A DNA stretch of 64,000 nt from Desulfurobacterium thermolithotrophum DSM 11699. GTDB lineage: Bacteria; Aquificota; Aquificia; Desulfurobacteriales; Desulfurobacteriaceae. A program made the translations under genes and the position numbers. Below, in pieces: positions 1 to 64,000 of the stretch. Under the pieces are notes generated by a model. That model was not told the origin of the DNA. It saw only the letters and a program-made list of their open reading frames with translations, and searched no databases. Where the stretch lies: contig NC_015185.1 of NCBI RefSeq assembly GCF_000191045.1, positions 874,501 to 938,500 of the forward strand, in the 5' to 3' direction. Within the stretch, counting starts at the first letter, position 1; the number at the start of each line of letters is the position of its first letter.

Positions 1-36
1 TTTTTCATACCTTACTCCCACATTTTGTGTGAATAC

Positions 37-89
37 TGAATCATGATTCAACATGTTTTAAATATAACCAAAGCTATGACTTCTGTCAA
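37..89 (-). promoter_or_regulatory. Sigma-70-like promoter with palindromic operator, reading off the left edge
   Basis: On the minus strand a perfect -35 (TTGACA, 84-89) and a -10 (TATATT, 61-66) are separated by 17 nt. Just past the expected start point is the 14-nt perfect palindrome TGAATCATGATTCA (37-50), placed where a repressor would block transcription. An ATG at 9-7, preceded by GGGAG, would be the start of the gene being driven; only its first codons are in the window, so its product is unknown. The promoter match is seen directly; the operator role is inferred. Confidence 0.55.
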
Positions 90-99
90 CATTCTCTTC

Positions 100-714
100 T
101 TATTTTCTTAAATAAGTTTTAGCTACTACGTTTTCAGGATCTAAAATTAAAACGTCCTTAAATATAGAACGTGCGTAAGATTTCTTTCCTTGAGAATATA
201 AGGATATGGCAAGTTCATTTAGAAAATTTACATCAGTAGGATAAATTGACAGCATTTTTCTTGCTACAGTCTCAGAAATAGAAAACTTCTTTTGCTTTCT
301 AAGAGCAATACAAAGCCTTAAGTTTCCATAGTAGTTGTAGTAATCCACTTTCAGGACTTGATACATCAAGGATTCAACGTCATTCCATCTCTCCTGAGCC
401 ATATAGGAAAGAGAAAGTCCAAGCATAGCTTCAACAGAGGTAGGAATAACTTTAAGAGCTTTTTTATAGTGATACTCTGAATTTGCGTACTTCTTAAGAA
501 GATAATAAAGCCATCCAAGCCTAAGATTTACTGTATAGCCATTTGGATAGCTTTGATAAATAGGCATAAGAGCTTTTATTGCATCCGTGTAATCTCTTTG
601 TCTTTCAAACATGTACGATTTTTCGTAGGAATTTTTTATCTCTTCGTAGGTCATAGAGTAAGCTAACGATGAAGATAAAATTAATGCAGTAACAATATTT
701 AACATTAATTTCAT
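100..714 (-). CDS. Exported TPR-repeat protein
   Basis: A 204-residue protein starting with a signal peptide (MKLMLNIVTALILSSSLAYS), followed by about five degenerate TPR units (A-x-x-x-L/Y-P repeats). It is probably a periplasmic or outer-membrane-associated scaffold. The start at 714 is chosen because AGGAGG lies 7 nt upstream and the signal peptide follows directly; the longer open frame up to 903 runs into an inserted element. It has the same strand and order as the upstream beta-barrel gene at 2082-2972, from which it is separated only by the tnpB element. It may once have been the last gene of that operon. Specific role unknown. Confidence 0.75.
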   Translation of the reverse strand: MKLMLNIVTALILSSSLAYSMTYEEIKNSYEKSYMFERQRDYTDAIKALMPIYQSYPNGYTVNLRLGWLYYLLKKYANSEYHYKKALKVIPTSVEAMLGLSLSYMAQERWNDVESLMYQVLKVDYYNYYGNLRLCIALRKQKKFSISETVARKMLSIYPTDVNFLNELAISLYSQGKKSYARSIFKDVLILDPENVVAKTYLRK

Positions 715-771
715 CTTTTTTCCTCCTTGCGGTTGGAGACCCCTTCCGTCAGGGAGAGGAAGAGACCGCAC

Positions 772-800
772 TTGAAAGTTTGCAGGTATTGAAGTAATAT
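772..800 (+). promoter_or_regulatory. Candidate tnpB promoter
   Basis: TTGAAA (772-777), a 17-nt spacer and TAATAT (795-800) precede tnpB. The -10 lies inside a tandemly duplicated 23-bp unit, so a second -10 copy occurs at 818-823, directly before the start codon. Predicted by eye only. Confidence 0.4.
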
Positions 801-828
801 ATGAACAGGTATTGAAGTAATATATGAA
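783..828. repeat. 23-bp tandem duplication upstream of tnpB
   Basis: Positions 783-805 and 806-828 are identical 23-mers. The second copy contains the tnpB start codon, and the first contains an ATG that meets an in-frame TGA after four codons. It looks like a recent slippage or duplication event. Confidence 0.9.
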
Positions 829-2005
829 TATGAAACTGCAACGCACTCTTAAACTTGTTCTTAAACCTACTGAAGAACAGAAACAAACACTCCTTGAAAC
901 CATTGAGCAGTATAAGTTTGCCTACAACTATACTTGTAAAGTTGGTTGGAGTGCAAAAACTTGGAACGGGATTGAGCTCCACAAACTTACCTATTACACG
1001 GTAAGAGAAAAAACCTCTCTCCCTTCTCAACTCGTTATTTCTGCAAGGGTTGTAGCTACTGAAAGCCTCAAATCTGCAATCAAGAGAAAGAAGAAAGGAC
1101 TCAAAAGCAAATGTCCTCAGAGCAACAATCCTGCTATCCGTTATGATAGGCGTTCCTATACTGTTTGGCTGGAAAGAGAAGAAGTCTCCCTCGCTACCGT
1201 TAAAGGAAGACAGAAGTTTAAGGTAAAAGTTCCTGATTACTTCAAGCAATACCTTGACTGGAGAGTTACTTCTGCGAATCTCAAGTATGACAAGAGACTT
1301 AAAAAGTTCTTTCTCAACATTACCTGTGAAAAGGAATTCCCCGATGTAGAACCTGTTAACTACTTCGTCGGAGTTGACCTTGGTCTCCGTAACCTTGCGG
1401 TAGTTTCTACTCCTGACGGAAAAATTAACAAGTTCTTTGATGGGGGACACATAAGGGCAGTTTCCGAAAGATATTTTGCACTTCGCAAGAGATTGCAGTC
1501 CAAAGGCACTCCTTCTGCAAAGAGGCACCTCAAGACACTTTCCCAGAAGGAGAAACGGTTTCGGACTGCTATTAACCATAGGATAGCAAAGGAGATAGTT
1601 AGCCTTGTTCCTGCTGGTGGAGTAATTGTCCTTGAGAAGCTCAAAGGAATCAGGAAAAGGATTAAGGTTAACAAGCAAAATAGACGCTGGATACACAGCT
1701 GGAACTTTGCACAGCTCCAGCAGTTTATAGAGTATAAAGCTCAAGCTAAGGGAATAAGAGTGGTCTATGTAGATGCACGCTACACCTCTCAAAAGTGTAG
1801 CAGATGCGGACACGTTTCTCGTTCTAACCGAATTGACCAGTCTCACTTTGTCTGCAAACATTGTAGTTACTCCCTTAACGCCAGCAGGAACATAGTTAAA
1901 AACTATCTGGCTTCTCTCCAAAGAGGAGAAGTCGGGACTGGGAGTGGTATATCCCTCCCAGTGGGGCGCTGTCAACCGTCCCAATGTAGCGGTGCTACCT
2001 GTTAG
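824..2005 (+). CDS. tnpB: TnpB-family RNA-guided nuclease homologue lacking RuvC-III Asp
   Basis: A 393-residue TnpB/OrfB. The N-terminal part is the basic helical/WED region. RuvC-I is seen as GVDLGLRN and RuvC-II as VIVLEKLKG. The C-terminal zinc ribbon has CSRC and CKHC pairs. TnpB proteins normally continue with a D-x-N-A-A-R-N-I motif whose Asp is the third RuvC catalytic residue. Here the text after the last cysteine is SYSLNASRNI, about four residues short and without Asp. A 12-bp deletion between short LNA-coding repeats would explain this. The protein may therefore be nuclease-dead. ATG codons at 824 and 830 are both possible starts. Confidence 0.85.
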   Translation: MNMKLQRTLKLVLKPTEEQKQTLLETIEQYKFAYNYTCKVGWSAKTWNGIELHKLTYYTVREKTSLPSQLVISARVVATESLKSAIKRKKKGLKSKCPQSNNPAIRYDRRSYTVWLEREEVSLATVKGRQKFKVKVPDYFKQYLDWRVTSANLKYDKRLKKFFLNITCEKEFPDVEPVNYFVGVDLGLRNLAVVSTPDGKINKFFDGGHIRAVSERYFALRKRLQSKGTPSAKRHLKTLSQKEKRFRTAINHRIAKEIVSLVPAGGVIVLEKLKGIRKRIKVNKQNRRWIHSWNFAQLQQFIEYKAQAKGIRVVYVDARYTSQKCSRCGHVSRSNRIDQSHFVCKHCSYSLNASRNIVKNYLASLQRGEVGTGSGISLPVGRCQPSQCSGATC

Positions 2006-2018
2006 CATCAGCTACAAG

Positions 2019-2038
2019 CTCCTTCCGTCAGGGAGGAG
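2019..2038 (+). ncRNA. Right-end hairpin / probable 3' end of omega RNA
   Basis: CTCCTTCC and GGGAGGAG form an 8-bp stem around a GTCA loop, 14 nt after the tnpB stop. In IS200/IS605 elements the omega RNA overlaps the end of tnpB and terminates at the right end, with the guide just beyond. The hairpin is seen directly; the RNA is inferred and its exact 3' border was not determined. Confidence 0.45.
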
Positions 2039-2064
2039 TAGTTGACGAAGCCTCCCCCATGTAT

Positions 2065-2083
2065 AAGGGACAAAAGTCCCCTT
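2065..2083 (-). terminator. Hairpin at the end of the beta-barrel gene
   Basis: AAGGGAC and GTCCCCTT pair with one bulged base around an AAAA loop, and the structure overlaps the beta-barrel stop codon. There is no good U-run on the minus strand, so it may be an RNA 3'-end or processing hairpin rather than an efficient terminator. Confidence 0.35.
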
Positions 2084-2972
2084 AAAATCTATAGCCTAGA
2101 GATATAGTCCCAACTGTTTGAGTAACATCTTTATTAACACTAACTTCTTTATAATCGTTTATACTAAAATCTAAAGCTAATCTTAAACCGTTACTGAAAG
2201 TATATCCAACTCCTCCGTAAACTCCTCCTTTGTACTTTTCTGTCAAGTTATAAACTACAAATCCTCCGTTTTTAACTGCAAAAATTTGTTCTCCAATCCA
2301 ACCTCCTACTTTAAAGTCATAGTTTCCATAGTAGTATCTTAAAGCTGCGTCTAATGAATAGTAGTTAGAACTTCCAATACCAATTTTTTTAGATTTGCTA
2401 ACGTGAATGTAATAACCTGTAGTGTCTAGATAGAGAGCTCCTTTCTGAAAATCTGAAAAAAGTTTGACTGTAGAATGAGGAGTTAACTGAAAAACATAGA
2501 AATCGGTAGTTTTATTATAGTCGGAATAGTAAATTCCAACACCGGCATTCCAGCTGAAAGCGTAAGGATATTGGTTTTCCGTCTGGAAATAAGTTCCGTC
2601 AAAAAATAGAGTATATCCACCATCAGTTAATTTATCGTCACTGTTTATGTAATGACCACCAAAGGTAAAAGTATGATTTTTCAAAATTCCGTTTGTATTG
2701 GAATAGACTGCTGTAAAATCTCTTTGATTTAGGGTAGATTTGTCTTTATACTTTATATGAGTGTAACCTGCCCCAAGCTGAACGTTATTTTCAATCCCAT
2801 CGCCAATACTTAAGTATCCTGTCGTTGCATAGCCATAATCTTTAATGCCTGAACCACTGTAGTTAATATAACTTCCATAGAGAGCTTCATAACCTGTAAC
2901 TTTTAACTCTTGAGCATTAGCTCCTAAACTTCCAAAAGCTAAAAGACTACATGCTAAGAGTAGTTTTCTCAT
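2082..2972 (-). CDS. Outer-membrane beta-barrel protein (function unknown)
   Basis: A 296-residue protein with a cleavable signal peptide (MRKLLLACSLLAFGSLGANA), then alternating aromatic/polar beta-strand segments rich in Tyr and Gly. It ends in LGYRF, the C-terminal aromatic residue expected of BAM-inserted barrels. It has the size of a 12-14-strand porin-like channel. Its start overlaps the end of the urea-transporter/M23 gene by 26 nt, indicating translational coupling. Given that partner it might be an outer-membrane channel for the same substrate, but this is inference; no family was recognised. Confidence 0.75.
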   Translation of the reverse strand: MRKLLLACSLLAFGSLGANAQELKVTGYEALYGSYINYSGSGIKDYGYATTGYLSIGDGIENNVQLGAGYTHIKYKDKSTLNQRDFTAVYSNTNGILKNHTFTFGGHYINSDDKLTDGGYTLFFDGTYFQTENQYPYAFSWNAGVGIYYSDYNKTTDFYVFQLTPHSTVKLFSDFQKGALYLDTTGYYIHVSKSKKIGIGSSNYYSLDAALRYYYGNYDFKVGGWIGEQIFAVKNGGFVVYNLTEKYKGGVYGGVGYTFSNGLRLALDFSINDYKEVSVNKDVTQTVGTISLGYRF

Positions 2973-5034
2973 GATTTCTCCTCCTTTTGATAATTATTTC
3001 TTTTCCGAAAGTTATTTTTTCAAATCCAAAGTCATTTGAAATCTTAAAAGTAGCTTTAATTTCCTTTGAAGGTAAACCTATATTAGATTCAATTTCATCT
3101 TGAGAAATAAAAGAGCTCTTTACTTTTACTTCAAACAGGTCATGTTTAAAAGAAGATAAGAATAAGAAAATTTCTCTTTTCAGCTTTGAAGAAAGAGTTA
3201 TCAGTGGAAGATAGTCTTCCCAAGTAAAATTTTCTCTATAAAGAATAGGAATTTTTGGAGCTGCAAAGAAGAAATACTTAAGAGGGGAGTTCAAATCTCC
3301 TTCAAGATGATAAAAGTAAAAAGTAGAGTTCTTTATTCCAAAATAAAGCTTGGCTTTTCCATCCGTAAGATAAAAAGTTCCATCAGGAGCCATTTTTACA
3401 ACTGTTTTAAGTTCTTTAAGCGTTTTCCCTTCTTTAACTACAAAATCCATTGTTTGATCTATCAGAAGATTTAATTTTTTTTGTAGTCCTTTATCAGGAA
3501 ATACTGGTTCAACAACTTCTCCTTCCTTAGGAATTCCAGCATCTTTAAAAGATTTATCTGTAATGTAGGAAGAAAAACTAAAGGGGACTGTGGGAGCTCC
3601 AACCTGAGGTAGAAGCTGAACGTGAACGTGAATGTGCGGTTGAGGAGAATAACCTGAATTTCCACAAAGTCCTAAAAGGGTTCCCTTTACTACATAATCT
3701 CCAACTTTTACCTTTATTGAATTTTGCTTAAAGTGACACAAAAGGACATAAAAACCTCTTTTGTCATAGATAAGAACGTAGTTTCCCCAGTTGTTTTCTT
3801 TGTCTGCTTCACCTGGAGGATTGTCAGGAAGAGAATTAACAACCGCAATAACCTGGCCATCAACAGGCGATAAAACAGGTTTTCCAAATGCATAGTAATC
3901 TGTCAGATAGTAACCTTCATTTTTATAAGTATTTCCATTTTCGTCAGTTATCACAAAGTCAACTGCGTATTTCCAAGCTCCTTTGTGGGTCCACTTTCCT
4001 TCAAAAGATTGCCATACTGTCCATCTTCCTGAAAAAGGAAGGTTTATTTCTCTTCCTGCAAACGGAAATCTTTTAGAAACCGTAAGGTAGTAGTCAAGAG
4101 TTCTTTCAGGTGTTCCTTTGTAAATTTTTGTAACGTAGAAATAACTTACAGAAAGGAGAACGTATAGAAGAAGGTGGGTTGTTGCATTAAACGGAAGGGC
4201 AAAAACTGGAAGACCATAGCTTTCCCAAAAAACTTTTGCTCCTTCAACAATTGGAACTGAAAGAATTGTCGAAATTATGGCAAATTTATAGCTCCTTAGA
4301 GATGGAATAAGGAAAACACCACCTATTGCCATTGAAGTGAGAATATAGTTAAAGGCTGACGAATCACTAACTGCTTGATAAAAAGAACCGACAAAAACGG
4401 CTTTTGTAAAAGTGCCTACAAGATACCCGGTTAAAGCTAAGAGAGAAAGTATTCTTGAAATAGTTAAAAGGATAAGGAAAATTACAAATCCTTCAAAAGG
4501 AGTTGGCATGAAAAAGATTGCTCCAAGTGATTTAAAGAAGCCTTCTACTAAAAGGGGTAAATGAAGATTGAATAAACTTTCAAAGTGTGGATAAAGGCTA
4601 CTAACAAACAAGTTTGAAAACTTTGAGGCTGCTAAATAAAGAAGAGAACTTGCCACTACAAAAGGAACGCTTAACACTGGAAGCTTAAGATAGTAAGAAA
4701 ATATGCTTGATAGGATATAAGTAAGTAAAAAACTAAGAATTCCAGCTATTGAAAAGAAGAAAAGACTTAAAAAGTTAACCTTAAATAGATATCCAAGAGA
4801 AAGTCCTACAAGAAGAGGATTGTATATATAGTAGTCAAGCCTCAAGAATTCTTCTTTAAAACCAACAAGTCTTGCAAAAATATAAGCAGAAGCTACAGCA
4901 GTAAAACCACCGATACCTAAATTGGGATTAATAAAAGTAAGAAGAAGAAGTATAATCCCCCCTTTAGCACTGGAGTTAAAGAGAATCGCTGAATAACTTC
5001 TAACTATTGGGAGGAAAAAACTTCCTAATTTCAT
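2947..5034 (-). CDS. Urea-transporter-like membrane protein fused to M23 peptidase domain
   Basis: A 695-residue two-part protein. Residues about 1-300 hold around ten hydrophobic segments with the style and spacing of SLC14/UT-type urea transporters, including repeated LxxPxxxxPF-type motifs. Residues about 335-480 form an M23/LytM fold, with NWGNYVLIYDKRGFYVLLCH and an HIHVHVQ metal-binding motif. The remaining ~200 residues are unassigned. M23 proteins act on peptidoglycan cross-links or as inactive activators. The start overlaps the decarboxylase stop by 4 nt (ATGA-type coupling). The transported substrate is not proven: urea or a small amide are candidates. Confidence 0.8.
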   Translation of the reverse strand: MKLGSFFLPIVRSYSAILFNSSAKGGIILLLLTFINPNLGIGGFTAVASAYIFARLVGFKEEFLRLDYYIYNPLLVGLSLGYLFKVNFLSLFFFSIAGILSFLLTYILSSIFSYYLKLPVLSVPFVVASSLLYLAASKFSNLFVSSLYPHFESLFNLHLPLLVEGFFKSLGAIFFMPTPFEGFVIFLILLTISRILSLLALTGYLVGTFTKAVFVGSFYQAVSDSSAFNYILTSMAIGGVFLIPSLRSYKFAIISTILSVPIVEGAKVFWESYGLPVFALPFNATTHLLLYVLLSVSYFYVTKIYKGTPERTLDYYLTVSKRFPFAGREINLPFSGRWTVWQSFEGKWTHKGAWKYAVDFVITDENGNTYKNEGYYLTDYYAFGKPVLSPVDGQVIAVVNSLPDNPPGEADKENNWGNYVLIYDKRGFYVLLCHFKQNSIKVKVGDYVVKGTLLGLCGNSGYSPQPHIHVHVQLLPQVGAPTVPFSFSSYITDKSFKDAGIPKEGEVVEPVFPDKGLQKKLNLLIDQTMDFVVKEGKTLKELKTVVKMAPDGTFYLTDGKAKLYFGIKNSTFYFYHLEGDLNSPLKYFFFAAPKIPILYRENFTWEDYLPLITLSSKLKREIFLFLSSFKHDLFEVKVKSSFISQDEIESNIGLPSKEIKATFKISNDFGFEKITFGKEIIIKRRRNHEKTTLSM

Positions 5035-6386
5035 TTTAACCTTAGCCTCTCTGGAAGTTTCTCTCTTCCTGTGATATCAGATAAATCTTCAGCCTCACGA
5101 ATAACATCAATTTCTCCATTATCTCCAATTAAGACTACTGCTGGTTTGTATCTTATAAATTGCATCCACTGAGTAACGTTGTAGGCTCCAACAGGTGAGA
5201 TAACTAATCTCGTGCCTCTTGGAAGAGGTGGCAAATATACAAGATCATCAACTACGTCAATGTTCATACAAAGTGGCCCGTATAGAATGCAAGGTTCTGT
5301 TAATCCTTGAACTTCCCTATCTATCTCAATATTAAAGTGATACCAAAATGCAGTAAACAAAATGTTAACTCCAGCATCAAGAACATAAGCCCTTTTTCCA
5401 TCTGGCATTCTTTTTGCTGCATGAACTGTTGTAATTAAAAAACCAGCTTCATCAACAATTGCTCTTCCACTTTCAACTATAAGTTTTGGATAGTCTCCAG
5501 GTCTTAAAGAAGATAAAAGAGTATTGCAAACTCTTTCTGCAAATTCATCAATTGATGGAACTGATACATCGGGGGGAAGATATATTCCTCTCAATCTATT
5601 CTTTGAAGGGAAACCTCCTCCAATGTCAATATATTCAACCTTAAATCCAAACTCATCTTCAATTTTGTAAGCAAATTCAACCATTTTTCTAACTTCATTT
5701 TCATAAGCTTTTGGTTCTAAAATAAACGTTCCTATATGGCAGTGAAGACCATTAAGCTCAATTTTTCCACCTGAAGCAATTCTCTTTACAGCATCCCATG
5801 CCTGACCGTTTTCAAGATTAAAGCCAAATCTGGTCCATTGAGGATGAATTCCTGTATCCATATTGAGTCTTATCCCTGCTTTAACCTTTACTCCAAGCTC
5901 GTCAGCAACTTGTTCAAGGTCTGCTATTTCCTCAAAGTGGTCAATGTTTATCCTTGCTCCTTCTGCGGCAGCAACTCTCAGAGACTCAATTGGCTTGTAG
6001 GGACCGTTGTAGATTATCTGATTTCCCTCAACTCCTAATTTTCTTGCTTTCTCGTACTCGAATTCTGAAACAACCTCTGCAGTTTCTCCTTCGCTGTGAA
6101 GAATTGCACAGATTGCATCAAGGTAGTTTGTTTTGTAAGACCAGCTAAATTCAACGTTTGGATATCTTAAGGTAAAGGCATTTTTTATTTCTCTAAACTT
6201 TTGACGGAGTTTCCTCTCGGAAAATACAAAAAGTGGAGAGCCAAACTTTTCTACAAGCTTTTCAATAGGCACTCCTTCAATTTCTTTTCTTACTTTCTTT
6301 CTATAGACAGAAGAAAATTTTCCAAATTTATTCATCAGCCCGGTCTTTAATTTAAATATCACAGGCTTTTCGTATGGCTTTTTCAT
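5031..6386 (-). CDS. Fold-III PLP-dependent decarboxylase with leader-like N-terminus
   Basis: A 451-residue member of the LysA/ornithine/BtrK-type alanine-racemase-fold decarboxylases. Visible elements are the PLP lysine in SYKTNYLDA, GLHCHIGTF, the phosphate-binding DIGGGFPS, VESGRAIVDEAG and the C-terminal active-site GPLCMNID. The first ~25 residues (MKKPYEKPVIFKLKTG, then GLMNKFG) are an extra segment with the YxxP pattern of RiPP leader peptides recognised by PqqD-like RRE domains. The ATG at 6386 has an AGGGAGG ribosome site, so this tail is genuinely in frame and translated. A PqqD-like gene and an ATP-grasp gene lie directly upstream. The substrate is unknown; decarboxylation of a carrier- or peptide-bound amino acid is plausible by analogy with BtrJ/BtrK. 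Confidence 0.85.
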   Translation of the reverse strand: MKKPYEKPVIFKLKTGLMNKFGKFSSVYRKKVRKEIEGVPIEKLVEKFGSPLFVFSERKLRQKFREIKNAFTLRYPNVEFSWSYKTNYLDAICAILHSEGETAEVVSEFEYEKARKLGVEGNQIIYNGPYKPIESLRVAAAEGARINIDHFEEIADLEQVADELGVKVKAGIRLNMDTGIHPQWTRFGFNLENGQAWDAVKRIASGGKIELNGLHCHIGTFILEPKAYENEVRKMVEFAYKIEDEFGFKVEYIDIGGGFPSKNRLRGIYLPPDVSVPSIDEFAERVCNTLLSSLRPGDYPKLIVESGRAIVDEAGFLITTVHAAKRMPDGKRAYVLDAGVNILFTAFWYHFNIEIDREVQGLTEPCILYGPLCMNIDVVDDLVYLPPLPRGTRLVISPVGAYNVTQWMQFIRYKPAVVLIGDNGEIDVIREAEDLSDITGREKLPERLRLK

Positions 6387-6407
6387 GTTATGACCTCCCT
6401 TTGCCTT

Positions 6408-7436
6408 CTAACTTTCTCCTCTTGTTACAACTTTTTGAAACTCTGACATGTCTGTTACAAAATCATCTGTAAATCTTATGTAAAGCTTTCCAGCTTCATA
6501 ATCTGAATCTCTTTCAGGTTCAACCCCAAGAGCTGCTTTTAAAAGTCTTCCTGGAAGGTTTACTCCAATACCTGTTGAAAAGTAGACCCATGCAGGAAAT
6601 CTTGGATTTACTTCTATGAGGCAGATTTCTTTCTCGTTTACTATGCATTCAAACTCGAAAGCTCCCCTCCATTTGAACTCAGAAACAAACTTTTCTGCAG
6701 CACGAAGAAGTCTCTCATTTCTAACAGTAACTCCCGTCCAGATTTTTCCAAGGCTTGTAATCCAGAGCTTCTTTATTCCTACAAGGCCAAAGTGGCTCCC
6801 TTCTCCATCTCCAACTCCAACAACGTTCATTTCCTCACCACTCACAACCTGCTGGACGATTACTGGATAACCCCACTCTGCGACTATAGAGTTGAAGTAA
6901 GATGTAGCCTGGGTAATATTGAAAGCTTTATAAGCTTTATAGAAAATCCCCTTTATCATAACAGGGAAACCAATCTCTTCCACGGCTTTACTCAGTTCTT
7001 CGTATGAGGTAACAATCCTCGTTTCAGGAACTTTTACTTCTATCTTTTCTGCGATTTCAGGTAATCTGTCCTTTCCCCTCAGCTTAAACTGTTCCTCTGT
7101 GGGAAGAAATGTTTTAATTCCGTAGCTTTCAAGAAGTGAAGCACCTTTAATAAAAAGGGGAAGCTCGGCATCAAGGGCTGGAATTACAGCATCAAGACCA
7201 TAGGTTGTCTTTATGTAGAGAAGCCTTTCGATAAAAGGTTCCTCTCCCTCAGAAGGATAGGGCATGATAAAACTCTTATCTATAAGCCACTTCATGTATA
7301 TCCCAGGCTCCATAGCATCATAGGCAAGTCCAAAGATAGAAACCTCAAGACCACTCTCTTTTAATCCCTTTGCAATTCCAACTCCGGGACCAGGATTATC
7401 GACTGCGTTTATTCCAGAAACTGCAACCCTATACAT
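6408..7436 (-). CDS. ATP-grasp ligase
   Basis: A 342-residue carbamoyl-phosphate-synthase-like ATP-grasp protein. It has an N-terminal Rossmann-like pre-domain (VAVSGINAVDNPGPGVG), the ATP-binding lysine region (GFPVMIKGIFYKAYK) and the metal-binding C-terminal segment FEFECIVNEKEICLIEVNPRF split across the fold. Such enzymes join a carboxylate to an amine, thiol or carrier through an acyl phosphate. Its start overlaps the PqqD-like gene by 8 nt and it is followed 21 nt later by the PLP decarboxylase, suggesting consecutive steps. The reaction partners are not evident from sequence. Confidence 0.85.
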   Translation of the reverse strand: MYRVAVSGINAVDNPGPGVGIAKGLKESGLEVSIFGLAYDAMEPGIYMKWLIDKSFIMPYPSEGEEPFIERLLYIKTTYGLDAVIPALDAELPLFIKGASLLESYGIKTFLPTEEQFKLRGKDRLPEIAEKIEVKVPETRIVTSYEELSKAVEEIGFPVMIKGIFYKAYKAFNITQATSYFNSIVAEWGYPVIVQQVVSGEEMNVVGVGDGEGSHFGLVGIKKLWITSLGKIWTGVTVRNERLLRAAEKFVSEFKWRGAFEFECIVNEKEICLIEVNPRFPAWVYFSTGIGVNLPGRLLKAALGVEPERDSDYEAGKLYIRFTDDFVTDMSEFQKVVTRGES

Positions 7437-7680
7437 TTTGTGCCTCCACCAATCCGTAAAGCCTGAGCTGTTCTAAAAAGTCCACCAGATCCCTTTTTGC
7501 TTCATCTTCACCAATTTCAAACTCTTCTGTAAGAGCTTTTACTATCTCTTCCTCGTTCTTTCCATCCTTTAGGAGTTTGATTATGAAGAGCCCTGTTTTG
7601 TTTACCGTGTAACTGTTTCCCGTTTCTGGATCAAAGATGAAGCCTTCATCGTTGATTGCTAACCTTTCAAGTTTTCCCAT
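7429..7680 (-). CDS. PqqD-like / RRE peptide-binding protein
   Basis: An 83-residue protein with the PqqD winged-helix pattern: INDEGFIFDPETGNSYTVN, then TGLFIIKLLKDG, EEIVKALTEEF and a final helix DLVDFLEQLRLYGLV. PqqD-family proteins bind leader peptides and present them to tailoring enzymes. It is embedded between the b-type cytochrome (1-bp overlap at 7680) and the ATP-grasp gene (8-nt overlap). No small precursor peptide gene was found nearby; the most leader-like sequence is the N-terminus of the decarboxylase at 6386. Confidence 0.8.
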   Translation of the reverse strand: MGKLERLAINDEGFIFDPETGNSYTVNKTGLFIIKLLKDGKNEEEIVKALTEEFEIGEDEAKRDLVDFLEQLRLYGLVEAQNV

Positions 7681-8486
7681 TATTTACCCCCTTGAAGAAT
7701 TTCAATTATTTGATAAGGATATTTACCGTTTTTAAAAGCTATATCTCTCAGCTGCTGGTTAAGGTCTGCAACAATTCCATGCTTTTTCAGTATTTCAAGA
7801 CACGCCTTAGGAGAAATCTGGAGTTCCTGACAAACTTCTCTCAAAGTCAATCTTCCCATTCCTGAACCGGGCTGAAAGCGGAACTCCCTTGTTTTCTTTG
7901 ATGCTCCTAAGAGAATCTCGTAGATTCTCGCAGGTGTAGTGTTATTCTTCACTGCAATTTCTTTGAGAGTCTCATTTGGAGATTTAACCTTTATTCCCTT
8001 TGACTCAAGAACATCAATTGCCTTTTGGGGAGATAATCCGACTGCTTTAGCAACTTTCTTAAGAGGAAATAGCTCCGCATGGGGTGCTGGGGGCATAGTT
8101 TCTGGTTTGGGCCAGCTGTTCTTTATCCTCTCTCCGATATCCATAACCGTTTTGAAGGGAGGAACGTTAGCAATGGTTCCGACAACAACAGTAAGAGCAA
8201 TAATGGTTGTTATGAAAAACTCCTTTGAGGTGAAGATTCCAGCTTTTCCTTTCAGATAACTAACAATGTTCCTCCAGTTTAGGATGACGTGCCAGATACC
8301 AAAAAAGACCATTAGAAACCCAAATATTGTGTGAAGACTATCCCACTGGTCTTTGTCCAGTCCTAAAAATCTCCAGCCAGTCCAGTAAGCAATCCTTCCG
8401 TGGGGCATGACGTAGAGAACAATTCCACTAATCGTCATTGCTATAAGAGTGTAAAGTAAAAACAGGCTAACGTATCTACGCAACAT
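7680..8486 (-). CDS. DUF4405-type membrane cytochrome b with duplicated C-terminal helical domain
   Basis: A 268-residue protein. Residues 1-130 have four membrane helices, with histidines in MPHGRIAYW, LHTIFGFLMVFFGIWH and adjacent segments suited to bind b-type haem, as in DUF4405/cytochrome b561-like proteins. After a Pro-rich linker come two copies of a ~50-residue helical unit (LKKVAKAVGLSPQKAIDVLE and LTLREVCQELQISPKACLEI). Each has SPxxxxxxL followed by LKEIAVKN or LRDIAFKN. The start at 8486 (GGGAGG 5 nt upstream) is preferred over the ATG at 8507. It overlaps neither domain of the DUF2202 gene, which ends at 8498. Confidence 0.75.
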   Translation of the reverse strand: MLRRYVSLFLLYTLIAMTISGIVLYVMPHGRIAYWTGWRFLGLDKDQWDSLHTIFGFLMVFFGIWHVILNWRNIVSYLKGKAGIFTSKEFFITTIIALTVVVGTIANVPPFKTVMDIGERIKNSWPKPETMPPAPHAELFPLKKVAKAVGLSPQKAIDVLESKGIKVKSPNETLKEIAVKNNTTPARIYEILLGASKKTREFRFQPGSGMGRLTLREVCQELQISPKACLEILKKHGIVADLNQQLRDIAFKNGKYPYQIIEILQGGK

Positions 8487-8497
8487 CACTCCCTCCC

Positions 8498-9808
8498 TTA
8501 CGGGCATCTTCTGACTTGATACTCTAAGCCCTTAGAAAGGTTTTTAATCTCACAGGCCATGTAGGTACCGGAAAGGTTTAATCTCCTCCAGGTTGGAGGG
8601 ATAAATACTATAACTTCAAGAGTGTCTCCTGCTGAAACGTTCAACTCGGGAAATCTGAAAGCAGGAGCAAGATAAACCTTAACCTTTCCGCTCTGGGTTT
8701 CAAGCTCGGCCACCCACCAGGTTATGTTCTTTCTTCTGATTCCTGGTTCTTGGCTGATAGAAATAACTTTTCCCGTCACAACCTGACTCTTCCTGAAAAA
8801 CATACTGGAAGCTGTAGAAGTTTTGTCCTTAATAGTCATTCCCCTGCACCATCTTCTCAAATTTGAGAAGTCGTAAACCGCGCCTGTCGTTCTATCTTCA
8901 ACCCTACATGCCATCAACCCATTTATACCTCTCATTACCCAATAGGGCGGCATAAAACCTGTAACCCTTACCTCGTTGCCTTTGTTTATGTTTAGCGTTG
9001 GATACCACCAGGTAGGAGCAATTCTTACTTCAACCGTTCCGCTATTTGTCTGGATGTCTACTGCCCACCAGGTAATGTTCTGCCTCCTAAATCCCGGTAC
9101 TTTCTTAACGTTGACAACTGTTCCTGTTATTTCGTTGTTATTCACACTTGTCTGAGTTCCTGACGAACTGTAAAATCCTGCTTCGTGCTTAACCGAGAGT
9201 ATCCGATTGAACTCAGCTTTTGAGATATATTGAGGAGTATAGTCGCTACCATATCTCCTTAGAATTCTAACAAACGCTCTCATGTGGTTTCTTGAGCCTT
9301 TCATTAAGTTTTGATAAACAGTTTTGATATCCTGGTTATCAGTTCTTTTAAGAGCTTCTTCAAGGTCTTTAATGTCAAGGTCCTCTATTGTAGCTCCTAC
9401 TTTCAATGCGTTTATCAGAGACTTCTTTCCCTCCTCCACAAGTCGTTTATAGAGCTCCTGAAGCTTTCCATCTTTAAACACTCCTACTCTATTACCGGTC
9501 TCTGAAACAGGATCTGAAAGGTTATACTTTTTGAGAAGAAGACCAACCATTCTCATATGCTGCTCTTCAGCTTTAGCGATGTTTCTAAACACCGGAAGCG
9601 AATAGTACTTTGATAAGGTTAAATAAACGTCCCTTGCAAGTTTTTCCTCTTCTCTCATGTGAAGAAGGTCTTTTATCTCTTCCTGGCTAAGAGACTGCTT
9701 TGGAAGGTTTTGGATATAGTAAACACCGTAGATTCTCGGTGTGGCTCCAGCTACCGGTGAAGTAAGGAAAAGCAGCAATACTGAAGAAAGTTTCAGTACC
9801 TTTCTCAT
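8498..9808 (-). CDS. Exported DUF2202 ferritin-like protein with two repeated C-terminal domains
   Basis: A 436-residue secreted protein (signal peptide MRKVLKLSSVLLLFLTSPVAGA). Residues ~40-190 match the DUF2202 four-helix pattern: MREEEKLARDVYL, KAEEQHMRMVGLL and GSRNHMRAFVRIL supply Glu/His ligands for a metal site. After residue ~225 two homologous ~95-residue units follow. Both contain the pattern PG(F/I)RR(Q/K)NITWW and MAC(R/E)(V/I), and end with a nearby Cys, so the cysteines probably pair. It is first in the operon and directly behind a sigma-54 promoter. The redox or metal role is inferred from the fold; the true reaction is unknown. Confidence 0.8.
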   Translation of the reverse strand: MRKVLKLSSVLLLFLTSPVAGATPRIYGVYYIQNLPKQSLSQEEIKDLLHMREEEKLARDVYLTLSKYYSLPVFRNIAKAEEQHMRMVGLLLKKYNLSDPVSETGNRVGVFKDGKLQELYKRLVEEGKKSLINALKVGATIEDLDIKDLEEALKRTDNQDIKTVYQNLMKGSRNHMRAFVRILRRYGSDYTPQYISKAEFNRILSVKHEAGFYSSSGTQTSVNNNEITGTVVNVKKVPGFRRQNITWWAVDIQTNSGTVEVRIAPTWWYPTLNINKGNEVRVTGFMPPYWVMRGINGLMACRVEDRTTGAVYDFSNLRRWCRGMTIKDKTSTASSMFFRKSQVVTGKVISISQEPGIRRKNITWWVAELETQSGKVKVYLAPAFRFPELNVSAGDTLEVIVFIPPTWRRLNLSGTYMACEIKNLSKGLEYQVRRCP

Positions 9809-9846
9809 GTTCTATCTCCTTTATCAGGTTTTTCTCTAAACATTAA

Positions 9847-9862
9847 AGCAAGCCTTATGCCA
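9847..9862 (-). promoter_or_regulatory. Sigma-54 (-24/-12) promoter of the DUF2202 operon
   Basis: On the minus strand the text reads TGGCATAAGGCTTGCT: GG and GC are separated by exactly 10 nt, matching the consensus TGGCAYR-N4-TTGCW almost fully. The predicted start point is about 9837, leaving a short leader before the ATG at 9808, which has AAGGAG upstream. A sigma-54 promoter needs an AAA+ activator, and one is encoded at 11067-12380. Confidence 0.85.
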
Positions 9863-9901
9863 GGTGTAAAATTAAGAAAAACAAAAACTTTTCAACAAAA
9901 T

Positions 9902-9949
9902 TTCGGAAAAAATTCCGAATTTACTCTATATAGTCGGAAAAGTTTCCGA
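9902..9949. promoter_or_regulatory. Paired dyad sites, probable upstream activating sequences
   Basis: Two similar inverted repeats occur: TTCGGAA-4-TTCCGAA (9902-9919) and TCGGAAA-2-TTTCCGA (9934-9949). Their centres are 31 bp apart, close to three helical turns, and lie about 74 and 105 bp upstream of the predicted sigma-54 start point. This is the geometry of NtrC-type enhancer sites. The adjacent response regulator is the obvious candidate binder, which is inference. Confidence 0.75.
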
Positions 9950-9954
9950 ATATC

Positions 9955-11070
9955 CTAAGAGATGGGAATGGAGACTTTGAAAACTGTCCAGCCGTCTCTG
10001 ACAAAGGCTTCTATCTCTCCCCCGTGAGCTTCTGCAACTCTTTTAGCATTATAAAGTCCAAGACCAAATCCTTTTTCCTTTGTTGAACGGAAAGGTTCAA
10101 AAAGCTCTGCTCCTGGCAGCTTCCCCCCACTATCCATTATGTAGAAGGTGTAATAGTTTCCTTCTTTCTTTCCTAAAATTTTTAACGCCTTCTTTTCACT
10201 ATCTTCAAGGGCTTCAATTCCATTTTTTATAAGGTCTATAAGAAGAGAGGAAAATTTTTCAGGGTCAAGTTCAAGTTCTGCTTTTTCAACTTTTGTTTCA
10301 ACATCTATTCCCTTAGTTTTTAGAAGTTCATCAAACTTTGAAACAACATCTTTTATAAGAAAGAAGATATCTGTTTTTTCCTTGGAAAGAGTCAGTGGTT
10401 TTCTTAAGTTCGCTGTCTCTTCCACGTATTTTCCTAACTTGTCTATTTCTTCACGGAGCTTTTGAAGATAGGTTTCGTCAAAGGAGCTCCCCAATCTGTA
10501 CACCAAAAGTCTGAGAACATTAAGACGATTTTTAACTTCATGGATAAGAGAGTGTATCACTAAATTTATACTTTCAAGTTTTTCTTTTTCCTGTTTTTCT
10601 CTTTCATAAAGAATTCTTTCCTTAAAGTATTCTCTTACCAGCCATACTGTAACGGCTGTAAACAGAAGGCTGAAGAAAAGAAGAGATATTAAAACGTAGG
10701 AAAGATGTTTGTTGAACTCTCTAACATAAGAAAAATCAAAGTATAGAGCAAAGGAAAAAGGCTGAACTTTAAAGGATTCTTTAAAATACTCTTGAGAAAT
10801 ATCTGAACCAGGAATTATTATTTCTCTACCTTCAAGTTTAAAAGTAGCTCCTTTCAATAATTTTGAGCTTTCCATATATGAAGTCAGAGCTTCTACAGGA
10901 TCGCCTCCTCCTGCTATTGTTCCTTCAACTACAGACTTAACGCGGGAGGTTTCTTCTTTTATTACAAACAAGTAAAACCCGTTAAGTTCATTACGAAGGA
11001 AATAGATGTTTAAAATGATGGCAACAAAGAGAATCGTTAATAAAGAAGCTGGAAAAAGCAGTTTTCTCAT
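9955..11070 (-). CDS. Membrane sensor histidine kinase
   Basis: A 371-residue kinase with an N-terminal membrane helix, a short periplasmic sensor (~residues 30-115), a second helix (~120-145), the H-box LIHEVKNRLNVL, N-box LIDLIKNGIEAL and G-boxes DSGGKLPGAE and GFGLGLYNAKR. It is the partner of the NtrC-type regulator, whose stop codon overlaps its start by 4 nt. The gene ends just before the paired dyads of the DUF2202 operon, so the pair probably senses the signal that turns on that operon. Ligand unknown. Confidence 0.88.
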   Translation of the reverse strand: MRKLLFPASLLTILFVAIILNIYFLRNELNGFYLFVIKEETSRVKSVVEGTIAGGGDPVEALTSYMESSKLLKGATFKLEGREIIIPGSDISQEYFKESFKVQPFSFALYFDFSYVREFNKHLSYVLISLLFFSLLFTAVTVWLVREYFKERILYEREKQEKEKLESINLVIHSLIHEVKNRLNVLRLLVYRLGSSFDETYLQKLREEIDKLGKYVEETANLRKPLTLSKEKTDIFFLIKDVVSKFDELLKTKGIDVETKVEKAELELDPEKFSSLLIDLIKNGIEALEDSEKKALKILGKKEGNYYTFYIMDSGGKLPGAELFEPFRSTKEKGFGLGLYNAKRVAEAHGGEIEAFVRDGWTVFKVSIPIS

Positions 11071-12380
11071 ATCCCGTACTTTTTCCTTTTATACCTCAAG
11101 GATTTTTCGTCTATACCAAGAAGTTTAGCTGCTTTAACTTGAACGTAATCACTCCTCTTTAAAGCTTCTTCTATCATTTTTTTCTCGAATTCAGCCAATT
11201 TCTCAGGCAGAGGTTTTGAGAAATCTATCTCATTGCAGTGATTCTCTTTCTCTTTTAGATCTGTAAGGTCTTCCGGTCTTATTTTATCCATACTTGTTAT
11301 GACAAGCCTATGAATGAGATTTTCAAGCTCTCTAACGTTTCCAGGAAAGGAATAGCTAAGAAGTATTTGAAGAGCCTCTGGGGTTATTTCTACTTTTTTA
11401 TTGTACTTTTTCGAAAATTTCCGAAGAAAAAATCCAGTTAGTTCCAAGATATCTTCAGGACGTTCTCTTAAGGGAGGAATTCTTAACGTTAAAACATTAA
11501 GCCGATAGTAAAGGTCTTCCCGAAAATCTCCTTTTTTGACTAACTCCCCCAAATCTCTGTTTGTAGCTGCAACTACTTTCACATCAACTTTTTTTGTCTG
11601 CGTTCCTCCAACACGCCGAACTTCGTTCTCCTGAAGAACTCTTAAAAACTTTGCCTGCAAGTTCAGAGGCAATTCTCCCACTTCATCAAGAAATATTGTT
11701 CCTCCGTCTGCTTCTTCAAAAAGTCCGGGTTTTGAGCGAAGAGCTCCAGTAAAAGCTCCCTTCTCATACCCAAAGAGTTCACTTTCAAAGAGTTCAGAAG
11801 GAATTGCAGCGCAATTTACAGATACAAATTTCCCTTTTCTGCCGCTTTCTTTGTGGATAAATCTTGCTATCAGTTCTTTGCCTACTCCACTTTCTCCCAA
11901 TATCAAGACAGGAGCTTCTGTTTTAGCAAAGAGAGAAGCCTTTTCGAGGAGCTCCTCCATTAACTTAGAAGCGTAAATTATTTCCCCATCCTTTTTAGGA
12001 ATCTTCCTCAGGCTTGCAAGCTGACAGGCTTTATCTATAAGATTTATTAGAACTTGTGGATCAAAAGGCTTGGTAACATAGTGAAAAGCTCCTGCCTTTA
12101 TTGCACTGACAGCATCCTCAACGTTGCTAAAGGCAGTTATGACTATTACTTCAATTTCAGAATGTTCCTGTTTTAGCTTTTTAAGAAAAGTTAGTCCATC
12201 CATACCTGGAAGTCTTACATCTGTAACAACAACAGCAGGAGAATTTTTCGCAACCGTTTGTAGTCCCTTTTCAGCAGTGGAAGAAGTAAAAACCTCAAAT
12301 CCAGACTCTTTAAGTATCTCCTTTAGGAGCTCTCTTTGAATATCATCATCTTCAATTATTAGAACCTTACGCTTTTCCAT
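11067..12380 (-). CDS. NtrC-family sigma-54-dependent response regulator
   Basis: 437 residues in three parts: a receiver domain with acidic pocket EDDD and phosphorylated Asp in VVVTDVRLPGMDG, an AAA+ domain with Walker A GESGVGKE and the sigma-54-contacting GAFTGA loop, and a C-terminal Fis-type helix-turn-helix (VQVKAAKLLGIDEKSLRYK). The ATG at 12380 is preferred to the upstream TTG at 12392. It lies between lpxI and the kinase in a tight run. It is the likely activator at 9902-9949 and perhaps elsewhere. Confidence 0.92.
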   Translation of the reverse strand: MEKRKVLIIEDDDIQRELLKEILKESGFEVFTSSTAEKGLQTVAKNSPAVVVTDVRLPGMDGLTFLKKLKQEHSEIEVIVITAFSNVEDAVSAIKAGAFHYVTKPFDPQVLINLIDKACQLASLRKIPKKDGEIIYASKLMEELLEKASLFAKTEAPVLILGESGVGKELIARFIHKESGRKGKFVSVNCAAIPSELFESELFGYEKGAFTGALRSKPGLFEEADGGTIFLDEVGELPLNLQAKFLRVLQENEVRRVGGTQTKKVDVKVVAATNRDLGELVKKGDFREDLYYRLNVLTLRIPPLRERPEDILELTGFFLRKFSKKYNKKVEITPEALQILLSYSFPGNVRELENLIHRLVITSMDKIRPEDLTDLKEKENHCNEIDFSKPLPEKLAEFEKKMIEEALKRSDYVQVKAAKLLGIDEKSLRYKRKKYGI

Positions 12381-12381
12381 C

Positions 12382-13176
12382 TTATACCGCAATAACAGTT
12401 ATTCCGTACTTTCTTGAAAGTCTTACAGCTTCTTCTTTATTAAGAAGAAAAGTTTTATTAGCTTCAAATATGAGAGCTCTTCCTTTAAGTTTGCCGATTA
12501 GCTCAATAGTCTTTGCTCCAACCGTTGGAACATCTACTCTCATATCCTGATTTTTCCTTGCAGCCTTACAGACAATAAAACCTTTTCCTGCAAGTTCTGC
12601 TCCCCTTTCTATGCACTTATCTGTTCCTTCTATTCCTTCAACTGCGATAACTGTTTTGTCTTTTACAACAACTGTCTGACCAATATCAAGAGAAGCAATC
12701 TCTTTTGCTATTTTCATTCCAAATTCTGCATCCTCTTTAAGCTTATCTGTCAGTTCCCCACAAATTATTCCAGGCTCTTGAAAAAGATGCAATAGATATT
12801 TTGTTGGTTCAATGACTCTAACTCCTATGTTTTCAATTTCTGAAATTATCCCTTTTATTATTGTTTCAGGTTTTCTATCCCTCAAAGAAGCGATAAAGGT
12901 TAAAGCTTTTAAATCAAATCCAGACAAAGAAATTGCGTTTTTATGTTCCACTTTGCCTAAAATAGCTATTTCTCTTATTTCTTCTTTTTTTAGTGTTCTT
13001 AGAAACTTACCAAGTTTAAATGGTTTTATCCAAATGACCTTATCAGAATATCTTTCAACTTCAGGACTCGTAATTCCTTCAAGGGAAAATGTTATCGTTC
13101 TTATATCTTTTTCTTTTGCCGATTTTAGAAATTCTAAAGGGAGCTCTCCTTTTCCAGCAAGGAGTCCAACCTTCAT
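12382..13176 (-). CDS. lpxI: UDP-2,3-diacylglucosamine pyrophosphatase LpxI
   Basis: A 264-residue DUF1009/LpxI protein. It hydrolyses UDP-2,3-diacylglucosamine to lipid X in lipid A synthesis and replaces LpxH in many non-gamma-proteobacteria. Seen: the N-terminal LLAGKGELPLEF and the C-terminal catalytic-domain stretch VAVEGIEGTDKCIERGAELA, plus KAARKNQDMRVDVPTVG. It overlaps nusB by 4 nt. Its presence supports a lipopolysaccharide-bearing outer membrane. Confidence 0.92.
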   Translation of the reverse strand: MKVGLLAGKGELPLEFLKSAKEKDIRTITFSLEGITSPEVERYSDKVIWIKPFKLGKFLRTLKKEEIREIAILGKVEHKNAISLSGFDLKALTFIASLRDRKPETIIKGIISEIENIGVRVIEPTKYLLHLFQEPGIICGELTDKLKEDAEFGMKIAKEIASLDIGQTVVVKDKTVIAVEGIEGTDKCIERGAELAGKGFIVCKAARKNQDMRVDVPTVGAKTIELIGKLKGRALIFEANKTFLLNKEEAVRLSRKYGITVIAV

Positions 13177-13595
13177 GAGGTTTCCTTATTCTTTGCTACT
13201 TTATCAAGAATAGCATTTATGAACTTTGGAGACTTTTCATCCTCACCGTAAAACTTTGCAGCATCTACAGCATCGTTTATAACTGCTTCTATCGGTGAAA
13301 AGCTTTCATTCGAGATTTCATAGGTAGCAACACGCAAGATTGACCTATCCATTGGCATAAGCCTTGAAATCAGCCATCCTTTTTTAAGATGTCTTGAAAT
13401 TTCTATATCAATATTCTTAAGGTTTTCAACAGTTTTTTTGAAAAGATATGTCGCCATTTGTTTTATCTCTTCGCTTTCTTTGTTATCTTCCCAGTAATTA
13501 AAAGCAATTTCTTCAGGAGAGAGTCCTCCTAAGTCGTACTGATACATCATCAGATAAGCATGTTCTCTTGCTTTCTTTTTATCTCTGTTTGTCAT
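13173..13595 (-). CDS. nusB: Transcription antitermination factor NusB
   Basis: A 140-residue all-helical protein with the NusB start ([18 protein letters not shown]) and the conserved end region LRVATYEI...[17 protein letters not shown]. It binds boxA RNA with S10 (NusE) during rRNA transcription. It overlaps ribH and lpxI by 4 nt each; the ribH-nusB pair is a common arrangement in bacteria. Confidence 0.95.
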
Positions 13596-14053
13596 TTGAG
13601 CTCCCTTAAGACATTAACCATTTCAATTGCAGAAAGAGCAGCTTCCCAGCCTTTGTTACCTGCTTTTGTTCCGGCTCTATCTATTGCCTGTTCCACAGTG
13701 TCTGTTGTGAGAACACCAAAAGCAATTGGCTTTTCAGCTTCGAGGGAGACATTGGCAATTCCTTTGCTGACTTCAGCAGCAACGTAGTCAAAGTGAGGAG
13801 TTTCTCCTCTTATTACAGCACCGAGAGCTATAACAGCATCAAAATCCATCTTTGCAAGCTTTTTAGCAACAAGAGGAAGTTCAAAAGCTCCAGGAACTTT
13901 TATAACAGTTATATCTTCTTCCTTTCCTCCATGTCTAACTATGCAATCAATTGCTCCTTCAAGAAGCCTTTCTGTAATAAAAGAGTTAAATCTGCTTACA
14001 GCTATTGCAAACTTTATCCCTTCAGCTTTTAGCTTACCTTCAACAACCCTCAT
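13592..14053 (-). CDS. ribH: 6,7-dimethyl-8-ribityllumazine synthase
   Basis: A 153-residue lumazine synthase that condenses the ribityl-aminouracil with dihydroxybutanone phosphate in riboflavin synthesis. Seen: [15 protein letters not shown], the phosphate loop [19 protein letters not shown] with the catalytic His, and [16 protein letters not shown]. Full length, forming icosahedral or pentameric shells in the family. Tightly coupled to nusB. Confidence 0.96.
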
Positions 14054-14069
14054 CTTTTACCTCAATTTT

Positions 14070-15029
14070 TTATTCCTTTTCTCCACCAAAAAACTTTTCA
14101 CAGAGCTCTCTCAATTTCTTTTCAGCTCCTTCCATAATATCTTTGATAATCTCTTCAGCCGTTTCTTCCTTATTAATATACCCAACGACCTGACCAGCCA
14201 TTACAGAACCCCACTCAACGTCTCCCTGCTCTGCTGCAAGTCTTAGACGGCCTCTTCCGAGTTCCTCGAGCTCTTCTTTTGGAGCTCCAGAAAACTCAAG
14301 CTCTGCAAACTTACGTGTAAGTTTATTTTCAATAAGTCTAACAGGATGTCCAGTTGTAACGCCGGTAACAGTTACTTGATTAAACCTTGCCTTCAAAATC
14401 TTTTCCTTATACTTAGGGTGAACGTTACATTCTTTGGCAGCTAAAAATCTTGTTCCAATCTGAATTCCTTCAGCTCCAAGAGCAAACGCTGCTGCCGCTT
14501 GTTCTCCAAGAGCGATACCACCAGCAGCAATAACTGGAATGTTTACTGCTCTAACAATGGAAGGAATTAAAACCATAGTTGTAAGCTTTCCTATGTGTCC
14601 ACCGGCCTCCATTCCTTCAGCAATTACTGCATCACAACCAATTCTCTCCATTCTCTTCGCAAGAGCATCACTTGCAACAACGGGAATTACCTTTATTCCC
14701 TTTTCCTTAAAAGCAGGAATATACTTTCCAGGATTTCCTGCTCCTGTAGTTACAACAGGAACTTCTTCATCTAAGCAAACCTCTATAATTTCCTCAGCGT
14801 TTGGCATCATAAGCATTATGTTAACGCCAAAAGGCTTATCTGTTAGTTCCTTGCACTTTCTTATTTCTTCCCTAAGCTCATCAGCGCTTCTATTTCCTCC
14901 AGCAATTATCCCAAGTCCTCCAGCGTTTGAAACAGCAGCGGCGAGCTCTGCATCGGCTATCCATGCCATTCCACCTTGAAGTATTGGATATTCAATTTCA
15001 AGTATTTCGCAAATCCTTGTTTTAATCAT
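14070..15029 (-). CDS. fabK: Enoyl-ACP reductase II (FabK) / nitronate monooxygenase family
   Basis: A 319-residue FMN TIM-barrel protein with [16 protein letters not shown] at the start and [25 protein letters not shown] for phosphate binding. Family members are either FabK or nitronate monooxygenase. The setting directly after fabH and plsX, with no fabI in the window, favours the fatty-acid enoyl reductase role, which is inference from context. Confidence 0.85.
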
Positions 15030-15058
15030 CAGTCAATTCCTCCCCTGTTAAAGGCTAT

Positions 15059-16000
15059 TTATACTTTCAAAACACACGAACCCCAAGTAAATCCTCCACC
15101 AAAAGCTACAAGGAGAACAAGATCTCCCTTTTTTAGTCTCCCAGTTTTTATAGCTTCATCAAGAGCTATTGGAATAGAAGCAGCACTGGTATTTCCGTAT
15201 TTATTGACATTAATAAATATTCTATCATTTGATATTTTTAATCTTTCAGCAACAGCCTTTATTATTCTTACATTAGCTTGATGAGGAACTAGTAGCTTTA
15301 TTTCGCTAGGTGAAATGCCTGTTTTTTCTAAAACTCTAATTGAGGATTCAACCATAGTTCTTACAGCAACTTTAAAGACTTCGTTTCCCTTCATTCTGAT
15401 GTAGAAAGGAAATTCTTCATTTGATCCTACTGAAGGAACGTTGAGAAGATCTCCATAAGCTCCATCCGCACCAAGGTCAAATCCTAATATTCCTTCTTCG
15501 TTGCTCTTTTCAAGAAGAGCAGCTCCTGCACCATCTCCAAATAAAATACAGGTAGTCCTATCTTTCCAATTTACTATTTTTGAAAACCTTTCAGCTCCGA
15601 TAACAAGAGCTCTATCTATCCCTTTTGTTCTCATTATAGAGTCTGCAACGTAAAGTCCATATATAAAACCTGTACAGGCAGCAGAAATATCAAAAGCAAT
15701 GGCCTTTTTGTTAGCTAACTTTGACTGAACTTTACAGGCAGTAGACGGAAAAAAAGCATCTGGAGTAGCAGTCGCAACAACTATTAGATCAACATCTTCT
15801 GGATTTTTTTCACTAAGAGCTCTTAATGCAGCTTTTGCTGCAAGATCAGAAGTAGTTTCTTCTTCACTTATGCGTCTTTCCTTTATTCCTGTTCTTGTTG
15901 TTATCCACTCATCAGAAGTATCTACCATCTTTTCAAGATCAAAGTTTGTAAGAACCTTATTCGGAAGAAAAGATCCTGTTGAAACTATCTTAATACCCAT
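15059..16000 (-). CDS. fabH: 3-oxoacyl-ACP synthase III (FabH)
   Basis: A 313-residue condensing enzyme that starts fatty-acid synthesis from acetyl-CoA and malonyl-ACP. The catalytic triad is visible: Cys in DISAACTGFIYGL, His in LVPHQANVRIIKA and Asn in NVNKYGNTSAASIP. The start overlaps plsX by 11 nt, as in the widespread plsX-fabH pairing. Confidence 0.96.
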   Translation of the reverse strand: MGIKIVSTGSFLPNKVLTNFDLEKMVDTSDEWITTRTGIKERRISEEETTSDLAAKAALRALSEKNPEDVDLIVVATATPDAFFPSTACKVQSKLANKKAIAFDISAACTGFIYGLYVADSIMRTKGIDRALVIGAERFSKIVNWKDRTTCILFGDGAGAALLEKSNEEGILGFDLGADGAYGDLLNVPSVGSNEEFPFYIRMKGNEVFKVAVRTMVESSIRVLEKTGISPSEIKLLVPHQANVRIIKAVAERLKISNDRIFINVNKYGNTSAASIPIALDEAIKTGRLKKGDLVLLVAFGGGFTWGSCVLKV

Positions 16001-17003
16001 TTAACTTCCCGTATCTTTCTATATTTTTTTCTATGTGTTCGTTTAGATAAGATTCTGCAAACTGAGAAGCTACTTTTACAGCATTTTTTATCGCTTTTGC
16101 ATTAGAACTTCCATGAGCAATTATAACAGGAGCCTTTACACCAAGAAGAGGAGCTCCACCCCACTCGGCGTAATCTATTCTTTTTTTAAAGCTCTTTATA
16201 GCAGGCTTTAGAGTAATAGCTCCAAGCTTAGAAATAAAATGACTTTCTATTTCTTCCTTTAAAATCTTTGCCAAAATTTTGGCAAGACTTTCACTAAGTT
16301 TTAAGGCAACGTTTCCTACAAAACCATCACAAACTATAACATCAAACTTTCCAGAGTAAATATCTCTTCCTTCTGCATTTCCGATAAAGTTTAGACCTTT
16401 TTCTCTTGCTGCTTTTAAAAGCTTGTAAGCTTCTTTTGTTAAGTCGTTTCCTTTAACTTCTTCTTCTCCAATGTTAAGAAGTCCTACTTTGGGATTCTCT
16501 TCTTTCAAGACATATTTTGCGTAGGCTTCTCCCATTATGGCAAATTGAAGAAGATGCACAGGCTTACAATCAACGTTTGCTCCAACATCAAGGAGAAAAG
16601 TCTTTCCTGATAGGCTAGGAAGAATTGTAGATATAGCTGGTCTTTCTACACCTTTCAATCTACCAAGAGTAAAAAGAGATATAGCCATTACAGCACCGGT
16701 ATTTCCAGCACTTACGAAAGCATCTGCCAACTTATCTTTTAGTAATTTCGTACCGATATGAAGAGAAGAGTTCTTTTTTTTCAATGCCTTTGAAGGCAGT
16801 TCATCCATTGAAACTACATCATCAGCGTGAACAATTTCTATTTTCTCAATAGGGAAAGAATACTTTGAGAGCTCTTTTTTTATTTGAGATTCATCTCCAA
16901 CTAAAATTACCTTAATACCAAACTCTTTTGCGGCCTGAACAGCTCCCATAACTGGAACATGGGGGGCATTGTCTCCCCCCATAGCATCCAGAACAACTTT
17001 CAT
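15990..17003 (-). CDS. plsX: Phosphate acyltransferase PlsX
   Basis: A 337-residue enzyme making acyl-phosphate from acyl-ACP for phospholipid synthesis. Seen: VLDAMGGDNAPHVPVMGA at the start, SAGNTGAVMA and DVGANVDCKPVHL. It follows rpmF without a gap (the rpmF stop abuts the plsX ATG) and overlaps fabH, giving the classical DUF177-rpmF-plsX-fabH order. Confidence 0.96.
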   Translation of the reverse strand: MKVVLDAMGGDNAPHVPVMGAVQAAKEFGIKVILVGDESQIKKELSKYSFPIEKIEIVHADDVVSMDELPSKALKKKNSSLHIGTKLLKDKLADAFVSAGNTGAVMAISLFTLGRLKGVERPAISTILPSLSGKTFLLDVGANVDCKPVHLLQFAIMGEAYAKYVLKEENPKVGLLNIGEEEVKGNDLTKEAYKLLKAAREKGLNFIGNAEGRDIYSGKFDVIVCDGFVGNVALKLSESLAKILAKILKEEIESHFISKLGAITLKPAIKSFKKRIDYAEWGGAPLLGVKAPVIIAHGSSNAKAIKNAVKVASQFAESYLNEHIEKNIERYGKLNGY

Positions 17004-17183
17004 TTACTCTTCTACCTCGACTACAGTTTCTCCTTTGTAGTATCCGCAGTGCTTACAAACTCTGTGTGGAAGCTTTGGATTTAAGCAGTTTGGACATACA
17101 GATATAGCAGGATTCTTGGCTTTCCAGTGAGTTCTTCTCTTGTCTCTTCTTGTCCTTGAAACTTTTCTCTTTGGAACTGCCAT
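17004..17183 (-). CDS. rpmF: 50S ribosomal protein L32
   Basis: A 59-residue protein read directly from the sequence: [20 protein letters not shown], then a zinc ribbon with CPNC and CKHC pairs, ending in an acidic tail. All four Cys are present, so this is the zinc-binding form. The gene is bounded by the DUF177 gene (1-nt gap) and plsX. Confidence 0.97.
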
Positions 17184-17184
17184 C

Positions 17185-17694
17185 TCACTTCTCCTTTTCT
17201 TTAAGTTTATCTTTAAAAGTTTTCAATTTTTCCCACCGTTTATCCTCTTCTATGCTTCCTTCTTCAAAAGGAACATCTGGCACTTGACACTGCTCATCAC
17301 ACAAAGGTTTTAATGGAAGATTAAGAAGTACCTGCTCCTTAACAACCTCTGCAAGGTCAAGTGCATCGCTGTCAGCAAATTTTACATCAAGATCACCTGC
17401 CTTTATTTCTCCACCAGTAATTTCAGAAGTTGGCATTAACTGGTAATAAAAGCTTTTTCTCATCTTTTCTTTGAAACTCTTATTGCATCTACTACAAATT
17501 AATTCAACCTCACCTTCTATCCTTCCGTAAATATCATATCCTACAGGCTTTTTGTAGACCTCTATGTGAAGTTTAAAAGGTGTTGAAGACACAACTTCTT
17601 CCTTCGGTAATTCCAGTAATGAAGGTTGTATCTCCGTATCAACTTTAATTGGCTCTTTATCCGTTACCTCGTTAAGATTAATTTTCCTCTTCAT
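17185..17694 (-). CDS. DUF177/YceD-family protein
   Basis: A 169-residue protein with the DUF177 hallmark C-x-x-C (ICSRCNKSF), a central acidic beta region and the [13 protein letters not shown] motif, giving a second Cys pair. Homologues are linked with large-subunit rRNA (23S) metabolism and almost always precede rpmF. The start at 17694 ([10 protein letters not shown]) begins the conserved part; the frame remains open up to 17763 but has no clear ribosome site there. Confidence 0.88.
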
Positions 17695-17818
17695 CTTACA
17701 CCTATGATAAGATTGGTTCAAATTTCGCTTGGTAAAGTTATGCGGAAATGAACTTCTTTGCAAATTGATTAAACTGTTAATAACTTTAGCTTGAACTTTC
17801 TAATAATTGGAGGAATTT

Positions 17819-18367
17819 ATGAAAAAACTACTTTTTTCACTCTCGATGGTAGCAGTTACATCTTTAACTGCTCAAGGAAGCGACAAAATTCTAGCAAAAG
17901 TAAATGGAAAACCAATAACAGAATCGCAATTAGAGGAAGTTTTAAAAGGGCTTCCAGCAAAGTATAACTCTGTGAAAAATAATCCTCAGTTTCAATCTCA
18001 GGTTCTTAACAGTCTTATAAATCAAGAACTCCTTTATCAGGAAGCAAAAAAAGAAGGCATAGAAAAGAATGCAAAAGTACAAAGACAGATAAAAGAAGCA
18101 AAAGAACAAATACTTATCAATGCTCTTCTTGAAAAACACTTGAAAATAAGTAAGGTAAAGGTTTCAGACAAGGAAGCTAGAGCTTTTTATGAAAAGAATA
18201 AAAAACGGTTTACAGATGCAAACGGTAAACAAATTTCTTTTGAGGCTGTAAAACTTTTCATAGTCCAAAGCTTAGAACAACAAAAGAGAAGACAGCTTCT
18301 ATCAGCATCTCTTAATAGATACATTGAAAAACTTAAGAAGGAAAACAAAGTCGAAATATTAAAGTAA
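17819..18367 (+). CDS. SurA-N-like periplasmic chaperone without PPIase domain
   Basis: A 182-residue protein with a signal peptide (MKKLLFSLSMVAVTSLTAQG), then the SurA/PrsA N-terminal helical domain: AKVNGKPITESQLEE and LNSLINQELLYQEAKKEGIE. No parvulin domain is present. It is followed 16 nt later by a second SurA-like protein that has one, so the two may act as a pair in outer-membrane protein folding. Start chosen at 17819, which has GGAGG. Confidence 0.8.
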   Translation: MKKLLFSLSMVAVTSLTAQGSDKILAKVNGKPITESQLEEVLKGLPAKYNSVKNNPQFQSQVLNSLINQELLYQEAKKEGIEKNAKVQRQIKEAKEQILINALLEKHLKISKVKVSDKEARAFYEKNKKRFTDANGKQISFEAVKLFIVQSLEQQKRRQLLSASLNRYIEKLKKENKVEILK

Positions 18368-18383
18368 ACTATAGGAGGAGCTG

Positions 18384-19235
18384 ATGAAAAGGCTTCTTGT
18401 TTTTTTCTTAGTGATGGTTTTATTAACTCTTCCTTCTTATGCAAAAATCGTTGATTACATTGTTGCAGTAGTTAATGGAGAACCTATTCTTTACAGCGAA
18501 CTTTTAGATTATGCAAAAACTAACAGAATAAATAACCTAAAAGCTGCAAGAGATTCTCTCATAGAAAGGAAAATACTTCTTACCGAAGCTAAGTCTGAAG
18601 GTTTAGCGGTTTCTGATGAGGAGCTTAATAGAGCTCTTGAAAACTTCATTAAAAATAGCGGATTCAAGTCTAAGGAAGAATTTGAGAAAGCTCTTAAGAA
18701 AGAGGGCTTAACGTTAGAAGAAGTAAAAGAAAAACTAAAAGAACAGCTATTAGTTGCAAAGTTAATTGGAAGAAATGTTAAGTCAAAAATTCGCGTTAGC
18801 GACATTGAAGTAGAAAAGGTTTGTAAAGAAAAGAAGAAAAAGCCTGTAAGAGAAGTTTACTACATTTACGTTAAAGATAAACAAAAGGCTAATAGGATTA
18901 TGGAAATCCTTGATTCGGGTATTCCTTTTGAGAAAGTTGCGAAAGAGTACTCAGAAGATAAAGCAACTGCCCAAAACGGAGGATATCTTGGAAAAGTAAC
19001 AAAGGGTTCTCTTATAAAACCTCTTGATATTGCTGTATGGTCAACAAAGCCAAAAACGTATAAGCTTGTTGAGACAAAAGGAGGCTATTACATTATCTAC
19101 GTCAAGAAAGAAGAAATAGAAAAGTGTGATAAGAATAGAATAAGAGAAGAGCTCTATGTGAAAAAGTTTCAAAAGGCTTTAAAAGATTACATAGATTCTT
19201 TAAAGTCAAAAGCTAGTGTTAAAGTTTATCTTTAA
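18384..19235 (+). CDS. SurA-type peptidyl-prolyl isomerase / chaperone
   Basis: A 283-residue periplasmic protein with signal peptide (MKRLLVFFLVMVLLTLPSYA), SurA-like N-terminal domain (IVAVVNGEPILYSELLDYAK) and one parvulin domain at ~150-255 (VREVYYIYVKDKQKA, FEKVAKEYSEDKATAQNGG, YKLVETKGGYYIIYV). It catalyses prolyl cis-trans isomerisation and escorts outer-membrane proteins. Shares an operon with the preceding SurA-N protein. Confidence 0.88.
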   Translation: MKRLLVFFLVMVLLTLPSYAKIVDYIVAVVNGEPILYSELLDYAKTNRINNLKAARDSLIERKILLTEAKSEGLAVSDEELNRALENFIKNSGFKSKEEFEKALKKEGLTLEEVKEKLKEQLLVAKLIGRNVKSKIRVSDIEVEKVCKEKKKKPVREVYYIYVKDKQKANRIMEILDSGIPFEKVAKEYSEDKATAQNGGYLGKVTKGSLIKPLDIAVWSTKPKTYKLVETKGGYYIIYVKKEEIEKCDKNRIREELYVKKFQKALKDYIDSLKSKASVKVYL

Positions 19236-19303
19236 AGAGCTTGTAGAGCTCTTCTTTTCTTTGTAAATTTGAAAATCCAAAATTCTGTAAAAAGGGAGAT
19301 AGG

Positions 19304-19957
19304 TTGGTTGTAGTAAGACTCAAACCTCTTGAAGAAATTCTTGAAACTTTGAAAGGTTTTAAAAGAGTTTTTATTTTCGGTTGTGAGTTAGGTTCTAGTA
19401 GATGTAAAAATGGAGGATTGAAAGAAGCAAAAAATTTAGGTGAAGAATTGGAGAAGTTTGGATTTAAGGTAACAGGAATCAGAAGTCCTGGGGGAACATG
19501 TGTTCTTGAAAGAATTGCATCACCAGAAAGAAATCTCTTAAAAGAGGCTGAAGAGAGTTCTGATGTAATACTTTCTCTTGCTTGTGGGGCAGGTACACAG
19601 CTTATTGCAGAGAATGTTGATATACCAGTTTTAACAGGAGTCAGTACCATTTTTATAGGTGCAGAAAGGAAAGGAAAATACTTTGACGAATATTGCATTG
19701 CCTGTGGAGACTGTATCATATCTAAGACTGGTGGAATATGTCCCGTAGCAAGGTGTCCAAAATCTCTTACTGCTGGGCCATGTGGTGGTGCAATAGATGG
19801 AAAATGTGAAATTGATCCATCTATGCCTTGTATCTGGTATACAATTGCTCAGCGTTTAGAAAAACTAAATCAGCCTGATGTCCTTCTAAAGCTCAAAACA
19901 CCTATGAGAGACTATAGAAAATCCATATATCCCAGGAGATTTGTTGTGGAGGATTAA
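19304..19957 (+). CDS. metV: Methylenetetrahydrofolate reductase partner protein MetV
   Basis: A 217-residue MTHFR_C-type protein with Cys clusters FGCELGSSRCKNGG, CIACGDCIISKTGGICPVARC and TAGPCGGAIDGKC that suggest zinc/iron-sulfur binding. In acetogens and several autotrophs MetV pairs with MetF, which follows here after 2 nt. The TTG start at 19304 follows GGGAG by 5 nt. The role in electron delivery is known for the family, not shown here. Confidence 0.85.
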   Translation: MVVVRLKPLEEILETLKGFKRVFIFGCELGSSRCKNGGLKEAKNLGEELEKFGFKVTGIRSPGGTCVLERIASPERNLLKEAEESSDVILSLACGAGTQLIAENVDIPVLTGVSTIFIGAERKGKYFDEYCIACGDCIISKTGGICPVARCPKSLTAGPCGGAIDGKCEIDPSMPCIWYTIAQRLEKLNQPDVLLKLKTPMRDYRKSIYPRRFVVED

Positions 19958-19959
19958 CT

Positions 19960-20847
19960 TTGAGCTTTTCAAAGAAAATAAAAAATGGAAAGTTCATAAT
20001 AACTGCTGAAGTTGCTCCGCCAAGAGGAATTGAATGGAAAACAGTTATTGAAAGCATAGAACCTTTAAAAGGAAAAGTTGACGCTTTCAATGTTACAGAT
20101 AATCAACGTTCCATGGTTAGAATGTCCTCACTTGCAATGTCTAAACTTCTTCTTGATTCAGGATTTGAACCAATATTCCAGCTTACCTGTAGAGATAGAA
20201 ACAGAATCGCTCTTCAATCAGAACTTTTGGGTGCAGCAGCATTAGGAATAAAAAATGTGTGCTTGATGACTGGAGACTTCACAACCCTTGGAGATCAGCC
20301 GGATGCAAAACCAGTATTTGATATCGATTCTATCCATCTTATCCAAACAGCTAAAAAGCTTGAAAGTGGAGTACTCTTAAACGGAAAAGAGTTAAAAGGA
20401 GTTCCAAATTTTACAGTTGGTGCTGTTTACAATCCATTTGCTGGTCCTAAAGTTTTACAGGTTTGGAAATTAAGGAAAAAAATAGAAGCAGGAGCAGAGT
20501 TTATTCAAACGCAGCCCGTTTACGATGTACGTGTAGCAAAAGATGTTCATGATTTAATAGAAAGCTTGGGAGCTATTCCTATAATAGGACTTCTCCCCAT
20601 AAAAAGTTTAAAAATGGCAAACTTTATGAAAAAACTCAATCCTACTTCCATTCCTAACAGGCTAATTGAAGGACTTGAAAGGGCAAATAATCCAGCTCAG
20701 TATGGATGGGATTACGTTATAGATATTGCCCATGCGATTGCAGAATTTGGAAAGGGTATACACTTTATGTTAGTTGGGAAAACTGCTGAACTTGCAGCAT
20801 TTATTGACTATTTAAGGAATAACAGTCCTTATAATCACAAGTTTTAG
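19960..20847 (+). CDS. metF: Methylenetetrahydrofolate reductase MetF
   Basis: A 295-residue flavoprotein with the TIM-barrel start ITAEVAPPRGIEWKTVIESI and the FAD-site stretches FNVTDNQRS, FQLTCRDRNRIALQSELLGA and ETQPVYDV-like IQTQPVYDV. It reduces methylene-THF to methyl-THF for methionine and C1 metabolism. TTG start, coupled to metV. The MetV/MetF form is typical of ferredoxin-linked or multi-subunit reductases. Confidence 0.93.
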   Translation: MSFSKKIKNGKFIITAEVAPPRGIEWKTVIESIEPLKGKVDAFNVTDNQRSMVRMSSLAMSKLLLDSGFEPIFQLTCRDRNRIALQSELLGAAALGIKNVCLMTGDFTTLGDQPDAKPVFDIDSIHLIQTAKKLESGVLLNGKELKGVPNFTVGAVYNPFAGPKVLQVWKLRKKIEAGAEFIQTQPVYDVRVAKDVHDLIESLGAIPIIGLLPIKSLKMANFMKKLNPTSIPNRLIEGLERANNPAQYGWDYVIDIAHAIAEFGKGIHFMLVGKTAELAAFIDYLRNNSPYNHKF

Positions 20848-20855
20848 GAGAAGTT

Positions 20856-21539
20856 ATGAACATTCCTGTTCATGTTGGAATAATAATGGATGGAAACGGT
20901 CGCTGGGCAAGAAAAAGAGGTCTTCCTAGAGTGGAGGGACATAGAGAGGGAGCAAAAGTAACTGAAGAAATAGTCATTGCTGCAAGCAAACTAGGAATAA
21001 AATACCTTTCTTTATATGCCTTTTCGACTGAAAATTGGAAAAGACCAAAAGAAGAGGTGAATTTTCTTTTTCATCTTATGTATGAATACGTTAAGAATAA
21101 ACTATCTCTTTTTCTTGATAATAACGTTCGTTTTAGAGCAATGGGAAGACTTTGGGAACTTCCTGATTATCTCCAGGAAGGTTTTAAAGAGATAGAAGAA
21201 AAAACTCTTCACTGCGATGGAATGGTTGCAGTTTTTGCAGTTAATTACGGTGGAAGACAGGAAATTCTTGATGCCGTTAATAGAGCAATAAAAGCAGGAG
21301 AAAAAGAAATTACTGAAGAAATTTTAAGAAAATACTTATACATACCTGAACTTCCTAATTTAGATCTTCTCATAAGAACAAGTGGAGAGCTAAGAATCTC
21401 AAACTTTCTTATATGGCACTCTGCTTATACAGAGCTCTGGTTCACTAAAACTTTGTGGCCTGATTTTACAGAAGAAGAATTTAAAAAAGCTATAGAAGAC
21501 TTTAAGAAAAGAGAAAGACGATTTGGTGGTATCAAATGA
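20856..21539 (+). CDS. uppS: Undecaprenyl diphosphate synthase
   Basis: A 227-residue cis-prenyltransferase that makes the C55 carrier for cell-wall glycans. Seen: the catalytic Asp in IIMDGNGRWARKRG, AFSTENWKRPKEEV and the C-terminal RTSGELRISNFLIW. The usual following WQ is WH here, a mild deviation. It overlaps cdsA by 4 nt, the normal uppS-cdsA pairing. Confidence 0.95.
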   Translation: MNIPVHVGIIMDGNGRWARKRGLPRVEGHREGAKVTEEIVIAASKLGIKYLSLYAFSTENWKRPKEEVNFLFHLMYEYVKNKLSLFLDNNVRFRAMGRLWELPDYLQEGFKEIEEKTLHCDGMVAVFAVNYGGRQEILDAVNRAIKAGEKEITEEILRKYLYIPELPNLDLLIRTSGELRISNFLIWHSAYTELWFTKTLWPDFTEEEFKKAIEDFKKRERRFGGIK

Positions 21540-22288
21540 AACAAAGGGTAATTGGAGCTTTCTTTGTTATTCTCTATGCTGTTTTTATGATTGTTTCTCC
21601 TTACAAATTTTATGTTTCTCTTGTTTATCTTCTTGGTGTTGGAATGATTTCAGAGCTTTCTAATTTTACAGGACTTAAAGATAGTAAAACACCGATAGTA
21701 GTTATTTTTTCAATTCTTTTCTTTGTCGGTATCTATATTTCTCATCTTTCTTTTCTTCTACCTACAGCAGCAATCATTTTTCTATTCGGATACTTCATAA
21801 TTATAGAAGGAAAGGTTCCTAATAAATTTTTAGCAATTACAGGCTTTTTTGTATATCTTCTTATTGGAGTGATAGCTATTGGTAAACTTTCAAAAGATTA
21901 CTTTGTTCTTCTTCTAAGTATAGTCTGGTCTGTTGATACGTTTGCCTATCTTGTGGGAAAATACTTTGGTAAAAGAAAGCTAATTTCGGAAATAAGCCCG
22001 AAAAAAACAGTAGAAGGGGCAATAGGAGGAGCTATTGGAGGAGTAGTAGTTTCTCTGATAATCGGAAAATACTTGGGTATTTTTGAAATTTCATTACTTA
22101 CAGCATTTTCTCTTTTTGTCTTAACGATAATTTCTCAAATTGGAGATCTTGTTGAAAGTTACATTAAGAGAGTTTTTGGAGTTAAAGATTCAGGTACTAT
22201 AATACCTGGACATGGTGGTTTGCTCGATAGGCTTGATAGTAGTATTGCAGTTGCACCATTTTTAGTTGTTTTTGGGGGATTACAGTGA
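21536..22288 (+). CDS. cdsA: Phosphatidate cytidylyltransferase
   Basis: A 250-residue polytopic membrane enzyme forming CDP-diacylglycerol. The family signature is visible in SWSVDTFAY-like IVWSVDTFAYLVGKYFGKRK, ISPKKTVEGAIGG and the C-terminal KDSGTIIPGHGGLLDRLDS. About seven hydrophobic segments. It overlaps hypE by 4 nt, tying membrane-lipid and hydrogenase genes into one transcript. Confidence 0.94.
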   Translation: MKQRVIGAFFVILYAVFMIVSPYKFYVSLVYLLGVGMISELSNFTGLKDSKTPIVVIFSILFFVGIYISHLSFLLPTAAIIFLFGYFIIIEGKVPNKFLAITGFFVYLLIGVIAIGKLSKDYFVLLLSIVWSVDTFAYLVGKYFGKRKLISEISPKKTVEGAIGGAIGGVVVSLIIGKYLGIFEISLLTAFSLFVLTIISQIGDLVESYIKRVFGVKDSGTIIPGHGGLLDRLDSSIAVAPFLVVFGGLQ

Positions 22289-23274
22289 AAGTAGAAATAG
22301 GTCATGGAAGTGGAGGAAAGCTAACAAGAGAACTAATAGAAAATCTTTTTCTCAAATATTTTTCTTTTCCAGAATTAACATCTCTTCAAGACGCATCTTA
22401 CTTAGAAATAAACAGCAGAAAAATAGCCATGACAACAGATTCTTATGTCGTTAGACCTTATTTCTTTCCGGGGGGAGATATCGGAAAGCTAAGCATATCA
22501 GGAACTATTAATGATTTAACAGTTAGCGGTGCAGTTCCAGAGTTTATTTCTGTTGGATTTATTCTTGAAGAAGGATTAGCTTTCTCTGATCTTGAAAAAA
22601 TAGTTAAAAGCATGGCAGATACAGCAAAAAAAGCTGGAATAAAAATAGCTGCCGGAGATACAAAAGTTGTAGAAAAAGGAAAGTGTGATGGTCTTTACGT
22701 AAACACTACAGGTATAGGAAAAGTTGTTAAACCTCTTTCTCCAAAATTTGCAAAACCAGGAGACCTTGTAATTGTAACGGGATTTATAGGAGATCACGGA
22801 ATAGCCATATCTCTTGCAAGGGAAGAATTTGAAGTAGAAACAGGTGTTTTAAGCGATTGTGCTCCATTAAACTCTCTTCTTGTACCTCTTTTAGATATTG
22901 AAGGTTTAAGATGGATGAGAGATCCTACAAGAGGTGGACTTGCCACAGTTTTGATAGAATTTTCTGAGATCTCTGGTTTAGGTGTAAAGCTTTATGAAGA
23001 AAAAATACCAGTAAGAGAAGAAGTTCGATTTGTTTGTGATATGTTAGGTTACGATCCTTTATATCTTGCAAATGAGGGAAAAGCAGTAGTTATCGTAGAC
23101 AAAAAAGATGCTGAAGTTATCCTTGAGAAGCTAAGATCACATGCTCTTGGAAAAAATGCGGAAATAATTGGAGAAGTTACAGATGAAATAAATGATGTTC
23201 GTCTTATTACATCAATCGGAGGCGAAAGAAGATTGGAACTTCTTGAAGAAGATCCCCTTCCAAGGATTTGTTAA
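22285..23274 (+). CDS. hypE: Hydrogenase maturation protein HypE
   Basis: A 329-residue AIR-synthase-fold protein that dehydrates the carbamoylated C-terminal Cys to give the cyanide ligands of [NiFe] hydrogenase. Seen: GHGSGGKLTRELI, MTTDSYVV, AAGDTKVVEKGKCDG, DPTRGGLATVL and the diagnostic PRIC C-terminus. This end distinguishes it from SelD, which has a catalytic Cys/Sec near its N-terminus. GTG start overlapping cdsA. Confidence 0.95.
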   Translation: MKVEIGHGSGGKLTRELIENLFLKYFSFPELTSLQDASYLEINSRKIAMTTDSYVVRPYFFPGGDIGKLSISGTINDLTVSGAVPEFISVGFILEEGLAFSDLEKIVKSMADTAKKAGIKIAAGDTKVVEKGKCDGLYVNTTGIGKVVKPLSPKFAKPGDLVIVTGFIGDHGIAISLAREEFEVETGVLSDCAPLNSLLVPLLDIEGLRWMRDPTRGGLATVLIEFSEISGLGVKLYEEKIPVREEVRFVCDMLGYDPLYLANEGKAVVIVDKKDAEVILEKLRSHALGKNAEIIGEVTDEINDVRLITSIGGERRLELLEEDPLPRIC

Positions 23275-24033
23275 ATGGTAGGTCATGAACTGTTAATGGT
23301 TTTCTTTGCTTATTTTTTTATACTTGCAGTAGTTTTATTTGATATAAAAAGTGGTATTGGAATTTGGAAAGATATTTTCGTAGCTTCTATTTTATCAATA
23401 ATCCAACTTGTAGGAATTGGATTTGTTTTACTTTTTCTTTTAAAATTTCATTCTAATGTTTTAAACTTTTTCTTTGTATTTTTGTTTTTCCTAAACGCTT
23501 CTCTCATATCTTTAAGGAGATTTGACTTTAAGGCTTACAGCAAATTTAATGGATTTTTAATCATATTTTTTTCTATATCTTTGCTCTCTACGATTTCTCT
23601 TTTTGTCTTCTACCTTGCTGGAATACTTCACTTTAAAGCAAACAGTATTATCCCTATTTCTGGTTTAATTGCTGCAGCGGGAATGAGAAGTCTTTCTCTT
23701 TCTTTTAGTTACTACAAAACAAAACTTAAAGATATAGAGGACATAATTGTAGGAATGGCAGCAATTGGAGCTACAGATATTGAAATATTCAAATTCATTT
23801 TCAAAGAACTAATTCAAAATGTAACAGTTCCTATTAGAGATATGCTGAGATCTTCAGGGATTGTTCATATTCCAGGAATAATGGTTGGACTTTTAATGGC
23901 AGGTGTGATGCCTGTTAAAGCTGCCATTACTCAGTTTGCTTTTCTTTCTGCAACGTTATTTCAATTTACATTTGTTCCAGCATTAGCTCTTTTCCTACTT
24001 ATAAAAATATTTGGTTTGAAGATAGAGGTTTGA
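23275..24033 (+). CDS. UPF0014 / FetB-like ABC permease
   Basis: A 252-residue membrane protein with seven hydrophobic helices and the UPF0014 core: AAAGMRSLSLSF, ATDIEIFKFIF and HIPGIMVGLLMAGVMP. Relatives (FetB, ALS3/STAR2) are permeases linked to metal or UDP-sugar transport. The gene starts directly after the hypE stop and ends 1 nt before hypD, so it sits inside the hydrogenase-maturation operon. No ATPase partner is adjacent. Nickel or iron handling for hydrogenase is possible but unproven. Confidence 0.82.
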   Translation: MVGHELLMVFFAYFFILAVVLFDIKSGIGIWKDIFVASILSIIQLVGIGFVLLFLLKFHSNVLNFFFVFLFFLNASLISLRRFDFKAYSKFNGFLIIFFSISLLSTISLFVFYLAGILHFKANSIIPISGLIAAAGMRSLSLSFSYYKTKLKDIEDIIVGMAAIGATDIEIFKFIFKELIQNVTVPIRDMLRSSGIVHIPGIMVGLLMAGVMPVKAAITQFAFLSATLFQFTFVPALALFLLIKIFGLKIEV

Positions 24034-24034
24034 T

Positions 24035-25081
24035 ATGAAAGAAAAAATAGAAAAACTTATTAAGACTATTCATGATGTAGCTCCTAAAGATAGAAAAGTC
24101 AAGATAATGAATGTTTGTGGTTCCCACGAACATACAATTACCTACAGCGGAATGCGATCTTTAATGCCTGAAACAATTGAGCTTGTGCCAGGTCCAGGTT
24201 GCCCTGTATGCGTTTGTTCTGAAAGCGATATAGTAAATGCTATAAACTTGTCAAAAAGAGAAGATACAATTCTTGCTACATATGGAGATATGCTTAGAGT
24301 TCCAACTCAGATAGGTTCTATTAGAAGTAGTGGTGGAAACTATAAAATGGTTTCTGCTCCTCATGAGGTCTTAAAGATCGCTAAGGAAAATCCTGAAAAA
24401 AATGTAGTCTTTTTTTCTATCGGATTTGAAACAACCACAGCTCCAACAGCAGCGCTAATAGAAATGGGACTTCCTAAAAATGTTACTGTCTTAACATCCC
24501 AAAAGCTTACTCCTGAAATTATGGAAGTTTTAGTAAAAGATTCAGAAGTTGGAGTTGATGCTTTCGTTGCACCTGGTCATGTTTCAGCAATTGTTGGTGC
24601 TGATGCGTGGAAGATTTTTCCAAAAAAATATGGAATTCCTACAGTAGTTGCAGGTTTTGAACCTGAGAATTTGCTTTTAGCAATTTTAAAGATATTGCTT
24701 CAAATAAAAGAAGGAAAAGCAGAATTAGAAAACGTCTATAGAGGAGTTGTAAAACAAGAAGGAAATAAAAAAGCTCAAGAACTCATGTATAAGTATTTTG
24801 AAAAAGCCGATGTAAATTGGAGAGGAATAGGTTACATTCCTAAATCGGGGCTTGAATTTAGAAAAGAATACGATCATATAAATGCTAAGAAAGTTTTTAA
24901 TTTGCCAGAAATTGAAGAAAAGAAAGTTGCAGGGTGTATTTGCGATAAAATCGTTTTAGGAAAAGCTTATCCAACTGAATGCAAGCTTTTTGGAAAAGTA
25001 TGTACTCCGAGAAGTCCAAAAGGTCCTTGTATGGTTTCATTGGAAGGTGCTTGTAACATCTGGTATAGATTTGGAAAATAA
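24035..25081 (+). CDS. hypD: Hydrogenase formation protein HypD
   Basis: A 348-residue scaffold that assembles the Fe(CN)2CO group with HypC. The essential motifs are present: CGSHEHTI with the metal-site Cys, GPGCPVCVC, TFATYGD-like ILATYGDMLRVP, and the C-terminal [4Fe-4S] cysteines (CICDKIVLG, CKLFGKVCTPRSPKGPCMVS). No hydrogenase structural genes are in this window. Confidence 0.96.
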   Translation: MKEKIEKLIKTIHDVAPKDRKVKIMNVCGSHEHTITYSGMRSLMPETIELVPGPGCPVCVCSESDIVNAINLSKREDTILATYGDMLRVPTQIGSIRSSGGNYKMVSAPHEVLKIAKENPEKNVVFFSIGFETTTAPTAALIEMGLPKNVTVLTSQKLTPEIMEVLVKDSEVGVDAFVAPGHVSAIVGADAWKIFPKKYGIPTVVAGFEPENLLLAILKILLQIKEGKAELENVYRGVVKQEGNKKAQELMYKYFEKADVNWRGIGYIPKSGLEFRKEYDHINAKKVFNLPEIEEKKVAGCICDKIVLGKAYPTECKLFGKVCTPRSPKGPCMVSLEGACNIWYRFGK

Positions 25082-25104
25082 AATCGTATAGGTAAGAGGA
25101 AGTA

Positions 25105-26931
25105 GTGTTTGGTTTTAGATTTGGTAAAAGAAAAAGGAACTTGAATAAGAGTCAAGAAACTCATAAAGAAGAAAAAATAAAGATAAATCGTAGAATGAAT
25201 GATAGATATATAGTAGATCTTGGGAACATAGTTAATATTTCTAAAACCGGATGCAGAATAAAAAAACAAAATCCAGAAGAATTAAAAAAAGAGTTTATAG
25301 AGGTACAAATAGGAAAAGAAAAACTTAAATCTATAGTTGTAGAAGATAAAGCTTCTTATTACTCTGTAAAATTTTTGAAACCCTTTCAGGATAGTAAACT
25401 AATAAAGAGTAAGGTTAAAAGACTTAAAGAGTTTAAACTTGATAAAGAAAAAGAAAAGATAGATTTTGATAAGCTTGAGGCGCAGAGCTCTGAGTTTAAA
25501 GCAATTATCAATCTTCTCTCAGAAATCAATAACCCTAATACAGATACAGAAAAGCTAACTGGTTATATAGTCCAAATTCCAAAAGTAAAAAAGACAATAT
25601 TAGAAGTGGCAAACAGTGCTGAATCAGGTACAGCAGAAAGAATAAACTCACTTACAACTGCTATTGCAAGGATAGGCTTTGAAAAATTAAAAGAAGTTAT
25701 AAGAACTACGATTATGAAAGATTTATCATTTGAAAATAAAGATTTTTCTGAGTTTGAACATTTTGAAGCATATAATCTTTTAAAATCTACTTTTTTAACT
25801 GAAATTTTACGCTATGTTACCTTTAAAGATAGTAAAAATGAAGCTAGATTACTTTTTACTAGTGAAACCACACCATTAGCAATTTTTACAAAACTAAATA
25901 ATTCTTTTGCTAAATATTATACTTCTGTAAAAAGGATGTATTCTCCTTACTCAAGGTATTTGGAAAGAAAAAACTTTGGAACGGATTTTCTAGAACTCAG
26001 TAAAGAATTTATAGTTGAGTATTCAGGACTTTTTAAATATCTTTACGATGGTTACATTTTAGCACATTTAAATCTTTTTCCGTTTCTAACTTTTCCAAAA
26101 AGAATGAAAATTTCTATTTCAAGAAGAAAACTTGATTTTAGCTACGTTACTTATTTAACTCTTATAGCTGTTTTGGCTATTATTGGTAGAGATAAGAAGA
26201 AAACTCATATACTTATTAATAGACTTAAAAGGTTAGGTATGGATACAAATAAAGTAATGGAATTTTTAAATACAGTTATAGAAAATACTAATGACGCTCT
26301 CTATAATATGGGATTAAGAAGAAGTGTTAGAGCACTTCCTTTTTCCGTTCAAACAATGAAGCTTTCTAAAATCTTTCCCAAGGACAATATTTATTTTGAC
26401 TATATAGTAAATGCGATTGCTTCTTCAAAAGGAAGAATTGCTTTCAGACATGAAGATAGAATGTTTAGTGGTTACATCTTAGATTTTGTTTTAAACGTCG
26501 AGGATTTTGACTTTAACACTAAAAGTTTTTGCATTGTACCTTGTGAAAACCTTTTGGAAGACGAATTAAATATTGAAGATTTTTCTGGATTTGACATTAT
26601 AGTGTTTAAAGATTTTGATTTGTTATCGAAAAAACTTTTTAAAGACTTTAAGGAAATATGGCAAAAGTTTGAGGGTACAATAATATGTACTTATTCGACT
26701 TACTCTTTTATGGACTGGGATAGACCAGACCTTTATAACCTTGTAAAAGGTAGCATAGTAGATCTCCCATCTTTTTTATACAATACAAAAAGTTATGAAT
26801 TTATCCAAAAAAGGATTAAAGAAGATCTCAAAGATTTATTAGGTAGTCTATCTTTTAATGAAGAATTAGTCTTTAAAGAAGAAACTATAGAAAACATAAT
26901 TTATTCGTATATAGAAACTGTATTTATTTAA
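25105..26931 (+). CDS. PilZ-HDOD domain protein, putative c-di-GMP responsive
   Basis: A 608-residue protein. The N-terminal ~110 residues fit a PilZ domain, with RMNDR as the RxxxR motif and NISKTG as the (D/N)xSxxG motif. A HDOD-type helical domain follows at ~125-330 (IPKVKKTILEVANSAESG, LTTAIARIGFEKLKEVI). The rest is unassigned and ends in a possible receiver-like alpha/beta region. GTG start at 25105 with AGAGGAAG. HDOD proteins are signalling or motility regulators in this domain class. A 25-bp tandem repeat overlaps its stop codon. Confidence 0.7.
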   Translation: MFGFRFGKRKRNLNKSQETHKEEKIKINRRMNDRYIVDLGNIVNISKTGCRIKKQNPEELKKEFIEVQIGKEKLKSIVVEDKASYYSVKFLKPFQDSKLIKSKVKRLKEFKLDKEKEKIDFDKLEAQSSEFKAIINLLSEINNPNTDTEKLTGYIVQIPKVKKTILEVANSAESGTAERINSLTTAIARIGFEKLKEVIRTTIMKDLSFENKDFSEFEHFEAYNLLKSTFLTEILRYVTFKDSKNEARLLFTSETTPLAIFTKLNNSFAKYYTSVKRMYSPYSRYLERKNFGTDFLELSKEFIVEYSGLFKYLYDGYILAHLNLFPFLTFPKRMKISISRRKLDFSYVTYLTLIAVLAIIGRDKKKTHILINRLKRLGMDTNKVMEFLNTVIENTNDALYNMGLRRSVRALPFSVQTMKLSKIFPKDNIYFDYIVNAIASSKGRIAFRHEDRMFSGYILDFVLNVEDFDFNTKSFCIVPCENLLEDELNIEDFSGFDIIVFKDFDLLSKKLFKDFKEIWQKFEGTIICTYSTYSFMDWDRPDLYNLVKGSIVDLPSFLYNTKSYEFIQKRIKEDLKDLLGSLSFNEELVFKEETIENIIYSYIETVFI

Positions 26932-26971
26932 ATGGATTTTTGGAGGATTTATTTAAATGGATTTTTGGAGG
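26922..26971. repeat. 25-bp tandem duplication carrying stop codon and ribosome site
   Basis: Positions 26922-26946 and 26947-26971 are identical 25-mers. Each contains TTTATTTAAATGG and TGGAGG. The first copy supplies the HDOD stop; the second places a second GGAGG 6 nt before the nnrDE ATG at 26978. The first copy creates a redundant ATG with its own frame into the repeat. Confidence 0.92.
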
Positions 26972-26977
26972 AAAAAG

Positions 26978-28591
26978 ATGTTAGTAACAAAAGCAGAAGA
27001 AATGAGAAATTTAGATAGAGAAACTATAGAAGTTTTAGGAATACCAGGCATAGTTTTGATGGAAAATGCTGCAAGAGGAGTTACCTCTGTTATTTATGAT
27101 AAGCTTAATGGAAATTCGGTTGTTGTTATTTGTGGTAAGGGAAACAATGGAGGAGATGGTCTTGCTATAGCAAGAAATCTTTACAACCTTGGCTATGATG
27201 TTGAAGTTGTTTTAACTGCAAAAATAGAAGAACTTAAAGGTGATGCAAGAATAAACGCAGAAATTCTTTCTAAACTTCCTGTCCCTCTTCATGTAGTAAA
27301 GGAAGAATCAAAACTTTTAGAACTCTATTCTCTCTTAAAAGAAGCTGATTTTATCATTGATGCAATTTTTGGAACCGGACTATCAAAGCCAGCAGAAGGC
27401 TTTTACAAGGATTTAATTGAAGTTATTAATAAAGCAAACAAGCCGGTTGTTTCTGTTGACATTCCCTCTGGTCTTTCCTCAGATACAGGAGAAATAATAG
27501 GAGCTCATATAATAGCTGATATCACAGTAACCTTTGGTTTTCCTAAGCTCGCCCATATAATGCCTCCTGCCTGTTATTATGTTGGAGAACTCTTTGTTGT
27601 AGATATTTCTATTCCTGAAGATGTTTCTTCTCTTGTTACCTCCAAAAGATATATTCTAACTCTTGATGAAGTTGCATTTACTTTTCCTGTTAGAGAGATA
27701 ATGAGTCACAAGTATACCTATGGTCACGTTGCAGTTATTGGTGGATCAGCTGGAAAAACAGGAGCTCCTTCTATGACTGCTCAAAGCGCTTTAAGAGCTG
27801 GTGCAGGTCTTTCAACGGTTGTAGTTCCTGCTTCGCTTAATACGGTATTTGAGATTAAGCTAACAGAAGCTATGTCAATTCCTATTCCTGACGCAGAGAA
27901 AGGACACTTTGGAATAGATACTATAGATGAGGTTGTTGAAACTGTTGAAAAAGGTAAGTTTTCTGCAGTTGTTATAGGACCAGGTCTTGGAAATGAACCA
28001 GAAACTTTTGAGTTTGCTAGAGAATTTATAAGAAAAACGACAAAACCTCTTATCATCGATGCAGATGGTATAAACGCTCTTGCTGAAAACACTGATATAC
28101 TTAAAATGAAAGAGCAAAATATAATCATTACGCCACATATAGGAGAATTTTCAAGGCTCACAGGACTTTCAAAAGAAGAAATACTGAAAGAACCTTATGA
28201 AATAGCAAAAGAGTTTGCTGAAGAATTTGGAGTTACTGTCATCTTGAAAAGTGGAAGGACCGTTATAGCAACTCCTAATGGTAAGGTTTACATAAACGTA
28301 ATAGGTAATCCAGGAATGGCCACAGCAGGAACTGGTGATGTTCTTTCTGGAATTTTAGGAGCTTTCCTTGGAATGGGTATAGAAATGGAAGATGCAGCTA
28401 AGTTAGGAGTATTTCTTCACTCTCTTGCCGGAGACATAGCGGCTGAAGAACTTAGCCAAGAATCGTTAAAAGCCTGTGACATCATTGATTTTCTCCCTAA
28501 AGCTATTAAAAGGATAAAGGAAAAAGAGTTAAATCTAGAAAAACATAAACTTCCTTTTGTAACCAACCTAAGAGAGATAATCGGTGTATAA
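26978..28591 (+). CDS. nnrDE: Bifunctional NAD(P)HX epimerase / dehydratase
   Basis: A 537-residue fusion. The N-terminal epimerase (YjeF_N) shows VLMENAARGV, GKGNNGGDGLAIARNL and SVDIPSGLSSDTG. The C-terminal ADP-dependent dehydratase shows VIGGSAGKTGAPSMTA, IGPGLGNEPET, IDADGINAL and MATAGTGDVLSGILGAFLG. It repairs heat-hydrated NAD(P)H, which matters in a thermophile. Start at 26978 chosen for GGAGG and homology of LVTKAEEMRNLD. Confidence 0.95.
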   Translation: MLVTKAEEMRNLDRETIEVLGIPGIVLMENAARGVTSVIYDKLNGNSVVVICGKGNNGGDGLAIARNLYNLGYDVEVVLTAKIEELKGDARINAEILSKLPVPLHVVKEESKLLELYSLLKEADFIIDAIFGTGLSKPAEGFYKDLIEVINKANKPVVSVDIPSGLSSDTGEIIGAHIIADITVTFGFPKLAHIMPPACYYVGELFVVDISIPEDVSSLVTSKRYILTLDEVAFTFPVREIMSHKYTYGHVAVIGGSAGKTGAPSMTAQSALRAGAGLSTVVVPASLNTVFEIKLTEAMSIPIPDAEKGHFGIDTIDEVVETVEKGKFSAVVIGPGLGNEPETFEFAREFIRKTTKPLIIDADGINALAENTDILKMKEQNIIITPHIGEFSRLTGLSKEEILKEPYEIAKEFAEEFGVTVILKSGRTVIATPNGKVYINVIGNPGMATAGTGDVLSGILGAFLGMGIEMEDAAKLGVFLHSLAGDIAAEELSQESLKACDIIDFLPKAIKRIKEKELNLEKHKLPFVTNLREIIGV

Positions 28592-30533
28592 AGAAGCTTT
28601 AAAGCTCCTTTTTATTTTCATTGGAATTGTTTTCTTAGGTTATTTTGGAACAGCTTTTGTTTCTTCTCTTTCAGGAGATTTCTACCTTAACAATCCCTTA
28701 TTTCACCTCCTATTTATCTTCATACTGATTTTGTTGATAACTCTTTTTGCGTTCTTTATTAGAAATCTTGTTCTTTTTTTCTTTCCTCACTTTAAGACAA
28801 ATTTAAGGATAAAGATATTTACTGCTTTTGCTTTGCTGATTTTAGGACCTGCTCTGTTTACGATTTTTCTTTCTAGTAGCGTTGTAAATAAGGGACTTGA
28901 TAGACTTTTAAGAATACAGGTCAAAAGAATAGTAAATATTTCAGAAGAAACTTCTAACCAGTTTATTGACTTTTTAGTGGAGGATCTAAAAAGAAAAATA
29001 AGTCAGCTATCTCGAAAGAAAGTTACTCCTTACACGCTCAAAATCTACGGCATAGATGGTTTTCTTAAAGCTAACGGAAAGAATGTAAAGGTTGGAAAAA
29101 TTCCTCTTTCTGAAGAAGATATTTATTCTTTAAAAAAGTTTGAAGAGTATTCATACATAGATGATAAAAGTAAACAATTGGTTGTTTGTCAAAAGAAGAA
29201 AAAATATTTTTTCTGTGTCTCAAAGAAACTACCTGATGATTTAGTAAAGAACATAACAAAACTAAAAGACCTTCATACTAACTATGAAACTCTTGTAACT
29301 TATAAAACTCCTATAAAGGCACTCTACACTTTAGCTTTTGGAATAATGGGAGTTGCGGTTTTGTTTGGAGCTCTTTGGTTTGCTCGATATTTTGAAAAGA
29401 GAATAACAATTCCTGTCGAAGCGCTCTATAGAGCGACTCAAAAGCTATCTAGGGGTGATCTAAATGTTAGAGTAGAGGAAAAAGCGTCAGATGAACTTAA
29501 GCATGTCATAACTGCTTTTAACTACATGGTAGAACAGCTAAAAGCCTTGAAAGTCTCTCTTGAAGAAAGTCGCCGCTATATGGAAAGAATTCTTAATAGT
29601 ATTTCTCCAGCAATTATAACGTTTAATAGCGAAGGAAATGTTGTTTCCTGCAACCGTTCGGCAAAAGAAATTTTTAAGTTTTCCTCAAAAAATAAAGGAG
29701 AATCTATATGGAATCTTCTTTCAAAGTATCCAAATCTTAAAAAAGCAGTAGAAGAGTTAGTAAACTCAAAGAATAAAAGAACCGAAGTAAGAGAGGAAAT
29801 AGACGGCAGAGAAAAGTACCTCACTGTGGAACTCATAATTTCTCCTGAAGTTACAGATAGAATTTTAATAATTGAAGATGTTACTGACCTTGTTAAAGTT
29901 CAGAAAGCTCAAGCGTGGAAAGAGGTAGCGAAAAGAATAGCTCACGAGATAAAAAATCCTTTAACACCGATTGCGCTTAATGCTGAACGAATTAGGAAGC
30001 AGTATCAGAAAGGAAATCCAGAAATCGGTGTAATCATTGATAAGGCTGTTAATTCTATTCTTGCTGAAGTAGAAGTAATAAAACGTTTAATCGATGAATT
30101 TAGGAAGTTTGCAAGACTTCCATTACCTGAGAAAAAAATTACAGATATAAATGAACTAATAAGGAGCACTCTTGAACCTTTTGGAAACAAAATCAATCTT
30201 GTTTTTAACTTTGAGAATATCCCTCAAATTCCTATTGATAGAAGCCTTTTACGGGAAGTTTTTACAAATCTTGTGGATAACAGCATTGAAGCAGGAGCTA
30301 CAAAAGTAAATGTTTCTACAACATCAAAAGATGGAAAAGTTTTTGTTGTTTTTCAAGATAACGGTCCTGGAATCTCTGAAGAAATAGCTGATAAATTATT
30401 TGCTCCTTATGTTTCAACCAAGAAAAACGGTTGGGGATTAGGACTATCCATAGTTAAGAAGATAATAGAAGATCACGGAGGAAAAATCTATACAGTAGAT
30501 AAAAATACTTTTGTTATAGAGCTCCCTGTGTAA
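28584..30533 (+). CDS. NtrY-like membrane sensor histidine kinase
   Basis: A 649-residue kinase with an N-terminal block of three to four membrane helices, a periplasmic loop (~115-240), another helix (~250), HAMP (~270-330), PAS (~340-440), H-box AKRIAHEIKNPLTPIAL, N-box LVDNSIEAGA and G-boxes DNGPGI and GWGLGLSIVKKI. This layout is that of NtrY, a nitrogen/redox sensor. GTG start overlapping nnrDE by 8 nt. No response regulator is adjacent; the one at 11067 or elsewhere could be its partner. Confidence 0.88.
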   Translation: MYKEALKLLFIFIGIVFLGYFGTAFVSSLSGDFYLNNPLFHLLFIFILILLITLFAFFIRNLVLFFFPHFKTNLRIKIFTAFALLILGPALFTIFLSSSVVNKGLDRLLRIQVKRIVNISEETSNQFIDFLVEDLKRKISQLSRKKVTPYTLKIYGIDGFLKANGKNVKVGKIPLSEEDIYSLKKFEEYSYIDDKSKQLVVCQKKKKYFFCVSKKLPDDLVKNITKLKDLHTNYETLVTYKTPIKALYTLAFGIMGVAVLFGALWFARYFEKRITIPVEALYRATQKLSRGDLNVRVEEKASDELKHVITAFNYMVEQLKALKVSLEESRRYMERILNSISPAIITFNSEGNVVSCNRSAKEIFKFSSKNKGESIWNLLSKYPNLKKAVEELVNSKNKRTEVREEIDGREKYLTVELIISPEVTDRILIIEDVTDLVKVQKAQAWKEVAKRIAHEIKNPLTPIALNAERIRKQYQKGNPEIGVIIDKAVNSILAEVEVIKRLIDEFRKFARLPLPEKKITDINELIRSTLEPFGNKINLVFNFENIPQIPIDRSLLREVFTNLVDNSIEAGATKVNVSTTSKDGKVFVVFQDNGPGISEEIADKLFAPYVSTKKNGWGLGLSIVKKIIEDHGGKIYTVDKNTFVIELPV

Positions 30534-30577
30534 AAAACTTTTGTTAGAATTTTTTTATTAAATTAAGGAGGTAAGAC

Positions 30578-31159
30578 GTGAAAGTTCTTGCAATTAATGG
30601 TTCTCATAGAAAAGGTTCTACTTTTATACTTCTTGAAGAAGCACTTAAAGAGTTAAAAGATTTTGAAACAGAAATCATCTCTTTATGCGACTATAAACTA
30701 GAGTACTGTAAAGTTTGCAATGCATGTAAAAGAAATGGAGGTGTTTGCATAGTTAAAGATGGTTATGAAGAAATTGCTAAAAAATTAAAAGAAGCTGATG
30801 CGGTAATTGTCGGTTCTCCTGTATACTTTGGTTCTGTTACAGGAATGCTAAAAACTCTCTTTGATAGGTCAAGAACTTTAAGAATTAATTGGGATTTAAA
30901 GAATAAGATTTGCGCAGCTATATCTGTAGGAGCAACAAAACACGGAGGACAAGAGCATACTTTACAGGCAATTCAAGCTTGGGCACTAATACATGGAATG
31001 ATTTTTGTGGCTGACTCAGATCCAACAGCTCATTTTGGATGTGCTGCTGTTGCTAAACAAACTGAAAATGGATTTGAAATAGACGAATGGGGACTTCAAA
31101 CGGCAAGAAGCGTTGGAAAAAGGATTAAAGAAGTGCTTAATCTCTTAAAAGAGAAGTAA
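30578..31159 (+). CDS. Iron-sulfur flavoprotein / NADPH-dependent FMN reductase
   Basis: A 193-residue flavodoxin-like protein: INGSHRKGST binds FMN phosphate and GSPVYFGSVTGMLKTLFDR is the second FMN loop. A compact Cys group (YCKVCNACKRNGGVC) may hold an iron-sulfur cluster as in Isf-type flavoproteins. GTG start with AAGGAGG. Physiological electron partners unknown. The gene converges with the ABC permease, overlapping it by 23 nt. Confidence 0.85.
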   Translation: MKVLAINGSHRKGSTFILLEEALKELKDFETEIISLCDYKLEYCKVCNACKRNGGVCIVKDGYEEIAKKLKEADAVIVGSPVYFGSVTGMLKTLFDRSRTLRINWDLKNKICAAISVGATKHGGQEHTLQAIQAWALIHGMIFVADSDPTAHFGCAAVAKQTENGFEIDEWGLQTARSVGKRIKEVLNLLKEK

Positions 31160-31946
31160 GGAAAATAAAAAATGATGAAAGTGTTATAGCAGCACCCGAA
31201 GGCATATCAAAAATAAATGAAAGAAAAACTCCTAAAATTGAGGAGGCGAAACCGAAAAACACGGAAAGGAAAAAGAAACTATTATAATTCTTGGTTAGTT
31301 TAAAAGCAGAAGCAGCAGGCATAACAAGGAGAGAAAATACTAAAAGAGCTCCAACTGCTTTTATTGATAAGGTAACTGCAAAGGACATGACAAGAAAAGC
31401 AAGAAAAGTTACTAATTCAACATTGTAACCAGAAGCTTTTGCTATGTCTTCACTAAATGTGATTAAGTATATTTCTCTCCAAAAAAACATGTAAAAGAGA
31501 AAAGTTAAAAAAGCTATCAAAATTAGTAGTAAGACATCAAAATTACTAACAATAAGAGGACTTCCAAAAAGGTAAGATAATGCTTCTGAACCATAGTTAT
31601 TAGAAAGACTAAGAAACATAACAGCAAGTCCCATACTTGCTGCAAAGAGAATTCCTAAGGTAGTATCGTAGTGAATTTTTTTCTTTATGCTTAAGTACCA
31701 GATAACAACCCCTGAAGTAAGGGTAAAGACAAGAGCCCATAAAGTAGGAGAACTTCCTATAAAGAAACCAAAAGCTATTCCTGCAAAGGCAACGTGAGAA
31801 AGACCAGCTCCAATAAATGACATTTTTCTAAGGATAATATAAGTTCCTATTGCAGAACAAATGAGTCCTGAAAGAACAGCAGAAAAAACAGCTTTTATTC
31901 CGAAATCATAGTTAAGGTAAATAAAAGGGTTGTGGAGCTCCATCAC
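31137..31946 (-). CDS. Metal ABC transporter permease (ZnuB/TroC family)
   Basis: A 269-residue protein with about eight hydrophobic segments and the family motifs GTYIILRKMSFIGAGLSHVAFAG, MGLAVMFLSLS and GALLVFSLLVMPAASA. It would form the membrane channel for Zn, Mn or Fe import. Neither ATPase nor binding protein is in the window; the next genes upstream are phoU and a hypothetical protein. Confidence 0.88.
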   Translation of the reverse strand: MMELHNPFIYLNYDFGIKAVFSAVLSGLICSAIGTYIILRKMSFIGAGLSHVAFAGIAFGFFIGSSPTLWALVFTLTSGVVIWYLSIKKKIHYDTTLGILFAASMGLAVMFLSLSNNYGSEALSYLFGSPLIVSNFDVLLLILIAFLTFLFYMFFWREIYLITFSEDIAKASGYNVELVTFLAFLVMSFAVTLSIKAVGALLVFSLLVMPAASAFKLTKNYNSFFFLSVFFGFASSILGVFLSFIFDMPSGAAITLSSFFIFLTSLLRD

Positions 31947-31962
31947 TTTCTACTTTGTAGAC

Positions 31963-32679
31963 CTATTCTTTTCCATTTTCATCCTTTTTCACTTCTGTTT
32001 CTTTTAACTTTTTTAGATATTCTTGAGCTTTTTTATGCTTTACTACGTCACCAGTCTTATAGTAAATGGCATATTCAGCAATGTTAGTAGCATGATCTCC
32101 AACTCTTTCAAGAGCCTTAACTACCAAAATGAGTCTTACAGCTATGTCACCATTTGCTGGATCTTTACTTGCTATCTCTGTTAGCTCATCAAACAGTCTT
32201 TGGTAAAAGCTATCAACGATGTCGTCTTTATTGATAACTTCTTTTGCCAAATCCACATCTCCTCTAAGAAGAGCCATTATTGAGTTTTTCAACATTTCGT
32301 TTACTATAACCAGCATTCGTGGAAGATCAATATAAGGCTTAATGGGTGGATGCTTAGATAAGTGTATTGCTGTTTCGCAAATGTCTCTTGCAAGATCTCC
32401 AACTCTTTCTAAATCAACGATGCTCTTTAAAATAGAAACAACAAATCTTAGGTCGGTAGCTTCAGGAGAATAAAGAGCAAGTATTCTTACACATTTTTCT
32501 TCAATTTCTATCTCCTTTAGGTCTATGAGTCTATCATATTCGTAAGTTATTTCAGCTTTTTCTACGTTTCTTTCTGTTAAAGCTTCCATTGCTTCTGAGA
32601 GTATTTTTCTAGCCATGTCTGCCATTTCTATGAAACTTCTTTTAAGTTCATCAAGATCCTCTATGTAGCGTTCAATCAT
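31963..32679 (-). CDS. phoU: PhoU phosphate-system regulator
   Basis: A 238-residue helical protein of two homologous three-helix bundles with the PhoU metal-site motifs EADRLID-like TYEYDRLIDLKEIEIEEK and LERVGDLARDIC / LERVGDHATNIAEYA. It down-regulates phosphate uptake through PhoR and PstB. Start at 32679 has AGGAGG; the longer frame to 32763 is unsupported and overlaps the preceding gene. A short acidic/basic tail ends the protein. Confidence 0.92.
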   Translation of the reverse strand: MIERYIEDLDELKRSFIEMADMARKILSEAMEALTERNVEKAEITYEYDRLIDLKEIEIEEKCVRILALYSPEATDLRFVVSILKSIVDLERVGDLARDICETAIHLSKHPPIKPYIDLPRMLVIVNEMLKNSIMALLRGDVDLAKEVINKDDIVDSFYQRLFDELTEIASKDPANGDIAVRLILVVKALERVGDHATNIAEYAIYYKTGDVVKHKKAQEYLKKLKETEVKKDENGKE

Positions 32680-32698
32680 CACATTCCTCCTAAATTTC

Positions 32699-33160
32699 TC
32701 AGCAAAGTTGTTCATAAAGAGCTGAAATAAGAATATCAAAAGTTCTGTTAATTTTTTCATCAAAATTTTTAACTTTTACAACGGAAAGATTTTTTTCTAT
32801 ACTTTCAATTAGAAAAAGGAGTTCTTCTTTTCCTTCCGGTTCATTAGCTTTATAGTAAATTAGTTTTTCCAAAAAAGGAAAGAGATAGTTTTTGACTATA
32901 AAGACATAAATCTTTCCATTTTCGGACAAAAAATCAATTCTACTGTTAATGTTTATAATTACTTCAAGTTTTGATTCTAGGTTTTCATCATAAATAAGCC
33001 GCTTAAACTTTTTAAGTCTTTTCTCTATTTCATCTTTTGTTGTTGGGATTGTATAGTCTCTGTTTGCTTTCCACTGAGGAAGAATTCCTTCAATCCATTT
33101 ATTTGCTTCTTCCTCAAAAGGGAACATTTCATCTTCTTTTCCAAAATTACAGCATCCCAT
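32699..33160 (-). CDS. Hypothetical helical protein
   Basis: A 153-residue protein not recognised. It begins MGCCNFGKEDEMFPFEEE, is predominantly helical with many Lys/Glu, and has no signal peptide or membrane segment. Its ATG overlaps the gpsA stop at 33160, so it is expressed with gpsA and phoU. The paired cysteines at residues 3-4 could bind metal or be coincidental. Confidence 0.6.
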   Translation of the reverse strand: MGCCNFGKEDEMFPFEEEANKWIEGILPQWKANRDYTIPTTKDEIEKRLKKFKRLIYDENLESKLEVIININSRIDFLSENGKIYVFIVKNYLFPFLEKLIYYKANEPEGKEELLFLIESIEKNLSVVKVKNFDEKINRTFDILISALYEQLC

Positions 33161-34143
33161 TAGTAGTTCTCCTCTTTAACAGGACGGGCCATAAGCTCTT
33201 TCATTACCTCTTTTGGATTTCTACCTTCATATATAACTTTATAAACTGCTTCACTAATTGGCATTTCTATGCCGAGTTTCTCAGCTATTTTTATAACAGC
33301 TTTTACAGTATAAACTCCTTCTACAACAAACTTTCTGTCAACAACACCACTTCCTCTTCCAATTGAAAGACCAAACTGTCTATTTCTTGAAAGATCTCCT
33401 GTACACGTAAGAATAAGATCTCCAAGACCTGAAAGACCAAAAAAGGTTTCTTCTTTTGCTCCAAGAGCTCTTCCAAGCTTTTTTATCTCATGAAGACCTC
33501 TTGTTATAAGAGCAGCACGGGCATTAAAACCAAGATTCATTCCATCAGAAATTCCTGTTGCAATAGCAATTACATTTTTAAGAGCTCCACCTAATTCAAC
33601 TCCTCTAACATCACTTGAAGCATAGAGTCTAAAACTTTTTGTATTTAAAGTCTTTACAAGACTTAAAGTTTTTTCTTCATTAAAACCTGCAATAACAGCT
33701 GCAGCAGGAAGCCCTGCTGCAACCTCTTTTGCAAAAGTGGGACCTGATAGAACATAGTAATTATCTTTTCTGCCAAAAACCTCTTCATAGACATCGGAAA
33801 GTGTTTTAAGAGTTTCTATTTCTATTCCTTTACTTGCACAAATAAATTTTTGTTCTTTTACAAAACTAGAAATTTCTTTCCAGAATTGCTTGGAAAACTG
33901 TGTAGGTATAACAGAAATAACAAGCTCCACAGGCTTAGAAAATACATCCTCTAATTTTGAAGTAGCTTTAACAGTTATTGGATACTTAAATCCTTTAAGA
34001 AATAGAGGATTTTCTCTATTTTTATTAATATAATCTACAACTTCTAATTCCCTACACCACTGAACAACCTCAAATCCTGACCTTCCAAAGTGAATAGAAA
34101 GTGCAGAACCCCAGCTTCCGGATCCTAAAACGGTAATTTTCAC
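33160..34143 (-). CDS. gpsA: Glycerol-3-phosphate dehydrogenase [NAD(P)+]
   Basis: A 327-residue enzyme producing glycerol-3-phosphate for phospholipids. Rossmann motif VLGSGSWGSALSIHFG, SGPTFAKEVAAGLPAAAV, catalytic Lys in ELGGALKNVIAIATGI and LSGLGDLILTCTGDLSRNR are all visible. GTG start at 34143, 2 nt after the DUF3343 stop. Confidence 0.95.
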   Translation of the reverse strand: MKITVLGSGSWGSALSIHFGRSGFEVVQWCRELEVVDYINKNRENPLFLKGFKYPITVKATSKLEDVFSKPVELVISVIPTQFSKQFWKEISSFVKEQKFICASKGIEIETLKTLSDVYEEVFGRKDNYYVLSGPTFAKEVAAGLPAAAVIAGFNEEKTLSLVKTLNTKSFRLYASSDVRGVELGGALKNVIAIATGISDGMNLGFNARAALITRGLHEIKKLGRALGAKEETFFGLSGLGDLILTCTGDLSRNRQFGLSIGRGSGVVDRKFVVEGVYTVKAVIKIAEKLGIEMPISEAVYKVIYEGRNPKEVMKELMARPVKEENY

Positions 34144-34145
34144 GG

Positions 34146-34475
34146 CTATCTTACCTCTTCAAATCTAGTGCCAACTCTTTTAAAAAGTCCTGAGATAGAA
34201 ACTCCATTTTCCTTTAGATGTTCTAAAAGTCTATCTTTGTCTTCTTCCTTAACTAAAATACCAACTCCCCAACCTTTATATATCTCGTTTGGAAGTGGAA
34301 TGGAAACAGCCTTAAATCCTTTTAAGTATTTTTCTGCCTTAAGTCCTTCAGGAATTGAATAAAAGGCTATGCAGTAGTCATATCTTTTAAAGAGTCCTGA
34401 AAAACGCAAAAAACACTCTTTCATATGAAGTCTTATTCCTGTAGCTATAAAGGAAAGCTTTTTATTTTCAGCCAT
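34146..34475 (-). CDS. DUF3343-family protein (Se/S-carrier-like) lacking the usual Cys
   Basis: A 109-residue protein whose core, IAFYSIPEGLKAEKYLKGF through KENGVSISGLFK, follows the DUF3343 pattern. That family is annotated as putative Se/S carriers and often lies near selenium genes. The usual SCG-type cysteine segment after the PLPNEIYKG region reads GWGVGI here, so the presumed carrier Cys is missing. The only Cys residues are near the N-terminus (KECF, DYCI). It lies between gltX and gpsA. Confidence 0.65.
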   Translation of the reverse strand: MAENKKLSFIATGIRLHMKECFLRFSGLFKRYDYCIAFYSIPEGLKAEKYLKGFKAVSIPLPNEIYKGWGVGILVKEEDKDRLLEHLKENGVSISGLFKRVGTRFEEVR

Positions 34476-34487
34476 CCTAACTCCGTT

Positions 34488-35954
34488 TTAGTTAGATTTA
34501 TTTGCTAACTGGCTAAGACTATTACTAATTCTTTTTAAAACTCTTTCTTTTCCAAGAAGTGAAATTAAGATATCTAATTCAACCCCTTTCATCTTACCAG
34601 TAAGAGCAATTCTCACAGGCATAAAAAGATTTTTACCTTTTGCTTTCAACTCTTTCCCTACTTCTTTTACTATCTGCTTAAACTTTTCTGAAGATAACTC
34701 CTCATCAAGGTTTTCTACCTTAACATAGAAAGTTTCAACTACCTTTAATCTTACTTCATTTTCTAATACAAATTTTTTAGCTTCTTCTTCTATTTCAAAG
34801 TCATCTTTTAGGAAAGTTTCCATATAAATAGGAGCCTCTGAAAGTACAGTAAGATAATCTCTTGTGACCTCTACAACTTTTTCAAGCCAGCTTCTATCAA
34901 ATTTACTAACTTCAAAACCAACTTTTTCAAGATAAGGAATAATGAAATCTGTTAGTTTATCAATCGGATAGGCTCTAATGTAAACCTGATTCATCCAATT
35001 AAGTTTAGTTGTATCAAAAACAGCAGGTGCACTGTTTACATCCTTTATATCAAACCTTTCAATTAGCTCTTCCATGGAGAGAATCTCTTTTCCATCTTTT
35101 GGATACCAGCCAAGAAGTGCTAAGAAATTTGTAAAGGATTCAGAAAGGTATCCTTTATCTCTGAATTCTTTAACGCTGGTTGAACCGTGGCGCTTTGAAA
35201 GCTTACTTCTATCTGTTCCAAGAATCATTGGAAGATGAGCAAACTGCGGAATAGAAAATCCAAGAGCTTCATAAAGAAGAATTTGCTTAGGAGTATTTGA
35301 TATATGATCTTCTCCTCTTATGACGTGAGAAATTTTCATAAGTGCATCATCAATAACTACAACAAAGTTATAAACAGGCATTCCATTTGAACGAACCAAG
35401 ACAAAGTCACCACCTAGCTGTCTACTATGAATTTCTATTTCTCCTTTTATAAGGTCTTTAAACTTTATAACTCTATCTTCTGGAACTTTAAATCTAAGTA
35501 CCGGTTTTCTACCTTCAGCTTTAAATCTTTCTTTTTCTTTTTCCGTAAGATTTCTACACTTTCCAGTATAACGAGGAGGTTCTCCTCTTTCCAGCTGTTC
35601 TTTTCTCATTGCATCCAATTCTTCAGGTGTACAGAAACATTCGTAAACAAGTCCTTTATTTTTTAACTCCTCTATGTACCTTTTGTAGATATCTAATCTT
35701 TCAGACTGTCTATAAGGACCATAATCACCACCGATGTTTGGACCTTCATCCCAGCTTATTCCCATCCACTTAAGAGCTTCATAAATTACATTAACTGCTT
35801 CTTCGCTGTGTCTCTCAAGATCTGTATCTTCTATTCTTAATATGAGCTTTCCATCATTATGCTTTGCAAAGAGATAGTTAAAAAGAGCTGTTCTTGCATT
35901 TCCTACGTGCATAAAACCTGTGGGACTTGGAGCAAAACGAACTCTTATAGACAT
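34488..35954 (-). CDS. gltX: Glutamyl-tRNA synthetase
   Basis: A 488-residue class I synthetase. HIGH-like FAPSPTGFMHVGNARTA, the KMSKS-like SKLSKRHGS motif and the discriminating RIEDTDLERHSEE are visible. Start ATG with GGAGGAG. C-terminal anticodon-binding helical region intact. Confidence 0.97.
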   Translation of the reverse strand: MSIRVRFAPSPTGFMHVGNARTALFNYLFAKHNDGKLILRIEDTDLERHSEEAVNVIYEALKWMGISWDEGPNIGGDYGPYRQSERLDIYKRYIEELKNKGLVYECFCTPEELDAMRKEQLERGEPPRYTGKCRNLTEKEKERFKAEGRKPVLRFKVPEDRVIKFKDLIKGEIEIHSRQLGGDFVLVRSNGMPVYNFVVVIDDALMKISHVIRGEDHISNTPKQILLYEALGFSIPQFAHLPMILGTDRSKLSKRHGSTSVKEFRDKGYLSESFTNFLALLGWYPKDGKEILSMEELIERFDIKDVNSAPAVFDTTKLNWMNQVYIRAYPIDKLTDFIIPYLEKVGFEVSKFDRSWLEKVVEVTRDYLTVLSEAPIYMETFLKDDFEIEEEAKKFVLENEVRLKVVETFYVKVENLDEELSSEKFKQIVKEVGKELKAKGKNLFMPVRIALTGKMKGVELDILISLLGKERVLKRISNSLSQLANKSN

Positions 35955-36018
35955 TAACTCCTCCGGTCTTTATGTAATTGAAATTTCTGCCTATTTTATT
36001 TTACGATTTAAAAGTTCT

Positions 36019-36153
36019 TTATTTAAGAAAGAATTTCTTGATTACATAAGTAGCAATCACAACTTCTATTAATTTTATAGAAATCGAAAGGAGGATTAAC
36101 CTCCTCTTAGGTATTGCTCTTATTCTTTGGTAAAGTTGTTTTAATCTGTTCAC
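36019..36153 (-). CDS. Possible small membrane-anchored protein
   Basis: A 44-residue frame with GTG start just after the typA stop: a basic N-terminal half (NRLKQLYQRIRAIPKRRL) followed by one hydrophobic segment and KKFFLK. An AGGAGG-TTAAT-CCTCCT hairpin lies within it (about 36089-36105) and could instead be part of the typA 3' end. Not recognised; only size and composition support it. Confidence 0.3.
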   Translation of the reverse strand: MNRLKQLYQRIRAIPKRRLILLSISIKLIEVVIATYVIKKFFLK

Positions 36154-36157
36154 ATTT

Positions 36158-37960
36158 TTACCCCATTTTCTGCTTCTGATATCTTTTCCTTTCATTTGGA
36201 TCAAGGAACTTCTTTCTTAATCTAATTGACTCTGGAGTTACTTCAACAAGTTCGTCTTCTTCAATCCATTCAAGAGCTCTTTCAAGTGTCATCTCAACAG
36301 GAGGAGCAAGTTTTATAGCTTCGTCACTTCCAGCAGCTCTAATGTTTGTAAGCTTCTTCCCCCTTATAGGATTAACATCAATGTCTCCTTCTCTATTGTG
36401 CTCGCCGATAATCATTCCCTTATAGACCTTATCTCCTGGTTTTACAAAGAGTTTTCCTCTTTCTTGAAGATTATAAAGAGCATATGCCGTTGCAACGCCA
36501 TTTTCCATTGAAACAATTGCTCCATTTTTACGTCTATAAGGAACTCCTGAAAATTCTCTAAACTCTAAAAAGGTGCTGTTCATTATTCCTTCACCCTTTG
36601 TGTCTGTGAGAAACTCACTTCTGTAGCCTATTAAACCTCTCGAGGGAATTACAAACTCGATTCTTGTTCTTCCAGCTCCCATTGGTGACATAGAAATCAT
36701 TTCACCTTTTCTCTTTCCAATTTTTTCAATAACAGTTCCCGTAAACTCATCTGGAACATCAACCACAAGGAGTTCAAAAGGTTCTAACCTTTTGCTATTT
36801 TCCTCTTTAACGATAACTTCAGGTCTACTTATTGAGAATTCATATCCTTCTCTTCTTAGAGTTTCAGCAAGAATAGCAATTTGGAGCTCTCCTCTTCCAG
36901 AAACCTTAAACTTTCCTTCTCCGAGCTCCTCAAACTTCATCGCAACGTTTGTTCTCATTTCTTTTTGAAGTCTATCTTTTAGTTTTGTAGCAGTTACGTG
37001 CTTTCCTTCTGTTCCAGCAAGAGGCGAATCGTTAACACTTATAAAAACACTTATTGTTGGCTCTTCTATGTGGAGTGGAGATAGGGGAACTGGATTTTCG
37101 TAGTCTGCAATTGTGTCACCAATGTTGAGTTCTTCAAACCCTGCAACTGCAACGATGTCTCCAACAGGTGCTTCGTCAACTTCAAGCCTTTCAAGACCTT
37201 TAAATGTGTAGAGCTTAGTAATCCTTCCTTCCCTAATCTCTCCATTTTGCCCAATGACTTTGGCTGCCATTCCTTTTTTAACTATTCCATTGAAAACCCT
37301 TGCAATTCCAATTCTTCCGACATAATTGTCGTAATCAAGCGTAAAAATTTGCATCTGAAGTGGAGCATCAGAAGAGCCAGATGGTTCAGGAATATGGCTG
37401 ATTATCGTTTCAAAGAGCGGTAATAAATCGTTATTGTCATCTTCAAGGTTAAGTTTGGCATAACCATTTTTCGCAGATGCGTAAATAACTGGAAACTCTA
37501 ACTGTTCTTCTGTAGCATCCATGTCAACAAATAGATCAAAAACTTCATCAACAACTCTATCAGGTTCAGCTGCCGGTTTATCTATCTTGTTAACAACAAG
37601 AATCGGTTTAAGCCCGAGAGAAAGTGCTTTCCTGACAACAAACTTGGTTTGAGGCATAACTCCTTCCTGAGCATCAACAAGAAGGAGAACCCCATCAACC
37701 ATTTTCAAAACCCTTTCAACTTCACCGCTAAAGTCTGAATGGCCGGGAGTATCAATTATGTTTATCTTGTAGTCTTTGTAGAAAATAGCTGTGTTCTTTG
37801 AAAGAATTGTTATTCCCCTTTCTCTCTCAAGGTCAAAAGAATCAAGGACTCTCTCTTCTTCAAGCTTCCTTAGGGTTCCGCTCTGCTTCAGCATCTCATC
37901 AACGAGTGTAGTTTTTCCATGGTCAACATGAGCTATAACCGCAATATTTTTTATTTTCAT
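36158..37960 (-). CDS. typA: Ribosome-associated GTPase TypA/BipA
   Basis: A 600-residue translational GTPase: G1 [15 protein letters not shown]3 [17 protein letters not shown]4 [13 protein letters not shown], then domains II, III, V and the BipA-specific C-terminal region. It assists 50S assembly and stress adaptation. Start at 37960 chosen for homology ([11 protein letters not shown]) with GGAG upstream; the open frame to 38032 is not supported. Confidence 0.96.
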
Positions 37961-38066
37961 GAGTTCTTCTCCAGTTTTTAGTTTAGATTGATAAAAAGTA
38001 TGAGAAAATAGAAACTTAACAAGCGTTTTCAAAGTTTTTAATTATAGAAATCAGAAAACACTTCGC

Positions 38067-39116
38067 TTAAGTATATTCATTGCTAAGGATATAGGATAGA
38101 GCTTTAGCTACGTTTTCAACAATAGGAATGATTTGGGAATAATCCATCCTTTTGGGGCCAATAATTCCAATTACACCACTATTTCTATAGCCAACTTGGA
38201 ACTTTCCAAGAACAAAGCTAAAAGGTTCAAAAGGCTTTACTTCTGTTTCAGAACCTAATATAACATCAATGTTTTTATTTTTTTCTAGAAATTCAGAAAA
38301 CATTTCTAAAAGAATATTTTTCTCTTCTAAGATTCTTAGAATTTCTTTTAATCTTTCTATATCATCAGCAAGAACATTTACTATATTGGATGTCCCTTGA
38401 AGTTTTAATTGGTTAACTTCATTAAGAGTTGAAAGTATTTGAGAATTAACTTTAAAGGATAAATCTGCAAATTCTTTTCTAACTGTGTCAATTTCCTCTA
38501 CTAATTCTTTTTTTATTTCGGATAAAACTTTTCCTTTAAAACGTTTTGTTAGTTCTCGAGAGAGTCTCGAAAGTTCAGACTCTGCAATTTCGACATCTAT
38601 TACTTTGTGTAGAATATGATCGGGAGAAAAGTTAACTACTACTAAGACTTTTCCGTATGCTACCTTTACAAGAGTTATGTTATTAACGGTTAAGTTTTCA
38701 ACGAGGTTTATACCAAAACCAAGATAACCTGTAGAATTTTGGAGAAAATCAAGAACTGTAGAAAGTATATCTCCTACCTCGTAAACACCTACGGATTTAA
38801 CGTAGTCAAGAAGTCTATTTACTAAGGAGCTGTCCTTTTCTCCTAGTGCTAAGAAGAGATGATTAATGTAGATCTTTAGTCCTTCATCAGTGGGTATTCT
38901 TCCTGCAGATGTGTGGGGTTGATACAAAAATCCCTTATCCTCAAGATCAGCCATCACATTTCTAATGGTAGCTGAGCTTATCCCCATCTGATAAACTTTC
39001 TGAACTGTGCGAGAACCAACAGGTTCTCCCGTTTTTATGTAGAGCTCTGCTACCTTTAAAAGAATATCCCTTTCTCTTTCTGTTAATTCCTGAAAAATGT
39101 TTTCTCTTTCCAACAT
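38067..39116 (-). CDS. hrcA: Heat-inducible transcription repressor HrcA
   Basis: A 349-residue protein with an N-terminal winged helix (LTERERDILLKVAELYIKTG, EPVGSRTVQK, ISSATIRNVMADLEDKGFL) and the HSAGR-like HTSAGRIPTDEG motif, followed by the GAF-like domain. HrcA binds CIRCE operators. I found no CIRCE site immediately upstream, and no grpE or dnaK is adjacent, so autoregulation is not evident here. Confidence 0.93.
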   Translation of the reverse strand: MLERENIFQELTERERDILLKVAELYIKTGEPVGSRTVQKVYQMGISSATIRNVMADLEDKGFLYQPHTSAGRIPTDEGLKIYINHLFLALGEKDSSLVNRLLDYVKSVGVYEVGDILSTVLDFLQNSTGYLGFGINLVENLTVNNITLVKVAYGKVLVVVNFSPDHILHKVIDVEIAESELSRLSRELTKRFKGKVLSEIKKELVEEIDTVRKEFADLSFKVNSQILSTLNEVNQLKLQGTSNIVNVLADDIERLKEILRILEEKNILLEMFSEFLEKNKNIDVILGSETEVKPFEPFSFVLGKFQVGYRNSGVIGIIGPKRMDYSQIIPIVENVAKALSYILSNEYT

Positions 39117-39157
39117 TCCTTCCTTAAACTATTCATTTTTCTTAAGTAAATATAAGA

Positions 39158-39673
39158 CTATGAAAAGTACTTTAAATATTCATCCTTATACGAAACGTAT
39201 CTTTCAGCATGTCTTTTTAAGTCTTTAATTTCTTCTTCTGTTAGACTTCTAACAACCTTTGCAGGAAATCCCATAATTAAACTTCCTGGAGGAAATTCTT
39301 TGTTAGGAGGGACAAGAGTACCTGCTGCAACTATAGAATTTTCGTTTATTATTGCTCCATCAAGTATTATTGCTCCTATGCCCACAAGACAGTTATCTTT
39401 AATAGTACAACCATGAAGCTTTACTGAATGTCCTACAGTAACATAGTTTCCAACAATAGTCGGATGAGTTTTATTTGTAACGTGAACTACACTTCCATCT
39501 TGAATAGAAGTACACTTCCCGATTTTTATGTAGTTAACATCTCCTCTTAGAATTACCCCAAACCAAATACTACTATCGTTTCCTATCTCAACATCTCCGA
39601 TAACCACAGCATTTTCAGCAATGAATACCCTTTCTCCAATCTTCGGTTTCAAGTCCTTAAATGGTTTAATCAA
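39158..39673 (-). CDS. Gamma-carbonic-anhydrase-like hexapeptide protein
   Basis: A 171-residue left-handed beta-helix protein: repeats such as ENAVVIGDVEIGNDSSIWFG and the ligand segments DGSVVHV and TVGHSVKLHGC with three metal-ligand histidine positions. It belongs to the YrdA/CaiE type. TTG start, with GGAGG upstream. Whether it hydrates CO2 cannot be told by eye. It is divergent from the cytochrome gene. Confidence 0.88.
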   Translation of the reverse strand: MIKPFKDLKPKIGERVFIAENAVVIGDVEIGNDSSIWFGVILRGDVNYIKIGKCTSIQDGSVVHVTNKTHPTIVGNYVTVGHSVKLHGCTIKDNCLVGIGAIILDGAIINENSIVAAGTLVPPNKEFPPGSLIMGFPAKVVRSLTEEEIKDLKRHAERYVSYKDEYLKYFS

Positions 39674-39792
39674 CTGTGTTCCTCCAAATGAAACTTTTTC
39701 AAATTATAGCATGCTACGAGTTTTAAAAAAACGAATTGATTTATTCTCTAATATATTTAGAGTTTTTAACATAAACAGAAGTTATAAAGATA

Positions 39793-39820
39793 TTGACAAA
39801 TTTATAAATTTGTTTAAAAT
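39793..39820 (+). promoter_or_regulatory. Cytochrome promoter with 18-nt palindromic operator
   Basis: TTGACA (39793-39798) and TAAAAT (39815-39820) with a 16-nt spacer. The 18-nt perfect palindrome ACAAATTTATAAATTTGT (39796-39813) fills the spacer, so a bound dimer would block RNA polymerase. Predicted start point about 39827; the gene begins at 39867. Operator function is inference. Confidence 0.65.
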
Positions 39821-39866
39821 AGTATTCATAGATTTCCATTAATGAATATTGAGTAAGGAGGGAGTC

Positions 39867-42281
39867 ATGAGAAGAACGTTGGGAATGGCGCTTGCCTTTA
39901 TACTATCGTCTACCTTTAGCGCCATTGCTGCACACCCAGATGTAACTCTTAAAGATCAGTTTGGTAAGCCTGTTTCAGAATCAGGATTACCTGTAGACAT
40001 CAGACAAAGTTGCAGTGCTTGTCACGACATTGATTTCATTGCAACAGCCTACCACTTTCAGCAAGGGAGACTTGCAATTCTTTCCCCCGATATCTATCAA
40101 AAGTACTACGAAAAATACGGTGATACTCAATTTACAAATGGTCTCCCAAAGGAGTTAACAAAGCTTGATATGGGTATGTACGGGAAGCTCTGACCACCTG
40201 CATACCGCCAGTTGGCGCCTCAAGAAGCTACAAATGCTGGACTAGTTGACCTTACAACTCCGGATTATGCAAAGAAATGTGGAATGTGTCACCCTGGTGG
40301 TGGCCCAATGGAAAAAGATAGAGACGACAACTTCCTCCATCAAAAAGCTCTTTCAGAAATTCAAGCAGAGTTTGATGCAGGAAAGATTCCAGGCGATTAT
40401 GCAATATGGAGCTCTACCGAGAAAAAGTTTGTTCCTTTTGAATGGAAAATAAATGTAAATGGACAGGATATCAACAATACAATGGCTCCTACGTGTTTTT
40501 ATTGTCACTCAAAGAAAATAGCCACAGACTGGGATACAGCAGCAACTGGAACTTTAAAGTTTAGAACAACCTTAAACGGTAAAGCTGTTGGAAAACCTTA
40601 CTTTGCTGCAGCAGATGCTGTTGGAGGAGGAATTGCATCTATAAATGCAACTAATTTAACTCTTACATATGTAAATAATGGAACTATTGGAGATAATGAG
40701 ATTGGTAGAGCTACTGATTTCCACTGTGGACACTGTCATGGAGCAAGTGGATTTGAGGATATAAACGGCGATGGCATCAATCCTCTTGACTTTGTGATTC
40801 AAGTTAAAGACCTAAAGTTCATGCATCCAGACTTCATGAAAGAAGCAATGGTTTGGCAGTTTCCAACTGGAAGTAAAAATATAGATGTACACAAAGCTGC
40901 AGGAAAAGGATGTGTTGACTGTCATCAACCTGTTAGTCATGAGTATATCGGAGGTGGTTACTTCCCATCTTCTACAACTTTAATACCTTCTCATGACTTT
41001 GCAAAAGGTAGCTGTGGACCCGCTTTTGGAGTAATGTGGAATCAATTAGGTGGAAGTCTAACCTGTGAAAAATGTCACACAAACCCTGTAGACTTTCACA
41101 CAGCGTACTTTGGTCCTGCTGCAAGTACTCATATAGATAAAGTTGCTTGTACAACATGTCATATTGGTAGAAAGTATTTCTATAGAGTTAAGCTTATAGA
41201 TTGGACACTTCCTATGTTTGTTGTTACAGGAAATGCAAATTCAATTAACTTCTGGGGACTTGACAAGCATGGATATCTCTACGGTGATCCTGTTAATGGT
41301 AAGTATGAAGATATAGCATGGCTTCCAGAAAGGGACTTTGAAACTGGAGAGGTTAAGTGGAAAATTAAGCCAGTAAACGCAATGGGAGTTCTGCTCTTTG
41401 AGGATAACTCTTCAAGAGAGTTTAAGCCTGTGCTTGCAAGGTATCTTGCGAAAGTATTTAAGGTTGATCCAAATCTACCAACTAAGTATATGAAGGTAGA
41501 AATAGATCCTTCTACAGGCAAACCTAAGTATAGTCCTGCAACTACAAATACAGGAGAAACACTTAACATTCTTAACATTCAAGTAGTAAAAGGTGGTGTT
41601 ATAGCCAATGATGAAGATCTAAACAGTGGTAACTTCACTCTCTGGCGAGCAGTTCCTAACTATATAGATGTAGACTTAGACGGTAAGTATACTAAAGGAA
41701 TTGATGTTCAAATTACCGATGATACAGGACTTACCGGAACTACCGACGGTGATCCGGAATTAAATACGAAAGAGGAAGTTGAAGCAGCAATTAACACTCT
41801 CAAGAAAGTTATTACTTCTGCGACTGGGAAAACAGACGTTGAAGTTAAACTCGTTGCAACAACTGACGCTTTTGGAATGAGTCATAACATTAGACCTGCT
41901 AATGAGGCTCTTACTTGTGGTGATTGTCATGGAACAAGAACAACAGGACTAGAGGGAGCTCTCTTTACAAATACAACACCTTTATACTTCCCATATGACG
42001 CCGAAGTTGAGAATGCAACTTACTTTGATAAAGAAATTGATAGAGCTCCAACAGAAGCTTCTTACGCAGAACATATCAAAGTAGAACTTACTGCAGCAGG
42101 ATATGGAACTACTGATAATGGAACAGCTACTACAACTGCTAACGCAACAACTACTACTAATTCTACATCTACAAGTAGTGGAGGTGGATGTTCCATAGCT
42201 CCATCAGCAGGACTGGGCGGAGCAATTTCAGGTCTTCTTGGACTTTTACCACTTGCATTCTTTAGAAGAAAGAAAAAATAA
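39867..42281 (+). CDS. Octaheme c-type cytochrome, probable selenoprotein (in-frame UGA at codon 109)
   Basis: An ATG at 39867 with AAGGAGG opens a frame with a signal peptide (MRRTLGMALAFILSSTFSAIAA). At codon 109 (40191-40193) it meets TGA and then stays open, in the same frame, for 695 more codons. There are eight CXXCH motifs: CSACH before the UGA, then CGMCH, CFYCH, CGHCH, CVDCH, CEKCH, CTTCH and CGDCH. The part after the UGA has no start codon with a ribosome site and no signal peptide, yet its seven hemes need export. It therefore can only be made as a continuation. The C-terminus (GGGCSIAPSAG, a hydrophobic helix, RRKKK) is a sorting or anchor tail. Reads as a selenocysteine insertion (KL-Sec-PPAYRQL). 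A nonsense mutation or UGA read-through is the alternative. Confidence 0.78.
40191..40217 (+). promoter_or_regulatory. Candidate bacterial SECIS (UGA codon plus hairpin)
   Basis: The UGA is 40191-40193. Sixteen nucleotides later a hairpin forms: CGCC (40206-40209), loop AGTT (40210-40213), GGCG (40214-40217). Its loop has a G in the second position. Bacterial SECIS elements require an apical loop about 16-37 nt after the UGA with a G among the first two loop bases, so distance and loop both fit. The stem is only four G-C pairs. A weak outer helix (GCAT 40200-40203 with ATGC 40234-40237) may extend it. Confidence 0.6.
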
Positions 42282-42310
42282 ACAGGAAGATAGCAAGTAG
42301 TATTTAAGAG

Positions 42311-42338
42311 GAGGGGGCAAGAGCCCCCTTTTTTTTAT
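42311..42338 (+). terminator. Rho-independent terminator of the cytochrome gene
   Basis: GGGGGC (42313-42318), loop AAGA, GCCCCC (42323-42328) and eight T residues. A clean intrinsic terminator 30 nt after the cytochrome stop. It isolates this gene as a single-gene transcript. Confidence 0.93.
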
Positions 42339-42375
42339 TTGGTAGAATTCAGCCAAATCTTCAGGAGGATTTCAA

Positions 42376-43044
42376 ATGCCACTTCTTGCTCCTTCTATTC
42401 TTTCAGCAAACTTTGCAAATCTTGAGAGAGATATAAAAGAAGTTGAGCTTGGGGGAGCAGATCTTCTTCATATTGATGTTATGGATGGCAGATTTGTGCC
42501 AAATATAACTATTGGTATTCCGGTGGTTGAATCTATCAAAGATGTAACAAAACTTCCCTTAGATGTTCATCTTATGATAGTTGAACCAGAAAAATATATT
42601 TTAGATTTTGCAAAAGCTGGTGCAGACTGGATATCTTTCCACTTTGAGGCAGCGGTTCATCACCACAGGATAGTTTCAATGATTAAAGAGCTTGATAAAA
42701 AGGCGGGGATAGTCATAAATCCTTCTACTCCTGTTTTTCTTCTTGAGGAAATTCTTCCATTTGTAGATTTTGTTTTGGTTATGTCTGTTAACCCTGGTTT
42801 TGGAGGACAAAAGTTTATAGAAACTTCTGTTGAAAAGATAAAGAAACTGAAAAGAATATGTGAAGAAAAAGGACTTGAAGTAAAAATAGAAGTTGATGGA
42901 GGAATTAAAATAGACAATGTTCAAAGAGTACTCCAAGCAGGAGCTAGTATAGTAGTTGCAGGTTCAGCAGTGTTTAACGGTAATATCAAGGAAAATGTAA
43001 AAAAATTTAAAGAAAAATTTAAAAATTTCTCGGAGGTAAAATGA
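42376..43044 (+). CDS. rpe: Ribulose-phosphate 3-epimerase
   Basis: A 222-residue TIM-barrel enzyme linking ribulose-5-P and xylulose-5-P in pentose metabolism. Seen: [43 protein letters not shown] and [14 protein letters not shown] with metal ligands. AGGAGG before the ATG; overlaps prs by 4 nt, so ribose-5-P supply and PRPP synthesis are coupled. Confidence 0.96.
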
Positions 43045-43991
43045 AACAGGTCAAACTTATAACTGGAAGTTCAAATCCCCAGCTTGCAAGGGCTATTTCT
43101 GGTAATCTTGGAATACCTCTTGCAGACGTAACAGTTGGACGATTTAGTGATGGAGAAGTTCAGGTAGTAATAAATGAAAGTGTCAGAGATTGTGATGTTT
43201 ATATCATTCAATCTCTTTGCTATCCTGCTAATGACAATATCATGGAACTTCTTTTAATAGCTGATGCTCTAAGAAGAGCTTCTGCTGGAAGAATTACAGC
43301 TGTTATACCTTACTATGCATACGGAAGACAGGATAGAAAGGTAAATCCTAGAGACCCAATTAGTGCTAAGCTTTTAGCAGATATACTCACTGTTTCTGGA
43401 ATAAATCATGTCGTCGTTATAGATCTTCACGCTAGGCAAGTAGAAGGGTTTTTTGATATTCCAGTTGACCATCTTCAAGCAAGACCTGTTTTAAGTGAAT
43501 ACTTCCTTTCTGTAGGACTTGGAGGTGATGATACTGTTGTTGTATCTCCAGATATAGGTGGTGTAGCAAGAGCAAGAAATTTTGCAAAAGTATTGGGTTC
43601 TCCAATAGCAATAATTGACAAAAGAAGACCTAAACCAAATGTTGCTGAAGTTATGAACATCATAGGTGAAGTAGAAGGGAAAAGAGCAGTAATCATTGAT
43701 GACATCATAGATACAGCCGGAACAATTGTTAACGCTGCAAGAGCTATTAAAGAAAGAGGTGCAAAAGAAGTCTATACAGCTTGTACTCATCCTGTATTTT
43801 CAGGTCCTGCAGTTGAAAGACTTTCAGAAGCAGTTAAAGAAGGAGTTATAAAAGAAGTCGTCGTAACAGATACAATTCCTTTAAGAGAAAAATTTGAAGG
43901 AGTAAAAGTTTTATCTGTTTCTGGAATGATTGCAGAAGCTATAAGAAGAATCCACTTTGGAAAATCTATAAGTAGAATGTTTGATTTCTAA
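43041..43991 (+). CDS. prs: Ribose-phosphate pyrophosphokinase
   Basis: A 316-residue PRPP synthase: [30 protein letters not shown], the PRPP loop [16 protein letters not shown] and [11 protein letters not shown] are present. It supplies PRPP for nucleotides, His and Trp. Ends 7 nt before a terminator hairpin. Confidence 0.97.
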
Positions 43992-44532
43992 GTTTAAGTA
44001 TAAGAGGGAGCTCTCCTCCCTCTTTTTCAAATTTAAGAACAACTTTAACAAGAGAAGGTTTTCCTCCTTGAATTCCATCGTACCAGTTTCCAAACTTTGA
44101 AAAGAAAACACTAAATTCTTTAACTTTTGATGTTAATGGAACATCAACACCTGTTAAAGATGTAGAATTAAGCTTATACTCGCTTCTTATTAGATAATGT
44201 AGTTTTTTCTCCCTGTTTTCGTATATCCAATACTTTACCCTGCATATTCCTTTAAAGTAGTAGCAAGAATTTGTGTAAAATTCTAAAGTTTCATTTCCTT
44301 CAGCGTCTTTCTTAACAGAAAGTGTTCCATATCGCTGATCTGCAGATTCGATGTCTTTTAAAAAAACATAGAAAAGAGGAAAAATAGTTGATTGAAGTTT
44401 GCTGCTTTTAGCAGAAGATTTACCAGATTTTTCTATAAAATTGAAAAAGGAATAAGAAACAGTAATAATAAAAATTGTAAGAGATACTGCTATTAAAAGT
44501 TCAATTAAAGTAAAACCCTTAGCGGGCTTCAT
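43966..44532 (-). CDS. Type II/IV pilin-like prepilin (GspJ/PilW-type)
   Basis: A 188-residue protein with a class III leader [19 protein letters not shown]: short basic prefix, Gly-Phe cleavage site and Glu at +5. A mixed alpha/beta domain follows. Minor pseudopilins of this kind cap the secretion or pilus filament. It overlaps the following prepilin gene by 14 nt. Its 3' end covers the prs terminator on the other strand. Confidence 0.85.
   Translation of the reverse strand: MKPAKGFTLIELLIAVSLTIFIITVSYSFFNFIEKSGKSSAKSSKLQSTIFPLFYVFLKDIESADQRYGTLSVKKDAEGNETLEFYTNSCYYFKGICRVKYWIYENREKKLHYLIRSEYKLNSTSLTGVDVPLTSKVKEFSVFFSKFGNWYDGIQGGKPSLVKVVLKFEKEGGELPLILKLRNQTFYL
44003..44027 (+). terminator. 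prs terminator
   Basis: AGAGGGA (44003-44009) pairs with TCCCTCT (44017-44023) around a 7-nt loop, followed by a short T run. The reverse strand of this site is inside the prepilin coding sequence. Confidence 0.8.
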
Positions 44533-44842
44533 AGAGCTCTACCATCATTTCGTTATCTTCAGTTCCTGCTTGAACCTTCACAATTCTATATCCCATTAGT
44601 TCTTCAAAGTCTTGCTTAGCTTTAATCTTGTAGTTAAGAATATAAGTATCTCTATTACTTTTTCCCATATAAACTGTTTCATCAAGCAAATTGTGAGCAG
44701 CTATAGTAGAAAGAGTATTTTTCAAAGAAAGTACTGAAGTTTCTGCTATTCTTCCAGATAAAATAAGAAATACTGAAAAAGCCATCCCTGCGATTGCTAC
44801 AGCAATAATAACCTCAAGAAGCGTAAAACCTTTTTTAAACAT
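44519..44842 (-). CDS. Type II/IV pilin-like prepilin (GspI/PilV-type)
   Basis: A 107-residue protein with the prepilin signature [20 protein letters not shown]: cleavage after Gly, +5 Glu and a hydrophobic helix. It precedes the larger prepilin and overlaps it. No assembly ATPase or secretin genes are nearby, so the two minor pilins probably join a filament encoded elsewhere. The start at 44842 has GGAG upstream; the open frame to 44938 is not supported. Confidence 0.85.
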
Positions 44843-44906
44843 AAATACTCCTTTAAAGTTTATATTTATAATTATAATTCTTAACTTAAAGTCACTTGGA
44901 GGAAAG

Positions 44907-45641
44907 ATGAGAAAAAGAATAAGACTTGGGGTTAACATAGACCATGTAGCTACAGTTAGAAACGCAAGAAGAACTTTTGAACCAGATCCCGTTCATGCAG
45001 CAGTCATTGCAGATCTTGCAGGAGCTGATCAAATAACACTTCATGTAAGAGAAGATAGAAGGCATGTAAACGAAAGAGATTTAAAGCTAATAAAAGAAGT
45101 AATTCACTCAAGAGTAAACCTTGAAATGGCAGCAACAGAAGAAATGGTAAGTCTTGCTATCCAAGTAAAACCTCACCAAGTAACTCTTGTTCCTGAAAAG
45201 AGAGAAGAAATAACAACCGAAGGTGGACTTGATGTTGCTGGCCAAAAAGAAAAAATAGAGGAAACTGTGAAAAGACTAAAAAGTGCTGGAATAGTAGTTA
45301 ACCTTTTTATAGATCCTGATGAAGAGCAGATAAGGGCGGCCAAAGAAGTCAATGCAGATGCAGTTGAACTTCACACAGGTCGTTATGCAGAAGCTTTTAA
45401 TGAGAAAAAGGAAAAGGAAATAAAGGAAGAAATTGAAAGATTAAAAAGAGCAGCAAAATTAGGGAAGGAATTAGGCTTAAAAGTCTACGCCGGTCACGGG
45501 CTTACTTACAAAAATGTTAAACCTATAGCTGATATTCCAGAAATTGAAGAATTAAACATAGGTCACTCAATAGTAGCTAATGCTGTCTTAAAAGGTTTAA
45601 AAGAAGCAGTTCAAGAAATGATAAGGATAATTAACTCTTAA
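44907..45641 (+). CDS. pdxJ: Pyridoxine 5'-phosphate synthase PdxJ
   Basis: A 244-residue TIM-barrel enzyme making PNP from 1-deoxyxylulose-5-P and aminoacetone-phosphate. Seen: [55 protein letters not shown] and ELHTGRYA. Starts the pdxJ-acpS pair, 4 nt before acpS. Confidence 0.96.
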
Positions 45642-45645
45642 AGCC

Positions 45646-46002
45646 ATGCTTTTATCGTGTGGAGTGGATATTGTATCTATAAAAAGAGTGGAAAAACTTC
45701 TTGAAAGGTATGGAGACCGATTTATCAAAAAAGTCTTTCCGGAAGGAATAGAGTATTGCTATCAAAAAAGAAAAGGAGAATTAGCAGGTTGTATTGCTGC
45801 CCGCTTTGCTCTTAAGGAAGCTATTATTAAAGCACTGTCAGGAATTGAGAAAAAAGTAACTTTAAGTGAAATAGTCATTATTGGAGGGGGAAAGAATTTA
45901 GAAGTAAAGCTGAAAAATCACAAAGAAATTCAGCTAATCTATAGCATATCCCACGAAAAAGATTATGCCGTTGCAATGGTTAACGTTATCAAACTTAAAT
46001 AA
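45646..46002 (+). CDS. acpS: Holo-[acyl-carrier-protein] synthase
   Basis: A 118-residue phosphopantetheinyl transferase: GVDIVSIKRVEKLLERYG and FALKEAIIKALSG carry the Mg/CoA site, and ISHEKDYAVAMV closes the domain. It activates ACP for the FabH/FabK pathway encoded at 14-17 kb. Confidence 0.95.
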   Translation: MLLSCGVDIVSIKRVEKLLERYGDRFIKKVFPEGIEYCYQKRKGELAGCIAARFALKEAIIKALSGIEKKVTLSEIVIIGGGKNLEVKLKNHKEIQLIYSISHEKDYAVAMVNVIKLK

Positions 46003-46069
46003 GTTTGAAAGTACAGAATAAGAAAGAGTAGTGTAGAATTCCCTCAACAGATTTTATAAGGAGGTCTCG

Positions 46070-47392
46070 ATGATACCAAGATATACTCTTCCAGAAATGG
46101 GAGCTATTTGGGATGAACAAAATAAGCTAAGAAATTGGCTGAAGGTAGAAGTTGCAGCAGCTGAAAGCTGGGCTGAACTTGGGAAACTGCCTAAAGATGC
46201 TATTGAGAAAATAAAAGAAAAAGTAAAACCTTTTCTTGAAGGTGAAAAAGATTTTGACATCAAGAGAATAAACGAAATAGAAGAGGTTACAAATCACGAT
46301 GTTATTGCTTTTCTTACCTACATAAAAGAAGTTGTAGGAGACGAAGCAAAGTACCTTCATTTTGGTATGACTTCTTCTGATATGCTTGATACAGCTTTTG
46401 CTCTCCAAATAAAACAGGCAGGAGAGCTCCTTCTAAAAGATATAGAAAAGGTAATGGAAGCTATAAAGAAACGTGCTTTTGAACATAAAATGACAGTCAT
46501 GATAGGTAGAACCCACGGAATTCACGCTGAACCAATTACTTTTGGTTTAAAACTTGCTATCTGGTACGATGAAATGAAGAGAAACTACGAAAGGCTCCAA
46601 GCTGCTGTTAAAAGAGCGGCAGTTGGAAAGATATCAGGAGCTGTTGGAACATTTGCAAACATTGACCCAAGAGTTGAAGAGATGACCTGTGAAAGGCTTG
46701 GAATTGGATACGCAAAGGCTTCAAACCAGGTAGTTCAAAGAGATAGACACGCTGAATTCTTAGCCGCAATGGCCTTAACAGCATCTTCCATTGAAAAGTT
46801 TGCAACAGAAATTAGACACCTTCAAAGAACAGAAGTCAGGGAAGTTGAAGAACCATTTAGGAAAGGACAAAAAGGTTCGTCTGCTATGCCTCACAAAAGA
46901 AATCCAATTCTATCTGAAAGACTCTGCGGACTTGCAAGAGTTGTAAGAAGTGCTTCAATCGTTGGAATGGAAAACATTCCACTCTGGCATGAAAGAGACA
47001 TTTCTCACTCTTCAACAGAAAGAACGATCTTTCCAGATGCGTGTATAGCTCTTGACTACATGCTTCAAAAGTTTGCAAATCTAATGGAAAATCTTGTAGT
47101 TTACCCCGAAAACATGATGAAGAACTTAAATCTTTTAAGAGGACTTGTTTTCTCACAAAGAGTTCTTCTTACCCTTATTGAAAAAGGCGGACTTTCAAGA
47201 GAAGACTCTTATGCAATTGTTCAGGAAAACGCGATGAAGGTCTGGAATGAGGGAGCAGATTTTAAAGAACTTCTTAAAGCTGATGAAAGAGTTAGAAAGG
47301 TTTTAACTGAAGAAGAAATCGACGAGATATTTGATCTTTCCTACCATACAAAAAATGTTGATTACATTTTCAAAAGAGTTTTTGGAGAGTAA
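46070..47392 (+). CDS. purB: Adenylosuccinate lyase
   Basis: A 440-residue fumarase-fold lyase: EEVTNHDVIAFL, HFGMTSSDMLDTA, GRTHGIHAEPITFG and the signature KGSSAMPHKRNPI. It splits adenylosuccinate and SAICAR in purine synthesis. Followed by a strong terminator. AAGGAGG before its ATG. Confidence 0.97.
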   Translation: MIPRYTLPEMGAIWDEQNKLRNWLKVEVAAAESWAELGKLPKDAIEKIKEKVKPFLEGEKDFDIKRINEIEEVTNHDVIAFLTYIKEVVGDEAKYLHFGMTSSDMLDTAFALQIKQAGELLLKDIEKVMEAIKKRAFEHKMTVMIGRTHGIHAEPITFGLKLAIWYDEMKRNYERLQAAVKRAAVGKISGAVGTFANIDPRVEEMTCERLGIGYAKASNQVVQRDRHAEFLAAMALTASSIEKFATEIRHLQRTEVREVEEPFRKGQKGSSAMPHKRNPILSERLCGLARVVRSASIVGMENIPLWHERDISHSSTERTIFPDACIALDYMLQKFANLMENLVVYPENMMKNLNLLRGLVFSQRVLLTLIEKGGLSREDSYAIVQENAMKVWNEGADFKELLKADERVRKVLTEEEIDEIFDLSYHTKNVDYIFKRVFGE

Positions 47393-47406
47393 TACAAATT
47401 GGTTAC

Positions 47407-47440
47407 TCCTCCCTCCTCTTGAGGAGGGAGGAATTTTTTT
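47407..47440 (+). terminator. purB terminator
   Basis: A perfect 12-bp stem, TCCTCCCTCCTC (47407-47418) with GAGGAGGGAGGA (47421-47432), around TT, followed by seven T residues. A strong intrinsic terminator. Confidence 0.93.
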
Positions 47441-47500
47441 CTGTTCTTTCCCTTCAGAAGCACTTAAATTAAGAAACAGAATGTAAATCTGGAGGGAGAG

Positions 47501-48502
47501 ATGCCAACTGTTGAAGCCAAATACTGGGAGCCACTTAAATCCAACAAAGTAAGATGTATTCTATGTCCTCGGAGTTGCATTATTCCTGATGGAGGACAGG
47601 GATTTTGTCTTGTCAGAAAAAATAAAGGAGGAAAGCTCTACACGAGTATTTATGGAGAAATAACATCGGCAAACTATGATCCAATTGAAAAAAAGCCTCT
47701 TTATCACTTTTATCCAGGTTCTGTAATCTTCTCTATTGGAACAAACGGTTGCAACCTTGACTGCAAGTCCTGTCAAAACTGGGAAATATCAAGACAAGAA
47801 ACTTCAAGACAATTATTTACTTCTGAAATGGCTGTTGAATATGCAAGACGTTATGGTTCCATAGGTATTGCTTATACCTATAACGACCCGATAATTTGGT
47901 TTGAATATGTAAAAGACACTGCTAAAAAAATAAAAGAGGCTGGACTTGTGAACGTAATGGTAACCAATGGAAACATAAGCATAGAGGCTCTCTTAGAGCT
48001 CTTACCTTTAATAGATGCTTTTAACGTTGACCTAAAGGGTATGGACGAAGAATACTATCTAAAGTTTTCTTCGTTTCCTAATCCAAATGTCTGGAAAGTT
48101 TGTGAAGAAATAAAGAAAGCAGGAAAGCATTTAGAATTAACAAAGTTAGTAGTTCCTGGTTTTGACAAGTTTACTCCTGAGTACTTTGAGAGATTTGGAA
48201 AGTGGATTGCTGAAAACCTTGGTAAAGAAACCCCAATTCACTATTCAAGATTCTTTCCTGCCTATAAACTGATGAATACTCCACCAACTCCCGTTAATGT
48301 CTTAGATATGGCATACGACGTTACAAAAGAATATCTCTACTATGTTTATGTTGGAAATGTTATTGAACCAGAAAGGGAATCTACCTACTGTCCACAGTGC
48401 GGAGCTCTTCTTGTTAGAAGAGTTAGTTACAATGTTGATGTTCTTTTTGATTCAAACGGTATATGTCCTAACTGTAGTAGACCAGTAGATTTTGTTTTCT
48501 AG
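47501..48502 (+). CDS. AmmeMemoRadiSam-system-type radical SAM enzyme
   Basis: A 333-residue radical SAM protein with an N-terminal Cys region (CILCPRSCIIPDGGQGFCLV), the [4Fe-4S]/SAM motif NGCNLDCKSCQNW and a C-terminal zinc-like pair (CPQCG, CPNCSRP). This layout is that of the radical SAM member of the AMMECR1/Memo/radical-SAM trio. Neither partner gene is in the window. The reaction is unknown for the family. Confidence 0.85.
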   Translation: MPTVEAKYWEPLKSNKVRCILCPRSCIIPDGGQGFCLVRKNKGGKLYTSIYGEITSANYDPIEKKPLYHFYPGSVIFSIGTNGCNLDCKSCQNWEISRQETSRQLFTSEMAVEYARRYGSIGIAYTYNDPIIWFEYVKDTAKKIKEAGLVNVMVTNGNISIEALLELLPLIDAFNVDLKGMDEEYYLKFSSFPNPNVWKVCEEIKKAGKHLELTKLVVPGFDKFTPEYFERFGKWIAENLGKETPIHYSRFFPAYKLMNTPPTPVNVLDMAYDVTKEYLYYVYVGNVIEPERESTYCPQCGALLVRRVSYNVDVLFDSNGICPNCSRPVDFVF

Positions 48503-48511
48503 ATATAAGCT

Positions 48512-48541
48512 AAGGTGTCCACCATGTATTGAACTCGAACA
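48512..48541 (-). mobile_element. Solo right-end relic of the 55989-57113 insertion sequence
   Basis: These 30 nt are identical to 57084-57113, the right end of the IS at 55989-57113, including its terminal inverted repeat and the final AACA. Nothing of the rest of the element is nearby. The match stops exactly at the IS boundary. It marks a former insertion or a one-ended event, ending 5 nt before the tRNA -35 box. The - strand assignment gives the orientation of the end as an inverted repeat relative to the left end. Confidence 0.8.
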
Positions 48542-48546
48542 AAAAG

Positions 48547-48575
48547 TTGACAACAAAGAATAAGAGTCTTATATT
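48547..48575 (+). promoter_or_regulatory. tRNA-Leu promoter
   Basis: TTGACA (48547-48552), 17-nt spacer, TATATT (48570-48575), then the tRNA 18 nt later. A near-consensus promoter fitting stable-RNA transcription, immediately next to the IS relic. Confidence 0.75.
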
Positions 48576-48593
48576 ATGGGACGTCAAGGTAGC

Positions 48594-48680
48594 GCGGGAG
48601 TGGCGGAATCGGCAGACGCGCTGTCTTGAGGGGGCAGTGCCCTTACGGGCGTGCGGGTTCAAATCCCGCCTCCCGCACCA
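48594..48680 (+). tRNA. tRNA-Leu (GAG)
   Basis: An 87-nt class II tRNA. The acceptor GCGGGAG pairs with CTCCCGC, and CCA is encoded at 48678-48680. The anticodon stem CTGTC/GGCAG encloses the loop TTGAGGG, so the anticodon is GAG (reads CUC/CUU). The variable arm TGCCCTTACGGGCGT and TPsiC arm with GGTTCAAATCC are clear. Confidence 0.96.
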
Positions 48681-48730
48681 TATTTAAAGTTCGTGCTTCC
48701 ATTTAATCTTTCCTAAACCTTAAATCTTTT

Positions 48731-49741
48731 TCAGTTCCCCACCTTTACAAGTTTTTTCAAATTTTCAGCCTGTTCTCTTGTACCAATTATAATTAGGGAA
48801 TCTCCTTCTAAAATCATCGTAGTGGAGGTAGGATTCAAAATAAATGAACCATCTCCTCTTTTTATGCTAATAACAATAACACCTGTCTTTTTAGGTATTT
48901 CGAGATCCTTTAAGAGCTTTCCATGAAAAGGAGAACCTTTTGGAATTTTTACTTCTTCTAATCTTAGATCTATTTCTCCGTGATGGGTAACAATATCAAG
49001 AAAAGTAACAACACTTGGCCTTATCGCAAGGGAAGCCATTCTTAAACCACCTATTACATTTGGAAGAATGACTTCAGTAGCTCCAGCTCTTTTTAGTTTT
49101 AAAACGTTTTCCTCTCTGTTTGCTCTTGCAACGATTCTTAGTTTGGGATTCAGGTTCTTTGCAGAAAGAGTTATGAAAAGATTGTCTGCATCATCTGCCG
49201 TTGCAACAATTAAGTTTGCCGCAGATTTTACACCTGCTTTAATAAGAACTTCATCTTGCGTTGCATCTCCAATGATGTAAATAAGGTTAGGATATTTTGT
49301 TTTAGCTTCTTCTATTCTTGCCTTATCTTTTTCAACAACAACAAAGGGAATTCCCTCTTTCCATAATTCTTTAATAGCTGCCTGTCCTGTTCTTCCAAGA
49401 CCGCAAACTATCGTATGCTCTTTAAGCTTAGAAATCATCTTTTCTATCCTCTTTATTATAAAGATTTCCTGAAGTTCTCCTTCAAAAATCATAGATGCAA
49501 CTGTAGAAGCACCATAGGCAAAAACAATAAAAGCAATAATGATTACAAACATTGTAAATATTTTTCCAGCAGTAGAAAGAGGATGTACTTCTCCATATCC
49601 TACGGTTGAGATAGTTATTATTGTATGCCATAGAGCATCAAGGAAAGACCATTGTTCTATGAGCATTATTCCAATAGTTGAGAAAATAATAAGAATGAGC
49701 AAAAATGAAAGTATGGTTATAAATTTTCTAATAGTTTCCAT
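48731..49741 (-). CDS. Potassium channel with TrkA-N and TrkA-C domains
   Basis: A 336-residue K+ channel with two membrane helices around the selectivity filter TISTVGYGEVHP, a RCK/TrkA-N domain (VCGLGRTGQAAIKEL, IIGDATQDEVLI) and a TrkA-C domain (RLEEVKIPKGSPFHGKLLKD). It controls K+ flux, probably gated by nucleotide. It is transcribed toward the tRNA. Confidence 0.9.
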   Translation of the reverse strand: METIRKFITILSFLLILIIFSTIGIMLIEQWSFLDALWHTIITISTVGYGEVHPLSTAGKIFTMFVIIIAFIVFAYGASTVASMIFEGELQEIFIIKRIEKMISKLKEHTIVCGLGRTGQAAIKELWKEGIPFVVVEKDKARIEEAKTKYPNLIYIIGDATQDEVLIKAGVKSAANLIVATADDADNLFITLSAKNLNPKLRIVARANREENVLKLKRAGATEVILPNVIGGLRMASLAIRPSVVTFLDIVTHHGEIDLRLEEVKIPKGSPFHGKLLKDLEIPKKTGVIVISIKRGDGSFILNPTSTTMILEGDSLIIIGTREQAENLKKLVKVGN

Positions 49742-49812
49742 TTCTGCTGTACTTCCCTTTTAGTTTGAAAGTAGCATATTTTGACTTCCAAAGTATATTA
49801 TAGGAGCCAGTA

Positions 49813-50343
49813 GTGAAGTTCAAGTTTTTCTTTGTTGGAAAAATTCCAAGCAAAGCAAACTATAAAAAGATATCTCATAGACGGATAAACGGAGAAATGA
49901 AACCTTTTATCATTAATAATCCACAGGTTATTTCATCTCAAAAGGAAGCTATCTACCAGTTTCATCTTCAAAAACTATCTTATGGGATAGATAAATTTCC
50001 TATAGAAAAGCCTGTTAAAGTTTCTGTTTCATTTCTTTTTTCAAAAAGGGTAAAACAAAGAGATATAGATAATGCTGAAAAGTTTGTTGGAGATGTGTTA
50101 GAAAAAGCAGGTGTTTTAAAGAGAGATTCTTTGATATATGTTAAAGAGAAGGTTGAAAAGCGTTTGGGAGTAAAAGGATTTGACGAAATAGTTATTATTG
50201 AGATTGAAGAGCTTGATGAAAAAAAGAGAAAGGAACACGAAAAGGAAGTCGAAAAACTTCCAGAAGAACTTCTTGAATTCTTAAAGAAACTAAAACTGGA
50301 GTTACCGGATGAGAGTAGAGTTAGATGTAAAAGTTCCGATTGA
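49813..50343 (+). CDS. RusA-like Holliday junction resolvase
   Basis: A 176-residue protein with the RusA core: FVGKIPSKANYKK, the acidic pair region KQRDIDNAEKFVGDVLEKAGVLKRDS carrying catalytic Asp residues, and a highly charged C-terminal extension. RusA resolves Holliday junctions. GTG start at 49813. Its end overlaps the next gene by 35 nt. Confidence 0.8.
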   Translation: MKFKFFFVGKIPSKANYKKISHRRINGEMKPFIINNPQVISSQKEAIYQFHLQKLSYGIDKFPIEKPVKVSVSFLFSKRVKQRDIDNAEKFVGDVLEKAGVLKRDSLIYVKEKVEKRLGVKGFDEIVIIEIEELDEKKRKEHEKEVEKLPEELLEFLKKLKLELPDESRVRCKSSD

Positions 50344-51889
50344 CAGTACTTTTAGTGAGGAACTAAGGAAGTTAGGAATAGAAACAACGTTTGAGATAGT
50401 TAGAAAGTCTTTAGACGCAAGAAAAAAGCCTTACTATCTTTACAGAATTGTTATTGACCTTCCAGAGGATACAGCAAAAAAACTAATAGAAGAAGGAAAA
50501 GTAAGGAAGCATAAGGAAATTGAAGAACTTTTGGTTCCTGCTGTTTTAACCAAAAAAAGCGTTTTAATTGTTGGAACAGGACCAGCAGGACTTTTTTCTG
50601 CTTTAATTCTTGCCGAGGCTGGTTTTGATGTCACAGTTATTGATAGAGGTAAACCCATACAAGAGCGGGTTAAAGATGTTAAACTTTTTTGGGAAAAGAG
50701 AAAGTTAGATAAAAACTCTAACGTTCAGTTTGGAGAAGGAGGGGCAGGGACTTTTTCAGACGGGAAGCTTACAACAAGAGTTAAGGACAAGAAAAAACAT
50801 TTTGTTTATAAGATTTTTGTCGAGTGTGGAGCTCCATCTGAAATTCTTTATGAGAATAAACCTCATGTAGGGACAGATAAGCTCCAAGAGGTTATTCCGA
50901 ATTTAAGGAGAAAACTAGAGGAATTAGGAGTAGTATTTAGATTTTCTACAAAGCTTGAAAAATTGAAAGTAAGAAATAGAAAGGTTGAAGAAGTTTATCT
51001 AAGGGACTTAAGAACAGGAATAGAATCTATTGAAAAGTTTGATTATATCTTCCTTGCCATAGGAAATAGTGCAAGGGACACTTTTGAGATGCTAAAAAAG
51101 GAAGACATTGTTTTAAAAGCAAAACCCTTCGCGGTTGGTCTTCGAGTCATCCACAGACAAAGAACTATAGATAGAATGCAGTATGGAAGATTTTTTAAAC
51201 ATCCTAATCTTCCACCCGCTGATTATTCTTTAACTTACAAAGGTAGGGAAAGAAACGTTTTTTCTTTTTGTATGTGCCCTGGAGGTTATGTTATCTGTGC
51301 ATCATCTGAAGAAAATAGCGTTGTTTGTAACGGAATGAGTAACTATAAAAGAGATAGTGGATATGCAAATAGTGCAATTGTTGTTCAAGTTTTTCCTAAA
51401 GATTTTGAAAATGATCCATTTAGAGCAATGGAATTTCAAAGAGCTTTAGAAAGAGCAGCTTTTGTAATGGGAGGTAGCAACTATGCCATGCCAGCTCAAA
51501 AGGTGTGGGACTTCATAGAAGGTCAGAGTTCAAATAAGCTTATTGAAGGGGGATACATTCCTGAGATAAAAAGCGCAAGGCTTGATAAATTGCTTCCTAA
51601 ACCTATAGTAGATCACATTAGAGAAGCTTTCATCTACTGGAGTAAGAGAATTCCGTTTTTTGTTCCAGGAAATGCAACTTTTGTTGGAGTTGAGACAAGA
51701 ACCTCTTCTCCACTAAGAATTGTAAGAAGAGAAGACTATTCTTCTATTTCTGCCGATAATCTCTTTCCAATTGGAGAAGGTGCAGGATATGCAGGTGGTA
51801 TAACGAGTTCTGCAATTGATGGAATAAATGGTGCTCTTTCGTTGATTAGGAGGTTAAATGAAGGAAGAGAACCTGTAAGCTACCTATAA
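50309..51889 (+). CDS. FAD-dependent dehydrogenase (COG2509 type)
   Basis: A 526-residue flavoprotein. An ~90-residue N-terminal domain precedes the FAD motif VLIVGTGPAGLFSALILAEAG. FGEGGAGTFSDGKLTTRV, FCMCPGGYVICAS and the terminal FPIGEGAGYAGGITSSAIDG follow. It belongs to the broadly distributed uncharacterised GidA-like flavoproteins, whose substrate is unknown. Reads from inside the rusA end. Confidence 0.88.
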   Translation: MRVELDVKVPIDSTFSEELRKLGIETTFEIVRKSLDARKKPYYLYRIVIDLPEDTAKKLIEEGKVRKHKEIEELLVPAVLTKKSVLIVGTGPAGLFSALILAEAGFDVTVIDRGKPIQERVKDVKLFWEKRKLDKNSNVQFGEGGAGTFSDGKLTTRVKDKKKHFVYKIFVECGAPSEILYENKPHVGTDKLQEVIPNLRRKLEELGVVFRFSTKLEKLKVRNRKVEEVYLRDLRTGIESIEKFDYIFLAIGNSARDTFEMLKKEDIVLKAKPFAVGLRVIHRQRTIDRMQYGRFFKHPNLPPADYSLTYKGRERNVFSFCMCPGGYVICASSEENSVVCNGMSNYKRDSGYANSAIVVQVFPKDFENDPFRAMEFQRALERAAFVMGGSNYAMPAQKVWDFIEGQSSNKLIEGGYIPEIKSARLDKLLPKPIVDHIREAFIYWSKRIPFFVPGNATFVGVETRTSSPLRIVRREDYSSISADNLFPIGEGAGYAGGITSSAIDGINGALSLIRRLNEGREPVSYL

Positions 51890-53018
51890 TGAATCCTAAA
51901 ACTCCACCTAAAAGGGTAATATAGCGGAGCTCTTCGTTTATTAGTTTTAAAACTATTAGCTCTACCTCTTCAATAGGAAGTGAGTTAACTCTATTTTTAA
52001 CAAGAGTTTCAACGTCAACAGACTCCATTATGACAGGGAGCTCTATTTCAATTATTTGAAGAAGCCTTTCAGTAACAATTTCTGATATGAGATTTTTCTT
52101 TCTTTGTACGACTTCCTTTAGTAGAGCAACAATTTGAGGAATGATTTCTTCTTTTAATTGAGAGACCTCTGAAATCTTTTTTTCCCGAAAGGAATTTATA
52201 ATTTCTAAAACAGTTTCATTAGCGATCTCTTTAAGCTTTTTACCTCTTTCTCCTGAAAGATTAATTTTCTTATTAAGTAATTCCCTTGTTTTTTCCCAGA
52301 CAATCTTTGAAACTTTCACTTTGAGTTGAGGATCAGAAGTAGAATTTTCAATGAATTTTATAATCATATCTGAAATTTTTTCTGAAAAACTGTCAACACT
52401 CTTTTCTGTTAAGAGAGGAAAGTATAACTTAAACTTTAAAAGATTATTTCTTACTCCATAGTAAATTATGTCTTTGAATTCTGCTTTTTTTGTTAGCTTT
52501 AGAATCTCTTCTGTTATTTCGTCTATCTTTTCATCAATAAACTTTTCTAACTCTTTTTTCAAATCGGGAGTTAAAAGTTCTTCAAATTTTTTTCCATTTA
52601 AGAACTCAAAGAGTCTATTAATTAAATCTGATATCCTTTCTTCAAGAAAGGTAAAATCAATAAATTTTTCGAGCTTTTCGTTTTCAATATTCTCCAAAAT
52701 TTCTTTGATATATGTATCTCCATTTTCCACAAACTCATCAAGCAATTTTTCAACAAACTGCTTTAGATGTTCTTTTATTTTTTCTTCGTTTAGTCTTTTT
52801 CTTAAAACTTCCTCTGTCAGAAGATTTTCCTTAACAATCTTTGCAATAGCTTCTGCAAGCTTTTCTCTCTTGGAAGGAATGAGTCCAGGAGTAAAAGGAA
52901 CTTTCCAACCAAAGAAATAGTAAGTCTTTATTGGCCGAAAGAGCATTTTAATTGCAAGATAATTTGTAAAATATCCAATGGCTGCACCAACAACAGGAGG
53001 AATAAAAAGCTCAATCAA
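51846..53018 (-). CDS. DUF445 membrane-associated protein
   Basis: A 390-residue protein. It starts with the DUF445 signature PVVGAAIGYFTNYLAIKMLFRP and the PGLIPSKREKLAEAIA loop, then long Lys/Glu-rich helices likely to form coiled coils, and ends in a short membrane helix (LLGGVLGFIIGSLQVLFL). Function unknown. The 3' end overlaps the convergent flavoprotein gene by 44 nt. Confidence 0.85.
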   Translation of the reverse strand: MIELFIPPVVGAAIGYFTNYLAIKMLFRPIKTYYFFGWKVPFTPGLIPSKREKLAEAIAKIVKENLLTEEVLRKRLNEEKIKEHLKQFVEKLLDEFVENGDTYIKEILENIENEKLEKFIDFTFLEERISDLINRLFEFLNGKKFEELLTPDLKKELEKFIDEKIDEITEEILKLTKKAEFKDIIYYGVRNNLLKFKLYFPLLTEKSVDSFSEKISDMIIKFIENSTSDPQLKVKVSKIVWEKTRELLNKKINLSGERGKKLKEIANETVLEIINSFREKKISEVSQLKEEIIPQIVALLKEVVQRKKNLISEIVTERLLQIIEIELPVIMESVDVETLVKNRVNSLPIEEVELIVLKLINEELRYITLLGGVLGFIIGSLQVLFLHLTS

Positions 53019-53559
53019 GGATTATCTCCTCTAAAACTTTGTAAATAGGGCCTTTTGAAGTTAGTTTACTTTCAATTAGACACACTTTTTGTTCAACTTT
53101 TTTATCAAAAAAGTGTTCTTTCATTTGAAAAAGATAGCTTTTAAACTTTGTTGCATGCCTTAATTTCTTTATTCTTAAAAGTGTTAGATGTGGTTTAAAA
53201 ATTTTCTCAGGTGAAAAACCAAAAGGCATTAAAGCCTGATCTATTTTTCTTTTTACTTCTTCAATTTCCTCTGATTTCATTCCAATCCAAAGAACTCTTG
53301 GAGATTTCAAATTTGGGAAAACGTCAAGTCCTTTATAAGTGACCATAGGAGCAGTTATTCCTTTTAGTTTGTTTTTTAACATTTGTTTAATTTGAGGAAT
53401 CCTTTCTTCTTCAATATCTCCCAAAAATCTATAAGTAAAATGTATATTTTCCTTTTCTACCCATTTTCCTAAAATTCCTAAGAGCTCTATTCTTTCTTTA
53501 ACAGCTTCTATACCTGAAACAGTAGTAAGAGTTCCAATGAAAAGCCGTTTTTTTGCCAT
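53011..53559 (-). CDS. thpR: RNA 2',3'-cyclic phosphodiesterase ThpR
   Basis: A 182-residue 2H phosphoesterase with the two His motifs HFTYRFLGDI and HLTLLRIKK at the expected spacing. It opens RNA 2',3'-cyclic phosphates and is also called LigT. Its stop overlaps the DUF445 start by 8 nt. Confidence 0.9.
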   Translation of the reverse strand: MAKKRLFIGTLTTVSGIEAVKERIELLGILGKWVEKENIHFTYRFLGDIEEERIPQIKQMLKNKLKGITAPMVTYKGLDVFPNLKSPRVLWIGMKSEEIEEVKRKIDQALMPFGFSPEKIFKPHLTLLRIKKLRHATKFKSYLFQMKEHFFDKKVEQKVCLIESKLTSKGPIYKVLEEIILD

Positions 53560-53591
53560 CTAACCTCCTAGAATTTTAATTATAATCAAAG

Positions 53592-54581
53592 TTAACATTT
53601 AAGGAGACAAAGCAAGGAGAGTGTTTGAAAAATCATCCAGACAAAGAACAAAACTCCCATGTTAAAGAGGATAAACTTAGCTAAAACAAACAGTTGAGCT
53701 ATATGAAAGCTCTTTGTTTTCTCGTAACTTCCAACATCCTGCTTAACTTCTCCAAAAATACTCTCTATCAGTCCTCTAAACCTGTAAATTTCATCAGATT
53801 CTAAAAGCTCTTTGCATTTAAGCCTAATCTCAGATTTAATTCCCTTCCTTAATGTTTCTCTCACCTTTATGTAAGGCTTTAAGCCTGCTAACAGAACAAG
53901 CTCAATAAACTTAATGCTGTCATAAGCTTTGTCTCCTAAAAATGGCTTTCCTTTCAAAGCTCTCCATATAAATCCCCTTTCGTTTAACCACCTAACTATT
54001 TTCTCTCCAAGTTTCACTTCCGAAGCGTAACTCTCTCCAGGTAATGCAGTAAGAATGAACCTTTTTCCATCTTTTAGATGAACGCTTAATACAACAACTT
54101 TAACGTGGCTTTTTACCTCCTTTATCTCTTTGCCTCTTAGAATTTTCAATGGATAAATCTCATTGTATTTGAAGCCAGTTCCATCTATTATCAGAAATCT
54201 TAGTTCTTTATGATACTTCCCTAAGAGTCTTCGAGAGACAAAGTTCAGAAAATCTACAAGGAGAATGGAAGGTAGTTGCTTGAGTCGGTAATAATAGGTT
54301 GAAAAATCAGGAATATTCTCTCTTCCAAATATCTGAACTGCCAAATATTCAAGGTCTCTGAATGATAGGTTCCAGGCTACTTGGAGGAAAAGAAGGGTAA
54401 GAATTATCTCGTCAGGGTATTTCTTGGGTCTTCCTCTTTTGGTTTTAAAAGGATATAAATATACCAGTACAGCCTGTCCTCTCCGGTTCATGTATGTTTT
54501 TGATAGGTTGAGTACTTTGTGGAAATTTAGTCTTTTCGCTTTCATACCGGAGAGGATAGGCTTTTTTCTTAATTTTGGCAA
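53592..54581 (-). CDS. IS4/IS5-superfamily DDE transposase
   Basis: A 329-residue transposase with an RNase-H-fold DDE set: LIIDGTGFKYN, FLGDKAYDSIKF and the RGLIESIFGEVKQ Y-less E motif. A TTG at 54581 starts the frame inside the terminal repeat, and the first ATG is at 54545. The frame runs past the IS terminal repeat: its last ~9 codons and stop (53592-53594) lie outside the left repeat that starts at 53617. So the end of the protein is set by the host DNA. Intact by eye. Confidence 0.88.
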   Translation of the reverse strand: MPKLRKKPILSGMKAKRLNFHKVLNLSKTYMNRRGQAVLVYLYPFKTKRGRPKKYPDEIILTLLFLQVAWNLSFRDLEYLAVQIFGRENIPDFSTYYYRLKQLPSILLVDFLNFVSRRLLGKYHKELRFLIIDGTGFKYNEIYPLKILRGKEIKEVKSHVKVVVLSVHLKDGKRFILTALPGESYASEVKLGEKIVRWLNERGFIWRALKGKPFLGDKAYDSIKFIELVLLAGLKPYIKVRETLRKGIKSEIRLKCKELLESDEIYRFRGLIESIFGEVKQDVGSYEKTKSFHIAQLFVLAKFILFNMGVLFFVWMIFQTLSLLCLLKC

Positions 54582-54596
54582 TTTTCAAACACCCTC
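53617..54596. mobile_element. IS4/IS5-type insertion sequence
   Basis: The ends carry inverted repeats GAGAGTGTTTGAAAA (53617-53631) and, reversed, GAGGGTGTTTGAAAA (54582-54596), with one mismatch. It sits between thpR and the GGDEF-EAL gene. CAAG occurs by both ends but is offset by 3 nt on the right, so a target duplication is not proven. About 980 bp. Confidence 0.75.
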
Positions 54597-54743
54597 ATAC
54601 AAGCTTGACATACGAAAATTTCTCCTCTATTATTCAGTAATAGTATTGTATATTTGTATCGTAGAAATACTATTTTATGAAAAAAGCTATTTATTGAAAA
54701 AAATTATCAAAAGAATCCTTTTTAATTTTTGGGGAATTTCAAG

Positions 54744-55988
54744 ATGGAGTTGGAGAGGGATATTGCTAAATTAGAGGTTTTCTGGGAAGATTCAGCGCAA
54801 ACTCCTCCAGAATGGATAAAGAAAATAGAAGATAAAGTTTCCTTTATAGAGTTAGTTGATAGTACAGCTATTCTTTATATAAGGATAGCTGATTTAAAAA
54901 TTTTTTTAAAGATAAAAATACCTATAAAAGAAATCCCCGATGTTAATATTAAAAACCTATTCTTACTAAGTCAGATTTTTCAGAAAATTCCTATAGGAGT
55001 CCTTATTTTTAAACAGCAAGTTGTGTATGCTAATACTTTTATAGAAAAAATTTTTGAAAAGCCTTGTGTTGAAATAATTAATTCACCAGCAAAAGATTTT
55101 CTTCCGGAAGAAATAATAAGAAATATTCACAAATTATTTTCTAAAGAATCAATTGAAAGAGAGTTTGTTCTAAAGTGGATTGGAAGTTTTGATCTTTTAT
55201 CTGGTAATAAAAGACATCTTTTAATAATTGCAACTTCAACCTTTATTGACGAAATTCCTTTTGGAATAGCTCTTTTCTTTGATATTTCTAGAGAGAAAAA
55301 TTTCTTGACGGAAATGGTAGATCTTCATAGTTATGACTCAGTTATAGGTCTTTCAAATCTTAAAAGTGCTTTAGAATTTATAGAGAATTTAAGGAAAAAT
55401 GGAAAACGTTTTCTAGTGGGACTTGTTGATATCGACAATTTTTCTTTGATTAATGACTCATTTGGAATAGAAACAGGAGATAAAGTTTTAAGAGAATTTG
55501 TAGAAAGGCTAAGGAAATCTTTTAATCCAAATTACTATCAACTATTTAGGACTGTTTCTGATCAGTTTTTAATTATTAGCCTACGGGAAACGGATAGAAC
55601 GAAAGAGATAAAATACATAGTTAATAAAATAAAAAAACTTTTGGAAATACCATTTAAGGTTAATGGTAGTGAAATTTTTTTATCTGTAAATTTTGGTTTT
55701 TCTTTTTATCCTGAGCATGGCGATTCTGTTTTAACCAAAGCAGAAATAGCTTTAAAGCATGCTCGTGAAGAAAAATTAAGTTATGCAGTCTACTCTCTTG
55801 ATCTTGAATTTTCAAGAGAAACTATAGAGATACTTTCTAATATAAAAGAAGATATTAAAAACGATAGAATAGAAGTATTCTTCCAGCCTAAGGTGGATTT
55901 AAATTCTGGGAAAATTTTAGGTGCTGAAGCATTAATGAGAAGTTCCGTACCTCCTAATAAAGCAATTCCTGTAATTATTAGGTACGGA
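54744..55988 (+). pseudogene. N-terminal half of PAS-GGDEF-EAL protein (interrupted)
   Basis: The first 415 residues of a c-di-GMP signalling protein: PAS-like region (~75-190), GGDEF domain (~210-370) and the start of EAL (GAEALMRSSVPPNKAIPVII). The GGDEF motif position reads VSDQF, so the cyclase site is degenerate; the second half probably carried phosphodiesterase activity. An IS inserted after 55988 cuts the frame within EAL helix 1, and the fragment then runs into IS sequence to 55994. Removing the IS and one CGGA copy rejoins it exactly in frame (PVIIRYG-LMFDVG) with the fragment at 57118. Confidence 0.9.
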
Positions 55989-57113
55989 TGTTGAAGTTCA
56001 GATAGAAGGTGGACACCCTACAATAACCTTTGAATACCACAAGGAGGTGTCCACCGATGAAACAATTGAAAAGATTCAAAGGAACATCCCTCCATATATC
56101 AAGCACAAATACAGCATTCAAAGAAACCCTGAAAGAAGGAAGAAGAGTAAAAAAGAAACTTGACCTAACAAAAGACAGAAACGTTAAAAGGAGACTCAAA
56201 TGGATAGAGTACTACCACAAAACAGGCAACGCCAGAAAAACATGCAGATACTTTGGCATCAGTCCAACAACCTTCTACAAGTGGAAAAAAAGATACGACA
56301 AGTACGGGATAGAAGGACTCCAAGACAGAAGCAAAAGACCTCATAAAGTAAGACAACCACAAATAGAACCTGAAATAGAACACATCATCGTCACAATAAG
56401 GGAAAAATTCCTAACCTGGAGCAAAGAAAAGATAGCAGCCTTCATGGAAAGATACCTAAATGTAAAAATATCATCCTCTACAGTTTACAGAACTCTCAAA
56501 AGACACGGACTAATAGAAAGAACCTGGAAACTAAAAAGTACCTACAAGAGGAAGAAACAGAAAGGGAAAAAGAACCGCACCAGAAAAGGACTAAGAGCAG
56601 ACAAACCAGGAACAATCCTCATGGACGTTAAATACCTCTACTGGTGCGGTAAAACCTTTTACCAGTTCACGGCAATAGACAAGTTCACCCGAATAGCATT
56701 TGCCAAGGTTTATTCTACAAAAAGCAGCAGGAGCGGAAGAAGGTTTTTTGAAGAACTTGAAAAATTTCTTCCCTTCAAGATAGAGAAAGTTCAAACGGAT
56801 AACGGGAGCGAATTTTTAGGGGAGTTAGACGAATATCTTAAAAGAAAAGGAATAGAACACTACTTTAGTTATCCGAAATCTCCCAAGACTAATGCGCATG
56901 TAGAAAGGTTTATTCAAACGACAGAAAGTGAACTATGGATGATAGAAGGAACAGAACCGACTGTTGATGAGATGAATAAAAAACTTTTTGAGTATTTAAA
57001 GATTTACAACTTTCTTAGACCCCATCACTCTTTAAATTACAAGACTCCCGCTGAGAAGTTTGAGGACTATATTAGAAGTCATCAAGGTGTCCACCATGTA
57101 TTGAACTCGAACA
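55989..57113 (+). mobile_element. IS481-like insertion sequence
   Basis: 1125 bp. The left end TGTTGAAGTTC... and right end (reversed) TGTTCGAGTTC... form about 28-bp imperfect terminal inverted repeats sharing GGTGGACACC. The 4-bp target duplication CGGA flanks it at 55985-55988 and 57114-57117. It carries one DDE transposase and lies in the EAL domain of a GGDEF-EAL gene. A solo copy of its right end is at 48512-48541. Confidence 0.9.
56008..56055 (+). promoter_or_regulatory. Inverted repeat covering the transposase ribosome site
   Basis: GGTGGACACC (56008-56017) and its exact complement GGTGTCCACC (56046-56055) can fold into a 10-bp hairpin. The second arm overlaps the GGAGG ribosome site (56043-56047) and ends 1 nt before the ATG at 56057. 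RNA read in from outside the IS would include both arms and mask translation. Transcripts started inside the loop would not. Protection from read-through is a known IS strategy; its use here is inferred. Confidence 0.6.
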
Positions 57114-57121
57114 CGGATTGA
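56057..57121 (+). CDS. IS481-like rve-type transposase
   Basis: A 354-residue transposase. Two N-terminal helix-turn-helix regions (ARKTCRYFGISPTTFYKWKK, KISSSTVYRTLKRHGL) precede an integrase core with DDE residues in TILMDVKYLYW, VQTDNGSEF and TNAHVERFIQTTE. Start at 56057 with AGGAGG. The frame passes the right terminal repeat and its stop TGA (57119-57121) lies in flanking host DNA, so this copy's last residues depend on the insertion site. Appears intact. Confidence 0.9.
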   Translation: MKQLKRFKGTSLHISSTNTAFKETLKEGRRVKKKLDLTKDRNVKRRLKWIEYYHKTGNARKTCRYFGISPTTFYKWKKRYDKYGIEGLQDRSKRPHKVRQPQIEPEIEHIIVTIREKFLTWSKEKIAAFMERYLNVKISSSTVYRTLKRHGLIERTWKLKSTYKRKKQKGKKNRTRKGLRADKPGTILMDVKYLYWCGKTFYQFTAIDKFTRIAFAKVYSTKSSRSGRRFFEELEKFLPFKIEKVQTDNGSEFLGELDEYLKRKGIEHYFSYPKSPKTNAHVERFIQTTESELWMIEGTEPTVDEMNKKLFEYLKIYNFLRPHHSLNYKTPAEKFEDYIRSHQGVHHVLNSNTD

Positions 57122-57705
57122 TGTTTGATGTTGGAAGAATTATTTTGAGAAAAAGTCTTGAAAATTTAAAGCAATGGTTAGAAAATGGACACAATATATC
57201 GGTGGCCGTTAACGTTTCGATATCCCAACTTTTAGATAGCAGGTTTTTTCCTTTAGTTCGTAGGACAATTGAAAAACTAAAAATTCCTCCAGAGAAGTTA
57301 ATACTGGAGGTTACAGAAAGTGAAGCAACTGTAAATTCTAATAACCTGTTTTCTACTATTAAAGCATTAGTTGAATATGGAGTGAGGATTTCAATTGATG
57401 ATTTTGGTACAGGTTACTCGTCACTCTCAAGACTAAGAATGATAAAAGCTCATGAGCTTAAGATTGATCTATCTTTTATTAAGAACGTTCCAGAAAGTGA
57501 GGAAGATAAGAGTATTGTTAAGTTTATCGTTGATATTTCAAAGCTTCTTAAGATGACTTCTGTTGCAGAGGGAATAGAAAGAAAAGAACAAATAGAGTTT
57601 TTAAGAAAAATAGGTTGTAATGAAGGGCAAGGATATTACTTTTCTCCTCCTATTCCCGCTGAAGAATTTAAGAAGCTGCTAAAAAAAGAAGTTTTTGCAA
57701 TTTAA
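57118..57705 (+). pseudogene. C-terminal half of PAS-GGDEF-EAL protein
   Basis: The downstream 195 residues of the interrupted gene: EVTESEATVN, DDFGTGYSSLSRLR, KIDLSFIKNV, AEGIERKEQIE and GQGYYFSPPIP are EAL-domain motifs for c-di-GMP hydrolysis. It begins with the TTG codon directly after the target duplication and has no ribosome site of its own except what the IS end might supply. Probably not expressed as an active enzyme. Confidence 0.9.
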
Positions 57706-57707
57706 AA

Positions 57708-57730
57708 GGCTCCCCGAAGGGAGCCCTTAA
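57708..57730. terminator. Bidirectional terminator between EAL fragment and glnA
   Basis: GGCTCCC (57708-57714) and GGGAGCC (57719-57725) form a stem with a CGAA tetraloop. It sits between two converging genes and can terminate both. A-rich and T-rich flanks are modest. Confidence 0.75.
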
Positions 57731-57731
57731 A

Positions 57732-59150
57732 TTAAACATCAAAGTAAAGGAAGAATTCCATTGGAGTAGGTCTAAGTCTTATTGGATCAATTTCCTCATT
57801 TCTCTTGTACTCAATGTAATCTTCAAGGAACTGTTCTGTCATTACGCCGCCTTTTGTAAGGAACTCATAGTCCTTTTCAAGAGCGTCAATAGCTTCAGCA
57901 AGAGAACCTGGAACTGTTGGAATGTCTTTGAGTTCTTCTGGTGGAAGATCGTAGAGGTTCTTATCAACTGGTTCACCTGGATGGATCTTGTTCTCGATTC
58001 CATCAAGTCCAGCCATTAAAAGTGCAGTGAATGCAAGGTATGGAGCTCCAGAAGAATCTGGGAATCTAACCTCTATTCTCTTAGCTTTTGGACTTGTTAC
58101 AACTGGGACTCTAATTGAAGCAGATCTGTTTCTTGCAGAGTAACATAGGTTAACTGGCGCTTCGTATCCTGGAACAAGTCTCTTGTAAGAGTTAACAGTT
58201 GGATTTGTAAATGCACAAACTGCTTTTGCGTGTTTAATGATTCCACCTATAAAGTAAAGAGCTGTTTCGGAAAGTCCTGCGTAGCTGTCGCCGTGGAAGA
58301 GGTTTTCACCATTTTTCCAGATTGACATGTGAGTATGCATACCTGTTCCGTTATCTCCAAAAAGTGGCTTTGGCATAAATGTAGCAGTCTTACCAAACAT
58401 CTTTGCAACGTTTTTAACGATGTATTTGACCCACATGAGGTTGTCAGCTGCTGTTACAAGCTCTCCGAACCTAATGTCAATTTCACCCTGTCCACCTGTA
58501 GCAACTTCGTGATGGAGCGCCTCAACAACAAGTCCTGCTTCTTCCATCTTCATTGCCATTACTTTTCTAATGTGGTCAAGTTGATCTGCTGGTGGAACTG
58601 GGAAGTAACCACCTTTTACTTTTATTTTGTGTCCAAGGTTTGGATTTTCGTCTGCTCCTGTTCTCCAGATACCTTCAACGCTGTCAACCTCATAGAAAGA
58701 GAAGTTCATTCCAACATCGTACTTAACATCATCAAAAATAAAGAACTCAGGTTCTGGTCCGCAGTAAACTGTATCTCCGATTCCTGTTGACTTGAGATAT
58801 TCTATTGCTTTTTTAGCAATATTTCTTGGGTCTTTATGGTAAGGTTCTTTTGTAACAGGATCAACAATGTCAGCAATTACAACAAGAGTTGGAATTTCAG
58901 AAAGTGGATCAACAGTTGCAGTTGTCGGATCAAGCTTAAACATCATATCACTTGCGTTAATTGGCTGCCACTGTCTAATTGATGAACCGTCAAAGAAAAG
59001 TCCTTGCTCAAAGCTTTCTTCAGAGATTTCATGTGCAGGAAACGTAACGTGATGCCATGTTCCAAACATGTCAGTAAATCTTAGGTCAACAAACTTTATC
59101 CCTTCTCTTTGAATGAGTTCTACTACTTCTTTAGCGTTTTTTGGTTTCAT
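57732..59150 (-). CDS. glnA: Glutamine synthetase (type I)
   Basis: A 472-residue enzyme: the beta-grasp start KFVDLRFTDMFGTWHHVTFP, metal-site GPEPEFFIFDD, the HHEVATGGQGEIDIRF and NRSASIRVP active-site segments, and the adenylylation-loop region near NLYDLPPEE. It condenses glutamate and ammonia. Start at 59150 with GGAGG; the open frame to 59186 is extra. It follows glnB by 25 nt and is probably transcribed with it from the sigma-54 promoter at 59555. Confidence 0.97.
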   Translation of the reverse strand: MKPKNAKEVVELIQREGIKFVDLRFTDMFGTWHHVTFPAHEISEESFEQGLFFDGSSIRQWQPINASDMMFKLDPTTATVDPLSEIPTLVVIADIVDPVTKEPYHKDPRNIAKKAIEYLKSTGIGDTVYCGPEPEFFIFDDVKYDVGMNFSFYEVDSVEGIWRTGADENPNLGHKIKVKGGYFPVPPADQLDHIRKVMAMKMEEAGLVVEALHHEVATGGQGEIDIRFGELVTAADNLMWVKYIVKNVAKMFGKTATFMPKPLFGDNGTGMHTHMSIWKNGENLFHGDSYAGLSETALYFIGGIIKHAKAVCAFTNPTVNSYKRLVPGYEAPVNLCYSARNRSASIRVPVVTSPKAKRIEVRFPDSSGAPYLAFTALLMAGLDGIENKIHPGEPVDKNLYDLPPEELKDIPTVPGSLAEAIDALEKDYEFLTKGGVMTEQFLEDYIEYKRNEEIDPIRLRPTPMEFFLYFDV

Positions 59151-59175
59151 CGGTTCCTCCTTTTTTTTTGTATTT

Positions 59176-59535
<360 letters not shown>

Positions 59536-59554
59536 TTAGGTGTAATTTTAACAA

Positions 59555-59572
59555 AACAATATTCGTGCCAAA
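59555..59572 (-). promoter_or_regulatory. Sigma-54 promoter of glnBA
   Basis: On the minus strand TTGGCACGAATATTGTT has GG at -24 and TTG at -12 with the correct spacing; the final GC is GT. Upstream GTGCA motifs (59657-59661 and 59701-59706, plus GTGC at 59670) could be NtrC-type sites. Either NtrC at 11067 or another activator may work here. Confidence 0.75.
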
Positions 59573-59680
59573 TTTTTTTCTCAAGAAAGAAACTTTTGAT
59601 AAAAAGAGATTAATTGATACGAAAAAGGGAACTTTTTAAAAGCTTTTGTTAAAATTGTGCATAAAATTTGTGCTAATTGA

Positions 59681-60091
59681 TTAATCTTTGCCTAAATTTT
59701 GTGCACAACATTTGTCACAAAGACCATAGAATTTGTATTCAATTTCTTCTATAACATAGTTTTTTTCTTCTAATTTTTTACAGGTGTACCTACATAGAGG
59801 AGCTTTAACATCTTCGATCTTTCCACACTTTTTGCAGATAAAGTGGTGATGAAAATCAGTGTTAGGGTCAAATCTGGATTGCTTGTTTACTATTATCTCT
59901 TTGATTTTTCCTTCAGCAACAAGTTCCTTTAAAATGCGGTAAACTGTACCAAGACTTATTGTTTGTATTTCTTTTTTTGCTCTCTCATAAATGGTTTCAG
60001 CAGTCGGATGGTCGTAAGAACTTTGAACAACTTGAAAAACAACTGCTTTTTGCTTCGTATTTCTCTTTTTCTTTTTTTCTATTAAGTTCAA
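59681..60091 (-). CDS. Fur-family transcriptional regulator
   Basis: A 136-residue winged-helix regulator: TAETIYERAKKEIQTISLGTVYRIL binds DNA, FHHHFICKKCGKIEDV and CDKCC supply the zinc/metal sites. Fur or PerR cannot be separated by eye; DFHHHF is common to both. It has a 7-1-7 dyad 34 nt upstream of its start, so it probably represses itself. Confidence 0.92.
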   Translation of the reverse strand: MNLIEKKKKRNTKQKAVVFQVVQSSYDHPTAETIYERAKKEIQTISLGTVYRILKELVAEGKIKEIIVNKQSRFDPNTDFHHHFICKKCGKIEDVKAPLCRYTCKKLEEKNYVIEEIEYKFYGLCDKCCAQNLGKD

Positions 60092-60124
60092 ATTCTTACC
60101 TCCTTTTGAGAATTTCTACTTTAA

Positions 60125-60139
60125 TAATAATCATTATTA
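60125..60139. promoter_or_regulatory. Fur/PerR-type 7-1-7 box
   Basis: TAATAAT-C-ATTATTA is a perfect 7-1-7 inverted repeat, close to the Fur 7-1-7 consensus TGATAATNATTATCA. Located between the Fur-family gene and amt, where it could control the Fur-family gene. Binding is inferred. Confidence 0.75.
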
Positions 60140-60167
60140 GATAGTTTTAGCAAGGAAAAGTAAAGAA

Positions 60168-60193
60168 AGCTCCCCCTTAAGAAGGAGGAGCTT
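60168..60193 (-). terminator. amt terminator
   Basis: AGCTCC (60168-60173) pairs with GGAGCT (60187-60192) with an inner CCTT/AAGG extension across one mismatch. On the minus strand it follows the amt stop and is followed by a T-rich stretch. Confidence 0.75.
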
Positions 60194-60199
60194 TGAGAA

Positions 60200-61420
60200 T
60201 TAGACTTTAAGACTATCTTCAGGGTAAGCATCAACTTTATGAATGGAAAGGTCTGAACCATTAAACTCTTCTTCTTCAGAGAGTCTAAGACCAAAAATAA
60301 CATCTAAAACTTTATAGAGAACAAAACCGGCAATAACTGCATAAATGATAGTCAATAAAACTCCTACGAATTGAGAAATTATTGATACACCTCCTAATCC
60401 CCCAAGAGCTTCTTGTCCAAAAATACCTGCTGCAATACCTCCCCATACTCCGTTGATACCGTGAAGAGGCCAAACTCCTAAAACATCATCTATTTTAAGC
60501 TTTTCCTGTTCCCAAATGAATGCTTTAACAAATATCCAAGCAGCAACAAAACCAATGAAAAAGGCACTTATTGGATTAACTATATCAGAGCCTGCACAGA
60601 TAGCTACAAGTCCAGCAAGAGCTCCATTATGGATAAAACCAGGATCGTTTTTTCCAATGAGCACGCCACCGATAAGACCACCAGCTGTTGCCATTAGAGA
60701 ATTAACTGCTACAAGACCTGAAATTGATTCTATACTTTGAGAGCTCATAACGTTAAATCCAAACCAACCTATGATTAAAATCCAACTTCCAAGTGCAAGA
60801 TAAGGAATGTTACTAATGGGTATAGGTTTTGATTGATCTTTTATATATCTTCCCATCCTAGGACCAAGAATAATAACTGCCGGAAGAGCTATCCAGCCGC
60901 CAAGTCCGTGGACTACCATTGAACCAGCAAAGTCGTGAATTGGAGCTCCAAACATCTTTTCAATCCATCCTTGAAAAGCAGGAGACCATCTTTCTCCCCA
61001 GATAAGAGCTTCGAAAATAGGATAAATAATACCTGCAAGGAAAAATCCAGCTGTAATGTAAGGTCTAAATTTCATTCTTTCTGCAACGCCACCAGAAACT
61101 ATTGCAGAGATGCAGGCGGCAAACATTAAGAGAAAGAAGAAGCGAACAAGTTCAAAACCCTGATCTGATACTAATTCAGCTGCAGGTTTAATAAAACCTA
61201 TTTTGTGTGCAAGGGGATAGCCAATAAAAAAGTATGCAAGTGTAGCAACAGCTACGTCAACAATAATCTTTACAAGAGCGTTGACTTGGTTCTTTTTTCT
61301 AACTGTTCCTGCTTCAAGGAAAGCAAATCCTGCATGCATAGAGAGAATCATTACAGCGCCTGCCAGCAGGTAAAAGACGTTTAGGGACTGAATTAGTTGT
61401 TTAATAGACTCCTCGACCAC
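60200..61420 (-). CDS. amt: Ammonium transporter
   Basis: A 406-residue Amt with about eleven hydrophobic segments: MHAGFAFLEAGTVRKKN at the start, DFAGSMVVHGLGGWIALPAVIILG and GVWPLHGINGVWGG with the pore histidines. It moves NH4+/NH3 and is gated by PII proteins. It ends a nitrogen cluster with glnA/glnB and a Fur-type regulator. The N-terminal 10 residues are cytoplasmic or exported; no clear cleavable signal. Confidence 0.95.
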   Translation of the reverse strand: MVEESIKQLIQSLNVFYLLAGAVMILSMHAGFAFLEAGTVRKKNQVNALVKIIVDVAVATLAYFFIGYPLAHKIGFIKPAAELVSDQGFELVRFFFLLMFAACISAIVSGGVAERMKFRPYITAGFFLAGIIYPIFEALIWGERWSPAFQGWIEKMFGAPIHDFAGSMVVHGLGGWIALPAVIILGPRMGRYIKDQSKPIPISNIPYLALGSWILIIGWFGFNVMSSQSIESISGLVAVNSLMATAGGLIGGVLIGKNDPGFIHNGALAGLVAICAGSDIVNPISAFFIGFVAAWIFVKAFIWEQEKLKIDDVLGVWPLHGINGVWGGIAAGIFGQEALGGLGGVSIISQFVGVLLTIIYAVIAGFVLYKVLDVIFGLRLSEEEEFNGSDLSIHKVDAYPEDSLKV

Positions 61421-61542
61421 CTCTAACCTCCTTAAAAGTTTTATTTGGTTTTTTTTTAGCCCAAATTTTATACTATTAAAGCAAGTTTGCTATTTAGTAT
61501 AATGGAGTAAGTTCAAACTATAAACTCTTAGTAGGAGAATAG

Positions 61543-63222
61543 ATGAGGAAAGAGATTCTTTTAATACTTCCTTTTGTAGTTTCATCTTGTTCTGTAAGTT
61601 CTCTTAATCCTTTTAAGAAGGAAGAGCTTGTTTATACTGCATATACATCTCAAGAGAAAAAACTTGAACCAAAGATTAAGCTAAAAGGTGTTAATAACGT
61701 TATTTACTACATGAAAAGAGAGTTTATTCCTATAGAAGGAAGTATTGTTTTAAATAGTTATGATGGATTTGTTATCGATCTTGGTAAGAAGAATGGAGTT
61801 TCTGTAGGAGATCAATTTATTTCAGAAAGTGGAGCCATTTTAAAAGTAAAAGAAGTTCATAACGATTATTCAATAGCTCTTCCAACTATTGGTAATCCTA
61901 TAGTTGGAGAAAAGGTAAGAAAATTTACTTTTAATAAAGTTCTCTTTTTAGACTTTACAAAAGAGAAAGGTAAAAAACTTTATGCGACTTTAAGCAAAGA
62001 TATTAAATCGATAACTCTTGCTCCTTATAACGAAGGAGAAAAGTTTAAAAAGTTATTTAATCTCCGATATCCTTCAGACTTTAAAAGAAAAGTTCCTGCT
62101 GAAAAGTTAACAGGCTATGATGGCTACTTTGTTGTTTCAAATAAAGGAGTGGAAGTTTACGATGGAACGAAAAGACTTCTAAGAGTTTTTCCGTGGGATG
62201 GAACTCCTGTTTCGTCGTTTGCAATTAATGTAGAAACAGCTTACAAAGTAGTTCTTGATTTTAAAACTCATGCCACAAGTCTTTTTACAGGAAATATAGA
62301 TGATACACCCGAAGATGAAGTAGTTATTCTTACAGATAACGATATCAGAGTTTATCACGTGAAACCTTATGGCGTTTCTAAAGTTTATAAGTTTAGGAAT
62401 CCGTTTCCAGGTTCTTATCTCTTTCATATTTCTCCAATAGACATTAATAAGGATGGTAAGTTAGAGTTCTTAATGGATGCTTTTTATCAAGATACGAAAA
62501 GCGTTTCTTCAGCCCTTTTTGAGATAAAAAATGGAAAGCTCTCAAAAATTGCTTCTTCCAATCTGATAGTTTCAGGTTTTGATACAAATGGAGACGGAGT
62601 AAACGATACGATCTATGGACAGGAAGTAAGTGGAGAGACTGAAAAGCTTTTTGGAAAGAATGTTTATGTTTTAAAACTTGAAGGTAAAAAGTTACAGAAA
62701 CTACAAAAAGTTAAGGTTCCAAAAGATTTTCAAGTAACAAGCGCTCAAATCTTTGTAAGTAATGGCAAGAAATACTATGCTTACTATGACCTTGATTACT
62801 TCTTTAATGTTTCTGAAAAAGACAAAATTGTTTGGCGTTCACCAATCCAAATAGGAGCTTCACCTAACTGTCTTTACTGGGATGTGGACAGCTATCTTGT
62901 TAGCTACTACATAACTCCAAAACCTAAGCCAATAGACATAGATGGTGACGGAAATGAAGAAGTTCTATTTTCTCAGAATAAAAATGAAGTTCCACATTTA
63001 TTGAGAAACGTTTATACTTTTGACGGGGGTAGAATACTACTTCTTTATAAAGATGGTTTCTCTTTTGGTTGGGAAGAAGCAAGTTCTCCTAATTACAATA
63101 TGGGAGGTATAGAAGAGTTTGATTATCTTCCAAATCAAGATATCTTTATTTCTATCTTTACAGAATCAAGTATTATTAAAGGTCCTAAATCAAAACTTTT
63201 ATTCCTAAAACCAAAGCTTTAA
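61543..63222 (+). CDS. Lipoprotein with FG-GAP/EF-hand-like repeats
   Basis: A 559-residue lipoprotein: MRKEILLILPFVVSSC gives a lipobox ending at Cys-16. At ~65-110 a small barrel-like segment (GKKNGVSVGDQF) follows. Calcium-binding-like DxNxDG motifs occur at DINKDGKLEF, DTNGDGVND and DIDGDGNEEV, typical of VCBS/FG-GAP beta-propeller blades. It probably sits in the outer membrane as an adhesion or assembly factor; specific role unknown. A TATAAT-like -10 lies at about 61497. Confidence 0.75.
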   Translation: MRKEILLILPFVVSSCSVSSLNPFKKEELVYTAYTSQEKKLEPKIKLKGVNNVIYYMKREFIPIEGSIVLNSYDGFVIDLGKKNGVSVGDQFISESGAILKVKEVHNDYSIALPTIGNPIVGEKVRKFTFNKVLFLDFTKEKGKKLYATLSKDIKSITLAPYNEGEKFKKLFNLRYPSDFKRKVPAEKLTGYDGYFVVSNKGVEVYDGTKRLLRVFPWDGTPVSSFAINVETAYKVVLDFKTHATSLFTGNIDDTPEDEVVILTDNDIRVYHVKPYGVSKVYKFRNPFPGSYLFHISPIDINKDGKLEFLMDAFYQDTKSVSSALFEIKNGKLSKIASSNLIVSGFDTNGDGVNDTIYGQEVSGETEKLFGKNVYVLKLEGKKLQKLQKVKVPKDFQVTSAQIFVSNGKKYYAYYDLDYFFNVSEKDKIVWRSPIQIGASPNCLYWDVDSYLVSYYITPKPKPIDIDGDGNEEVLFSQNKNEVPHLLRNVYTFDGGRILLLYKDGFSFGWEEASSPNYNMGGIEEFDYLPNQDIFISIFTESSIIKGPKSKLLFLKPKL

Positions 63223-63225
63223 AAG

Positions 63226-64000
63226 ATGGTGACAAAGGCTTCTATTTTTATAAAAGAGAAAACAGGTATAGAAAAGTTTGACATTGCTGTTTTAGGTGGA
63301 TCCGGCATTAAACTTGACAAAGTTTTTACAGAAATTCCTTATTCTCAAATTCCACAGATGCCCATTCCTTTTGTACCGGGTCATTCTGGAACTTTAAAGA
63401 TTCTTGAAGTAGGAAAAAAGAAAGTTCTTTTCTTTGAAGGTCGGTTTCACTATTATGAAGATAGAGAAGATTGGGAGTTAAGATTTATACCTGAATTATC
63501 AGCGAAGCTCGGAGTGAAACTTTTTATTTCTACCTGTGCGTCTGGAGCTATTTCAAGAAAAGCAGCACAGTCAGAAATAGGAGTTATCGTTGATCATATT
63601 AACCTTCTTGGTAGAAACCCTCTTGTGGGACTTATAAAAAGCTATGGTGATAAAGTTTTTATAAATGGAAAAGAAATTTACGATAGGAAAGTTTCAGACC
63701 TTTTTCTAAGGAAAGGAATAGAGTTAGGACTGAGTATTTCTCCTGTTGTTCTTGCTTCTGTTCTTGGTCCTAACTATGAAACATTTGCGGAAATACGGTT
63801 TTTAGAAGTTGCAGGTACTGATGTTGTTAGTATGTCAAGTATCCCAGAAATTTTATCTGCAAAATTTTACGGCATGAAGGTTGCAGCATTAACCGTTATA
63901 ACTAACGATACTTTAAAACTTCAAACAACTCACGAGGAAGTGCTAAATATTTCAAGTCAAAGGTCTATGAAACTTTCAAAGCTTTTATGGAAGACGATCC
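63226..64000 (+). CDS. Purine nucleoside phosphorylase / MTA phosphorylase (3' truncated)
   Basis: The first 258 residues of a PNP-family enzyme, read directly from the sequence: VLGGSGIKLDKVF, FVPGHSGTLKIL, FFEGRFHYYE, LFISTCASGAIS, ASVLGPNYETFAEIRFLE, AGTDVVSMSSIPE and ALTVITNDTL. The window ends before the C-terminus, so the frame has no stop. It begins 3 nt after the lipoprotein stop with an ATG. MTAP and PNP cannot be separated here. Confidence 0.9.
   Translation, partial: MVTKASIFIKEKTGIEKFDIAVLGGSGIKLDKVFTEIPYSQIPQMPIPFVPGHSGTLKILEVGKKKVLFFEGRFHYYEDREDWELRFIPELSAKLGVKLFISTCASGAISRKAAQSEIGVIVDHINLLGRNPLVGLIKSYGDKVFINGKEIYDRKVSDLFLRKGIELGLSISPVVLASVLGPNYETFAEIRFLEVAGTDVVSMSSIPEILSAKFYGMKVAALTVITNDTLKLQTTHEEVLNISSQRSMKLSKLLWKTI

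Follow-up and report, generated by a model that had tools for sequence, protein, structure and literature searches.

A leader-bearing decarboxylase and a PqqD-like protein that co-occur in a widespread bacterial gene cassette

The present analysis of the window (the whole stretch of 64,000 nucleotides from Desulfurobacterium thermolithotrophum DSM 11699) revealed a cassette encoding a PqqD-like RRE protein, an ATP-grasp ligase, a PLP decarboxylase of the alanine-racemase fold (hereafter DEC) that bears a leader-like N-terminus and a membrane protein with a urea-transporter domain (UT-M23), usually accompanied by a TPR protein and a candidate outer-membrane barrel (OMP). An earlier note, made from the sequence alone, had proposed that the RRE-like protein docks on the enzyme instead of on a peptide. 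Our computational results support this docking of PqqD on DEC well, but it remains inferred, in the absence of binding and bench data.

Composition and distribution of the cassette

All the cassette genes of the window are located on the minus strand (Table 1), and DEC begins with MKKPYEKPVIFKLKTGLMNKFG. The earlier claims of a YxxP leader-like N-terminus of DEC and of PqqD and ATP-grasp genes lying directly upstream both held, whereas the claim of overlapping ends held for PqqD and ATP-grasp (8 bases) but failed for ATP-grasp and DEC, whose genes are separated by a 21-base gap. The rest of the cassette (UT-M23, OMP and TPR) had been overlooked.

Table 1. Features of the cassette and of the DEC N-terminus in the window
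Feature	Positions	Strand	Evidence or remark
PqqD-like RRE protein, 83 aa	7429..7680	(-)	PF05402, E 2.7e-18
ATP-grasp ligase, 342 aa, PRK12767/CPS-like	6408..7436	(-)	NPRFPAW and other ATP-grasp residues invariant
DEC, alanine-racemase-fold PLP decarboxylase, 451 aa	5031..6386	(-)	Orn/DAP/Arg decarboxylase domains (Pfam)
DEC leader-like N-terminal segment, residues 1-22	6321..6386	(-)	Unaligned to top solved decarboxylases (structural comparison)
Leader core YEKPVI, DEC residues 5-10	6357..6374	(-)	Fits YxxP class of RRE recognition sequences (class: PMC12710340)
Second conserved block MNKFG, DEC residues 18-22	6321..6335	(-)	N-terminus comparison
UT-M23, urea-transporter domain and C-terminal M23 peptidase domain, 695 aa	2947..5034	(-)	PF03253, E 1e-66; PF01551, E 5e-12
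OMP, secreted candidate outer-membrane barrel, 296 aa	2082..2972	(-)	Position directly downstream of UT-M23 conserved
TPR protein, secreted, 204 aa, sixth cassette gene	100..714	(-)	TPR Pfams

Relatives of this cassette are found in at least 10 bacterial phyla. UT-M23 is present in nearly all the cassettes, the TPR gene lies 3′ of the UT-M23 gene in 65 of 83 loci, and TPR and OMP are fused in several verrucomicrobial loci. OMP has no Pfam match, but a homologue matches an OmpG-type porin weakly and below the cut-off. Throughout the loci compared, the ATP-grasp gene adjoins the DEC gene or is retained elsewhere in the genome. The DEC gene is separated from the ATP-grasp gene in one Aquificota family, yet the trio is kept with the leader; similarly, the three genes are all dispersed in genome G108, yet all are retained with the leader. 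Besides the cassette genes themselves, the families recurring in the neighborhood are those of two-component genes and a small number of local ones. A tblastn search of plasmids with the ATP-grasp query retrieved relatives of only 20–28% identity. No description of the cassette was found in the open-access literature searched, subscription journals being outside this coverage; its pathway is apparently undescribed in that literature.

The leader-like segment and the PqqD-like protein

Among 121 distinct N-termini of orthologous DEC, position 8 is always proline (100%), position 5 is Y (91%), W (4%) or F (3%), and position 10 is I in 90%. The mean entropy of segment 5-22 (1.32 bits) is close to that of the catalytic body (1.20 bits), the linker 23-35 being far more variable (2.40 bits). 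Because of the conservation of positions 5, 8 and 10 and of an entropy near that of the catalytic body, the leader motif is not due to chance. Its statistics fit both the YxxP and the W/Y/LxxP/L/I classes of RRE recognition sequences (PMC12710340). Residues G16, N19, K20, F21 and G22 are each conserved in 80–93% of the N-termini. The MNKFG block was lost in the Thermosulfurimonas/Thermodesulfatator-type branch. At the level of loci, it is absent from the branch of L177, L184, L188, L190, L197 and L200 and altered in L208 and L219, YxxP being kept. Docking through YxxP alone does not explain the conservation of MNKFG. A DNA pattern of this block was detected in 84 of 136 Aquificota genomes; it was rejected, the matches read in cassette-less genomes (L131-L160) belonging to an unrelated conserved protein.

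A leader profile searched in 14 genomes gave DEC as the sole significant match in each of them (E-values from 1e-9 to 1e-16), the next best match being at 0.09 or worse. No leader-bearing small ORF lies near DEC or elsewhere in the genome, and within the loci, too, DEC alone carries the leader. The earlier statement that no small precursor gene is visible held for precursors with this leader, both near DEC and genome-wide. Since the profile matches only DEC, the 14 genomes searched contain no precursor peptide with a DEC-type leader; a precursor with a different leader is not excluded. A phmmer search of the PDB with the 26-residue leader retrieved nothing.

The PqqD-like protein scores 66.5 bits on PF05402 (cut-off 23.4) and is the only match to this family in its genome; the cassette PqqD is the sole PF05402 protein in nine of 13 cassette genomes. 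Its only PDB matches by sequence are the RREs of lasso-peptide systems, TbiB1 and TfuB1. Both these B1 RREs and the present system combine the PqqD fold family with a YxxP-type recognition motif. However, the motif is carried here by a 451-residue enzyme, no precursor peptide was found and lasso enzymes are not among the recurring genes: the B2 protease and the asparagine-synthetase-like cyclase had no match among the cassette proteins scanned nor in the recurring neighbor families. PqqD also scores 40.5 bits on TIGR04353 (HPr-rel-A system PqqD), above the cut-off of 35; HprK-related kinase A had no match among the flanking proteins scanned.

The earlier note had proposed to check whether the N-terminal segment and PqqD always co-occur. 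Both are present in all the 108 assessable loci and neither occurs alone in any of them, so that the proposal was not refuted. Three loci with missing upstream sequence were left out of this count, and L329 (incomplete genes, PqqD and DEC start absent) was counted neither way. One outgroup (34% identity) has neither leader nor PqqD, and a divergent relative (40% identity) keeps both. Two candidate exceptions were rejected: L208, PqqD-less according to tblastn, carries PqqD upstream of ATP-grasp, and the leader of L206 was hidden by a frameshift. It should be emphasized that co-occurrence alone is weak support for docking because these genes travel together as one cassette. Support independent of it comes from four points: (i) DEC is the sole leader-bearing ORF in every genome searched, (ii) PqqD is usually the sole PF05402 protein, (iii) the trio is kept where it is dispersed, and (iv) the leader is predicted to become ordered only when PqqD is present.

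This last point relies on AlphaFold2 predictions for an artificial PqqD-ATP-grasp-DEC read-through (genes from L181, PqqD being cut at its start). With PqqD present, the leader block 421-430 was predicted with a pLDDT of about 69 and a strand at 431-433; without PqqD, the leader was disordered (pLDDT 26–30) and formed no strand. The alignment was shallow (38 in-frame read-through rows) and the pTM was 0.50. Model coordinates are lacking, and the identity of PqqD as the strand partner is inferred from the PqqD-less control. The computed PqqD-dependent ordering supports a leader placed in the alpha3/beta3 cleft, but only as a model prediction, without coordinates or binding data.

Decarboxylase active site and proposed mechanism

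The closest solved structure to DEC is 7KH2, an N-citrylornithine decarboxylase, and Lys85, His215 and Cys373 of DEC are at least 98% conserved. DEC is not LysA: it scores 221 bits on the lysA model TIGR01048, below the cut-off of 297.9, compared to 518 bits for a separate LysA of the same genome. CES and IRPA of LysA are CMN and FTAF in DEC, which thus lacks the LysA marks (a catalytic Cys followed by an acidic residue, and a specificity helix bearing a substrate-binding Arg). On NF041039 (FslC/FigC), DEC scores 230.7 bits, also below the cut-off (500). Its pocket is FigC-like: as in FigC, a Met adjoins the catalytic Cys, and the specificity helix carries Thr/Tyr. Since the citrate-contacting His357 and Arg387 of FigC are replaced by Ile376 and Gln406, we infer that the product is not a citryl compound of the FigC kind.

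The FigA/FigC (FslA/FslC) rhizoferrin pathway likewise combines a ligase with a decarboxylase of this fold, FigC being the nearest to DEC by sequence and structure, but its ligase is an NIS synthetase instead of an ATP-grasp enzyme, and FigC is not known to have any RRE partner. By analogy, the active site of DEC fits a scheme in which the ligase works first and the amino acid that it has ligated is then decarboxylated. In daptide biosynthesis (MpaB/MpaC), an RRE likewise brings a client to a decarboxylation step; there, the client is the substrate peptide and an oxidative decarboxylase is involved (PMC10036551), whereas in the present system we infer that the decarboxylase itself is the client of the RRE.

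We propose that the RRE holds together the small-molecule pathway encoded by the cassette: (i) PqqD would bind the DEC N-terminal strand, [Y/F/W]xxPx[I/L/V], in the cleft that holds the precursor leader in lasso-peptide systems, (ii) this binding would clamp DEC to the ATP-grasp ligase, (iii) the ligase would conjugate an amino acid, probably via its side-chain amine, to a carboxylate, (iv) DEC would then strip the alpha-carboxyl of the conjugate, as FigC does after FigA, and (v) the product would probably exit via the membrane protein UT-M23, together with TPR and OMP. Physical docking, PqqD-ligase contact, reaction order, substrate, product and export are only inferred. Taken as a whole, from clamp to export, this is the best explanation that we can offer, and the balance tips slightly in its favor. 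There is no evidence of PqqD touching the ATP-grasp ligase.

Alternative explanations and implications

The N-terminus of DEC could itself be a substrate, PqqD presenting the leader and ATP-grasp covalently modifying the following block (for example Lys20 of MNKFG) in a RiPP-like manner, which might activate or anchor DEC. The second conserved block indeed comes after the RRE motif, at the place expected for a core, and ATP-grasp is always adjacent or kept in the genome. However, MNKFG is missing or altered in some lineages while YxxP stays, and the ATP-grasp is CPS/PRK12767-like, with a RimK match only below the cut-off, making this explanation unlikely. It is also improbable that the segment is merely a part of the DEC fold, involved in dimerization or stability, PqqD having another job such as binding ATP-grasp. 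Other family members do have residues before the barrel (in the 7KH2 chain, about 25 of them come before the alignment starts), but the DEC segment is predicted to be disordered without PqqD, does not align to solved relatives and bears a known RRE recognition motif.

A pair of the BtrJ/BtrK type (butirosin biosynthesis), in which ATP-grasp would charge a carrier protein with an amino acid and DEC would decarboxylate it there, had been suggested as the alternative reading. DEC does adjoin an ATP-grasp and shares its fold with BtrK (2J66, Z 30.7), but BtrK is no closer to it than many other decarboxylases, PqqD, UT-M23, OMP and TPR are extra, and the families recurring in the loci include no carrier protein (the scan took in ORFs from 120 codons upward and hence no shorter carrier ORFs). 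This reading is thus very unlikely as such and only partly apt, its ligase-then-decarboxylase part fitting the active site. Finally, PqqD-like proteins usually serve precursor peptides, and our profile would overlook an unlinked precursor whose leader differs from that of DEC, but this last possibility, in which the DEC leader would be incidental or regulatory, is very doubtful considering that no further leader-bearing ORF was found in 14 genomes and that RiPP enzymes are not recurrent in the loci.

Returning to the clamp, a bolder reading is that, in a widespread small-molecule pathway, an RRE and its leader were repurposed from peptide maturation to the clamping of enzymes: PqqD would keep ligase and decarboxylase together by means of a leader carried on an enzyme and not on a precursor peptide, with a product exported via a dedicated UT-M23/TPR/outer-membrane route; we consider that this could as well prove wrong as right. 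RREs are used as markers of ribosomal peptide pathways, and PF02222 is on the list of one published RiPP-neighborhood filter (PMC12710340), which a PqqD beside an ATP-grasp would pass. Since the likely client is here an enzyme, such clusters could therefore be misfiled as RiPPs missing their precursor. If true, our proposal would reveal a second use of RREs and a peptide tag of natural origin by which enzymes can be tethered, as well as an undescribed and widespread metabolite of deep-sea chemolithotrophs, verrucomicrobia, planctomycetes, Bacteroidota and gammaproteobacteria.

Organization and spread of the cassette

The layout described in an earlier note, a PqqD-like gene and an ATP-grasp gene followed by a decarboxylase with a leader-like start, was confirmed. 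These three genes (the trio) belong to a larger cassette that includes a fused urea-transporter/M23 peptidase gene (UT-M23) and usually genes for a TPR protein and a candidate outer-membrane barrel (OMP).

Genes of the cassette in the window, all on the minus strand
Gene product	Position	Strand	Remark
PqqD-like protein	7429-7680	minus	
ATP-grasp	6408-7436	minus	overlaps PqqD by 8 bases
Decarboxylase	5031-6386	minus	starts MKKPYEKPVIFKLKTGLMNKFG
UT-M23 (urea-transporter domain fused to M23 peptidase domain)	2947-5034	minus	after the decarboxylase
OMP	2082-2972	minus	secreted, without Pfam match; probable outer-membrane barrel
TPR protein	100-714	minus	secreted

The OMP and TPR genes, adjacent in relatives, are split in the window by an inserted IS605-type TnpB element (740-2060; ORF 824-2005, plus strand). 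Upstream of the cassette (7680-12392), genes for DUF4405 and DUF2202 proteins, a sigma54-type response regulator and its histidine kinase form what is possibly a metal- or redox-linked regulation unit; this set precedes the cassette in Desulfurobacteriaceae and some Thermodesulfobacteria and is missing from most other phyla. The M23 domain (3600-4010) keeps its Asp, mid-domain His and HxH motif across phyla; its peptidase activity is uncertain because the usual first metal His is apparently replaced by Lys/Arg beside a conserved TH. The PqqD-like protein exceeds the cut-off of the NCBIfam model "HPr-rel-A system PqqD" (40.5 against 35), a label that would be wrong; in the PDB, its sequence matches only TbiB1 and TfuB1, both lasso RREs.

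At least one gene of the trio occurs in 45 of 136 Aquificota genomes and the complete trio in 41; the incomplete cases are G084 and G090 (no decarboxylase), G107 (PqqD and a broken ATP-grasp gene, no decarboxylase) and G121 (decarboxylase alone, at a contig edge). An ATP-grasp profile scan of GTDB representatives retrieved 500 or more relatives; the top 80 were assigned by record title, some MAG titles (such as Klebsiella or Thermotogota) being doubtful. They include Aquificota, Thermodesulfobacteria, Desulfofervidaceae, Verrucomicrobia, Lentisphaerae, Planctomycetota, Gammaproteobacteria (Thiomargarita, Chromatiaceae), Ignavibacteria, Kapaibacterium, Calditrichota, Gemmatimonadetes, Desulfurellales and others, and nearly all keep the order PqqD, ATP-grasp, decarboxylase, UT-M23. 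Among the relatives found, the closest one with a name is an uncultured Desulfurobacterium (94% ATP-grasp identity). Decarboxylase relatives with the same genes alongside also occur in 32 of 197 genomes of the class of genome G140 (about 46-51% identity) and in 11 of 195 genomes of the order of genome G143. In 65 of 83 loci a TPR gene follows downstream; several verrucomicrobial loci have it fused to the OMP gene. A divergent relative, locus L331 (1794-9020; 40% identity), keeps PqqD and a leader (YEPPRIEKL); it also encodes two lipoprotein-like proteins, a doubled ATP-grasp (714 aa), the leader-bearing decarboxylase and a membrane protein with a weak urea-transporter match and no M23 domain. 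Genome G116 shows a partial duplication (L033, 9193-11830): an additional PqqD, with 82% identity to that of the window, and an ATP-grasp truncated to its first 161 residues lie about 1.7 kb away from the intact genes. The open-access literature searched gave no description of the cassette.

The leader and its association with PqqD

Among 121 distinct decarboxylase N-termini, position 8 is always Pro, and at position 5 Tyr prevails (91%), followed by Trp (4%) and Phe (3%); Ile10 (90%), G16 (93%), K20 (90%), F21 (80%) and G22 (86%) are also conserved. Over residues 5-22, the leader (residues 1-22) is conserved to a similar degree as the catalytic body, and the linker between them is variable. 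Its motif is one that RREs are known to use, their recognition classes including YxxP and W/Y/LxxP/L/I (PMC12710340).

The earlier note held that homologues with the N-terminal segment and no PqqD-like gene, or the reverse, across many genomes would refute a link between them. None was found among the 119 loci tallied: leader and PqqD are both present in 108 and both absent from the outgroup L332 (34% identity), the rest being cut too short upstream (three), without decarboxylase in the stretch covered (five) or with an unreadable decarboxylase start (two). This table alone is weak evidence, as co-inheritance of the cassette would yield the same pattern. Therefore, three further facts matter: (i) the dispersed trio, (ii) the lack of another visible client, and (iii) the known RRE motif, together with the lasso-RRE matches of PqqD. 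In four genomes (G106, G109, G111, G112), the decarboxylase lies apart from the ATP-grasp gene yet the trio is retained; in G108, all three genes are retained on three different contigs. The leader is present in the decarboxylase starts that were read in these five genomes. The solitary PqqD of G108 (L109, 1501-1749) is unusually near that of Desulfurobacterium (about 72-75%), possibly through horizontal transfer or contamination.

A leader profile search of 14 genomes (13 with the cassette and the outgroup G415) found one significant ORF per genome, always the decarboxylase; the absence of a visible small precursor, also noted earlier, therefore held for precursors with this leader. In nine of the 13 genomes with the cassette, moreover, PF05402 matches nothing but the cassette PqqD. 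These searches thus revealed no further client.

The trio of locus L181 shares one frame by chance, and the DNA translated through stops gave an artificial PqqD-ATP-grasp-decarboxylase chain (PqqD lacking its first 13 residues). AlphaFold2 predicted its leader block (421-430) with pLDDT 69 and residues 431-433 (I10-N11-P12 of the decarboxylase) as a strand, 435-451 being below 50. When PqqD alone was left out of the chain and the alignment was kept closely similar, as a control, the same leader residues had pLDDT 26-30 and no secondary structure. This predicted PqqD-dependent ordering is consistent with strand pairing with PqqD; the strand partner was not shown directly, no coordinates being available, and the result is limited by the fused chain, the shallow alignment and a pTM of 0.50.

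The decarboxylase active site

The decarboxylase has the alanine-racemase decarboxylase fold. Its best structural match, the N-citrylornithine decarboxylase FigC/FslC (7KH2; Z 32.0, rmsd 3.0, 345 aligned), is tied with the DAPDC of M. jannaschii (1TWI; Z 31.6, rmsd 3.1, 342 aligned). It is not the genome's LysA, encoded by a separate gene (518 bits), and the residues that mark a DAPDC, on the specificity helix and following the catalytic Cys, are changed. Sequence alignment and the published FigC active site (PMC7857480) show that both enzymes have a Met beside the catalytic Cys (C373-M374) and the same specificity-helix residues (Thr345 and Tyr349, FigC T327 and Y331), each at least 98% conserved in the decarboxylase. 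By contrast, FigC His357 and Arg387, the proposed citrate contacts (PMC7857480), align with Ile376 and Gln406. Ornithine, lysine and arginine decarboxylases bind a free amine on the side chain through an acidic residue; the pocket lacks this residue, as do enzymes that take a ligase product. Judged from the alignment, however, it is not built for citrate.

Proposed docking, its rivals and the inferred pathway

The reading of the earlier note that the RRE-like protein docks onto the enzyme instead of a peptide is supported as the best explanation, held with moderate confidence; docking itself remains inferred. Its main rival is a RiPP-like modification of the decarboxylase N-terminus. The other alternative in that note, a pair acting like BtrJ/BtrK on a carried amino acid, is disfavored because no carrier protein recurs among the neighbors, although carriers below 120 codons were outside the scan.

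Under the docking hypothesis, PqqD would dock the decarboxylase via its leader, the ATP-grasp would ligate first and the decarboxylase would then decarboxylate the conjugate, this order being inferred from the pocket. Weak similarity of the TPR protein to the TPR regions of PgaA, BcsC and similar exporters is a mere hint of export. It is only suggested that the product may leave the cell through the urea-transporter-like membrane protein, the TPR protein and the outer-membrane barrel.

Follow-up and report, generated by a model that had tools for sequence, protein, structure and literature searches.

Organization of the locus

The window, a stretch of 64,000 nucleotides from Desulfurobacterium thermolithotrophum DSM 11699 (NC_015185.1, positions 874,501 to 938,500, forward strand), contains a gene for an octaheme c-type cytochrome with a UGA codon inside its reading frame (Table 1). 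Translation of positions 39867 to 42281 gives 804 residues with a signal peptide, eight CXXCH motifs starting at residues 49, 138, 210, 287, 349, 400, 428, and 684, and a single internal UGA at codon 109, with one heme motif upstream of it and seven downstream. An earlier note, made from the sequence alone, had claimed one frame holding a signal peptide, the first CXXCH motif, the UGA at codon 109, seven more CXXCH motifs, and a sorting tail, and this held exactly on translation. Its claim that the part after the UGA has no plausible start also held, with an addition: there is an in-frame TTG at 40212, which ORF callers take as a start, but this codon is Leu116 within the hairpin that follows the UGA, and no signal peptide lies behind it.

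At the C terminus, the last 63 residues reached the GlyGly_CTERM cut-off only marginally (16.3 bits against 15.5) and scored 19.1 with MYXO-CTERM, for which the cut-off is 20. The gene has a promoter-like sequence, although the number of such matches in the region around it was not above that of shuffled sequences. The terminator hairpin after the stop codon indicates that the gene is a single-gene unit. Its neighbors are bipA, hrcA, and a hexapeptide transferase gene on the other strand and rpe and prs downstream, and since these are housekeeping genes and the gene stands alone, the surroundings are uninformative on function. No barrel or periplasmic multiheme gene lies beside it, and the criterion for a porin-cytochrome conduit is therefore not met at this locus.

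Table 1. Features of the predicted selenocysteine (Sec) octaheme cytochrome gene, in window positions
Feature	Position	Strand	Basis or remark
Sigma-70-like promoter, TTGACA-16-TAAAAT	39793..39820	+	11 of 12 consensus matches; consensus match only
Shine-Dalgarno, AGGAGGG	39856..39862	+	Sequence; strong; ATG 4 bases downstream
Sec octaheme c-type cytochrome gene	39867..42281	+	804 codons with UGA read through; TAA stop
Signal peptide, residues 1-22 (MRRTLGMALAFILSSTFSAIAA)	39867..39932	+	Sequence; orthologs have analogous N termini
Heme motif 1, CSACH, residues 49-53	40011..40025	+	Invariant in 47 aligned relatives
In-frame UGA, predicted Sec109, motif YGKL-U-PPAYRQLAP	40191..40193	+	Translation and comparison with relatives
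UGA plus hairpin element	40191-40220		Holds CGCCAGTTGGCG
SECIS core TACCGCCAGTTGGCG	40203..40217	+	Same in 60 of 61 collection loci; one-base difference in the remaining locus
Hairpin CGCC-AGUU-GGCG	40206-40217	+	Begins 12 nt past the UGA; loop AGUU, G in apical loop
Heme motif 2, CGMCH	40278..40292	+	Translation, alignment of relatives
Heme motif 3, CFYCH	40494..40508	+	Translation, alignment of relatives
Heme motif 4, CGHCH	40725..40739	+	Translation, alignment of relatives
Lys325, invariant	40839..40841	+	Aligned on Lys153 of 1SP3 (OTR heme-ligand lysine)
Heme motif 5, CVDCH	40911..40925	+	Translation, alignment of relatives
Heme motif 6, CEKCH	41064..41078	+	Translation, alignment of relatives
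Heme motif 7, CTTCH	41148..41162	+	Translation, alignment of relatives
Heme motif 8, CGDCH	41916..41930	+	Translation, alignment of relatives
C-terminal sorting-type tail, GGGCS...GLLGLLPLAFFRRKKK	42180..42278	+	Gly-rich, Cys, hydrophobic, basic
Rho-independent terminator	42306..42335	+	13-pair stem and T run

Conservation of the in-frame UGA

A search of 41 genomes yielded nine orthologs, including the window gene, and all nine have a single internal TGA at a shared codon position. The other eight share 54 to 75% identity with the window protein, and conservation of the protein is strong both ahead of the UGA (identity of 0.79) and past it (0.72). Two deeper paralog classes of the same family, with approximately 1,300 to 1,550 residues, carry a TGA at the homologous site, and one of these long classes is also present in the window genome (G000:C1:347-351 kb). 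The motif U[PA]P[SA]YRQLA is common to the orthologs and both long classes. When genomes were searched with a pattern of TGA plus the hairpin core, 36 places were found in 17 of the 22 Desulfurobacteriaceae genomes, with identical spacing throughout; outside the family, the phylum contributed another 114 genomes, all without a match, and the reversed pattern also gave none. All 36 matches are octaheme cytochrome genes with one heme motif upstream of the UGA and the rest downstream. Five genomes of the family (G002, G008, G013, G016, and G019) have no pattern match despite a SelB over the cut-off.

For more distant relatives, approximately 85,000 species genomes were scanned; the Sec column was masked to keep its codon from influencing which loci were retrieved. 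The codon was TGA in all 61 motif-bearing loci; two loci at contig ends (L123 and L159) have the TGA and the hairpin as well, and two Planctomycetota loci have the TGA followed by a two-residue insertion. Thus, TGA occupied the Sec site in 65 of 65 loci of this collection scan, and a Cys codon (TGC or TGT) in none of them. The hosts that carry the UGA include Desulfurobacteriaceae, Desulfobulbaceae and other Thermodesulfobacteriota, Calditrichota, Planctomycetota, and an Ammonifex thiophilus isolate (Bacillota). Phylum labels of metagenome-assembled genomes were not relied on (Myxococcota for "Deltaproteobacteria", Methylomirabilota for L114); L114 was placed inside a Thermodesulfobacteriota cluster on the tree and may be mis-binned.

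Relatives without Sec form two side lineages, one of Desulfurobacteriaceae with Ser at the site and one of Desulfobacterales-type genomes with Thr or Ile. The Sec label requires two changes on the tree, and two losses of an old Sec would be the simplest history, with the caveat that the root is not fixed. As some members lost Sec without gaining Cys, the octaheme can apparently work without it. The Ser-bearing loci L012, L018, L053, L054, and L055 belong to a sister octaheme class of the Desulfurobacteriaceae, in which the site reads SVPHM-type and the hairpin is gone.

A SECIS-type hairpin behind the UGA

Downstream of the UGA, the 15-base stretch TAYCGCCAGTTGGCG is read as the codons TAC, CGC, CAG, TTG, and GCG, and it is identical in 60 of the 61 motif-bearing loci, with TAT in the other. 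This constancy spans genes with a third-position GC content of 0.34 to 0.99, and the codons TTG and CGC are rare to almost unused in many of the genes that keep the 15-mer. Across the nine orthologs, there are 180 sites with an invariant residue (Met and Trp excluded). The codon, too, is invariant at just nine of them, seven being residues 108, 109, and 113 to 117. Folding of the alignment recovered the hairpin; one pair shows a compensatory change (C-G to U-A), and there is almost no variation with which to assess covariation. A GCC-AGUU-GGC hairpin is retained in the Planctomycetota, shifted by the insertion, and the hairpin is absent from the Sec-less class C genes.

Compared with shuffled sequences, the stability of the window hairpin was not significant (z of 0.40), and Rfam gave no match on positions 39000 to 43000, there being no ready SECIS family. 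The case for a SECIS therefore rests on conservation. What is shown is a constraint at the level of bases behind the UGA, of the kind expected of a SECIS-type hairpin.

Selenocysteine machinery of the host

The window genome has a tRNA-Sec (80 bits, anticodon UCA), and its SelB (443 bits), SelA (637 bits), and SelD (373 bits) all score over the curated cut-offs. Its SelD gene carries an in-frame UGA of its own (G000:C1:1530198-1531124), as does its FdhA gene (G000:C1:1333532-1335229), in which a GGUCU-loop hairpin lies at a similar distance past the UGA. SelB exceeded the cut-off in 20 of 22 Desulfurobacteriaceae genomes and in 18 of 20 genomes of far relatives, while in the remaining two a contig end truncates the match. 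Within the window, UGA is the ordinary stop codon for 8 of 41 long ORFs.

The earlier note had called the protein a probable selenoprotein, proposing as checks the residue at codon 109 in homologues and the presence of selA, selB, selC, and selD, and naming a sequencing error at 40191 as a possible refutation. The proposal is supported, with every testable genomic criterion met. In homologues, the UGA is kept and no Cys was found, and the sole other residues are Ser, Thr, or Ile in the two lineages lacking the UGA; all of the sel genes are present in the window genome; and both chance and a sequencing error are excluded by the recurrence of the UGA in nine orthologs and in far relatives. We therefore regard incorporation of Sec in the cell as very likely, as an inference without protein-level proof.

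Fold, heme ligands, and family placement

By sequence profiles, the protein is not readily placed. Pfam returned only generic cytochrome matches, NCBIfam has no model dedicated to the family, and neither the ExtKL model NF040886 nor the GSU2204 family CXXCH protein model NF041027 matched at an E value of 0.001. The model of the octaheme tetrathionate reductase (OTR) family, TIGR04315, gave 41, 25, 31, and 23 bits for the proteins tested, against a cut-off of 375, and a plasmid collection gave no match. A profile search of PDB sequences returned a flavocytochrome (E value of 0.018) that was rejected as heme-motif noise, leaving no convincing PDB match by sequence.

An AlphaFold2 model of the window protein (pLDDT of 81.6, pTM of 0.82) was then compared with the PDB using Foldseek, and OTR of Shewanella oneidensis (1SP3) was the sole match below an E value of 0.001 (4.3e-06). 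A separate model of a Calditrichota member again matched 1SP3 alone (3.4e-04). The TM-scores to 1SP3 were low (0.38 and 0.31), as expected for heme-less models, and are not decisive. In hhalign, the family aligned with TIGR04315 members over hemes 4 to 7 with a probability of 99.5% (E value of 2e-23), with Lys on Lys: Lys325 is paired with the Lys in VKHGDLD, a residue that counting on the 1SP3 chain numbers as Lys153. A lysine serves as a heme ligand in OTR (PMC12285233), and this ligand is reported to be Lys153 (Mowat et al. 2004). Conserved His residues outside the CXXCH motifs (His63, 342, 376, 411, 422, and 673) come in the same order as those of TIGR04315 members. The segments N[AST][YF]C, KRGD, and DVH are retained in several intermediate octahemes near TIGR04315; this backs the pairing of the lysines but provides no bridge to the UPP motif. 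The fold is thus that of a distant relative of the Shewanella octaheme tetrathionate reductase; the kinship and the Lys alignment are shown, and ligation of a heme by Lys325 is inferred from that alignment.

Sec109 and Cys64 of OTR both lie in the interval from heme 1 to heme 2, but alignment, masked or unmasked, did not establish an equivalence at the level of residues. In 247 genomes, 20 of 49 TIGR04315 matches over the cut-off contain one in-frame TGA. In the four such genes that were read (L180, L183, L184, and L188), the TGA lies past heme 1 and before heme 2, in the motif NNFU or NSFU; other members of TIGR04315 have NNFC in that slot, the Cys being Cys64 of 1SP3. These observations indicate that the Sec slot is common to both branches of the superfamily. 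Hairpins with a 7-pair stem follow the TGA in the same four genes.

Gene context of relatives

In Thermodesulfobacteriota-type relatives, a barrel-like protein of approximately 470 residues and a 12-heme cytochrome of approximately 300 residues precede the Sec octaheme. This order recurs at L114:2255-8716, L109, L111, L117, L120, L124, L136, and L150, with the barrel-like gene not in every locus. In the window genome itself, a cluster (L170:2685-12049) encodes a barrel-like protein of 418 aa, two 7-heme proteins, a 6-heme protein, a cytochrome b561-type protein, a 3-heme protein, and a 28-heme protein of 1,025 aa, and is convergent with the second Sec octaheme gene (paralog). This cluster might be an extracellular electron transfer conduit, which it resembles. 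The neighbors of the relatives and of the paralog speak for extracellular electron delivery. Pfam found nothing in the barrel-like proteins, which were assigned from context and inspection of the sequence only. Near the paralog, two ORFs of 324 and 326 aa (L170:1624-2598, minus strand, and L171:8920-9900, plus strand) have near-identical beginnings and possibly represent a repeated mobile gene.

Proposed role and alternative explanations

The explanation that best fits these observations, and that we hold to be very likely, is an exported octaheme cytochrome with an OTR-type core in which the UGA at codon 109 would be read as Sec by SelB and tRNA-Sec, steered by the CGCC-AGUU-GGCG hairpin just 3' of it. 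The exported protein would have eight hemes attached, with Lys325 where OTR has its heme-ligand lysine, and the sorting tail would retain it at the outer surface, a location that is inferred and that we consider likely. Electrons would pass via a bis-His heme chain to a Lys-type active-site heme. There, Sec109, which lies in the segment linking hemes 1 and 2 (the segment of Cys64 in OTR), would act on the substrate through its selenolate. The earlier note had guessed that Sec ligates a heme or serves as a redox relay; the OTR-like core favors an active-site role over a generic relay. Such a catalytic role is inferred, and the evidence tips towards it only slightly. The bond attacked would most likely be a sulfur-sulfur bond, of the polysulfide, S0, thiosulfate, or tetrathionate type, which fits OTR, the electron acceptors of the species, and hosts such as Ammonifex and Desulfobulbaceae. 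D. thermolithotrophum is a thermophilic vent bacterium whose H2-based respiration uses sulfur, thiosulfate, sulfite, and polysulfides as acceptors (PMC3368423). The protein is best read as a surface reductase; that its substrate is a sulfur compound is likewise inferred, and we put this forward tentatively, as falling just short of a reading we would favor. A bolder version can only be called possible: a deep, Sec-obligate family of surface octahemes, with a selenolate beside a Lys-ligated heme that breaks S-S bonds, would be the unidentified terminal sulfur or polysulfide reductase of the Desulfurobacteriaceae.

The most serious alternative, which remains possible, is that Sec109 is an axial ligand or tuner of a heme and not a nucleophile, the protein being a plain extracellular conduit of electrons to minerals, S0, or other cells. 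The six His residues outside CXXCH and Lys325 make seven candidates for the further ligands of eight hemes, one short, and hemes with His/Cys ligation are known in TsdA (PMC5146829). The operons of far relatives, with their barrel-like protein and 12-heme cytochrome, also recall porin-cytochrome conduits. However, OTR, the sole solved relative found, is regarded as catalytic, its family retains a Cys or Sec in the interval from heme 1 to heme 2, and the Ser, Thr, or Ile that stand in place of Sec in two lineages are poor heme ligands.

Alternatives that concern decoding fare worse. UGA might be decoded by insertion of Trp or Arg, or passed by leaky readthrough, rather than as Sec; readthrough of UGA by near-cognate tRNAs exists, and protein data are lacking for the window protein. 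We consider this very unlikely, given that UGA is a normal stop in the window, that the hairpin is fixed at the base level, that SelB and tRNA-Sec occur along with the gene, and that no homolog of the collection scan has a sense-coded Trp or Arg at the motif. A pseudogene, a sequencing error, or two separate proteins could also be invoked, as standard ORF calling splits the gene at the UGA and the genome paper gives 34 pseudogenes (PMC3368423). This is all but excluded: the identical UGA is found in dozens of genomes from independent assemblies, the protein is conserved on either side of it, and the part after it would hold seven c-type heme sites with no signal peptide.

Relation to known systems

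Sec cytochromes were already known in kind, and the profile scores show that the window family is neither ExtKL nor within TIGR04315. The remark in the earlier note that Sec-containing multiheme cytochromes occur in metal reducers proved correct: ExtKL of Geobacter was proposed as one in 2007, when its authors found no SECIS (PMC1914089). ExtKL (NF040886; PMC1914089, PMC5877670) is likewise a multiheme c-type cytochrome with an in-frame UGA, in clusters of the extracellular electron transfer type, whereas it has five hemes, all upstream of the UGA, against one before and seven after in the window family, and there is no profile match. A 2026 review (PMC13188914) lists, without discussion, ExtKL, GSU2204, and one Sec octaheme of TIGR04315 (WP_331457571.1, GenBank annotation). 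The last is therefore a previously listed Sec octaheme of the OTR superfamily, but under TIGR04315, outside whose cut-off the window family falls. None of the literature searched describes a Sec octaheme from Aquificota.

With OTR, the window family shares eight CXXCH motifs, the order of the further conserved His residues, the Lys of a (V/M)K..DVH segment that follows heme 4 and precedes heme 5, and the presence of just one Cys or Sec in the interval from heme 1 to heme 2, where some TIGR04315 members have Sec. It differs in its low score (23 to 41 bits), in the spacing of hemes 1 to 3, in length (800 to 1,500 residues against about 500 for OTR), in the surface sorting tail of the Desulfurobacteriaceae members, and in having UPP[SA]YRQLA in place of NNFU, with no Cys forms seen. 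TsdA, a thiosulfate dehydrogenase/tetrathionate reductase, also combines c-type heme, S-S chemistry, and a chalcogen residue at the active heme (a Cys ligand; PMC5146829), but it is a diheme protein of another family without Sec.

Selenium is hereby tied to heme-based, probably extracellular respiration, for which ExtKL and the listed OTR-type case were the only previous examples; the cells probably use it for driving electrons onto an extracellular acceptor. The pathway of sulfur reduction in vent Aquificota has been stated to be unclear (PMC5441870), and the window family offers a concrete candidate for this step. The fixed 15-mer is a very sharp SECIS for studying what the SelB of thermophiles reads. 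The window family is also an addition to the known selenoprotein families, one that is uncurated, occurs in several phyla, and lacks a Cys counterpart, and whose genes ordinary ORF calling cuts in half.
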